A stretch of DNA of 35,427 nt from positions 1-35,427 of the forward strand of contig CATLVU010000016.1 in assembly GCA_950061135.1 (NCBI GenBank). Reading direction: 5' to 3'. Shown in pieces: positions 1 to 35,427 of the stretch. How positions within the stretch are numbered: position 1 is the first letter of the stretch; the number at the start of each line of letters is the position of its first letter. A program made the translations under genes and the position numbers. Source of the stretch: an uncultured Oligoflexia bacterium. GTDB taxonomy: Bacteria; Bdellovibrionota; Bacteriovoracia; Bacteriovoracales; Bacteriovoracaceae. The notes below the pieces were generated by a model. That model was not told the DNA's origin, made no database searches, and saw only the letters and a list, made by a program, of their open reading frames with translations.

Positions 1-12
1 TCCGATCTATGT

Positions 13-474
13 ATGAAAATATTATGGATTATTTTTTTCATTCTTATAGGTTGTAAAGGCTCTCCTGTTCCTGAAGATGGACTTATTAATCAACTTCCGG
101 GAACTGCAACTTTTGAGGGGTATAATATTAGTGGTGAAAAAACAGAATGTGTTCCCTCAAAAGAAACTACTTGTACAATGATGTATGGACCTGATGAAGA
201 GTTTGCCAAAGAGTGCAAGGATAGAGGATACGAAGTTTATACTTGTGGGTGCCATTCGTTTTTGTGTGAAGGTAATATAAAAGAAGAAGTAATAGAAGAA
301 AGGGAAGGTGTTGATTTTGAAGGTAATTTAAAATCGTGTTCACCTGCCAAAAGCGATCTAATTTGTACCGAGGTTTTTACCCAAGAAGATGCTTTCGCTG
401 TTCAGTGTGAAAAAGATGGGCATGAAGCTGTTCAATGTGGTTGTCATGATTGGATTTGTATTAAAGGCCACTAA
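13..474 (+). CDS. Cys-rich lipoprotein with two tandem six-cysteine repeats
   Basis: No family recognised. The N-terminus is a short hydrophobic signal ending in a lipobox (LIGC, Cys14), so this is probably a lipoprotein facing the periplasm or outer membrane. The mature part holds two homologous units of about 45 residues with spacing C-x7/8-C-x13-C-x9-C-G-C-H-x3-C. Both share FA before the third Cys, a G-x-E between the third and fourth, and the CGCH core. Six Cys per unit suggest three disulfides or a metal site. An acidic linker rich in Glu joins the units. Only 12 bases precede the start, so its upstream context is unseen. It converges on the next gene. Confidence 0.75.
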   Translation: MKILWIIFFILIGCKGSPVPEDGLINQLPGTATFEGYNISGEKTECVPSKETTCTMMYGPDEEFAKECKDRGYEVYTCGCHSFLCEGNIKEEVIEEREGVDFEGNLKSCSPAKSDLICTEVFTQEDAFAVQCEKDGHEAVQCGCHDWICIKGH

Positions 475-486
475 AGTTTAGTGGCC
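466..486 (-). terminator. Hairpin between convergent genes
   Basis: A perfect 10-bp inverted repeat (GGCCACTAAA / TTTAGTGGCC) around a single G overlaps the stop codon of the Cys-rich lipoprotein gene. On the minus strand it is followed by TTTAAT, so it most likely ends the minus-strand gene that stops at 495. The U-tract is short, so this is a modest intrinsic terminator. On the plus strand no U-tract follows. Confidence 0.5.
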
Positions 487-494
487 ATGTGAAC

Positions 495-821
495 TTATTT
501 AATTTTTGTTTCGTCTTGAGCATCAGCTCCAATAAGAGAAACTCTTGCAACCCCTCTATAAGTCGCAACTACCATACAAAAATTTCCATTTTCATCTGTA
601 ATAGTATTGTATGATCCAGGATTACTTCCGTTATAGTCAATTTTCGCATTAACAAAAGCAGGCATTTTAACATCACTTGCTGTTCCACAAAGCTCAGCTA
701 AAACATTATAGCTATTTGTTGGATTTGTTCTCACATAGTGAAATGAATTAATCTTTACACTTGCTGCGATACTAGAAACAGCAAAAGTTAAGGCAACTAT
801 TCCGATCAGTTTTTTCATCAT
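495..821 (-). CDS. Small secreted protein, unknown function
   Basis: No family recognised. The 108-residue product begins with a classical Sec signal (MMKK, a hydrophobic stretch, then SSIAAS), leaving a mature domain of about 88 residues. That domain is polar, has few charges and contains two cysteines (in ELCGTA and NFCMVV) that could form one disulfide. The alternating pattern in the centre suggests a small beta-sandwich exported to the periplasm or beyond. A purine-rich AAGGAG lies seven to eight bases before the ATG. It is probably monocistronic, since it is followed by the hairpin at 466-486. Confidence 0.7.
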   Translation of the reverse strand: MMKKLIGIVALTFAVSSIAASVKINSFHYVRTNPTNSYNVLAELCGTASDVKMPAFVNAKIDYNGSNPGSYNTITDENGNFCMVVATYRGVARVSLIGADAQDETKIK

Positions 822-876
822 AAACTCCTTGTTATTTATAGCTATAGCATTTCAATTTTAAAGAGGGTTGGCAAGG

Positions 877-1683
877 TTATAAAGAAAAAACAATATAATC
901 AGCAAATAAACCGAATTCGGGATCACCATTTTTGAAAAAATGAATTTCTTCAGTCGTTAAAGTTTTTTGATTAATAAATTTAAAAGTAGAAAATGTTATA
1001 TTGGAAAGCTCTTTTAAAGCATAAACAGTCCCATCAAAAAAATCAGTGTGAAATGAGCCTGCAATTACAAAACTTCGATCGAAATGATTTTCTATAATTT
1101 TTTGTGCCATTATTGAATCAGTTAAATATTGTGCTAAAAAATATTTCTCAAGCATTTCTGGAGGAATGTGATTACCCATAACCTGTGTGAATCTTGTACG
1201 ATAATCTGGACTTCCTTTAATTAGTTTATATGGAAGTATCTCTTGAGGGACGCTTTGAATGCCTTCTTTAATTATCTTTTGTTTGTAGGCCCTAGAAATA
1301 TTAAGTCCAATCAATTCTAGTTTATTCTCTTGAACCGTTTTTATCAACGGCAGATAACTAGTATTGTGCTTCCCTGGAAATGTATTTATAAACTCTGTTG
1401 CAGAGAGTGATTTAATTGCTTCTGATATTTGAGACTGGTCATGATGATTTAAAAACTCCCACATAACACTGCTTGTTTGATTTTTTAGTTCGTTGATTAT
1501 TTGATTTTGAGCATTTTGGATTGAGTCATCATTATGAAATTCACCCAGTATAAAAATTTCAGTATCTTGAGTCTGGCTTTTAAGAAGATCAAGACTGATG
1601 CAAGATCGTTCATGAGTGGAGTAAATAGAGCTAATTTGTGAATGCGCTTGAAAACTAAATAACAATAAAAGAAGAAATTTCAT
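877..1683 (-). CDS. ChaN-like (Tiki/TraB superfamily) exported protein
   Basis: Resembles the ChaN / haem-binding uptake family (PF04187), which shares a fold with TraB/Tiki proteins. A Sec signal (about residues 1-16) precedes the hallmark ILGEFHND segment (Glu48, His50). A following helix carries MWEFLNHHD, and near the C-terminus there is IAGSFHTDFFDG. These Glu and His positions match the conserved ligand residues of the family. Length (268 aa) is normal. Some members bind haem and others are possible metalloproteases; which applies here cannot be told from sequence. It lies nine bases downstream of the minus-strand barrel gene and could be co-transcribed with it. Confidence 0.7.
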   Translation of the reverse strand: MKFLLLLLFSFQAHSQISSIYSTHERSCISLDLLKSQTQDTEIFILGEFHNDDSIQNAQNQIINELKNQTSSVMWEFLNHHDQSQISEAIKSLSATEFINTFPGKHNTSYLPLIKTVQENKLELIGLNISRAYKQKIIKEGIQSVPQEILPYKLIKGSPDYRTRFTQVMGNHIPPEMLEKYFLAQYLTDSIMAQKIIENHFDRSFVIAGSFHTDFFDGTVYALKELSNITFSTFKFINQKTLTTEEIHFFKNGDPEFGLFADYIVFSL

Positions 1684-1692
1684 TTTTTATCC

Positions 1693-2517
1693 TTAGAAAG
1701 CTTGGATGAAAGCTGAAAAACCAACAACGAATTCATCCTCTGCAATTTGTTCAATATCTCTTTTGTCTGCAGTGTTACTTAAATATGTCTCAACATAAAA
1801 CTCAAGTAGGGTTTTATCATTTAGTAGATGCATAAAAGATGGGTGAACTTTAAATATTTCATTTTCTTTTTTCTGAGTAGTAAATGTTCTATAACTAAAA
1901 TACTCTTTACCATATGTCTTATGACGATAATTAAATTGAAGACCCAAGAAGTTTTTACGATTCAAAAAATAATAAGGCGTAAAATAAATTCTATCTTCAT
2001 GCCTTAAGGTCGCGTCCTCATTATCGTGATAATAAAAATGTCTTCGAATCCTAGTCTCTAAAGAGACTTTACGAGATAGTCTATTGTTAATAATTAGTTG
2101 AGGAATAAAGGCTCCTGTAAACCCATATCTTTCTCGTTTTTCGTCATCTAAAAGATAGTATGACTTTAGCTCTAAACTAATATTTGAGTTTGGAAAAATA
2201 TTTTTTAAAAATTTATTATCTCTAATCATTACTTCGGCTAGATCGAGTCCATAATCGTTTTCTTCCTCTTCATATGTCATTAAAACAGATGAAACAAAAA
2301 AGCGAACATCATATTGTGGGTTTAAATGATAAAGTAAAGAAACGTCAGCTTTGGTATAAGTTCCATCTACCTCTTTTGTTACTGAGTCTTTCGTTTGTTC
2401 TGTCGCCCATAAAAATTCTAAATCAAATCGGTCTTCAGGATTAAAACGATAATAACTTGTTGAAGCTAGAACTGGCGTTGTTGCACATAGACATAAAAAT
2501 AAAGTTAAAAATTTCAT
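1693..2517 (-). CDS. Outer-membrane beta-barrel protein, unknown substrate
   Basis: Predicted outer-membrane barrel. The chosen start (ATG at 2517) gives a clean signal peptide (MKFLTLFL to PVLAS) and is preceded by AGG about seven bases upstream. An upstream in-frame ATG at 2568 would add 17 residues before the signal and overlap the divergent promoter region. The mature protein shows many short amphipathic beta-strands rich in Tyr, Phe and Arg (such as YHLNPQYDVRFFVSS and FLGLQFNYRHKTYG) separated by acidic turns. It ends in an aromatic residue (FSAFIQAF), as barrels recognised by BamA usually do. No specific family was recognised. It is divergent from the membrane protein at 2592. Confidence 0.7.
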   Translation of the reverse strand: MKFLTLFLCLCATTPVLASTSYYRFNPEDRFDLEFLWATEQTKDSVTKEVDGTYTKADVSLLYHLNPQYDVRFFVSSVLMTYEEEENDYGLDLAEVMIRDNKFLKNIFPNSNISLELKSYYLLDDEKRERYGFTGAFIPQLIINNRLSRKVSLETRIRRHFYYHDNEDATLRHEDRIYFTPYYFLNRKNFLGLQFNYRHKTYGKEYFSYRTFTTQKKENEIFKVHPSFMHLLNDKTLLEFYVETYLSNTADKRDIEQIAEDEFVVGFSAFIQAF

Positions 2518-2591
2518 AAATGGCCTATTCATATTTTGGATTAACTGTGACAAGCTATCAGGCGTCATTTCAATTGTATAGGAAGAAATAT

Positions 2592-3416
2592 ATGAAAAAT
2601 AATTTTAAAGTATCGGTCATATTTGGAATTCTCATCACTATGGCAGCTGTATTATATCAGCGTGCAACAGGCCCAACATATCCAAAAAAGGCTTATATTG
2701 GAAAATCTATAAATCAAGAAATTCAAGTTAAGTTTCTAAGATCTCATGGCGGAGAAACAAATGCTCCGATTGAAATACCAAAAATTTCTAAAAATATGAG
2801 TGGAACATTTACTTATAAAAGATATCCAACAAAAGATGAATGGCATACCATTCCTTTAAAAGATACAGGAAACCTATTATCAGGTGAGCTTCCAAATCAA
2901 CCACCGGCTGGTAAATTAAAATACTTTATTAATTTAAACATAGATGGAAACAAGGAACAGATAGCTTCTGCGGATGAGCCAATAATGATTCGCTTCAAAG
3001 GTGATGTTCCAACTTATATTTTAGCCCCACATATTTTCTTTATGTTTCTTTCAATGCTCTTATCTGCAATTTGTTTTATGGAAGCAGTTTTTAACACTCA
3101 ATCTTTTGTTAAAATAGGTCGAGCAACAGCTGCATGCTTGGTTATTGGTGGAATGATATTAGGTCCTATTGTCCAAAAATTTGCTTTTGGTGTTTATTGG
3201 GCAGGTTTCCCATTTGACTGGGACTTAACAGATAATAAGCTTTTAATAGGTGTTTTAGCTTGGACTTTTGGTGTTTTAATGACTCTAAAAAAAGCTAAAA
3301 GATGGCCTATTATTTTTGCTTCCATCGTGCTCTTTGGTGTTTATTGTATTCCTCATAGTATGATGGGGTCTGAGTATAATTATGAAAAAGGTGAAGTTCA
3401 AACTGATGTTGATTAA
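2592..3416 (+). CDS. Inner-membrane protein with periplasmic domain and C-terminal helices
   Basis: Function not recognised. The start at 2592 has a good ribosome-binding site (AGGAAG, 7-8 bases upstream); the longer reading frame from 2520 has none. The topology reads as one N-terminal helix (about residues 8-25), a periplasmic beta-rich domain of about 120 residues, then four or five helices from about residue 150. The gene end interlocks with the DUF2231 gene on the other strand, sharing the palindrome TTAA. Both encode small multi-helix membrane proteins, but convergent genes are not an operon, so a shared role is only a guess. Confidence 0.7.
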   Translation: MKNNFKVSVIFGILITMAAVLYQRATGPTYPKKAYIGKSINQEIQVKFLRSHGGETNAPIEIPKISKNMSGTFTYKRYPTKDEWHTIPLKDTGNLLSGELPNQPPAGKLKYFINLNIDGNKEQIASADEPIMIRFKGDVPTYILAPHIFFMFLSMLLSAICFMEAVFNTQSFVKIGRATAACLVIGGMILGPIVQKFAFGVYWAGFPFDWDLTDNKLLIGVLAWTFGVLMTLKKAKRWPIIFASIVLFGVYCIPHSMMGSEYNYEKGEVQTDVD

Positions 3417-3874
3417 TCACATAGTAAAGAGCTAGCTTTCGTTCCTATAGCGTGGTCATAAACCATCTTGGCACCAAGATGAGATGTTTCTATTAAAAAA
3501 TATTGTCCGATAATAAGTGGTAGAAAAGCCAAGTATGACATAAATTCTTTAGACCAAATTTGAACTAATAATTCGAAGAGCAAGGCAATAACAAAAGCAA
3601 AGACGCAATAGTATGCCAAGTCTTCATGACGATGAACTAATTGAAATTGGCAGACTTCACTTTTTATTTGTGCAAAAGCAATATCACCAAAGTATAAAGA
3701 TACTAAAAGGCCTATGAGACCTAAGCAAAGACTTACTAAGTATGTAAAACGAAGCTCTCTTTGGTACTTTTTAATCAGTATTCCAGCAAGTTTTAAAATA
3801 GGGGCCAATATTAAAAAAACAATTGGAAAATGAATAAAAAGAGGGTGTAATTGCTCAACTCTAATATCTATCAT
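3413..3874 (-). CDS. DUF2231-type membrane protein
   Basis: Four predicted transmembrane helices over 153 residues. The N-terminal EQLHPLFIHFPIVFL segment is the hallmark of DUF2231 membrane proteins: two histidines in the first helix, potential haem or metal ligands. A further histidine pair falls in the short loop before helix 3 (LVHRHED) and another near the C-terminus (TSHLGAKMVYDHA). The biochemical role of the family is poorly known. It is divergent from the M28 peptidase gene with 58 bases between starts. Confidence 0.7.
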   Translation of the reverse strand: MIDIRVEQLHPLFIHFPIVFLILAPILKLAGILIKKYQRELRFTYLVSLCLGLIGLLVSLYFGDIAFAQIKSEVCQFQLVHRHEDLAYYCVFAFVIALLFELLVQIWSKEFMSYLAFLPLIIGQYFLIETSHLGAKMVYDHAIGTKASSLLCD

Positions 3875-3879
3875 GGCTT

Positions 3880-3908
3880 TTGATCATTGGTTTAGTCTTT
3901 GATATATA
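3880..3908 (+). promoter_or_regulatory. Candidate sigma-70-type promoter for the M28 peptidase
   Basis: TTGATC (3880-3885), a 17-base spacer, then TATATA (3903-3908), in the 58-base divergent gap. Transcription would start near 3915, and TGGAG lies about eight bases before the ATG at 3933. Matched by eye to the general bacterial consensus, 4/6 at each hexamer. Confidence 0.45.
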
Positions 3909-3932
3909 AAGAGCTTACACTGGAGCATTTTT

Positions 3933-5699
3933 ATGAGCAAATCTTTTCTGATCCTTTTATTTGTATTTCCAATTCTGTCTAATGCTGAAATTAAAACTCA
4001 TCTTGATTATTTAGCAAGTGATACCTTAGAAGGAAGAAAACCAGGTACTATCGGTGATAAACTAGCAACGAAGTATTTGGTAGATAAGTTAAAGGATTAT
4101 AAACTTTCTGCACTAGGTAGAAGTTATCAGCAAAAATTTACTATATTCAGTAAAATGTCAAAAAATGGATTGAATACCTTAAGTTCAAAAAATAATGAAA
4201 CCATTTCATTTGAGCCTTTATCAATATCTTCAAACGGAGTTATTAATCAGGCAAAAGTTGTTTTTGCAGGATTTGGAATTAGCATTCCAAAATCGGATAC
4301 CAAGCTTGTTTATGATGATTATGAAGGGCTAGATGTTAAAGATAAGATTGTCATTGTTATGACTGGCGATCCGGCAATTGGAAATGTAGATTCAATTTTT
4401 AGAGATCCTGAATATATTTATTATCAATCTAAGATTTTTAAAATTAATAATGCCTTTCAAAGAGGAGCAAAGGCCATATTATTTGTAGAAAATCCGATGA
4501 GTTTATCAGGTGATGATGAGTTACAGTTTATTGGCACTGATGGAGGAGGAAACTCAACGAGAATCCTAAGTGGTGACATTAAAAATAGCTTTGTAAACTC
4601 GATCCTAGATAAAAACTTAACTTTGAGTTTAATTCAAAACAAAATTTCTAAACAGCAAAAACCTTTTTCTTTTGAACTCGGATCTAAACTATCAATGCAG
4701 GTAAGTCTAAAGAAAGAAACAGACCTTGTTTCAAATGTTGTTGCCTATATTGAGGGAGCAGATCCTTTATTAAAGAAAGAAGTCATTGTCTTAGGTGCGC
4801 ATTTTGATCACTTAGGGCTGGGAGGAAATTCTTCTCTCGATCCAGAGTATGGAAAGATCCACCATGGGGCGGATGATAATGCGTCAGGAACAGCTTTTGT
4901 CCTAGAAATGGCCAAGTTACTACAAGAGAATTCTCAAAACTTAAAACACTCTTACGCTTTTGTTTTTTTTAATGCTGAAGAAATGGGCCTATTAGGCTCA
5001 AAATATTTTGTTCAAGCGTGGGATCGCTACAAAGAGAGCTATGGTGAAATTAAGGCAATGCTAAACTTTGATATGATTGGAAGATTAAATAAGAAAATTT
5101 CAGTTATGGGGATTAATTCAAGTTTAAATTGGAAAGATAAGATTAATCAACTTGAAAATGATAAGTTTAGCTTTCAACAAGGGACAGTCATGGCATCAGA
5201 TCATGCCTCTTTTTTAAATGAAAAAATACCATCACTCTTTTTCACAACTGGAGGGCATGAAGATTATCATCGAAGTTCAGATACTTCTGATAAAATTAAC
5301 TACCAAGGCATTAACCTTCTGAAAGAATTTACTCTGAAGTTAGTTTCGAAATTAGACTCATTAGTCGGTCTAAACTTTAACTTGGATTTTGAAACAGGTG
5401 AGAGTTCAAGAAATAGAGGTTATGGCGCATACTTAGGTTGTATTCCATCTTTTAATCAAGATGAAAGTATTATAGGAGTGCAATGTAGTGGAATCTCCAA
5501 AGATTCTCCTGCACAAAATGCAGGAATCGAGAGTAACGATATTTTAAAAAATATAGGCGAAGTGACCATTAAAAATATTTACGATTTATCATTTGCTTTA
5601 AAATATTATCGGGCCAATGATGAAGTTTTAGTAAAATGGCAAAGAGGGCCAAAATCCTTTGAAAAAAAAATAACACTTAAAAGCAGAGATAAAAAATGA
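3933..5699 (+). CDS. Exported M28 aminopeptidase with PA and PDZ domains
   Basis: Zinc aminopeptidase expected to clip N-terminal residues from peptides outside the cytoplasm. Order: Sec signal (1-18); lid-like segment; PA domain (about 105-200, with VVFAGFGI and DDYEGLDVKDKIVIV); M28 catalytic domain (about 260-470); PDZ domain (about 490-585). Metal and catalytic residues are visible: His in GAHFDHLG (about 290), Asp in HGADDNASG (about 314), the Glu pair in FNAEEMGLLG (about 348), Asp in FDMIGR (about 379) and His in HEDYHRSSD (about 445). The PDZ carries GISKDSPAQNAGI, a typical peptide-binding groove segment. The next gene overlaps its stop by ATGA. Confidence 0.9.
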   Translation: MSKSFLILLFVFPILSNAEIKTHLDYLASDTLEGRKPGTIGDKLATKYLVDKLKDYKLSALGRSYQQKFTIFSKMSKNGLNTLSSKNNETISFEPLSISSNGVINQAKVVFAGFGISIPKSDTKLVYDDYEGLDVKDKIVIVMTGDPAIGNVDSIFRDPEYIYYQSKIFKINNAFQRGAKAILFVENPMSLSGDDELQFIGTDGGGNSTRILSGDIKNSFVNSILDKNLTLSLIQNKISKQQKPFSFELGSKLSMQVSLKKETDLVSNVVAYIEGADPLLKKEVIVLGAHFDHLGLGGNSSLDPEYGKIHHGADDNASGTAFVLEMAKLLQENSQNLKHSYAFVFFNAEEMGLLGSKYFVQAWDRYKESYGEIKAMLNFDMIGRLNKKISVMGINSSLNWKDKINQLENDKFSFQQGTVMASDHASFLNEKIPSLFFTTGGHEDYHRSSDTSDKINYQGINLLKEFTLKLVSKLDSLVGLNFNLDFETGESSRNRGYGAYLGCIPSFNQDESIIGVQCSGISKDSPAQNAGIESNDILKNIGEVTIKNIYDLSFALKYYRANDEVLVKWQRGPKSFEKKITLKSRDKK

Positions 5700-6115
5700 A
5701 GTCTTTAATTTGTTTGGTATTACTTTCTTTAAATGCACATGCTTTAGAAAATAACTTTAAAGGCAAATGGTCTGGAAGTGGTAAAAAAATATTTAATTTA
5801 AAAACCGAAGAGTGTGAAAAAATATTTATGCACTTAGAGTTTTACGAATCCAAGTTTTATATCGTCTCGGGAGGATATAAGTGCGGCAGTCTAGAAGCGA
5901 ATTACCCATTTTCTGATTTTACAATAGGAGAATATGGAGTTCTTACACATGCAGGGAAGCGAGTAGGACATATTGATAAAAATCAAATTATGATTGAAGA
6001 TGAAGATGCAGGCTTTTCTTTATTTTTAATCTTAAAAAATAATCAACTTCAATATATCGAAGAATGGGTGACAGACACCACTCCTTTTATTATTACAGGA
6101 AATCTAGATAAGTAA
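5696..6115 (+). CDS. Small secreted protein coupled to the M28 peptidase
   Basis: No family recognised. The 139-residue product has a short Sec signal (MKSLICLVLLSLNAHAL) and a compact beta-rich mature domain with a KWSGSG turn and two cysteines (in TEECEK and GYKCGS) that could pair. Its ATG overlaps the stop of the peptidase gene (ATGA), so it is probably translationally coupled and made with the enzyme. It could be a substrate, inhibitor or partner, but nothing in the sequence decides which. Its 3' end overlaps the convergent phosphopantetheinyl transferase gene by 23 bases. Confidence 0.75.
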   Translation: MKSLICLVLLSLNAHALENNFKGKWSGSGKKIFNLKTEECEKIFMHLEFYESKFYIVSGGYKCGSLEANYPFSDFTIGEYGVLTHAGKRVGHIDKNQIMIEDEDAGFSLFLILKNNQLQYIEEWVTDTTPFIITGNLDK

Positions 6116-6749
6116 TGATATAATTATCAATCTTATAAAACTGTCCCTTATAAAGAGCATTATATTTTGCTATTTTTTCTTGGTTACTTTTAAGTAAAAC
6201 TTTAAACGTATTATAGTCATGATTTATCTCTAGAATTTCTGCAGATAAAAACCCAAAGTATTGTTGGGCCAGTGGAAAGATAAGTTTATACAGACTTTCT
6301 TTTAAAGAAAAAGTTATTGTTCCATCAAGTTCGTTGCTTACTATTTGAAGTTCATTCTCTGAACAAAATCTCGTTTTGATTCTCTCAAATCTTTCTTTGG
6401 ACATTATTTTTTCAATGTCGACTCCAACAGACTTCAAGACTTTACTTGTAACTGCAATAGTATAGTTATCTTTATGGGTTAGGCTTGCGCAGAGGCCCTG
6501 AGGAAGGCCTAGGCTACCATTCTTATCTATGGGAACATTGCTTAAATTAGTATTGATTTTTTTTCCTGCCATATATAAGCAGAATCGTCCGTTAATGAAT
6601 TCTTTTTTTCGATTAGGGTGTAGATTTGCTAAATATTCTGAGTTCAGTTTTAATAATTCATCGTTGACTTGAGTATCATTATCCATGAAGTAGAAATAGG
6701 CCATAGCTACGTCTAAATAAAATATGTTTTCAAGCTTGATTTTTTCCAC
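6093..6749 (-). CDS. 4'-phosphopantetheinyl transferase (Sfp/EntD type)
   Basis: Transfers the phosphopantetheine arm of CoA to a carrier-protein serine. The N-terminal half has the RKKEFINGRFC element of EntD-like enzymes. The C-terminal catalytic half has SLTHKDNY, the Mg-binding GVDIEKI (about 109-115) and the FSLKESLYK motif (about 147-155). At 218 aa it fits the larger Sfp/EntD class rather than AcpS. The start is GTG without a clear ribosome-binding site, and a GATAAT hexamer ends seven bases before it, so the mRNA may be leaderless. No carrier-protein or synthase gene lies in the window, so its target is unknown. Confidence 0.85.
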   Translation of the reverse strand: MEKIKLENIFYLDVAMAYFYFMDNDTQVNDELLKLNSEYLANLHPNRKKEFINGRFCLYMAGKKINTNLSNVPIDKNGSLGLPQGLCASLTHKDNYTIAVTSKVLKSVGVDIEKIMSKERFERIKTRFCSENELQIVSNELDGTITFSLKESLYKLIFPLAQQYFGFLSAEILEINHDYNTFKVLLKSNQEKIAKYNALYKGQFYKIDNYIITYLDFL

Positions 6750-6867
6750 ATCTTTTATTATCGAAAAATCAACAACTTATCAATTATAAAGAATCTCATT
6801 GTGATTAGCTTGGTTATTCTTAAGTCTTTAGAATCAGCTTATATTATAAATTTATAAAAATTCTCGA

Positions 6868-6896
6868 TTCAAATTTATTCTTGCTAGTAGTATATT
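6868..6896 (+). promoter_or_regulatory. Candidate promoter in the gene-free gap
   Basis: TTCAAA (6868-6873), a 17-base spacer, then TATATT (6891-6896, one mismatch to TATAAT). Predicted start is near 6903. It would drive the short hairpin-terminated transcript at 6903-6988 and, by read-through, the coiled-coil gene at 7049. Confidence 0.4.
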
Positions 6897-6902
6897 TGAC
6901 TC

Positions 6903-6988
6903 TCTGAAAAGATAGAGGTTATTGCTTTTTCCTCTAGATTTTTCTCCCAGTAATAAATGGCCCAATATGGCCATTTATTACTGTTTTT
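6903..6988 (+). ncRNA. Candidate small RNA or attenuator leader
   Basis: Within the 299-base gap 6750-7048 there is a promoter-like element followed about 50 bases later by a strong hairpin and U-tract, with no ORF between. The predicted RNA is about 85 nt. The hairpin loop and adjoining bases (6960-6968, GCCCAATAT) are complementary over nine bases to 7046-7054, which spans the TTG start codon of the downstream gene. It could be an independent small RNA or an attenuating leader. The rest of the gap shows only AT-rich sequence. Confidence 0.3.
6948..6988 (+). terminator. Strong intrinsic terminator with 15-bp perfect stem
   Basis: Arms 6948-6962 (CAGTAATAAATGGCC) and 6969-6983 pair perfectly around the loop CAATAT and are followed directly by TTTTT (6984-6988). 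On the plus strand this is a textbook terminator, yet no plus-strand protein gene lies directly upstream. On the minus strand there is no U-tract. Confidence 0.65.
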
Positions 6989-7048
6989 AAGCAAATCCCT
7001 ATATTTAAGATTTTTTTTATAAACCCGATAAGATTATGAGGAGTAATA

Positions 7049-7483
7049 TTGGGCGAGAAAAAATTAGATTTAAACATTGAGTTTGAAGAAGAGAAAGAAA
7101 ATAAAGACGGAGAAGCAATTAATATTGATTCGACTCTTGTTTTTGGTGCCGAAACAGCTAGCTCTCCTAAAGTTAACGAGAGTTCTTCAGCAAACGAAGA
7201 AGTGAAAGTAACAACTATCAACATAGATGATTATGATAGTGGTGCAAGTAGCACTTCAAGTAATATTAGTTCTAAAGAATTAATTGATATCAATTTACGT
7301 TTAGATAAGCTTGAAAATGAGAATAAAAAACTTTTAAAACAATTGGTAGAGCTAAAGTTAATGGAGCAAAAAATTACGCAGCTACTTTTAAAAATAAATG
7401 CTAAAGCTCCTAAGGCCAAAGGTGAGTTACAGTTAATTAAAAAATTAATGACAGACTGTATAAATAAAATTATGCCCAATTAA
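7049..7483 (+). CDS. Acidic soluble protein with coiled coil, unknown function
   Basis: Not recognised. The start is TTG, chosen because GAGGAG sits five bases upstream. The N-terminal 80 residues are acidic, Ser/Thr-rich and probably disordered. Residues about 84-115 form a clear coiled coil (INLRLDKLENENKKLLKQLV, continuing through a second Leu/Glu/Lys heptad series), and the tail is basic and helical. There is no signal peptide or membrane segment, so it is cytoplasmic. The gene ends in the palindrome TTAA shared with the stop of the convergent transporter gene. See the hairpin at 6948-6988 for possible control of its start codon. Confidence 0.65.
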   Translation: MGEKKLDLNIEFEEEKENKDGEAINIDSTLVFGAETASSPKVNESSSANEEVKVTTINIDDYDSGASSTSSNISSKELIDINLRLDKLENENKKLLKQLVELKLMEQKITQLLLKINAKAPKAKGELQLIKKLMTDCINKIMPN

Positions 7484-8313
7484 GATGAGTACTTTGAAGT
7501 GTATTTAATTCCAATAAAAATACAAATTAATCCAATGACAGACAAAAAGTTTAAATACTCATCGAAGAAAACGATGCCAGACAAATACGCTAAAACACAA
7601 GTTAAATAATTATAATGTCCAATCTTAGCTGCTTTTTCCTGTTGATAAGCCTTTGTCATAAACACTTGAGCTATTTGAGTTAAAACACCAATCAAAATGA
7701 GAATACAAAACTGCTTAAGGTTGGGATTGACCCATAGCTGGGGTAAAAAAATCAAAGTCAAAGGAATAGTCACTAGAGGAAAGTAGAAAATAACTAATTG
7801 ATGATGAACTTTTTCTCTAAGAAGACGGATCAAATTATAAGCCACCCCTGCAAATAAACTACCTATGACTCCCATTGATAAATAGTAAATAGAGATATTG
7901 GGATCAAAGTTTTTAATAAACAGAACACCAATAAAACAAAGAGCTATAAAGGGTATCTGCTTTATTGAGGGAGGTTCTTTGACGATAAATATAGCAAGAA
8001 TTACTGTAAAAATAGGTGAAAGATAAAGAATACTTATTGCAGCTCCTAAGGGCATATGTTTAATCGTATGAAAATAGAGCATTAATGCCATAGCTCCAAA
8101 AAGACCTCTTAAAAATAGTAATGGAGTGTGATTGTTAAAAACTTTTAGTTTTAGGCGATGAACTACGATTCCACTTAAAAAGAGAGAAACAATTGATCTA
8201 AAAAAAACAATTTGAACCGAGGGAATTCCATCTAAGTATTTAACTAAAACATTGATTGTGCTAAAAAAAAGGCAGGCGAGAATGATATTTTTTACGCCAC
8301 TATTGATTTTCAT
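7480..8313 (-). CDS. EamA/DMT-superfamily transporter
   Basis: About ten transmembrane helices in 277 residues, arranged as two repeated five-helix halves as in the drug/metabolite transporter superfamily (EamA type). Recognisable features are the first helix with ending KYLDGIP, FRSIVSLFL in helix 2, MPLGAAISILYLSPIFTVIL in the middle of the first half, and QVFMTKAYQQEKAAKIGHYN in the second half. Substrate cannot be assigned; family members export amino acids, purines or other metabolites. Its start is only 11 bases from the divergent esterase start and it lacks a ribosome-binding site, so leaderless translation is possible. Confidence 0.85.
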   Translation of the reverse strand: MKINSGVKNIILACLFFSTINVLVKYLDGIPSVQIVFFRSIVSLFLSGIVVHRLKLKVFNNHTPLLFLRGLFGAMALMLYFHTIKHMPLGAAISILYLSPIFTVILAIFIVKEPPSIKQIPFIALCFIGVLFIKNFDPNISIYYLSMGVIGSLFAGVAYNLIRLLREKVHHQLVIFYFPLVTIPLTLIFLPQLWVNPNLKQFCILILIGVLTQIAQVFMTKAYQQEKAAKIGHYNYLTCVLAYLSGIVFFDEYLNFLSVIGLICIFIGIKYTSKYSS

Positions 8314-8324
8314 GGGAGTACTTT

Positions 8325-9017
8325 ATGGGACTAGAGTTAAAAAAATGTGACATAACAAATATTGAATACCTTTACTCAAAAGGTAGAACTACTAAAGCGA
8401 TTTGTCTACTACATGGTTATGGAGCATCGATGCAAGACTTAGCACCATTGGCCAATGAATTAGACCCTCATAATGATTATAATTGGTATTTTTTGAATGG
8501 TGTTCTATCTGTTCCTTTGGGATTTATGATGGAAGGCAGAGCATGGTTTCCAATAGATATGGTCGAATTACAAAGAGCTATTGAAGCGGGGGACTTTAGA
8601 AGTTTTCGTGATTATGATAAGCCTGAGTTTGAAATAGCAGCTAATAAATGTGAAGAGTTTTTAAAGCACCATTTAAGTTCCTATTCAAAAAAAGTTCTAG
8701 GCGGATTTTCACAAGGGGCGATGATCTCAACTCATTTGAGTATGAAAAACTCGGAGTTTTTTGATGGCCTTATCTGTCTTTCAGGAACTTTAATTGCTCA
8801 GAAAAAATTAATTGAATACCTAGAAAAAAGTCGTAAAATTCCTTTTTTTCAATCTCATGGAAAATCAGATCCTGTGCTATCGTATAATCAGGCCAAAGAA
8901 CTTTTTGAATTATTAAAACTGGGAGGACATCAGGGAGAGTTTGTTAGTTTTCAAGGTGCACACGAAATCCCGATGGAAGTTGTCAATAAAACAAAAAATT
9001 TCCTAGCTTCGATATAG
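8325..9017 (+). CDS. Alpha/beta-hydrolase, carboxylesterase/thioesterase type
   Basis: Cytoplasmic serine hydrolase of the phospholipase/carboxylesterase family (Abhydrolase_2, as in YpfH and acyl-protein thioesterases). The nucleophile is Ser129 in GGFSQGAM, the acid Asp182 in SHGKSDPV, and the base His213 in GAHEIP, a complete triad in the usual order. LLHGYGAS near residue 30 supplies the oxyanion hole. There is no signal peptide. Its ribosome-binding site (GGGAG) abuts the start codon of the divergent transporter gene. The natural ester substrate is unknown. Confidence 0.85.
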   Translation: MGLELKKCDITNIEYLYSKGRTTKAICLLHGYGASMQDLAPLANELDPHNDYNWYFLNGVLSVPLGFMMEGRAWFPIDMVELQRAIEAGDFRSFRDYDKPEFEIAANKCEEFLKHHLSSYSKKVLGGFSQGAMISTHLSMKNSEFFDGLICLSGTLIAQKKLIEYLEKSRKIPFFQSHGKSDPVLSYNQAKELFELLKLGGHQGEFVSFQGAHEIPMEVVNKTKNFLASI

Positions 9018-9054
9018 TATAAATTCGCTTAGAATATTAAGACAGGAGATTAAA

Positions 9055-9537
9055 ATGGATCAAAATTTTTGGCGAAAATGTATCGTATGTAAGAATGAAA
9101 TAGCTTTTAGGGCCAAGTATTATAAGTGTTCTGTGAGTTCATGTGATAAAAAAAGGGCACCAGCTCAGTTTTGTTCAGTTTCATGTTGGGATGTTCATCG
9201 TTCTGTTATGAATCATAAAAGTGCCGGTGCTGATGAGTATACATCTCCATCAAAAGAAAAGTGGGCCCAAGAGCAGATGAATTCACCAAAAGTTAGAGTT
9301 GTCAGACCGCAATCATCTCAAGAAAAAATAACGAGTACTAGTTCAGATATGAGTAGTGATGAAGTATTAGTTGTTGTCTCTAAGTTAAAAGCATTTGTAA
9401 AAGAAGCTTTTGATTTGAATACTTCTGCAGATGTTATTCCTGTGCTCTCAGATGTACTGAGAAATGAGTGTCAAAAAGCAAGTCAGTCTGCTCATCGAGA
9501 TGGACGAAAGACTTTAATGGCCCGTGATTTTCGCTAG
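9055..9537 (+). CDS. Zinc-finger plus histone-fold protein
   Basis: Two modules are visible. Residues 9-54 hold a cross-brace-like zinc site: Cys9, Cys12, Cys25, Cys30, Cys40, Cys44, His48 and His54, with FCSVSCWDVH resembling MYND/HIT-type fingers. Residues about 100-160 read as a histone fold: helix KLKAFVKEAF, loop DLNTSADV, a long central helix through SDVLRNECQKASQSAHRDG, then GRKTLMARDF, the classic R-K-T loop and A-x-D start of helix 3 seen in archaeal histones and H4. A Ser-rich linker joins them. Inferred role: DNA or chromatin binding in the cytoplasm. AGGAG lies six to seven bases before the ATG. The gene ends in a shared CTAG with the convergent FecR-like gene. Confidence 0.75.
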   Translation: MDQNFWRKCIVCKNEIAFRAKYYKCSVSSCDKKRAPAQFCSVSCWDVHRSVMNHKSAGADEYTSPSKEKWAQEQMNSPKVRVVRPQSSQEKITSTSSDMSSDEVLVVVSKLKAFVKEAFDLNTSADVIPVLSDVLRNECQKASQSAHRDGRKTLMARDFR

Positions 9538-10175
9538 AACTTTAGATTTTCTTTAATTTTAAATGAGTTTAAAATCTCTTGTTGCTGGACTCTTGATAGG
9601 ATTGTAGGGCTTGAAGGGGAGTCACTATATTTTTCAACATAGCTATATTCCATATTCTCAAGCATTGTTTCCTCTCCAATTTGATTTTTCTTGTAAAAGA
9701 TTGCAGGGCCCTTGATATTTAAAATAGATGTTCGCTGAATTAATGGACTATAGATGGCAATCATCTTGTTTTCTTTTAATTCGATCTTTGCATTTGAAGT
9801 CATTACAAACATTTTAAAGGCCATAGAACTTTGTTTGAATAAAGTTTTTATATAACCTTTGTGTAATGTTAAGTAATAAGCTTTTTGAGATGGCTCATAC
9901 TTGATACTAACCTTTGATTCTGAACCTATTTTTATATAACTTAAAGGGTTTTTCAGCTCTATTGTCACATATGTATTATCAAAAGTTAGAATAGAAGTGT
10001 CGTTAGATATTTTCAGACCTTCTTTTGGGTCATCTAATTTATGACTACCATTCAGGATAGATGATGAGCCTTTGTATTTTATAACCTCTCCGATTTGTGC
10101 GAAGAGGTTATTAGTATTAAAAAGTAAAATTAGAATAATGAATGATTTAATCAATTGAAAAATTCTCCATTTCAT
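9534..10175 (-). CDS. Small periplasmic FecR-like domain protein
   Basis: A signal peptide (ending LFAQ) precedes a beta-rich domain that follows the FecR periplasmic pattern: IGEVIKYKGSSSIL, then GLKISNDTSILTFDNTY, YIKIGSESKVSI and LHKGYIKTLF. The usual continuation into a GIRGT-type motif is missing, so it is a divergent or shortened member. The gene begins inside the end of acnB (29-base overlap). A TTG at 10154, with GGAG ten bases before it, is an alternative start that would give a shorter signal. Co-transcription with acnB is likely; a functional tie to aconitase is not evident. Confidence 0.6.
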   Translation of the reverse strand: MKWRIFQLIKSFIILILLFNTNNLFAQIGEVIKYKGSSSILNGSHKLDDPKEGLKISNDTSILTFDNTYVTIELKNPLSYIKIGSESKVSIKYEPSQKAYYLTLHKGYIKTLFKQSSMAFKMFVMTSNAKIELKENKMIAIYSPLIQRTSILNIKGPAIFYKKNQIGEETMLENMEYSYVEKYSDSPSSPTILSRVQQQEILNSFKIKENLKF

Positions 10176-12711
10176 GAAAATTCATATAACGATAAATGCT
10201 ATCAAATTTTTCTTCAAGTGGCTTTTGTGCCATTGCCAAATATTCTTGAACTGTAGGAATTTTTCCCATGATAGCACTAACTGCTGCCAGCTCTGCAGAG
10301 GCAAGATAAACTCTGGCTTCTTTACCCATTCTATTATTAAAGTTTCTAGTTGAAGTGGATAAAACAGTCGCTCCGTCTTTTACTCTTGCTTGGTTCCCCA
10401 TGCATAGAGAGCATCCTGGAATTTCAATTCTAGCACCTGCAGCAGCAAATCGTGAGTAATATCCTTCTCTTGCTAATAGGTCCGCATCCATCTTTGTAGG
10501 TGGACAGACCCATAGTCTTGCATCTGCTTGACCTTGTCCTTCCATGATTTCAGCAGCTGCTCTAAAGTGTCCAATATTAAGCATACAACTTCCGATAAAA
10601 ACTTCATCGATTTTGTCACCAGCGACGTCACTAAGTTTTTTAACGTCATCTGGATCATTCGGACAAGCTAAAATAGGTTCCTTCATTTCATTAAGATCAA
10701 TATCAATAACAGCAGCGTACTCTGCATTATTATCAGCTTCCATTAACTCGCCGTTTTTTATCCAGTCATTGACGCTGTCGATTCTTTTTTGAAGAGTTTC
10801 TTTATCTTCGAAACCATTCTCGATCATTGATTCCATAAGTTTTACGTTTGAACTTAGATATTCAACGACAGTCTCTCTTGAGAGCTTAATTGTTGAGGCT
10901 GCTGCACTTCTCTCAGCTGTTGCATCAGTTAACTCAAAAGCTTGTTCTAATTTTAAATCAGGAAGCCCTTCCATCTCTAAAATTTTTCCTGCAAAAATAT
11001 TCTTTTTGTTTTTCTTTTCAACAGTTAAGTATCCTTGCTCGATTGCAGCGTAAGGAATCATATTTACAACATCTCTTAAGGTTACCCCAGGCTGAAGTTC
11101 ACCTTTAAATCTTACAAGAACCGATTCAGGCATATCAAGAGGCATAACTCCAAGTGCTGCTGCAAATGCAACAAGTCCTGATCCAGCAGGAAATGAAATA
11201 CCTAGAGGAAATCTAGTGTGAGAGTCTCCTCCTGTCCCAACAGTATCAGGTATTAATAATCTATTAAGCCAAGAATGAATAATCCCATCACCCGGTCTTA
11301 AAGAAACACCACCTCTTTGAGTAATATATGTTGGAAGATCAGCGTGAGTCGTTATATCTGATTGTTTTGGGTATGCAGCTGTATGACAGAAAGACTGCAT
11401 AACTAAGTCCGCATTGAAACGAAGACAAGCAAGTTCCGTCATTTCACTTGCAGTCATAGGCCCTGTCGTATCTTGGGAGCCAACAGTGGTCATCACAGGA
11501 AGACATGAAGTTCCTGGGAGAATCCCGTCGACTCCACAAGCTTGGCCAACCATTTTTTGAGCAAGTGTATATCCTTGGCCATCTTTTGCTTTAGTTACAT
11601 GAGCTTTTGCAAAAATTCCACTCTCTTCAACATCACTTAGTCCTAAGGCCGCTCTTGCTTTTGCTGTTAACATCTTTCCAATTATAAGAGGTACTCTACC
11701 TCCAGCTTTGTATTCATCTAAAAGAGTCGATGGCTTTATATCATAGCTTGTTATCTCGGCACCTGACTCATCAAGAATTTTACCTTCTAAAGGTTTTACA
11801 GTGATGACCATTCCTGTTTCTAATTTTGAAACATCTGCTTGAATTGGTAATGCACCAGAGTCCTCAGCTGTATTAAAAAAGATTGGAGCGATAGTTGATC
11901 CTATGACGATTCCACCACGCCTTTTATTTGGAACATATGGGATGTCCTCTCCAATATGCCAGATCAAAGAGTTACAAGCAGACTTACGAGAAGAACCAGT
12001 ACCAACAACATCACCAACAAATGAAACAGGTAGTTTAAATTTCTTTTCAAGGTCATCTATTTCTTTTGGACCGTTAGGAAATAAAACTCCTCCCATTACA
12101 TTTGCATGAAGAGGAATGTCAGCACGAGTATAGGCAAATTGAGCAGGAGAGAAGTCATCTGTGTTAATTTCTCCTCCGACTTTATAAACTACTGTTTTTA
12201 TCTCTTCAGGAATGGCAGGCTTATCTGTAAACCATTGAGCTTCGGCCCATGATTTAATTATATCCTTTGCAAACTCATTACCCGAATCTGCAATTGCTTT
12301 TACTTCATCAAAAACATTTACCGCTAGAACAAGTTGTTTAAGTTCTTCAGCTGCTAATGGGGCTAGAGTTGAATCAGCGGACTTTACAACGTCAATCAAT
12401 CCTTGAAGATTATATCCACCAATCATTGTTCCTAGAATTTCTATTGCATGTTTTTTATCGATAAGATCACATTTGAATGAGTCTTTTATAATGCCAACTA
12501 GAAAACCAGCTTTTACTTGAGCAGCTGGATCAACTCCAGGGTTAATTCTGTTTTTAAATAAATCAAGAAGTTCCTGACCTTTACCTTCGGGAATATTTTG
12601 AAGCAATTCTACAACTTGTTCAGTTTGCTTTTTAGTTAAAGCTAGTGGAGGTACGCCTTCTTTAGAACGCTCCGCAACGTGGTTTTGATACTCTGTAAAA
12701 AAGTCAGTCAT
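10147..12711 (-). CDS. acnB: Aconitate hydratase B
   Basis: Bifunctional aconitase / 2-methylisocitrate dehydratase of the TCA cycle, isomerising citrate to isocitrate with a [4Fe-4S] cluster. At 854 aa it has the AcnB length and order: N-terminal HEAT-like domain (1-160), swivelling domain (about 160-380, with GDVVGTGSSRKS), then catalytic domains. Cluster cysteines are seen in FIGSCMLNIGH (about 708) and PGCSLCMGNQ (about 766 and 769). TTVGSQDTTGPMT and VGTGGDSHTRFP are active-site segments. AAGGAAAG precedes the ATG. Antisense reading frames inside it are shadows. Confidence 0.97.
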   Translation of the reverse strand: MTDFFTEYQNHVAERSKEGVPPLALTKKQTEQVVELLQNIPEGKGQELLDLFKNRINPGVDPAAQVKAGFLVGIIKDSFKCDLIDKKHAIEILGTMIGGYNLQGLIDVVKSADSTLAPLAAEELKQLVLAVNVFDEVKAIADSGNEFAKDIIKSWAEAQWFTDKPAIPEEIKTVVYKVGGEINTDDFSPAQFAYTRADIPLHANVMGGVLFPNGPKEIDDLEKKFKLPVSFVGDVVGTGSSRKSACNSLIWHIGEDIPYVPNKRRGGIVIGSTIAPIFFNTAEDSGALPIQADVSKLETGMVITVKPLEGKILDESGAEITSYDIKPSTLLDEYKAGGRVPLIIGKMLTAKARAALGLSDVEESGIFAKAHVTKAKDGQGYTLAQKMVGQACGVDGILPGTSCLPVMTTVGSQDTTGPMTASEMTELACLRFNADLVMQSFCHTAAYPKQSDITTHADLPTYITQRGGVSLRPGDGIIHSWLNRLLIPDTVGTGGDSHTRFPLGISFPAGSGLVAFAAALGVMPLDMPESVLVRFKGELQPGVTLRDVVNMIPYAAIEQGYLTVEKKNKKNIFAGKILEMEGLPDLKLEQAFELTDATAERSAAASTIKLSRETVVEYLSSNVKLMESMIENGFEDKETLQKRIDSVNDWIKNGELMEADNNAEYAAVIDIDLNEMKEPILACPNDPDDVKKLSDVAGDKIDEVFIGSCMLNIGHFRAAAEIMEGQGQADARLWVCPPTKMDADLLAREGYYSRFAAAGARIEIPGCSLCMGNQARVKDGATVLSTSTRNFNNRMGKEARVYLASAELAAVSAIMGKIPTVQEYLAMAQKPLEEKFDSIYRYMNFHEMENFSID

Positions 12712-12800
12712 AATCTTTCCTTCTAAATAATGATTTTTGCGTCATTATAGCTCAAAGCTTTCAATTAATAAAATGGATAATTTATGACGATAAGCTTTCT

Positions 12801-13508
12801 ATGAAAGAAAAAAAGTCATTTAAACTTTTTATATTGCTCTTTGTTATTTCAGGTATGGCTTATTGGGGATATCTCAATTTCTTGGTCGACTCACATGTGA
12901 ATGAAGTGGAAGAGATAAAAAAGGTGGACATGTCTGTGAACAAAGAAAAGAGTCTTGAACGTAAACTTGCATCTAGTCCTCGTAACTTAAAACAAGATTA
13001 TAAATTAGATGAAGATATAAGGGTCACTTTTCAAGCTCGTAAAAAAGAAAAGTTTGAACAAAAGAAACTGTTAGAAAAAATGAAGGTTTCAGTGCCGCCA
13101 TTTCCTCATAAAGATGGTTATCATCTTGTAGAGGATTATGTCGCTATTGAAGCCAATAAAGATACAATCGAACAATATCCCTTTGCATTTGAAAAATTAG
13201 GGCATTTATTAATTCCTAAAACAGAAGCTGCTAGCGATGAAAACTTTGCTTTGCTTTATAATGATAATAGTAAAACGTTAGCAATTGTAACTGGAGTGGT
13301 GAAAGTTACATTCAAAGATCGAATATATTATGATTTGGGATTTTTTGATAATTACGAATCAGCTACTGAATACGAAAGAATAAATAAGGTTTTTTTCAAG
13401 TTTTCTAACTTTCAGCAGGCCCAGGCCGCTTTAGACTTTGCTAAAAATTCAGACACAGTAAAAAGAGCTGATTTGGAATTAATAGAGTATGAACGAGGAG
13501 CGAGGTAA
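12801..13508 (+). CDS. Membrane-anchored periplasmic protein, unknown function
   Basis: Not recognised. A short basic N-terminus is followed by one transmembrane helix (about residues 9-28), a charged Lys/Glu-rich linker (about 30-95, probably helical and flexible), and a folded C-terminal domain of about 130 residues (from YHLVEDYVAIEAN). The layout is N-in/C-out with the domain in the periplasm. It is transcribed divergently from acnB with 89 bases between starts. There is no obvious terminator before the convergent gene at 13678. Confidence 0.65.
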   Translation: MKEKKSFKLFILLFVISGMAYWGYLNFLVDSHVNEVEEIKKVDMSVNKEKSLERKLASSPRNLKQDYKLDEDIRVTFQARKKEKFEQKKLLEKMKVSVPPFPHKDGYHLVEDYVAIEANKDTIEQYPFAFEKLGHLLIPKTEAASDENFALLYNDNSKTLAIVTGVVKVTFKDRIYYDLGFFDNYESATEYERINKVFFKFSNFQQAQAALDFAKNSDTVKRADLELIEYERGAR

Positions 13509-13677
13509 TTATTTCATCAGACTGATAATGATGAATAATTGCAATGAAAAAGCGCACATTGAAAGGCAAAAATATAAAGTATTTTTTTTGAAATTAGGTT
13601 TGTTCTCTTGTTGCTTCATCTGACAAACTTAACACGATATGTTGTAAGCTGGTAGTCTTAGTGAAGATCTTACAAAC

Positions 13678-14337
13678 CTACAGTAGACGAGACATTGTTT
13701 TAGAACTGCAATTACTCCCTAGGTTATTGTTTCTTAATGAACAGGCCACTGACTGGTAGCTCCAGTGATTAAATAGTTTTGATTTGGTCATTGCTTTGTA
13801 ACTAAAACTTATTGAATCATTTGTTTCCTGAAATAAACTATTTTCCGCAGAAATTTTTAATTTACTAGAGTTTAAAAAACTAGTGCTAGACCAGGATTGG
13901 TTGATACCAAGTTTTGTTACCAGCTTGTCATTAGAGTCAAATTTACTAGTGAATACTATCGATTCGATATTATTGTTAGAGCTTGAGATGAATAAATTGT
14001 ATAGGCCGATTTCACCTGTGATATTTTTGTTATGTGAAAGTAAAATCCGTAAGTCTTCACCACCATCTAGTTGAGAATCATTTGATAACTGCTGAGCACA
14101 TCTGCCAGTGATCTCATAATTTTTGGAAGATGATTTACCTGTCTCAATAACTGCAACTTCAAATTTATGATAAACAGTACTCTGAGGCTTTAGTATTTTT
14201 TGTGTATAGTTTTCGCAGACGATGAAAGCTAAAGCATTTAAGTTCTTGTAATTGCTTTCAAATTTTCCAGCTAAAGCCGATCCAGCGAACGAGCAGCAAA
14301 GCAATATTATGAACGAGTAGAACTTGGTTGTTTTCAT
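13678..14337 (-). CDS. Secreted protein, unknown function
   Basis: Not recognised. A signal peptide (MKTTKFYSFIILLCCSFAGS to ALAGK) precedes a mature domain of about 195 residues rich in Ser and Asn. The four cysteines in the mature part (in IVCENY, GRCAQQ, VACSLR and SNCSSK) suggest two disulfides. Many alternating hydrophobic residues suggest beta structure. The start lacks a good ribosome-binding site. The gene is flanked on both sides by non-coding gaps of about 170 and 260 bases. Confidence 0.65.
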   Translation of the reverse strand: MKTTKFYSFIILLCCSFAGSALAGKFESNYKNLNALAFIVCENYTQKILKPQSTVYHKFEVAVIETGKSSSKNYEITGRCAQQLSNDSQLDGGEDLRILLSHNKNITGEIGLYNLFISSSNNNIESIVFTSKFDSNDKLVTKLGINQSWSSTSFLNSSKLKISAENSLFQETNDSISFSYKAMTKSKLFNHWSYQSVACSLRNNNLGSNCSSKTMSRLL

Positions 14338-14595
14338 GTAAGTATTATCTCAAATTTCAGGTAAAATATCAGCCAACTCGAAAAACTTATAAGGGGCCGT
14401 ATAGGGATTAGACAGTAGTTGCGCTGCCATCTAAAATGGTCATTTTGAAATAATTCCTTAAACACGATTATCGATAACTCATTGAAATTTAAAGGTATCG
14501 ATAAAGCTCATCTGTCCTGTTGCATAATGAAAATACTTTAACAATTGATTTTGTTCTGCCGATAAGGTTGTAGAACAGAACTTTAGGATGAAGAT
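14338..14595. promoter_or_regulatory. Divergent gap with repeated TATCGATAA
   Basis: The 258-base divergent region between the secreted protein and the FecR gene has no ORF. It holds two copies of TATCGATAA (14469-14477 and 14496-14504, 27 bases apart) and a 6-bp inverted repeat TGTTCT / AGAACA (14552-14557 and 14572-14577) just before the FecR gene. These could be operator sites, but no regulator is recognised for them. Confidence 0.25.
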
Positions 14596-15951
14596 ATGAA
14601 AGCTTTATTATTATTTATTTCAGTACTCTCAATTAGTTTAATTGCTCTATCAAATCAAGATAGTAAAAAAGTCGCGATAGTTAAGATGTTGAGAGGAAAA
14701 GCTCAGGCAATTAGTCCCGCAGGGAAAACCTTAGACTTAAAAAAGGGTTCTTGGCTTCAGGAAGGTTCAATCATTGAAACCTCGGCTAAGAGTTTTGTAA
14801 AGCTAGGATTTATTGATAAGTCTTCTATGAACGTAGGTCCTAAATCAAAACTTAAAATTGAAAAATTTAGTAAAAAAGAAGCAGGTGTTATAAACGTTTT
14901 ATCTGGAAAAATTCGTTCTGAAGTCACAAAGAATTATTTAGATATGGAAAAAAACAAATCAAAGCTTTTTGTTAAATCTAAAAATGCTGTTATGGGGATT
15001 AGGGGAACAGATTTCTTATTCTCAACCAATCCAAAAACAAAAGCGACAACGGCAGTTCTATTCGAAGGTTCAGTTGTTTTTAAAAAATTGGATAAAAAAG
15101 ACAATTTAAGAGACCTAGAAAGTATTGTTAATAAAGGTAGAAGAATTAATCCAGGTGAGTTTTCTGTTGCAGATAAAAAACGTTCAAAAACAACAGTTCC
15201 TGCCAAATTAAGTTCAAAGCAATTTTCAAATTTATTTAAAAATAAAGATTTCGTTCAAGACGATTCAAGCGCTGTTCAACAGAAAAAAGCTAAGTCAGTT
15301 GTCCCTCCGGGATTAACAGGTCTTGCTGTTCAAGGAGAAAGCGAAGTAATTAAAGAGAAAGTTCAAGCTTTTGTTCCTGATATTGCAAATAAAGAGGTAA
15401 CTAAAGAAGCTTTTGAACTGAGTAAAGGCTTTGTTAAAGGTGAGGATATTAAACCTGCCGATGGTTCGGTAGTACATATTGATACAGGGATGGTAATTCC
15501 TGTTTCTAAAGATGCAACTTTTGACCAGTCAAAAGGAGAGTGGGTAAGTAGTTCAATGGGAACGATTACTCCTTCGGGAGATTATTTACCACCTGAAGGG
15601 TTTAAGGTCTCAGATGATGGAAAAATGTTAAAAATTGATGGAAACGTTGTTAAAGAAGTTATTGTTGATATTCAACCGGTAGATAAGCAAGTTCCGTTAG
15701 AGGATCAAAAAGAAATCGTTTATACCAAAGAATCTGATAGAGATTCTTCAGATGACAGTAAGGATGGACCTGAGCCTGCTAGTATAAACGAAGATGAAGC
15801 ATCAAAAGAAGATGATCAAGTATTAGAGCGAACTCCAACTCCTGGAGACGAAGGTTTTATTTCACCAGTTGAGCAAAACCCAACAAAAACAAATACTAGT
15901 TTTGGAACAAGCACAAAAACGAAAGTAAAATTCCAAGTAAACGAGCAATAA
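14596..15951 (+). CDS. Secreted FecR-domain protein with long acidic tail
   Basis: A signal peptide (1-19) precedes a FecR domain (about 25-165) with GSWLQEGSIIETS, FIDKSSMNVGPKSKLKI, VLSGKIRSEV and the diagnostic NAVMGIRGTDFLFS. The remaining 280 residues are low-complexity, with acidic and Pro-rich runs and a short domain-like piece (DTGMVIPVSKDATFDQ to GKMLKIDG). No TonB or sigma-factor partner is nearby, so this is not a classic FecR anti-sigma factor; stand-alone FecR domains are common in secreted surface proteins. It lies 66 bases before the TPR/barrel gene in the same direction. Confidence 0.8.
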   Translation: MKALLLFISVLSISLIALSNQDSKKVAIVKMLRGKAQAISPAGKTLDLKKGSWLQEGSIIETSAKSFVKLGFIDKSSMNVGPKSKLKIEKFSKKEAGVINVLSGKIRSEVTKNYLDMEKNKSKLFVKSKNAVMGIRGTDFLFSTNPKTKATTAVLFEGSVVFKKLDKKDNLRDLESIVNKGRRINPGEFSVADKKRSKTTVPAKLSSKQFSNLFKNKDFVQDDSSAVQQKKAKSVVPPGLTGLAVQGESEVIKEKVQAFVPDIANKEVTKEAFELSKGFVKGEDIKPADGSVVHIDTGMVIPVSKDATFDQSKGEWVSSSMGTITPSGDYLPPEGFKVSDDGKMLKIDGNVVKEVIVDIQPVDKQVPLEDQKEIVYTKESDRDSSDDSKDGPEPASINEDEASKEDDQVLERTPTPGDEGFISPVEQNPTKTNTSFGTSTKTKVKFQVNEQ

Positions 15952-15959
15952 TTACCAGA

Positions 15960-15988
15960 TTACAACAACATAGCTTTTCTCTTATAAT
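15960..15988 (+). promoter_or_regulatory. Candidate promoter for the TPR/barrel gene
   Basis: TTACAA (15960-15965), a 17-base spacer, then a perfect TATAAT (15983-15988), in the 66-base gap after the FecR gene. It would give the barrel gene its own transcript starting near 15995. Confidence 0.4.
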
Positions 15989-16017
15989 TTAGTAAATCTA
16001 GATTTTAGGGAAAGGCC

Positions 16018-17595
16018 ATGTTTATTCGAAGCTCATTTTTTTATTTAGGCTTATTGTTTCTGACTTTTAATACTTCTTTTGCTGTAGAAGATCGTTTTAA
16101 AGCTGTTTATATTGATATTGCTAATTCTAATTTTGAAGAAGCATTTAATAAATTAGATAAATTGAATATTAGATCAGCGGAGAGCGATTACCTAAAAGGC
16201 CTATCAAGTTTTAGAGTTGGAGAGTATGATCGGGCAGAAAAATATTTTCAAAGAGCGATAGATAAAAAATTCGATGCAAAAGATATATATTATGAATATG
16301 CTCAGGTTCTATATACCCAAAATAAACTTATAAAAGCACTTAATTATTTTAAAGAATCTGTTAAGAAAAAATATAAAGTAGGGGTTTCACTTTATTATTT
16401 GGCCTATATTTCTCAAGAGCGAAAAGATTATAAAAAAGCGATCAGTTTTTATAAAATGATAGAAAAGCTTCCAAAAGATAAGAAAAAAGATGTACTTCAA
16501 GCTTCAAGAATGCAGATCGCAGATATCTATCTTGCTCAAGTTCAAAAAGTGCCTGATTCCTTTCAATCAATTGATAAGTACGTTATCCCCCAATACGAAA
16601 AAGCATTGGATGTTGATAAAAAATCAGCTTTAGCGGATGATATTCGTAAAAAAATTTTTGAGCTACAAAGCCGTTATGATTTAGTTTTATTTAAGATGAG
16701 AAATGGAAGGCCAACTGCAAGACCTCCTTATTTTTTAAAAGCAAATATTTTATATGGCCAGGATAGCAATGTAAACATTTTAGATGATGATTCAAGAAGT
16801 GAGTTAGAAGACAAGGATATCGCTTCCGCTTATTACAATGCTGGCTTTTTTGGAAGATATACCTTTTACCCAAACAATATTGTCTCTGTCTCTCCTGAAT
16901 TGTCTTTTTCATATACAAAATACTTATCAGACAGTGAGCGAATAAAAATTAATAATAACTATGCATTAACTTCTGGTTTGAAGTTTAATTTTGAACATGA
17001 AATTAATAAAAAACCGGCAACTACATATTTAGGGATTAATTTCACTCAGAACTTTGATGACGAAGATGCAGATGACTCATTGGAAAAAAGAGATACGACT
17101 TGGCGCTTTTCTTTGAGTGAAGAGATGAATCTATGGAAGCGAAACACTTCGACTATCTCAGTGAGCTACTCAGACGTGAAAGGAGTGGAAGAAGAAAATA
17201 CGAATAACTTAACAAGTTTTAGCCTTGAACAATTAATCTTTTTTGGAAAGACAACTTTTTTCTTTTACACCTCTTATGACTTAACGAGATATACTTTGGA
17301 AGAAAACGAAGTACTAAATACTAATGGTTTAAGTTTTAGATTAGACCTGATTCTACCTACTTTCATGGGACTTTTTAACCCTTCTTTTTACTATGGAACA
17401 ACAAGTACTGATTACTATGAGAATGAAGATCGAGGAGAAACACAGAAATCATCTTACGGAGTTATTTTAAATCGACCTCTTTCTAAAAAATGGTATTTAA
17501 CTTTTGATGGAAGCTTTGAGCAACAAACTGGAGGCTTAGAAACAGATGTTTACGATAAGACAATTGTGAGTGTGTACCTCGATTATATTTTTTAA
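16018..17595 (+). CDS. TPR plus beta-barrel outer-membrane protein
   Basis: A signal peptide (1-22) precedes about four tetratricopeptide repeats (about residues 30-200, for example KGLSSFRVGEYDRAEKYFQR and LAYISQERKDYKKAISFYK). A barrel of roughly 290 residues follows. It opens with a GQDSNVN element typical of TPR-barrel outer-membrane proteins and ends with VYLDYIF, a C-terminal aromatic barrel signal. The architecture resembles Slam (surface lipoprotein assembly modulator) and other TPR-porins. Substrate is unknown. AGGGAAAGG precedes the ATG. Its end shares a TTAA palindrome with the convergent histidine kinase gene. Confidence 0.8.
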   Translation: MFIRSSFFYLGLLFLTFNTSFAVEDRFKAVYIDIANSNFEEAFNKLDKLNIRSAESDYLKGLSSFRVGEYDRAEKYFQRAIDKKFDAKDIYYEYAQVLYTQNKLIKALNYFKESVKKKYKVGVSLYYLAYISQERKDYKKAISFYKMIEKLPKDKKKDVLQASRMQIADIYLAQVQKVPDSFQSIDKYVIPQYEKALDVDKKSALADDIRKKIFELQSRYDLVLFKMRNGRPTARPPYFLKANILYGQDSNVNILDDDSRSELEDKDIASAYYNAGFFGRYTFYPNNIVSVSPELSFSYTKYLSDSERIKINNNYALTSGLKFNFEHEINKKPATTYLGINFTQNFDDEDADDSLEKRDTTWRFSLSEEMNLWKRNTSTISVSYSDVKGVEEENTNNLTSFSLEQLIFFGKTTFFFYTSYDLTRYTLEENEVLNTNGLSFRLDLILPTFMGLFNPSFYYGTTSTDYYENEDRGETQKSSYGVILNRPLSKKWYLTFDGSFEQQTGGLETDVYDKTIVSVYLDYIF

Positions 17596-18947
17596 TAATT
17601 AGGTAGCAAGATCGTAAAACGAGTTCCTTTACCAACTTCACTTTCAACAGTAATTTTGCCTTTATGCTTATTAATAATATGTTTAACTATAGATAAGCCT
17701 AGCCCACTACCATCAATTTTATTTGCTTGCGGGTTATTTTGCACTCTGTAGAAACGCTCAAAAATACGATCAAGGTCTTTAGGGTCAATTCCAGGCCCAA
17801 AGTCGGATATTTTAATTTCAGTTAAGCCGCTAAAATCTAAAACACTTATTTCAATGGATGCTGTATCACTTTGAGAATACTTAACTGAATTGTCTATTAA
17901 ATTTGTTAATGCATGTTCAATCAGTTTTTTGTCAGCAAAAATATTCTGTTCAACCTGATATGAGATATTGATGGCCTTATTTTTATATTTTCCTTTCAAT
18001 GTAGACTCGATTGATTTAAAGAGCTGTAAACTATTGATCTGCTCGGCTTTTATTTCATACTGAGACTCAATGACAGAAAGTTTTAAAAGATTGTTAAATA
18101 GGTCTTCAAGTTTTTCAGAGTTAAAAATAATTCGTTTAAGTGGAGCTTGAACTTCTTCGGGACAATTTGAGTCAGGCGCAGTTAGTAATTGGGAGAATCC
18201 TTTAATTGCTGTTAAGGGAGTTCTTATCTCATGTGAAACATTTGCGACAAAATCAACACGCATTTTTTCTGTTAATTTTGCTTCTGATACATTATAGAAA
18301 ACTGCAAGAAAACCTGTTCTTTTTTTGTCCACATTATAAATAGGAGTAACAGTTATATCAAAATAGTTGAACTTTATCTTTTGTCCTCTGATTGTTTGAG
18401 GTTGGTCTAACTCTTTTGCACTTTCAAAAAGTTGCAAAATTTCAGGCATAGATTCAAAAGTTTTCCAAATTTTTGTTTGCTGTTCATTTGGAAAGAGGTG
18501 ATCAAAATGTTTATTATATTGAACAATGTTTAAATAACTATCCACCCATACGATTGGTCCTGGAATAGATTCCATTAAAGTGGTGGCTTGAATCTTATTT
18601 GTTTTAATTTCGGAGCTTTGTTCTTGGATATACTTCTCTGTTATCCTGAGCATCTCTTTTATCAATATCAATTCGTTTTTTTGATATAATAGATTGATTT
18701 TTTTATCATGAGGTAGAATATGCTGAAGACTATGAAGCTTTTCGAGTACCTTTTTAAATGGAAGTGATTTTAAATAACCCTGAATAATAGAAACGATAGT
18801 AAGAAAAAAAATAACAATAAGAATTTTTGGAAAAATATATTCTTCATAGGAGATAGAAATTACGAAGGTTAAAACTGCAGTAATGATAATAAGAATAATC
18901 CGTGCACGGATACTTCTTACAAAATAATGCCAAGGAAAATTACTCAT
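17592..18947 (-). CDS. PhoR-like sensor histidine kinase
   Basis: Order: two transmembrane helices close to the N-terminus (about 14-33 and 38-56) with almost no periplasmic loop, a linker helix, a PAS-like domain (about 120-225), HisKA with the phosphoacceptor His239 in VANVSHEIRTPLTAIKG, and HATPase with N box TNLIDNSVKYS, G1 box DFGPGIDP, F box RIFERFYRV and G2 box GSGLGLSIVKH. The missing sensor loop suggests it reads a signal in the membrane or through a partner, as PhoR does. Its ATG overlaps the stop of the response regulator gene. The stimulus cannot be assigned. Confidence 0.9.
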   Translation of the reverse strand: MSNFPWHYFVRSIRARIILIIITAVLTFVISISYEEYIFPKILIVIFFLTIVSIIQGYLKSLPFKKVLEKLHSLQHILPHDKKINLLYQKNELILIKEMLRITEKYIQEQSSEIKTNKIQATTLMESIPGPIVWVDSYLNIVQYNKHFDHLFPNEQQTKIWKTFESMPEILQLFESAKELDQPQTIRGQKIKFNYFDITVTPIYNVDKKRTGFLAVFYNVSEAKLTEKMRVDFVANVSHEIRTPLTAIKGFSQLLTAPDSNCPEEVQAPLKRIIFNSEKLEDLFNNLLKLSVIESQYEIKAEQINSLQLFKSIESTLKGKYKNKAINISYQVEQNIFADKKLIEHALTNLIDNSVKYSQSDTASIEISVLDFSGLTEIKISDFGPGIDPKDLDRIFERFYRVQNNPQANKIDGSGLGLSIVKHIINKHKGKITVESEVGKGTRFTILLPNY

Positions 18948-19630
18948 AAGTTTTTAAAACGATATCCAACACCGCGTATCGTTTCTATATAGTTTGAAGC
19001 AGTATTTAATTTTTTTCTAAGCCCTGCTATATGGGTATCAATTGTTCTATTGGTAACATGTACTTCTTCGCCTAGAATTTCTTGGATGAGTTTTTTTCGA
19101 GAAAAAACTATCCCTGGTTGAGATGTTATTTTTACAAGAATTTCAAACTCAGTATGAGTTAGTTGTATTAACTGAGATTCAACATAGACTTCATGTTTTT
19201 CAAAGTCTATTTTCAAGCTTTGATATTCAAATGTATTATTACTGCTTTCTTTTGTATTTTTTCTAAGTTGCGCTCTGACTCTGGCATGAAGGATATCAAT
19301 ATCAAAAGGCTTTACAATATAATCATCAGCCCCTGCATCAAGACCTTCTACTATATTATCTGGTTCTCCCATGGCCGTAACAAGAATAATTGGGGAGGAT
19401 GAGAGCTTTGAGTCAGTTCGAATATATTTACAAATTTCGATACCGGTAGAGTCTGGTAGCATCCTATCGACTAAAAAAAGCGAGTAGGAGTACTGGGACA
19501 TAAGATTTTTAGCTTCTTTAAAGTTTTCTGTGGAATCAACATTATAATTTTTTAGTTTTAGTTGAAGAGTTAAAATCTCTCTAATGTCAGAATCATCTTC
19601 AATTATTAAAATTCTATCTTTTTCGCTCAT
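18944..19630 (-). CDS. OmpR/PhoB-family response regulator
   Basis: The receiver domain (1-120) has the acidic pair in IIEDDSD, phosphoacceptor Asp55 in LVDRMLPDSTG, Thr in LVTAMG and Lys in DYIVKPFD. A winged-helix DNA-binding domain (about 135-225) ends in RTIDTHIAGLRKKLN and ETIRGVGYRF, typical of the PhoB/OmpR family. It is first in an operon with the histidine kinase. The start is preceded by AGGATC. The sodB terminator ends only about 16 bases upstream, so its own promoter position is unclear (see findings). Confidence 0.92.
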   Translation of the reverse strand: MSEKDRILIIEDDSDIREILTLQLKLKNYNVDSTENFKEAKNLMSQYSYSLFLVDRMLPDSTGIEICKYIRTDSKLSSSPIILVTAMGEPDNIVEGLDAGADDYIVKPFDIDILHARVRAQLRKNTKESSNNTFEYQSLKIDFEKHEVYVESQLIQLTHTEFEILVKITSQPGIVFSRKKLIQEILGEEVHVTNRTIDTHIAGLRKKLNTASNYIETIRGVGYRFKNL

Positions 19631-19645
19631 TTTTAGATCCTATGC

Positions 19646-19674
19646 AAAAAAAAAAGGGCCGATAATCGGCCCTT
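19646..19674 (-). terminator. Intrinsic terminator of sodB
   Basis: Read on the minus strand, GGGCCGA / TCGGCCC with flanking AA/TT pairs closes a 9-bp stem on a 3-base loop and is followed by an uninterrupted run of T (complement of 19646-19655). It begins five bases after the sodB stop codon. Confidence 0.85.
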
Positions 19675-19678
19675 CAGT

Positions 19679-20251
19679 TTATAGCTGAGAATTAACAAAA
19701 TTCCAATTAACTAGTGCCCAAAAAGCATCAATGTATTTAGGTCTCGCGTTTCTATAATCAACATAATAAGCATGCTCCCAAACATCAATTGTTAAAAGTG
19801 CTTTTCTATTATGTCTCATTGGCGTGTCTGCATTTGATGTATTGAAAATTTCAAGTTCACCATTATTTTCAACAAGCCAAGTCCAACCAGAACCAAAGTT
19901 TGTAGCTGCAGTATTTGTAAATTCTTCTTTGAATTTATCAAAGCTACCCCATTTGGCAGTGATTTTATCTGCAATTGCACCAGTCGCTGCACCACCTGCA
20001 TTTGGAGCTAAACAGTTCCAATAAAACGTGTGATTCCATACTTGAGCAGCATTGTTAAAAACTCCTCCTTCTGACTTCATCACAATTTCTTCAAGAGTTG
20101 ATTCAGCAAATTGACTACCCGGAAGCGCTGCATTCAACTTCGTAACATATGCATTATGATGCTTTCCATAGTGGTACTCAATAGTTTCTTTTGAGATATG
20201 CGGCTCTAGCGCATCTTGTGCCCATGGCAACTCAGGTAATTTGTGTTCCAT
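19679..20251 (-). CDS. sodB: Iron superoxide dismutase
   Basis: Converts superoxide to hydrogen peroxide and oxygen in the cytoplasm. Metal ligands are all present: His27 (YHYGKHH), His74 (VWNHTFYWN), Asp156 and His160 (DVWEHAYYVDYRN). Gln70 in NNAAQVWNH is the active-site Gln position typical of Fe-type enzymes (Mn enzymes place it elsewhere). Length 190 aa is normal. A strong GGAGGA lies five to six bases before the ATG and an intrinsic terminator follows. Confidence 0.95.
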   Translation of the reverse strand: MEHKLPELPWAQDALEPHISKETIEYHYGKHHNAYVTKLNAALPGSQFAESTLEEIVMKSEGGVFNNAAQVWNHTFYWNCLAPNAGGAATGAIADKITAKWGSFDKFKEEFTNTAATNFGSGWTWLVENNGELEIFNTSNADTPMRHNRKALLTIDVWEHAYYVDYRNARPKYIDAFWALVNWNFVNSQL

Positions 20252-20328
20252 AATTCCTCCAATGATATTAATGTTTTGCTAGTTGTATCATATTTTTTCA
20301 AATATGCATTAACCAATGCAATAAATGC

Positions 20329-20357
20329 TTTAAAATGTCTTTGGATAAATCTAGAAT
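20329..20357 (+). promoter_or_regulatory. Candidate promoter placing the start at the LPP20 ATG
   Basis: TTTAAA (20329-20334), a 17-base spacer, then TAGAAT (20352-20357). The usual seven-base distance puts transcription start at or beside the ATG at 20364, and no ribosome-binding site is present. This suggests a leaderless first gene of the envelope operon. Confidence 0.45.
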
Positions 20358-20363
20358 ATCTGC

Positions 20364-21338
20364 ATGGTAAAATCGGTCAAATTTATTGTTTCTGCGATCA
20401 TTATTGTCGGACTTTATTCTTGTAGTATAGGCACAAAAAAAACGCAACTTAACAAGAAGAATAAGCCATTATGGCTCAGCTCCCCCAATGAGCTATGTGA
20501 GAAAGAACTAAACTTATGTGCAGTAGGCGAAGGTGATAATTATAAATCTAGTGATGCAGATGCTTATACTTCTTTGGCCAGTTATTTTTCAGTTAAGATT
20601 AATTCTCAGTTAAATATAAAACATACTGAGTTAACATCTGGAGATTTTGTTGAGATCCAAGAGATTGCAACTAATGAGCTTGAAAAACAAGTTGATACCA
20701 TTTTGGAAACGGCCCAAATAACAAATAAATTCAATGATGGAAGTCGTTATTATTCCTTGGTAAAGTTAGATAAAATAAAACTATCTAAACTTCTGGATAG
20801 TAGAATCGATGAGCTGGACAAAAAAATATTCTATTTTTATGGCCTAAATAACAAGTTATACGTCAAAAAGATCTATGCTCTATTTCAGGAGAGAACAAAT
20901 TTAAATGAACATAAAATACTTGTTGATGGCAAAAGTAAGAAGATAAACTTTAGCTTAGAACAAGTAGAAACAATTAAACAAAGTTCTGAAAATAGAAAAA
21001 TTAAATTGAAGTTCTCTGGTGAAATTAGTCGCGTGTTGAAGCAGAAAATTCAAGAGTTGTTCGAGCAACTAGGCTACCAAGTTACAAATGATGGAACTGC
21101 TAGTTATGTGATAGCCGTGAATCTAAAAGTTAATGAACTCTATTTAAATGTACGTGCATTTAAAAAATATGAATTAATTTTAAATTTAGTTTCTAAAGAT
21201 AATGATCAAAAGCGTTTAGGAAGCGTATTGGTAAGTTTAATTGATACAGGTCGAAATAAATTAACTGTTTTATCAAAATCAAGAGAAGCTTTAATTGAAA
21301 AGATTGAAAATAAGATAACTCAACTTAATTTAAACTAA
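20364..21338 (+). CDS. LPP20-family lipoprotein
   Basis: The signal peptide ends in lipobox GLYSC (Cys20). Next comes the LPP20 family pattern: PLWLSSPNE, then CAVGEGDNYKSSDADAYTSL, a small domain often found with LpoB-type lipoproteins. The C-terminal half (about 200-324) is a second alpha/beta domain, possibly related to the nucleotide-binding-like folds of this group. It starts an operon with LpoB-like and COG3014-like lipoprotein genes (gaps of 9 and 6 bases). Expected to sit in the periplasm on the outer or inner membrane. Exact role unknown. Confidence 0.75.
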   Translation: MVKSVKFIVSAIIIVGLYSCSIGTKKTQLNKKNKPLWLSSPNELCEKELNLCAVGEGDNYKSSDADAYTSLASYFSVKINSQLNIKHTELTSGDFVEIQEIATNELEKQVDTILETAQITNKFNDGSRYYSLVKLDKIKLSKLLDSRIDELDKKIFYFYGLNNKLYVKKIYALFQERTNLNEHKILVDGKSKKINFSLEQVETIKQSSENRKIKLKFSGEISRVLKQKIQELFEQLGYQVTNDGTASYVIAVNLKVNELYLNVRAFKKYELILNLVSKDNDQKRLGSVLVSLIDTGRNKLTVLSKSREALIEKIENKITQLNLN

Positions 21339-21347
21339 GGATATTTT

Positions 21348-21953
21348 ATGAAGTATTTATTTTTATTATTTATTTTTACAAGTTTACTATCTTGTTCAAG
21401 CTTCAAAGCTGAAAGAGTCGGAGCAAAGGACGCAGATGAGAAAGGACTTGAGATCACAGATAACTGGATGAGCGAAGACACCAGACAAACAGTGAAAGAG
21501 TTATTAAAGCAAATGAGAGAGCACAAGGGTTATAAAAAATACCGAGCACGTTTCAGAGGAGAACCTAAAGTCTTTATTGGAGAGGTACAAAATAATACTT
21601 CTGAAGCTTATTTCCCGATTGGAGACTTAAATGATGAATTCTTAACAGAGATTTCAAAAACAGGTGAATTTATCTTAATCGATGCTGCAGCTAGAGAGAA
21701 AATTCTTGATGAAATTACATATCAAAACGATGGTATGGTTGATCCTAGTACTGCTAAACAAATAGGGCAGCAAATAGGTGCTGATCTTATGATTTTTGGA
21801 AGTATTTATATGAAACCAGAAAAAAGAGATGGTAAAAAGATAAAAGAATACTCAGTGAATCTAAGAATGACCGATATTCAAAAAGGAATAGAAATTCTAA
21901 GAGTAAGGACTAAAACATATAAGTATTCAGATCAGAGCTCTTTTGGGTGGTAA
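21348..21953 (+). CDS. LpoB-like lipoprotein
   Basis: Lipoprotein (lipobox LLSC, Cys16) with the fold of LpoB, the outer-membrane activator of peptidoglycan synthase PBP1b. Typical elements are PKVFIGEVQNNTSE, IGDLNDEFLTEISKTGEFIL, DPSTAKQIGQQIGADLMIFG and the closing strands VNLRMTDIQKGIEILRV. In many other bacteria LpoB-like proteins are encoded beside LPP20 and COG3014 genes, as here, so an envelope or cell-wall function is likely, but direct PBP activation is unproven. AAGGA precedes the ATG. Confidence 0.75.
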   Translation: MKYLFLLFIFTSLLSCSSFKAERVGAKDADEKGLEITDNWMSEDTRQTVKELLKQMREHKGYKKYRARFRGEPKVFIGEVQNNTSEAYFPIGDLNDEFLTEISKTGEFILIDAAAREKILDEITYQNDGMVDPSTAKQIGQQIGADLMIFGSIYMKPEKRDGKKIKEYSVNLRMTDIQKGIEILRVRTKTYKYSDQSSFGW

Positions 21954-21959
21954 TATAAA

Positions 21960-23465
21960 TTGCGATATATCTTTCTTCTCTCAATCTTTATTAGTTGTGC
22001 TCATCAACATGTAAAACTGCAAACAGAGATTAGAAATAACTATCTAAAAGGTGAGTTTCGACAGTCTATAGAAGTATTAGATAAGAGTGATTATAAAAAA
22101 AATGACTCTAATAAATTACTGTACTTAATGGAGAAGGGACGTCTGCAATTGATGTCTCAAGAATATTTAAAGGCTTTTGAAACATTTACTTCGGCCATTG
22201 AGCTGAAGGATAAACTTTATACTAAAAGTGTTTCAAATGAAATTAAAGTCGCCACTCAAAGCGAGTCAAAAGGTATCTACTATGGAACGATTGTTGAAAA
22301 AAACTATCTTTACTTTGCAAGTATAATAAGTCTTTATCACTTATCACTAAAAGATAATTCTTATAAGAGCAAGATTAGAAATATTCTCATCTCTTGGGAC
22401 TCATACTTACAAACAATAAAAAAAGAAAATGATGAAGTTGAAAGTCTTATTCAGTGGTGTAGACTTAATGCAGCAATTATGCATGAATACTTAAACACAA
22501 GAAGAGATAGTGAAACAGCACTTATTTTGTATAAAAACATTAAAATTAGTGCTGATAAGAATAAAGTTGTGAATCATTACGTAGATTATAAAATTCAAGA
22601 ATTATCAAAAAGACTAAAACGACCAGTTAGCAAAAAAATAAAGTTCTCCAAGGAATCAAATAGTATATTAGCTCAAATGAGTGAAAAAAAAATTACATTC
22701 TTAATAGAAAAAGGTTTAGTTTCTGAATATGGGACTAAAGAATATTCTTTGAACTTAGCATCCCAAATAGATGAAATTGATTCTCCCGCATTAAAAGAAA
22801 CAATAAATCAAATAGGAGTTCCTATATTAGCTTATTTCATGTTAGGGCCATTGGGACTTGGTACTACAACTTATGTCAAAAATAATATAGCGGTTACGAC
22901 AAGACACAACCTTGGCGAAAAATTAATCAAAGAGGTTGGACTAGAGTATGAGGTTCCTTATACTTCTTATCAGGATAAGAATTATAATTATTATTTAGTT
23001 TTAAAAAACGGTAAAAAACAAATTTTAAAAAAGAAGCTATTTGTTTTAAGTGACTTTAGTTTACTTGCTTTATCCGCAAGAAAAATAAGAGAACAAAGTA
23101 TTGCGACCAAAAGGAAAAGCCGGATAGCTTTAAAATACTTAACCGCCGCGGTCGCATCATATAGTACGTTTAAGTCAATCTCTAATAATGACCCTAATAA
23201 TTTACTTGCCAGATCTGCTGCCTATGCTCAGTTTTTACTTGCCCAAAAAACTATTCTAGAGACAGAAAAACCCGATACTCGTTATTGGTCAACAATGCCA
23301 GCAAAACAATTAATTTGTGATGTTTCGGTACCTGAAGGGAAGTATCAAGTATTCATGGAAGTTTTTGACCAAAACAGTAGTCTCGTAGATGAAGTTTATA
23401 TCTCTAAAATTGAAATCAATAGTTCTACTGAGACATTTTTTTCCCATGCTTTAAATACATTATAA
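21960..23465 (+). CDS. COG3014-like TPR lipoprotein
   Basis: The start is TTG, six bases after the LpoB-like stop, with GGTGG upstream. A lipobox (FISC, Cys13) marks it as a lipoprotein. The first 220 residues are helical repeats of TPR type (GEFRQSIEVLDKS; EYLKAFETFTSAIELKD; RDSETALILYKNIK). The middle has a glycine-rich hydrophobic stretch (ILAYFMLGPLGLGT) and the C-terminal part is a folded domain. Length and neighbourhood match the uncharacterised COG3014 group that accompanies LpoB/LPP20 lipoproteins. Function unknown. Confidence 0.6.
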   Translation: MRYIFLLSIFISCAHQHVKLQTEIRNNYLKGEFRQSIEVLDKSDYKKNDSNKLLYLMEKGRLQLMSQEYLKAFETFTSAIELKDKLYTKSVSNEIKVATQSESKGIYYGTIVEKNYLYFASIISLYHLSLKDNSYKSKIRNILISWDSYLQTIKKENDEVESLIQWCRLNAAIMHEYLNTRRDSETALILYKNIKISADKNKVVNHYVDYKIQELSKRLKRPVSKKIKFSKESNSILAQMSEKKITFLIEKGLVSEYGTKEYSLNLASQIDEIDSPALKETINQIGVPILAYFMLGPLGLGTTTYVKNNIAVTTRHNLGEKLIKEVGLEYEVPYTSYQDKNYNYYLVLKNGKKQILKKKLFVLSDFSLLALSARKIREQSIATKRKSRIALKYLTAAVASYSTFKSISNNDPNNLLARSAAYAQFLLAQKTILETEKPDTRYWSTMPAKQLICDVSVPEGKYQVFMEVFDQNSSLVDEVYISKIEINSSTETFFSHALNTL

Positions 23466-23495
23466 TTAATTACTAGATAAGCCGATTAAGGCTTT

Positions 23496-24398
23496 ATGAA
23501 ATTGAATATCTCGTTTCTTATTTTAGTACTTTTTTCCAATCTTTACGCATCTAGTGTTTTGATAGATGACCCCTTTCGTTCATCTAAACCATGGTTTATT
23601 AAAAATAATGAAGAAAGAAGTGTGAGAAGATTGCTTATTAAGCTCGCAAGTTCTCCTCTAGGTAAAGAGCTAATTAAAAGTGCAAATAATAAAGCGAAGG
23701 CAAGAGGTGAAACCTTATACGATGTTATTAAAGCAGGTCGGGGGTCATTAACTGACACAACATTAATCAGAAAGTTTACGGTGGGAAACCCAGAGCATAT
23801 TGTTTATGAAACTCAAGCGAAAGTTTATATTAATAAGAACTTGAATCAGTATGATGCTTTGCTGGACTTAGCACATGAATTAACACATTTTGTTTACCGA
23901 AAAGATTTTAATCCATATGTAAAAAACTTTAGCCTTGATGAGTTTATTCAAAGTACAATTGAAGGTGAAGGCGGGGAAGTAAGAGCATTTATTACTGAGT
24001 GTAAGATCGCTGCTCAAATCTTTGGGGGTGTTAGAAGTGGTCGAAGTAACTGCGCTGCAATTCAAGACGGGCAGGAGTATTCATTTTCTAAGGCCAAAGA
24101 AATGTTCTATCAGGTCGGTGATCATTTTCATCGATTTAATAAATTATTAGAGATAAAAAAAATTCGAGAGAGTTTTCCTGAACTTAGTGATAATAAAGCA
24201 AGCTTTGTTTCATCTGCCTATGGGATTCCATATCCGGTTGCTGCTTTTGAAGAGTATGTGACAGTGTTAAATAAAGTCTGCCAAAACGATAAGAAAAGAC
24301 TAAGCTATTTTAAACAAGTTCCAGACAGGTCTCCGGCTTCAAAGATAAGTGCGATTGAGAAAAGTTATGAGTCTAGGTGTAAAAACTTTACTCTGTAG
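23496..24398 (+). CDS. Secreted putative zinc metalloprotease
   Basis: A signal peptide (1-18) precedes a domain with the zinc-binding HELTH motif (His127, Glu128, His131) in LDLAHELTHFVY. A Glu-rich segment about 25 residues later (EGEGGEVRAF, Glu156-Glu161) could supply the third ligand, as in gluzincins. No exact family recognised. Four cysteines beyond the signal (in ITECKI, SNCAAI, KVCQND and SRCKNF) may be paired. It follows the lipoprotein operon after 30 bases and may belong to it. The end overlaps the convergent methyltransferase gene by 11 bases. Confidence 0.7.
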   Translation: MKLNISFLILVLFSNLYASSVLIDDPFRSSKPWFIKNNEERSVRRLLIKLASSPLGKELIKSANNKAKARGETLYDVIKAGRGSLTDTTLIRKFTVGNPEHIVYETQAKVYINKNLNQYDALLDLAHELTHFVYRKDFNPYVKNFSLDEFIQSTIEGEGGEVRAFITECKIAAQIFGGVRSGRSNCAAIQDGQEYSFSKAKEMFYQVGDHFHRFNKLLEIKKIRESFPELSDNKASFVSSAYGIPYPVAAFEEYVTVLNKVCQNDKKRLSYFKQVPDRSPASKISAIEKSYESRCKNFTL

Positions 24399-25662
24399 TC
24401 GCAACTTCTTTTTCTTCTTCAACATTTTTATTCTTACGTTTAAGCAATAGGCCTTTAAGATAAGATCCTTCAGGAAAGTTTTTTGATGTAGGACAATCTT
24501 CGTGAAGAAAGTATTTTTTTGCTACGAAAAGCGGAAGGTTTTTTGAAAAAATAGTTTTTTTGATTTTTTCTTCAAATTTTCTAAATGTTGTTTTATGCGT
24601 GTTCAGTAAAACAATAATTTGTCCATTCTCACTTAAAATCTTTTCCATATCTGTTAAAAGCCTCGAATAGCTTTGAAAAGAATTACTAACTGTGTTGCCA
24701 TCATTAGAACTTGAAGGTGGATCAGAGATGATAAGATCGTATTGGTGTTTATCAGCAATTGCTTCATCTAAAAAATCATTGACGGCATTTTGTTCACTTT
24801 TATGATTATTTCCATCAAAGCATTCATTTCTTTTAATATTCTCGTCAAGCCATTGAAGGTATTGCTCAGACAAGTCAACGCTAACAACATTATCGGCACC
24901 ATTTTGAAGGGCAAATAATGAAAACGCTCCAGTGTATGCATAAAGATTTAAGACAGATTTTTTATCTTTAAAAACAGGGGCCAATCTTTTGCGGATAGCC
25001 GCCATATCAGTATAAATACCATGATCATAATACTTACCAAGAATAACTTTAAAATTAATATCACTTTCTTTGATATCAATAATTTGGTAGTTCCGGTTTG
25101 GATCAAGGCATTTAGCAGGTTGCTTAGCTTCATCACGAGATTGGATCCAAAAATTTGTGAAATCTAGGTCTAAATCAAAAGCTTGATTGATATGATTTGT
25201 AAGTTGTTGGATAATATAATCTTGGTGCTTTTTCCAGTAATCAGTATAAGTTTGAATTAAAATTTGCTCATTAATGAAGTGAACAAATAGGCCTGGAATA
25301 TTATCGCCTTCTCCAAAAATAAGATAAAAATGATTTCTATCCTCTAATACTTTCGATTTAACTCTTTTTGTGATGGCCGCTTTAATTCTATTGGATAGAT
25401 CTTGTTTGAAGTTTTTTATTTGCTTGTCAAAATTTCCTTGTTTGGACCATAGTCTTGCTCGTATTTTTTTATGAGTTGGATCATGAATAAACAGGGCAAA
25501 AGGCTTACCTCTATTTTTAGCAACAATAAACTTTTCTTTTGGATGAAACTTTTCTGAAAATGAGTCTAGAGTAATCCAAGGGTGACCGCGATTAATGAGT
25601 TTTATTGATGTTGGGTGAATGTCGTAGAGAGGAAGAGGCTTTTTATTTTGTGCGTAGTACAT
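24388..25662 (-). CDS. Class I SAM-dependent rRNA methyltransferase, RlmI-like
   Basis: COG1092 family (23S rRNA cytosine-5 methyltransferase RlmI/YccW and relatives). The N-terminal PUA-like part has NRGHPWITLDSF. A central RlmI-type domain (about 95-190) includes HFYLIFGEGDNIPGLFVHF. The SAM domain has NLYAYTGAFSLFALQNGAD (motif I), VVSVDLSEQYLQWLDENI and the DPPSSS motif IV. It has no TRAM or catalytic Cys-rich insert as in RlmD. A lysine/glutamate-rich tail follows. It sits four bases downstream of the small acidic gene, in one operon. Confidence 0.8.
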   Translation of the reverse strand: MYYAQNKKPLPLYDIHPTSIKLINRGHPWITLDSFSEKFHPKEKFIVAKNRGKPFALFIHDPTHKKIRARLWSKQGNFDKQIKNFKQDLSNRIKAAITKRVKSKVLEDRNHFYLIFGEGDNIPGLFVHFINEQILIQTYTDYWKKHQDYIIQQLTNHINQAFDLDLDFTNFWIQSRDEAKQPAKCLDPNRNYQIIDIKESDINFKVILGKYYDHGIYTDMAAIRKRLAPVFKDKKSVLNLYAYTGAFSLFALQNGADNVVSVDLSEQYLQWLDENIKRNECFDGNNHKSEQNAVNDFLDEAIADKHQYDLIISDPPSSSNDGNTVSNSFQSYSRLLTDMEKILSENGQIIVLLNTHKTTFRKFEEKIKKTIFSKNLPLFVAKKYFLHEDCPTSKNFPEGSYLKGLLLKRKNKNVEEEKEVATTE

Positions 25663-25666
25663 AATT

Positions 25667-25969
25667 TTACTTTTGTCTGTTTTTGATTTCTGTTTCTAGT
25701 TTATCTAATAATTGAAGTGTCTTGTTTGTGAATGTGAAAGGGTTGTTTAGAAATTGCAAAAGACCGACTTTTTTTAAGAAGCTTTTATCTTCTGGGTCTA
25801 TTTCATTTTGTTCGAATGGATTATATTCAAGTGCAATGATATTTAGGTTTTCTGAATAATATTGTAGGTCTGAATCAGATAGTAGCGATGTTTCAAAATT
25901 GAAATAATCTTTATCAGATAAAAGATTATTTTGAGAATTAAAATGTTCTGTTCTAATTTGATCGTTCAT
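25667..25969 (-). CDS. Small acidic protein upstream of methyltransferase
   Basis: Not recognised. 100 residues, acidic, soluble, probably helical at the C-terminus (LQLLDKLETEIKNR). There is no signal peptide or motif. It is separated from the RlmI-like gene by four bases, so the two are likely co-transcribed. No ribosome-binding site precedes the ATG, and a TAGACA hexamer ends six bases before it, so it may be leaderless. It is a plausible real gene because it is first in an operon and has no better overlapping frame. Confidence 0.55.
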   Translation of the reverse strand: MNDQIRTEHFNSQNNLLSDKDYFNFETSLLSDSDLQYYSENLNIIALEYNPFEQNEIDPEDKSFLKKVGLLQFLNNPFTFTNKTLQLLDKLETEIKNRQK

Positions 25970-26031
25970 TAATTTTGTCTAGGATTTAAGAATTTAGACA
26001 TTAATAGGCCATTTTGGGAAATAAGTAAATT

Positions 26032-26880
26032 ATGAATATCATTTATAGCATTTTTTATATTGGAATATGGGTTTATCTACTCAAAGAATTGATTGGATTT
26101 CAACAAAGATCAATTAAATTTGCCACGCCACAACTAAGCTCAGAGGACATTATTCAGTTCATTTGGGGATTACAAGTAGGTGAAATAAAAAGAAAAGTGC
26201 CTAAATATAAGTTTTTTAGTGAAATTCTTATCCAGTTAATTGAGTTTAAGAAAAATTATGGCGGCGATATCAACTCTCAGCTTAGTGAAATTAGACATAA
26301 TATCCGTTTGGATCAAAAAATGTCTAAAAAAGTGCATAATTTATTACTTGGAACAATTTTTCAATATGTTTTTATATGCGGCTTTGTCTTTATTTTTTGC
26401 ATTATGGCACAGGTAATGATTCAGCTTAAATTGGGACTCTTTGTTTACTTGTGCTTGCTTGGTTATCAGCTCTTTGGATTATTAGTCTTATATATTAGTT
26501 ATAAAGCTGTGAAGAAATATCATTTTGGTGCCATTTATTCCTATATTAAGTCGATATATATTTTCTCAAACCTTATGACGATGAATTTTCCATTTAATTT
26601 AGCCGTCGAGAAAAGCAATGTCAGAGAGTTGCCAAATTGTAAGGATTTAAAATTTTTAAAAGAGAGAATGTCTAAAATTATCAAGTCTGTTAATTTAAAA
26701 GGTAATATCTCGTCAGATGAATTTAAGTTATTAATTTCTGAGTGCTGGGATTATTATGAAATTCAAGGTGAGAAATTTGAAAAAGCTCTTAACGGTGTGA
26801 AACTAATGCTAATGGCAGTTTTTGTTCTACCTGCATTTCTTGGTGTCATCTACACTATTATGACTCAAATTCAATTATAG
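26032..26880 (+). CDS. TadB/T2SSF-like pilus inner-membrane protein
   Basis: One N-terminal helix (1-20), a cytoplasmic helical region with YGGDINSQLSEIRHNIRLDQ, two central helices (about 106-160), a second cytoplasmic bundle and a C-terminal helix (about 258-280). This follows the type II/IV secretion F domain of TadB/TadC, in which a G-x(4-6)-L helix precedes the central membrane pair. It is 1.7 kb from the Tad operon on the other strand, separated by ettA, so it could be the platform protein of that pilus. The family call is by pattern and topology only. Confidence 0.5.
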   Translation: MNIIYSIFYIGIWVYLLKELIGFQQRSIKFATPQLSSEDIIQFIWGLQVGEIKRKVPKYKFFSEILIQLIEFKKNYGGDINSQLSEIRHNIRLDQKMSKKVHNLLLGTIFQYVFICGFVFIFCIMAQVMIQLKLGLFVYLCLLGYQLFGLLVLYISYKAVKKYHFGAIYSYIKSIYIFSNLMTMNFPFNLAVEKSNVRELPNCKDLKFLKERMSKIIKSVNLKGNISSDEFKLLISECWDYYEIQGEKFEKALNGVKLMLMAVFVLPAFLGVIYTIMTQIQL

Positions 26881-26950
26881 TCTCTAGACTGTTTAATTTT
26901 AATCTGTTTAAATGCCAAGCAGAATTTAAATTATAGAGCTTGAGGTTAAA

Positions 26951-28630
26951 ATGAGTGAAAAAATTATTTTTTCAATGTCTCGTGTATCAAAGACATATCC
27001 TGGAAAAAAGACTGTTATTAAAGATATCTCTTTGTCATTTTATTATGGCGCTAAAATTGGTGTTCTAGGGTTAAATGGTGCTGGTAAATCAACGTTGTTA
27101 AGAATTATAGCTGGAGTTGACCAAGAATTTAATGGAGAAGTGAACCTCTCCAAAGGAATAAGTGTAGGTTACTTAGAACAAGAACCAAAACTGGACCCTG
27201 AAAAAACGGTTAAGCAAATCGTCGAAGAAGGTGTTGCTGAGCTAGTAGATATTAGAGATCGTTACGAGGCCATTTCTGCTAAGTTTGCTGACCCAGATTT
27301 AGACCCAGACGAGATGAACAAATTATTAGAAGACCAGGCTGGACTGCAAGATAAGATGGATGCTTATGAAATTTGGGATTTAGATTCAAAGCTTGATCTT
27401 GCAATGAATGCATTAAGATGCCCTAATGAAGATCAAAAATGTGGAGTGCTCTCAGGAGGGGAAAAACGACGTGTTGCTCTTTGTAGATTATTATTACAAG
27501 AGCCTGATGTATTATTATTAGATGAGCCTACAAACCATTTAGATGCAGAGACAGTGTATTGGCTAGAACGCCATTTACAAGCTTATAAAGGAACTGTAAT
27601 TGCAATCACTCACGATAGATATTTCTTAGATAATGTCGCTGGATGGATACTGGAGCTTGATAGAGGTCATGGAATTCCTTGGGAAGGAAATTATTCGTCT
27701 TGGCTTGACCAAAAAACTAAAAGATTAGCACAGGAAGAAAAAACTGAGTCAAAAAGACAAAAAGCACTCAGAAGAGAATTAGAATTTATTCAATCATCTC
27801 CTAAGGCCCGACAAGCGAAAGGTAAGGCGAGGATTACAAATTATAATAAAATGCTTGAGGACTCTAAAACTGAAAAAAGAAATGAAACAAATGAGCTCTT
27901 TATTCCTAGTGGAGAGAGGCTTGGAAATAATGTTATTAACGCAGATCATGTTAAAAAAGCTTTCGGAGAGAAGCTTCTCTATGAAGATATGAATTTTAAA
28001 CTTCCTCCGGGGGGAATTGTTGGGATAATTGGACCTAACGGTGCAGGGAAAACAACCTTGTTTAAAATGATTACAGGAGAGCTTAAGCCTGATGAGGGAG
28101 ATTTTGTTGTTGGTGAGACAGTAAAATTAGCTTACGTAGATCAAGGAAGAGAGATGAATCCTGATAGTACTGTACTTGATGTGGTCGCAGAAGGGTTAGA
28201 CTTAATAGAGTTAGGTGGGCGAGAAGTTAATTCAAGGGCCTATATTTCTAAGTTTAATTTCTCTGGAGAGGATCAGAAAAAGAAGGTTTCAGAACTCTCA
28301 GGAGGGGAAAGAAATAGAGTACATCTTGCTAAAACCTTAAAAGAGGGCGGAAACGTTTTATTACTGGATGAACCTACTAACGATCTTGATGTTAATACTC
28401 TACGCGCACTAGAAGAAGCATTATTAGAATATGCTGGATGCGCAGTCGTAATTTCCCACGATAGATATTTCATTGATAGAATCGCAACTCATATTCTTGC
28501 ATTTGAAGGTGATTCAAAAGTTGTTTGGTTTGAAGGAAACTTTTCTGATTATCTAGAGGATAAAAAACGCAGACTAGGTGACGATGCAGAAGTTCCTAAA
28601 CGAATTAGTTACAAAAAGCTTAAGCGTTAA
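26951..28630 (+). CDS. ettA: ABC-F translational throttle protein EttA
   Basis: Ribosome-binding ABC-F ATPase that gates entry into elongation according to energy state. Two ABC domains: the first has Walker A GLNGAGKST (about 40-48), signature LSGGEKRR and Walker B VLLLDEPTNHLD; the second has GPNGAGKTT, LSGGERNR and LLLDEPTNDLD. Between them lies the charged linker (about 250-310). At 559 aa, with the arm region in domain 1, it matches EttA rather than Uup or YheS. GAGG lies six to seven bases before the ATG. Its last 11 bases overlap the convergent Tad ATPase gene. Confidence 0.93.
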   Translation: MSEKIIFSMSRVSKTYPGKKTVIKDISLSFYYGAKIGVLGLNGAGKSTLLRIIAGVDQEFNGEVNLSKGISVGYLEQEPKLDPEKTVKQIVEEGVAELVDIRDRYEAISAKFADPDLDPDEMNKLLEDQAGLQDKMDAYEIWDLDSKLDLAMNALRCPNEDQKCGVLSGGEKRRVALCRLLLQEPDVLLLDEPTNHLDAETVYWLERHLQAYKGTVIAITHDRYFLDNVAGWILELDRGHGIPWEGNYSSWLDQKTKRLAQEEKTESKRQKALRRELEFIQSSPKARQAKGKARITNYNKMLEDSKTEKRNETNELFIPSGERLGNNVINADHVKKAFGEKLLYEDMNFKLPPGGIVGIIGPNGAGKTTLFKMITGELKPDEGDFVVGETVKLAYVDQGREMNPDSTVLDVVAEGLDLIELGGREVNSRAYISKFNFSGEDQKKKVSELSGGERNRVHLAKTLKEGGNVLLLDEPTNDLDVNTLRALEEALLEYAGCAVVISHDRYFIDRIATHILAFEGDSKVVWFEGNFSDYLEDKKRRLGDDAEVPKRISYKKLKR

Positions 28631-29702
28631 TTACTTCTTCGTGTAAACAATCTTCATAGAAGACCTGATCTTTTTCCGAAGAATAAACCTTGATCAGTTC
28701 TGTGACTTTTTTGTCTTTTAAGAAAACGACATAATCAATATTTTGGCATAGTAGTTTTAGTATTGTGTCCATATTGATTTCTTTTTCAGAGTAAACCTTA
28801 AACATAAGAGACAGTCTTGTTAATGCATCAACTGCACTATTAGCATGCAAGGTTGAAAGAACTCCTTTGTGCCCGGTATTTATCGACATTAAGTATGTTT
28901 CAATTTCCTTACCCCTGAGTTCTCCTAAAACCATTCTGTCTGGACTCATTCTCATCGCATATGTCAGCATATCATTAAGGGTGACTATTTGATTTTCATT
29001 ATTATTTGTTATTAATCTAGAGGTATTCTCATGAGGGGATACAAGTTCGTAGGTATCTTCCATGATAATCAAATGGTCTTCTTTGCTACAATTAGACAAA
29101 AGAGCATTTAAAAAACTTGTTTTTCCACTACCAGTTGCTCCTGCAACTAGTATGTTTTTTTTGTTTGAAATCAAAGAAGAAACTAGATCGCTCCTATCGG
29201 TAAAACTTTTAACAGGGTAGGGCGTTTCATTTAAAAAACGAATATAAACCTTTGACTTTTTTTCAGGAGAAATAGAAAAGTGGCTCATGCTAATTCTGAC
29301 ATTCTTATCAAAAAATTTTGAATAAAAACTGATAAACGGATTTTTAAAGTTCCATGATTTTTGCTCTTTTTGAGCGATAACTTCAAAAGCTATTTGCAAG
29401 TCATTGCTAATGAGGTCACAATCAAAAATCTTTTTTGAGCGATTGTATTTAAAAACGATATAAGTAGGATCTTGAATAATAATTTCTTCTAGGCCATGGA
29501 GGTCTTGATCAAGAAAAGGGAGTTCTGTAATTTGGGTGTACCAACTCTTTAATAGATGAAAATAGCTTAAATCCTCAGCTGTATTGTTTTCATTATTATT
29601 TTGTACGAGACTTTGAGAAAGCTCTTCAAAAGAAAGAATCTTTCCTTGGTGAAGTGCTTCCACAAACTTTTTCTTTGAGAGTTGTAAGTTTTCAAAACTC
29701 AT
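28620..29702 (-). CDS. Tad/CpaF-type secretion ATPase
   Basis: Hexameric traffic ATPase that powers assembly of Tad (Flp) pili at the inner membrane. Walker A is GATGSGKTSFLNALL (about 187-201). LIIMEDTYEL is the Asp/Glu box, MRMSPDRMVLGELRG is the Walker B region, and NTGHKGVLSTLHANSA is the His box, all typical of CpaF/TadA. At 360 aa it is shorter than CpaF (about 450) and lacks most of the N-terminal extension. It follows the secretin gene with one base between and is last in the operon. Confidence 0.88.
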   Translation of the reverse strand: MSFENLQLSKKKFVEALHQGKILSFEELSQSLVQNNNENNTAEDLSYFHLLKSWYTQITELPFLDQDLHGLEEIIIQDPTYIVFKYNRSKKIFDCDLISNDLQIAFEVIAQKEQKSWNFKNPFISFYSKFFDKNVRISMSHFSISPEKKSKVYIRFLNETPYPVKSFTDRSDLVSSLISNKKNILVAGATGSGKTSFLNALLSNCSKEDHLIIMEDTYELVSPHENTSRLITNNNENQIVTLNDMLTYAMRMSPDRMVLGELRGKEIETYLMSINTGHKGVLSTLHANSAVDALTRLSLMFKVYSEKEINMDTILKLLCQNIDYVVFLKDKKVTELIKVYSSEKDQVFYEDCLHEEVINA

Positions 29703-29703
29703 A

Positions 29704-30954
29704 TTATTTTCCTAATGTAATAAAACCGATTATGCGTTTAACTGAGTTCTCATTTCCATATGTCCCAAAAAGATGTTTAAGGACTGGAATAGAGCCTAAG
29801 AGTGGAATACTTTTATTTGCTTTCATTGATGTTTGAAAGTCGATTTCAAAAACCTTGGTAGGGATATTCTCATCCAAGTATAAAATTGATTTACTCTTAG
29901 GACCACCAACACCATTATCACTAGGTGCTGTAAGTTGTGAGGACTGATTTAATAAAAACTTCTCATTTTTTATTTTTAAATCACCTTTAAGCTTTAAGCC
30001 CACGAATTTCCACTCGGTTTGTATAATTGCATCTTTTGATTGGGACTTGAAAGGAATTTCAGAACCAAGAGTTGACTCAAAATTTTCGTTTAGGATTGTA
30101 TTGATAACTTGTTCGCTAATAGTTCTAACTTTATATGATTGGTTTTCATATAATATATTATTTGTGGCCATACTCGGATTGTTTTCTAGTATTTCTTTTA
30201 ATGAAATATTAATTTGATCAAAGCCTGAACTATGATCAAACGAATCCTTGTTTTCAATCATTAGAATCTTCAATGTTAATTGATAGTTTTTACTTTCTTC
30301 TAACGATTCTTTTTGAAAAATTCTAACTCCATATTTTTTAGCAAGATTTTCTAATTCAATTTTATGAGTAGATGTGTACCAACATTCTATATTTGTCTGC
30401 TCAAACACATCGCAATCAATACTTTTCACTCCTCTGTTATAACTTTCTATATAGATATTTTTATAAATATGATTTCGAAGCTCCTTAGTAATATCAACTG
30501 ACCAAATAAAGTTTAAATTTTTAGAGTTTTTTATCTGATTATATATTCGGTATTGTTCGACATTAGTAATTGTTCCAGACACTTTAACAAAGTCACCCCA
30601 GATTTTTGTTTCAAGTTTGGTGTGTTTAAGTACCTGTAAAATTTCCATTTTATTGAGATGCTCTTTTTTGGATGAAACATAAAATTTATGAGTAATCTTG
30701 TTTTTCTTATTCCATAAGATCACATCAGAAAAACCAATACTTTTCGCCTTAATGAGCAATGTTTGTGATCCAGGATTGTGCTTATGTCCTAGAATCTGCT
30801 TGTTTCCGACAGAAAACTTAGATAATTTTCCCGTTGGAATCTCTATCTGTTCTCCTATAGAAATAAACCAGTCTTTGCCTTCTTGGGCATTTGTGCTACT
30901 TGTCAATGCGAAGAATAGGCAAAATACTTGAAAAATTTTGACAACTTGTTTCAT
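29704..30954 (-). CDS. Tad secretin, CpaC/RcpA-like, compact
   Basis: Outer-membrane channel subunit of the Tad pilus. The chosen start (30954) gives a Sec signal ending STNAQ; the 64-residue upstream extension to 31146 is hydrophobic, lies antisense to a small gene and is rejected. The N-terminal pilus domain follows the pattern PTGKLSKFSVGNKQILGHK then LLIKAKSIGFSDVILWN. The secretin core shows up in KSIPLLGSIPVLKHLFG followed by the last strand RIIGFITLGK. At 416 aa it is at the short end for the family and ends right after that strand. Confidence 0.75.
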   Translation of the reverse strand: MKQVVKIFQVFCLFFALTSSTNAQEGKDWFISIGEQIEIPTGKLSKFSVGNKQILGHKHNPGSQTLLIKAKSIGFSDVILWNKKNKITHKFYVSSKKEHLNKMEILQVLKHTKLETKIWGDFVKVSGTITNVEQYRIYNQIKNSKNLNFIWSVDITKELRNHIYKNIYIESYNRGVKSIDCDVFEQTNIECWYTSTHKIELENLAKKYGVRIFQKESLEESKNYQLTLKILMIENKDSFDHSSGFDQINISLKEILENNPSMATNNILYENQSYKVRTISEQVINTILNENFESTLGSEIPFKSQSKDAIIQTEWKFVGLKLKGDLKIKNEKFLLNQSSQLTAPSDNGVGGPKSKSILYLDENIPTKVFEIDFQTSMKANKSIPLLGSIPVLKHLFGTYGNENSVKRIIGFITLGK

Positions 30955-31009
30955 CCCCGATATTAATACTGACTTGGAAATTACAAAATAGAACATAAGA
31001 GGTATAAAA

Positions 31010-31141
31010 ATGGCTTCAAATACACAACAAACAAGAACTAGAAGAAAACTTAAAAGAAAAAAAATGGGTGCTAAGCGTAAAAATGCTAATAATAACCATG
31101 GATCAACACCTAAGTTTTCAATCCATCCAGATAAAAAATAA
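31010..31141 (+). CDS. 43-residue very basic protein, antisense in the Tad operon
   Basis: A short gene on the opposite strand to the flanking Tad genes. It has a strong ribosome-binding site (AAGAGG, seven bases before ATG) and a clear stop at 31139-31141. The product holds 14 Lys/Arg in 43 residues, clustered in TRTRRKLKRKKMGAKRK, then an Asn run and GSTPKFSIHPDKK. Such composition suits nucleic-acid or ribosome binding, but it does not match bL34 or bTHX. It fills the 191-base gap between the secretin and the upstream gene. Confidence 0.65.
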   Translation: MASNTQQTRTRRKLKRKKMGAKRKNANNNHGSTPKFSIHPDKK

Positions 31142-31145
31142 TTCA

Positions 31146-31454
31146 TTATTTTACTCCTGTCGTTGATGAGAATTTTGATAAAGAGCTTGTAATTAGCTTT
31201 ACTTTGTCATGATTTCCAATAACTTTAAGCTTTGAATCTTTGTTTATACAAAGTTCAAGTTTTCTATTCATTTTTTTAGGACATTTGTTGTGAGTTACTT
31301 CGATTAACTCCTGAGGGATTTCGTATTTCGAAATGAAATATTTTTTTATATGGTTTGCCGTTGTTTGTTTATTAGCATGATGAATCCTAATTAATGAAGC
31401 TTGGGCGGTATTTAGTATTGTAAAAACAATCGTAATTCTAAAAAATAATTTCAT
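31146..31454 (-). CDS. Small secreted protein in the Tad operon
   Basis: The start at 31454 (AGGAG nine bases upstream) gives a signal peptide (MKLFFRITIVFTILNTAQAS); the ORF beginning at 31505 would add residues before the signal. The mature 80-residue domain is basic with two cysteines (HNKCPKK, LELCINK) likely paired. No family recognised. It overlaps the upstream gene by 17 bases, so it belongs to the same operon and is probably a periplasmic accessory of the pilus. Confidence 0.6.
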   Translation of the reverse strand: MKLFFRITIVFTILNTAQASLIRIHHANKQTTANHIKKYFISKYEIPQELIEVTHNKCPKKMNRKLELCINKDSKLKVIGNHDKVKLITSSLSKFSSTTGVK

Positions 31455-31893
31455 AGCTTTTTCTCCTAGTTGTTTTAAATTTTTCATTTGTGTGTGGAAT
31501 AACAATCAGTTCTTTTGAATTAAGTAACTGAGGGATATATTGTTTGTGAATATAGATAGTTAATTGTGGTGTAGAACTCTTTAATAACCCATCTTCTGCA
31601 TCAAAACTTGGTATCTTTTTACTTGGGGATTTTTCGGAAATTAATAAAGCATAGGGAATATGCAAATTTTGTTTTTTATTTATTATGCTTATTGGACTTC
31701 CATATGAAAAGAATGTTTTAAGTTGAGCATTGATTTTAAAATATACATAATCAGGCCTGTGTATATGTTGTGATCTCTTTACTTGTGAAAGACTTGAGCT
31801 TTCAGTAGAGCACATCATGTAGACAGTAAGATTGCTCAGTAAAAATAATATGAGATAAATTCTTTTTTTCTTATCAATTGTATTTTTTTTCAT
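31438..31893 (-). CDS. Anchored periplasmic protein, possibly CpaB/RcpC-like
   Basis: Start at 31893 (GGGAAG upstream) gives a basic N-terminus and one membrane helix (about 11-27), then a periplasmic domain. The segments FSYGSPISIINKKQNLHIPY and PQLTIYIHKQYIPQLLNSKE resemble the SAF/RcpC arrangement of CpaB, where a Gly-x-x-V/I-x-I strand is followed by a closing strand-helix-strand. The similarity is weak. The position just upstream of the secretin gene, as in many Tad loci, adds support. It is shorter than typical CpaB (about 250 aa). Confidence 0.45.
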   Translation of the reverse strand: MKKNTIDKKKRIYLILFLLSNLTVYMMCSTESSSLSQVKRSQHIHRPDYVYFKINAQLKTFFSYGSPISIINKKQNLHIPYALLISEKSPSKKIPSFDAEDGLLKSSTPQLTIYIHKQYIPQLLNSKELIVIPHTNEKFKTTRRKSYEIIF

Positions 31894-32128
31894 ATTCTTC
31901 CCATGTTGATTGAAATTCATTTGTTTGCTTGATGCTTATTTCTAAAAGTTTTTTATGCATTGCCATTGTCGTCACCATAATAGTCGCGATAAAGAATCCA
32001 TAAATGACGAAATCAATTGTGGATAGTCCTTTATGTTGGAGGAGAGGAGCATCGATTTTGTTTTGTTTGTTACTTGGTTGTGATCTAGCTGAATGAGATA
32101 TTTTTTGTTTATTAAATAAGACTTCCAT
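31874..32128 (-). CDS. Pseudopilin-like Tad protein
   Basis: Start ATG at 32128 has a strong ribosome-binding site (GAGGAA, six to seven bases upstream). A 34-residue basic leader ends in KG, followed by LSTIDFVIYGFFIATIMV. This looks like a prepilin-peptidase site with Asp instead of Glu at position +5 (Gly34, Asp39), then one hydrophobic helix and a charged helical tail. Such proteins act as minor pilins or TadE-like components. The leader is unusually long. The gene lies 157 bases inside the previous reading frame (see findings). Confidence 0.6.
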   Translation of the reverse strand: MEVLFNKQKISHSARSQPSNKQNKIDAPLLQHKGLSTIDFVIYGFFIATIMVTTMAMHKKLLEISIKQTNEFQSTWEEYEKKYN

Positions 32129-32592
32129 CTTTGTTTCCTCATAATCGCAATTCCTTCAAAATTACGTGTAAGTTTAAGTTTTCTCTTATATGGCCCTAGT
32201 ATTGTATAAGGGTCTATAAAACAATTTCTTGAGTGAATTTGATTAACCATTTTGGTAATATGAATGCCTGAGTCAGTTTCTTGAGCACCTTGTACTAATT
32301 TTTTTATAACATTAGCAGCTGCTGATACAGGACCTAAAATTGGAATTACCACTGAAAGGTATTTAGTATATTCAGCCTTGTCTAAAAGCCTTATGGCGTT
32401 ATTCATTATTTGCATTCTTGAAATATGTTGTTTGCTTTCACCATCAACGTATTTTGCACAAAGTAATAGGTCTTGTTTCTTTTTTAATGCACTTACTTTT
32501 TTCATATGAAAGGAAAGAGTCAAAAGAGCAAAGAAGGTAATAATCATTAAAAAAAGTAATGATAATAGTGTTGTATTTCCTTTTTCATTCAT
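31972..32592 (-). CDS. TadE/TadG-like pilus component
   Basis: Start at 32592 (AAGG before it) gives MNEKGNTTLLSLLFLMIITFF, a short charged leader and a long hydrophobic helix, the type seen in TadE/TadF/TadG minor pilins. A helical periplasmic part follows, with two cysteines (LLLCAKY, SRNCFID) and a Gly/Ala-rich hydrophobic patch (SVVIPILGPVSAAANVI). It overlaps the 95-residue gene upstream by eight bases. Its last 50 codons overlap the next gene in another frame and look less protein-like than the rest. Family assignment rests on position and topology. Confidence 0.5.
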   Translation of the reverse strand: MNEKGNTTLLSLLFLMIITFFALLTLSFHMKKVSALKKKQDLLLCAKYVDGESKQHISRMQIMNNAIRLLDKAEYTKYLSVVIPILGPVSAAANVIKKLVQGAQETDSGIHITKMVNQIHSRNCFIDPYTILGPYKRKLKLTRNFEGIAIMRKQRWKSYLINKKYLIQLDHNQVTNKTKSMLLSSNIKDYPQLISSFMDSLSRLLW

Positions 32593-32872
32593 TGTGAACC
32601 TTACCTTCAGGCATATCAATTTTGATGTTTAAAACTTGTAAGTTAAAAGGTGAAATTGATCTTAATCCTGATTTTGTTTCTAGAGTTTTATAGAGGCATT
32701 TAGCATCAAGGTTCGTGATATCAATACTACGAGTTAGGTATTTATCTAATTGATTATTTAAACTGCCGTAGAACATAGTATTTCTACAATTGGTATGTGA
32801 TAAAACTTTTGATGCCTGAATCATCGCTACCACCATAAAACTTCCAACAATGACAAAATTAAGAATATTCAT
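32585..32872 (-). CDS. TadE-like small membrane-anchored protein
   Basis: 95 residues: a hydrophobic helix right at the N-terminus (MNILNFVIVGSFMVVAMIQA), then a periplasmic domain with two cysteines (HTNCRN, DAKCLYK). The ATG follows the pilin stop directly (TAA ATG), so translation is coupled. No family recognised. Position between pilin and other Tad genes suggests a minor pilin or assembly factor. Confidence 0.55.
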   Translation of the reverse strand: MNILNFVIVGSFMVVAMIQASKVLSHTNCRNTMFYGSLNNQLDKYLTRSIDITNLDAKCLYKTLETKSGLRSISPFNLQVLNIKIDMPEGKVHNE

Positions 32873-33046
32873 TTAAACTTCTATCTCTTGAATTTTATCG
32901 CTCATATTTTCAAGTCTTGTTTCAAGGGCACTACCTATTTTCTTGACGGCAGCTAGGCAAAATATTCCGATGAGGGCGGTAAGAATAATATATTCTAGTA
33001 TTCCTTGTCCTTTTTGGTTCTTAGTCGTTTGAGTGTGAAATTGCAT
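32873..33046 (-). CDS. Flp/Tad major pilin
   Basis: 57-residue prepilin. After a basic leader (MQFHTQTTKNQKG) comes QGILEYIILTALIG, an exact Flp-type processing site: cleavage after Gly13 with Glu and Tyr at positions +5 and +6. The hydrophobic helix (about residues 16-33) is followed by a short charged tail (KKIGSALETRLENMSDKIQE), which is normal for Flp pilins. A strong AAAGGAG sits six to seven bases before the ATG. It is the first gene of the minus-strand Tad operon, which fits the high expression of a main pilin. Confidence 0.85.
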   Translation of the reverse strand: MQFHTQTTKNQKGQGILEYIILTALIGIFCLAAVKKIGSALETRLENMSDKIQEIEV

Positions 33047-33159
33047 TTTTATCTCCTTTGTCTGTCGTCTTGTTCACTATCAGGGCCATTGATGTAGGCC
33101 ATAGTAGTTGTTTTTGAGCACTATGCACTTGAATTGAGCATTTAGTAAGGATTTAGGAC

Positions 33160-33282
33160 GTGGAGCACCCTAAAATTTCAAAAATGAAACAGATTTCTCA
33201 GGTATTAAGAGAGAAAGAATTTACTCCTAAAAACAATAAGTTATTGATGGAAATCAATTTCTACATACAATATTTATTATGA
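33160..33282 (+). CDS. 40-residue protein coupled to the SPOR gene
   Basis: GTG start with AAGGA eight bases upstream. The product is short, basic and helical (KMKQISQVLREKEFTPKNNK, then LLMEINFYIQYLL). Its TGA overlaps the ATG of the SPOR gene (ATGA), and that gene has no ribosome-binding site of its own, which favours real translation of this ORF. No family recognised. It could instead be a leader peptide. Confidence 0.5.
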   Translation: MEHPKISKMKQISQVLREKEFTPKNNKLLMEINFYIQYLL

Positions 33283-33941
33283 GTGAAAATAATTCAAAAT
33301 TGTTTGTTTTTGATCGTAATGAGGTTTTTTTAATCTTTTTATTTGTAGTGCTAATGGCGTTGATTAGTTTTGTTCTAGGATTAAGGCTGGGAAAACAATT
33401 ATCGTTAAAAGATGATGGTTATAGTAAGCAGGATACACTTAAAATAGATTTAAAATCTGTTGAAGAAGAGAATATTGAAGGTGCACTAAATAATGCTGAT
33501 ATTAATAAGCCAGTTGAGCTAGATACTGAAGCTCGTTTACGTAAAGAAATGGAAAAACTGGCAAAAGAAAAAATAGTGATAGAGTCAGAACCAGAACAAG
33601 TTGTAGAGGAAGCTGATTTAGGCCCTGATGAAGTTTATACAAATGGCAGTGATGAAGAAATAAAAGAACAAGATGATGTCTATCTTGATAGTGCAAATTA
33701 TGAAGGCAAATATACAATTCAATTATATGCACATCAAAGTAAAGAAATGGCACAAAACTTTGCAGATGTTTTTATTCTCAAAGGTTATGACGTTATTATT
33801 AATGAAGTTGTAATACCAGGAAAGGGAAAATGGTATCGAGTAAGTGTTGGAGCTTTTGATAGTATCAACTCAGCTAAAGAATATCTTGTTAAAGAGTCTG
33901 ATTTATTTCAGGGGAAAAAGTATTTAATTAAAAAACTATAG
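33279..33941 (+). CDS. SPOR-domain membrane protein
   Basis: A short cytoplasmic tail, one transmembrane helix (about 15-36), a long acidic linker (about 45-140) and a C-terminal SPOR domain (about 145-220; YTIQLYAHQSKEMAQNFADV, then GKWYRVSVGAFDSINSAKEY). SPOR domains bind denuded septal peptidoglycan, so the protein is probably a division-site component like FtsN or DedD. It is translated through the ATGA overlap with the 40-codon ORF. Its terminator lies inside the end of the convergent purB gene. Confidence 0.85.
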   Translation: MSENNSKLFVFDRNEVFLIFLFVVLMALISFVLGLRLGKQLSLKDDGYSKQDTLKIDLKSVEEENIEGALNNADINKPVELDTEARLRKEMEKLAKEKIVIESEPEQVVEEADLGPDEVYTNGSDEEIKEQDDVYLDSANYEGKYTIQLYAHQSKEMAQNFADVFILKGYDVIINEVVIPGKGKWYRVSVGAFDSINSAKEYLVKESDLFQGKKYLIKKL

Positions 33942-33961
33942 TTTTAGAGGTAAAAAAATCT

Positions 33962-35299
33962 CTAATTATCATCCTTCGAGTAGGCCTCTTCTGTTGAAGA
34001 GGCTTTTTTATTTCTAGAATAGACTTCATCAAGATGCTTAAAATATATTTTCTTAAGACCATTGATATCAAGTGCTGTTAAATAGCTCCAATCAGTATCT
34101 TGAGCAGAGGGAAGTTGTTTGATTTTCTTTATTAAATCCTCAGCAGACTTAGCGGAAAAGAAAGCTTCTTGTACGTCTTTGTATAATTCTTCTCGGGTTA
34201 CATTACTTGTTAAAAGTAACTTATGAAGTATGTAGCTAGAGAGGTAATTAAAATTATTCAGAACTTTATTTTCGATATTAGATTTATGAATAACTAAATT
34301 ATTAAGAGTGCTGTCCAGTCTTTTTAGGCAATAAAAAGTAAGTCCTAGATTATCTGGAAGCATCATTCTTTCTGCGCTTGAATGGCTGATGTCTCTTTCA
34401 TGCCAAAGAGCATTGTTTTCATGAGCGATTAGAAGGTGTGATCTGATGACTCGAACTAGGCCCGATAAGTTTTCTCCTGAAATAGGATTCTTTTTATGAG
34501 GCATTGTTGATGAACCTTTTTGTCCTTTGGAAAAACCTTCAGCAAGCTCATTAATATCCGAATGGTGTAGATGTCTAATTTCAACCGCGACTCGTTCAAT
34601 TGCGGAAGCAATCATTGCTGTTATTGAGATTAATTTGAGAATTCTATCTCTAGGAATAACTTGCGTCGATAGTGGCTCAACCTCAAGGCCTAATGAATTA
34701 ATTGCGATTTTTTCCACTTGTGGTGTAAGGACTGTGTAATTTCCGACAGCACCTGATAATTGCCCAGAGATTTCATTTTCTGCAAAATTTTTAAGTTCAC
34801 TATATCTTCGATCAAATTCAGCTTTGAATGAGAGAAATTTCGTACCAAAACTAATCGGTTCAGCATTGATACCATGAGATCTTCCCATTGCGATAGTACC
34901 TTTGTGTTCGGCAGCTAAGGCATCTAAGGTTTGAACGACATTTTTAAGTTTGGGTAAAATTAATTTGAGTGATTGTTTTATTTGCAAATTTGTTGCTGTA
35001 TCTATGATATCTGAAGAAGTGCAACCAAAGTGAAAAAACTTAGCGATTTCTTTTGGAAGATTTTCAGTTATAGAAGTGCAAAAAGCAATGACATCATGCT
35101 TCGTTTCTCGCTCTAGTTCATCAATCCTATTTGGATTCACTTTAGCCGAGCTTTCTATTGTTTTTGCTGTGTTAGGAGGAATAATCTTTTCCTCTTCCAG
35201 TGCTTTTAACAGAGCTATTTCGACTTTTAGATAAAATTCAAATTTAGATTTGTCAGACCAAATATCTGCAATTTCGGGTTGAGAATATCTTTCTATCAT
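33962..35299 (-). CDS. purB: Adenylosuccinate lyase
   Basis: Purine enzyme that removes fumarate from SAICAR and from adenylosuccinate. Fumarase/aspartase superfamily signature SSTMPHKKNP (about 264-273) is present with the flexible catalytic loop. GRSHGINAEP (about 138-147) holds the general-acid histidine and CTSSDIIDTA (about 93-102) binds substrate. Length 445 aa is typical. AAGG lies seven bases before the ATG. The last 12 residues (KASSTEEAYSKD region) are polar and encode the terminator of the opposite gene. The gene follows the preceding partial gene by 15 bases. Confidence 0.95.
   Translation of the reverse strand: MIERYSQPEIADIWSDKSKFEFYLKVEIALLKALEEEKIIPPNTAKTIESSAKVNPNRIDELERETKHDVIAFCTSITENLPKEIAKFFHFGCTSSDIIDTATNLQIKQSLKLILPKLKNVVQTLDALAAEHKGTIAMGRSHGINAEPISFGTKFLSFKAEFDRRYSELKNFAENEISGQLSGAVGNYTVLTPQVEKIAINSLGLEVEPLSTQVIPRDRILKLISITAMIASAIERVAVEIRHLHHSDINELAEGFSKGQKGSSTMPHKKNPISGENLSGLVRVIRSHLLIAHENNALWHERDISHSSAERMMLPDNLGLTFYCLKRLDSTLNNLVIHKSNIENKVLNNFNYLSSYILHKLLLTSNVTREELYKDVQEAFFSAKSAEDLIKKIKQLPSAQDTDWSYLTALDINGLKKIYFKHLDEVYSRNKKASSTEEAYSKDDN
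33984..34009 (+). terminator. Intrinsic terminator inside the purB 3' coding end
   Basis: GCCTCTTC (33984-33991), loop TGTT, GAAGAGGC (33996-34003), then six T. On the plus strand it terminates the SPOR transcript. It is located entirely within the final codons of purB on the minus strand. Confidence 0.8.
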
Positions 35300-35314
35300 A
35301 AATGGCCTTATTAA

Positions 35315-35427
35315 TTAAAAATACAGTCCTACAGATATACCAATATCGGCAAAACCAAAAATTAAAGATCTTTGTTCTAGTTTTTCTTCATCGTTTTCTG
35401 CGGCACGGGCTAACCACGTCTGGGTAT
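35315..35427 (-). CDS. Partial gene, C-terminus only
   Basis: An open minus-strand frame runs in from the window edge and stops at 35315-35317. The last 37 codons encode a charged stretch (ARAAENDEEKLEQR) and a hydrophobic tail FADIGISVGLYF ending in Phe. The tail could be the last strand of an outer-membrane barrel, but too little is visible to say more. It would be upstream of purB in the same direction. Confidence 0.5.
   Translation of the reverse strand, partial: TQTWLARAAENDEEKLEQRSLIFGFADIGISVGLYF

Follow-up and report, generated by a model that had tools for sequence, protein, structure and literature searches.

A conserved small basic protein gene antisense to a predicted N-terminal leader of the Tad secretin in Bacteriovoracaceae

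The noncontiguous operon menE-menC-MW1733-ytkD-MW1731 of Staphylococcus aureus places a gene on the opposite strand between co-directional genes, and in the available text of the review PMC7154746 the opposing gene pairs with an internal untranslated region. Antisense genes encoding proteins, namely laoB, ano, asa, and pop, have been described in Escherichia coli O157:H7, where some antisense overlapping genes have been interpreted as overprinting; the available part of PMC7457138 calls antisense overlapping genes so far “typically relatively young”. A small RNA and Tad genes occur together with bd0108 and bd0109 in the hit locus of Bdellovibrio, as the accessible sections of PMC3818213 describe it.

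The locus reported here lies in a stretch of 35,427 nt (the window) from an uncultured Oligoflexia bacterium (assembly GCA_950061135.1, contig CATLVU010000016.1). As in the noncontiguous operon, an opposite-strand gene is situated between co-directional genes and each mRNA would be antisense to the other, but the opposing stretch is here an open, phase-locked part of a secretin frame, and co-transcription and control of the noncontiguous-operon kind are putative. It shares with the E. coli O157:H7 cases the presence of protein genes on both strands, but differs in that the embedded gene appears to be old and the extension of the long gene the newcomer, and in that a set of 95 distinct loci, compared with controls, shows selection. 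With the hit locus, which belongs to the same phylum, it would share a small transcript unit beside Tad genes. Protein coding on both strands of bacterial DNA is debated, as the cases on record are young and often limited to a species, and effects of the code are hard to tell apart from them. To our knowledge, selection of both strands as protein is rarely well supported in bacteria. The pair is not described in the open-licence literature searched, as far as the available text of these papers extends (including PMC3818213, PMC11656739, and PMC5430801).

The Tad genes of the window are on the minus strand, the most upstream being a Flp-like pilin gene at 32873-33046 (PF04964, E 6.6e-4, significant but below the curated cut-off). 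The Tad ATPase gene (T2SSE, CpaF/TadA-like) spans 28620-29702 (PF00437, E 5.5e-34) and the secretin gene 29704-31146, with a secretin match (E 2e-5) that is significant and lies below the curated cut-off. The co-directional gene upstream of the secretin (31146-31505, minus strand, 119 aa as listed) belongs to no Pfam family. Between this neighbor and the pilin are four minus-strand genes (31438-32872; 160, 84, 215, and 95 aa), none with a Pfam match above the cut-off. On the plus strand, an ABC-F ATPase gene (EttA-like by eye, 26951-28630) ends 11 bases inside the 3' end of the Tad ATPase gene, so that the Tad run converges with what is probably a gene for a translation factor. According to the accessible portion of PMC5430801, predation requires Tad pilin genes, and the Tad operon of two Bdellovibrio species responds to FliA as its driver when tested with a reporter in E. 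coli. A search for an E. coli-type FliA site upstream of the operons at 41 loci gave best scores no better than shuffled ones.

The small basic protein gene is located at 31010-31141 on the plus strand, encodes 43 aa, and is preceded by the Shine-Dalgarno sequence AAGAGG (30997-31002, 7 nt before the ATG). Lys or Arg account for 14 of the 43 residues, counted from the translation. The preliminary description of this DNA had reported a 43-codon ORF with a correctly spaced AAGAGG and one-third Lys or Arg, and it was accurate on each point. Fifty-four ORFs of at least 30 aa are listed in 9.4 kb of window DNA, and as ORFs of this size are common by chance there, conservation is the test of the small ORF. 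Of 97 related genomes, 64 contain a match to the protein at E<=0.01, and a profile of 56 family members matched 308 of the 368 genomes of the phylum; among genomes at least 90% complete and at most 5% contaminated, 213 of 234 matched. The conserved short homologues in Bdellovibrionota that the preliminary description had proposed looking for, also at unrelated loci, are thus present, and their neighborhoods vary. Copy number is one in 307 of the 308 genomes and two in the remaining one, G158 being the sole listed genome with two matches.

Loci of the window's family, which is Bacteriovoracaceae as judged by the named loci, were compared after removal of identical small-gene sequences (130 to 103 loci). 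L106, whose gene was missed by the regular expression, was dropped, as were six loci without a secretin match (including L145, where the contig ends, and L139, from a control-family genome) and the control-family genomes L143 and L144. Across the 95 usable distinct loci, every small gene starts with ATG, and a strict Shine-Dalgarno sequence precedes it in 87, compared with 21 when the test is placed 30 nt further upstream; in other families, 56 of 72 loci have one. Proteins of 41-45 aa are encoded at 68 of the 95 loci (range 41-99). Family members share an N-terminal MxSxT, with few exceptions, followed by G-x-x-RK and G[ST]T. Among the window's family and its closer relatives, the C-terminus takes the form GTTPKFxIH; families that include a genome of the size of HD100 have GTTxSxxxLFGD instead. 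Judged by its conservation, ORF 31010-31141 is a real, conserved gene.

The family is not listed in Pfam, NCBIfam, or PDB, searches of which gave zero relevant matches, known ribosomal and nucleoid families included. The weak matches were to unrelated families (best Pfam E 0.012; one PDB chain at E 0.83; one member against L25/Ctc in NCBIfam at E 0.073). Plasmid searches using two family members were null. A DNA scan of 84,980 species with the NKGTTPKF form alone returned 127 stretches, 125 of them encoding relatives, and each of the 80 listed titles named either a Bdellovibrio-like group or an unplaced metagenome bin.

Upstream of the small gene, a sigma-70-type promoter lies inside codons of the secretin leader. 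In the window, it consists of a −35 element TTGACA (30938-30943, plus) and, 17 nt later, a −10 element TATTAA (30961-30966, plus; family consensus TAAAWW). Every one of the 95 loci of the family has TTGAC in the 160 nt before the small gene, the picked copy being out of register in five (L006, L037, L044, L056, and L079), and its spacing to the best −10 is 17 in 90 of 95, giving the form TTGACA-N17-TAAAWW. A generic promoter scan does not report the window's boxes, and the −10 lacks the final T that the scan requires. In other families, 24 of 31 and 32 of 41 loci have a TTGAC in the 200 nt before the gene. Read on the minus strand, the −35 box gives the Val-Lys (GTC AAA) that is conserved in the secretin leader. 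This Val-Lys was considered as a GTG start and rejected, as the codon is GTC in 89 of 92 loci and mirrors the −35 box.

On the plus strand, 53 of 95 loci have a terminator-like hairpin after the small gene, and none has one on the minus strand of the same stretches; the same scan found no terminator after the small gene of the window. A conserved promoter, together with oriented terminators in 53 of 95 loci, makes a plus-strand transcript of the small gene likely. These features, and complementarity over the secretin start, would also fit a plus-strand unit that is mainly a cis-antisense RNA controlling the secretin, with the peptide secondary. Such an RNA would not account for a peptide that is kept throughout the phylum, including in many neighborhoods where no Tad gene lies opposite, and we hold it to be highly improbable.

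Neighborhoods of the small gene support this view. Tad genes lie opposite it at every one of the 95 loci of the window's family. Several other families have a minus-strand secretin followed by the small gene and then metK, both on the plus strand, and in further families, the small gene follows a CpaF-like gene or sits beside surE, rplC, or an outer-membrane-like gene; these neighborhoods were named by eye from translations and represent at least those viewed. Contact with Tad would accordingly be old but not universal in the genomes compared. Next to such varied non-Tad neighbors, the function of the small gene need not depend on Tad, and because the gene also exists away from Tad, control of Tad is unlikely to be the core function of the protein. 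In one genome (L062:3995-4120, minus strand, genome G062), the small gene comes immediately after rplC (uL3), an EF-P gene faces it, and gatCAB-like genes lie farther on; this translation neighborhood was named by eye and seen in this one case.

On the minus strand of the window, the secretin frame is open up to and past ATG 31146, its best start, and with this start the whole small gene would be inside the secretin gene. The predicted N-terminal leader of 88 codons (30883-31146) would comprise the antisense stretch, a spacer, and the signal peptide. Relative to the small gene, the secretin frame keeps a single phase at all 95 loci, and four of the six dropped loci without a secretin match, read by eye instead, agree in phase. 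Its spacer contains 0 stops in 4,691 codons, compared with 300 and 271 in the other minus frames. With one column of the secretin alignment as anchor, all 91 loci share a phase, and the lengths take 28 values. One FastTree secretin tree, from which 4 of the 95 secretins were left out as too short, implies at least 47 length changes, a count that includes the signal-peptide part, which is coding on any reading. The promoter-to-ATG distance is a multiple of 3 in 92 of 95 loci, with at least 39 changes among these rows; the other three (L020, L121, and L123), where a nearer TTGAC lies at 57, are excluded from the 39. This stretch would be untranslated if the plus strand alone counted, and drift in threes so often is not expected unless the frame is read.

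As controls, 24 loci of other families with the same gene order were used, 7 of 31 having been dropped for lack of a secretin motif. Their secretin frames are distributed over the three phases (8, 7, and 9); two of the 24 reach into the small gene, and one spans it. A phase-locked minus extension was seen only in the window's family. On this comparison of sequences, selection keeps the secretin extension open and in frame opposite the small gene.

Given an extension under selection, the minus frame alone might matter, with the small ORF as its mirror image, and the shared third codon positions, through which each frame constrains the other, would allow for that. The small protein is, however, kept without secretin overlap or Tad, with its own Shine-Dalgarno sequence and TTGAC upstream, whereas the phase-locked extension is confined to one family. 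The family's distribution already refutes the mirror-image reading, to which we give next to no chance. The preliminary description had named, as a case against the small gene, loss of its frame with retention of the antisense secretin extension; both are kept.

The start of the secretin gene also points to a long reading frame. In the window, the TAA of the upstream gene overlaps the secretin ATG by 1 nt (TAATG), and the Shine-Dalgarno sequence AGGAG (31154-31158, minus) is seven bases upstream, inside the end of that gene. The secretin frame has a strict Shine-Dalgarno sequence with a start near the 3' end of the small gene at 60 of 95 loci; the other two minus frames, where less of the sequence is open, have one at 0 and 2 loci. 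The distance from the stop of the upstream gene is between −20 and +30 in 56 of these 60 starts, with 13 four-base and 7 one-base overlaps among the 60. By a looser rule, 77 of 95 loci have a start with a Shine-Dalgarno sequence, 9 a start alone, and 9 no in-frame start by the 3' end of the small gene. All 95 loci have the secretin on the near side of the small gene and, no more than 260 nt from its 3' end, the end of a minus-strand open frame of at least 80 codons; this places the opposite-strand gene between co-directional genes that presumably form one operon.

The preliminary description had placed the small gene in a 191-base gap between two minus-strand Tad genes. Tad genes do flank it, but the gap holds only if the secretin starts at ATG 30954, and the small gene appears instead to be nested in the 5' part of the secretin gene, with ATG 31146 as best start. 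The earlier interpretation was right as to a real, conserved basic protein and overlooked the nesting and the selected secretin extension; the influence on operon read-through that it suggested is hypothetical. A start at ATG 30954, at the signal peptide, would make the open antisense frame a by-product of composition, the small gene being rich in Lys and Arg and poor in Tyr, with third codon positions facing those of the other frame. An ATG, GTG, or TTG is in frame within the spacer in 84 of 95 loci, so that a shorter secretin is possible in those, whereas 11 of 95 have no start codon of any kind there.

Composition by itself opens the antisense frame in a fair share of loci: synonymous resampling predicts 38.7 of 95, and the corresponding frame is open in 10 of 32 and 10 of 39 homologues from other families. 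In the window's family, the frame is open within the small gene in 87 of 95 loci, against a maximum of 53 in 5,000 draws of a test in which related loci are not independent. Codon choices that would create a minus-strand stop were made in 9 of 147 chances (expected 67.4). The Ile before the conserved His is coded by ATT in 6 of 80 members of the window's family versus 13 of 28 relatives from other families; ATT is avoided although the overlapped loci are A+T-rich (median GC 0.37), and it is the commonest Ile codon within the same secretins. A compositional by-product also leaves unexplained the single phase, the stop-free spacer, the distances in threes, the starts with Shine-Dalgarno sequences by the 3' end of the small gene, and the mixed phases of the 24 controls, and we consider it improbable.

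Both frames share third codon positions, and therefore the minus-strand peptide is largely dictated by the plus-strand peptide. Lys and Asn read antisense as Phe or Leu and Arg mostly as Leu, and the best 19-residue hydropathy of the minus peptide has a median of 2.49 and exceeds 1.6 in 92 of 95 loci. Identity among minus peptides (0.573 vs 0.517) was rejected as evidence, as composition and shared ancestry can explain it.

Eight of the 95 loci have a stop in the antisense frame near the 3' end of the small gene, and a ninth, L125, was found by eye; full-length overlap is therefore not universal. In seven of the eight (all except L069), a minus-strand ATG overlaps the ATG of the small gene in the palindrome CATG. 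This overlap occurs in 12 of the 87 other loci (p 3e-5, with related loci not independent).

We think it probable that the locus arose by overprinting, as a nested antisense pair in which the plus-strand gene is old and the secretin leader on the minus strand is newer. Both frames appear, from the tests above, to be selected as coding, and one gene predates the overlap, the small gene being phylum-wide and the extension found in the window's family. On the plus strand, the old gene would have its own promoter and encode a protein of about 42 aa that binds nucleic acid. The secretin gene of Bacteriovoracaceae would have been lengthened upstream through the small gene and its promoter, so that translation would start beside the stop of the preceding gene and run unbroken across the DNA of the basic protein. 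The leader may be translated and then removed with the internal signal peptide, and it may serve to maintain translation and coupling of the operon mRNA where the opposing gene lies; it would not serve to carry a specific sequence, because its residues there follow the plus-strand codons. The two mRNAs would be complementary over the small gene and the secretin start, and each could thus restrain the other, as we propose they do.

In a more elaborate proposal, the two strands form a translated excludon by which life phases are kept apart. Expression of the Tad operon in attack phase would bring mRNA and polymerases that silence the housekeeping small gene; conversely, whenever the sigma-70 promoter of the growth-linked small gene is strong, the mRNA from it would mask the secretin start, and the open leader would let ribosomes protect the mRNA across the opposing gene. 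With all of these steps included, we regard it as doubtful.

The double-coded stretch is the more interesting fact, and the small protein family is absent from the libraries searched. An old gene, a family-limited extension, 95 loci, insertions and deletions that keep the phase, start signals, and controls render the claim testable in cultured Bacteriovorax and Halobacteriovorax. Most genomes searched of this phylum, which has predatory bacteria among its members, carry the small protein family, and a pipeline that disallows overlaps of this type would probably omit the small gene or truncate the secretin.

Short basic ribosomal proteins such as bS22, bTHX, and bL34 are similar in size and basic composition to the small protein, but unlike them, its family has no relevant profile match in PDB, Pfam, or NCBIfam. 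AlphaFold models the small protein (mean pLDDT 82) as a single helix spanning residues 6-28 plus a loose tail. Composition, the helix, the breadth of the family, and the single copy beside rplC (L062) suggest that it binds nucleic acid, with RNA more likely than DNA and the ribosome as the most likely site. It is possible, if on the whole unlikely, that it is instead a nucleoid protein that binds DNA. A helix in a very basic protein would suit this, as would the long Lys/Ala/Pro tail of L030, which presumably resembles those of histone H1; nothing decisive speaks against it, and the rplC/EF-P neighborhood of L062, a single case, leans to translation. Lys/Ala/Pro-rich C-terminal tails also occur in L026, L037, L035, and L145. 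L030 is 99 aa in total, and its antisense frame is open throughout the tail.

A homologue of the small gene is present at ~3.644 Mb in genome G170, which has the size of HD100 (3,782,950 bp). The hit-locus RNA is at 96436-96822 of HD100 in the available text of PMC3818213, and the small gene as part of the hit locus was therefore rejected. Many Bdellovibrionia-like loci (L146-L184) share a conserved element resembling a promoter, made up of TTGACT and, 15 nt further on, GATAAC or a similar sequence; in the HD100-sized genome it lies 59 nt before the ATG.
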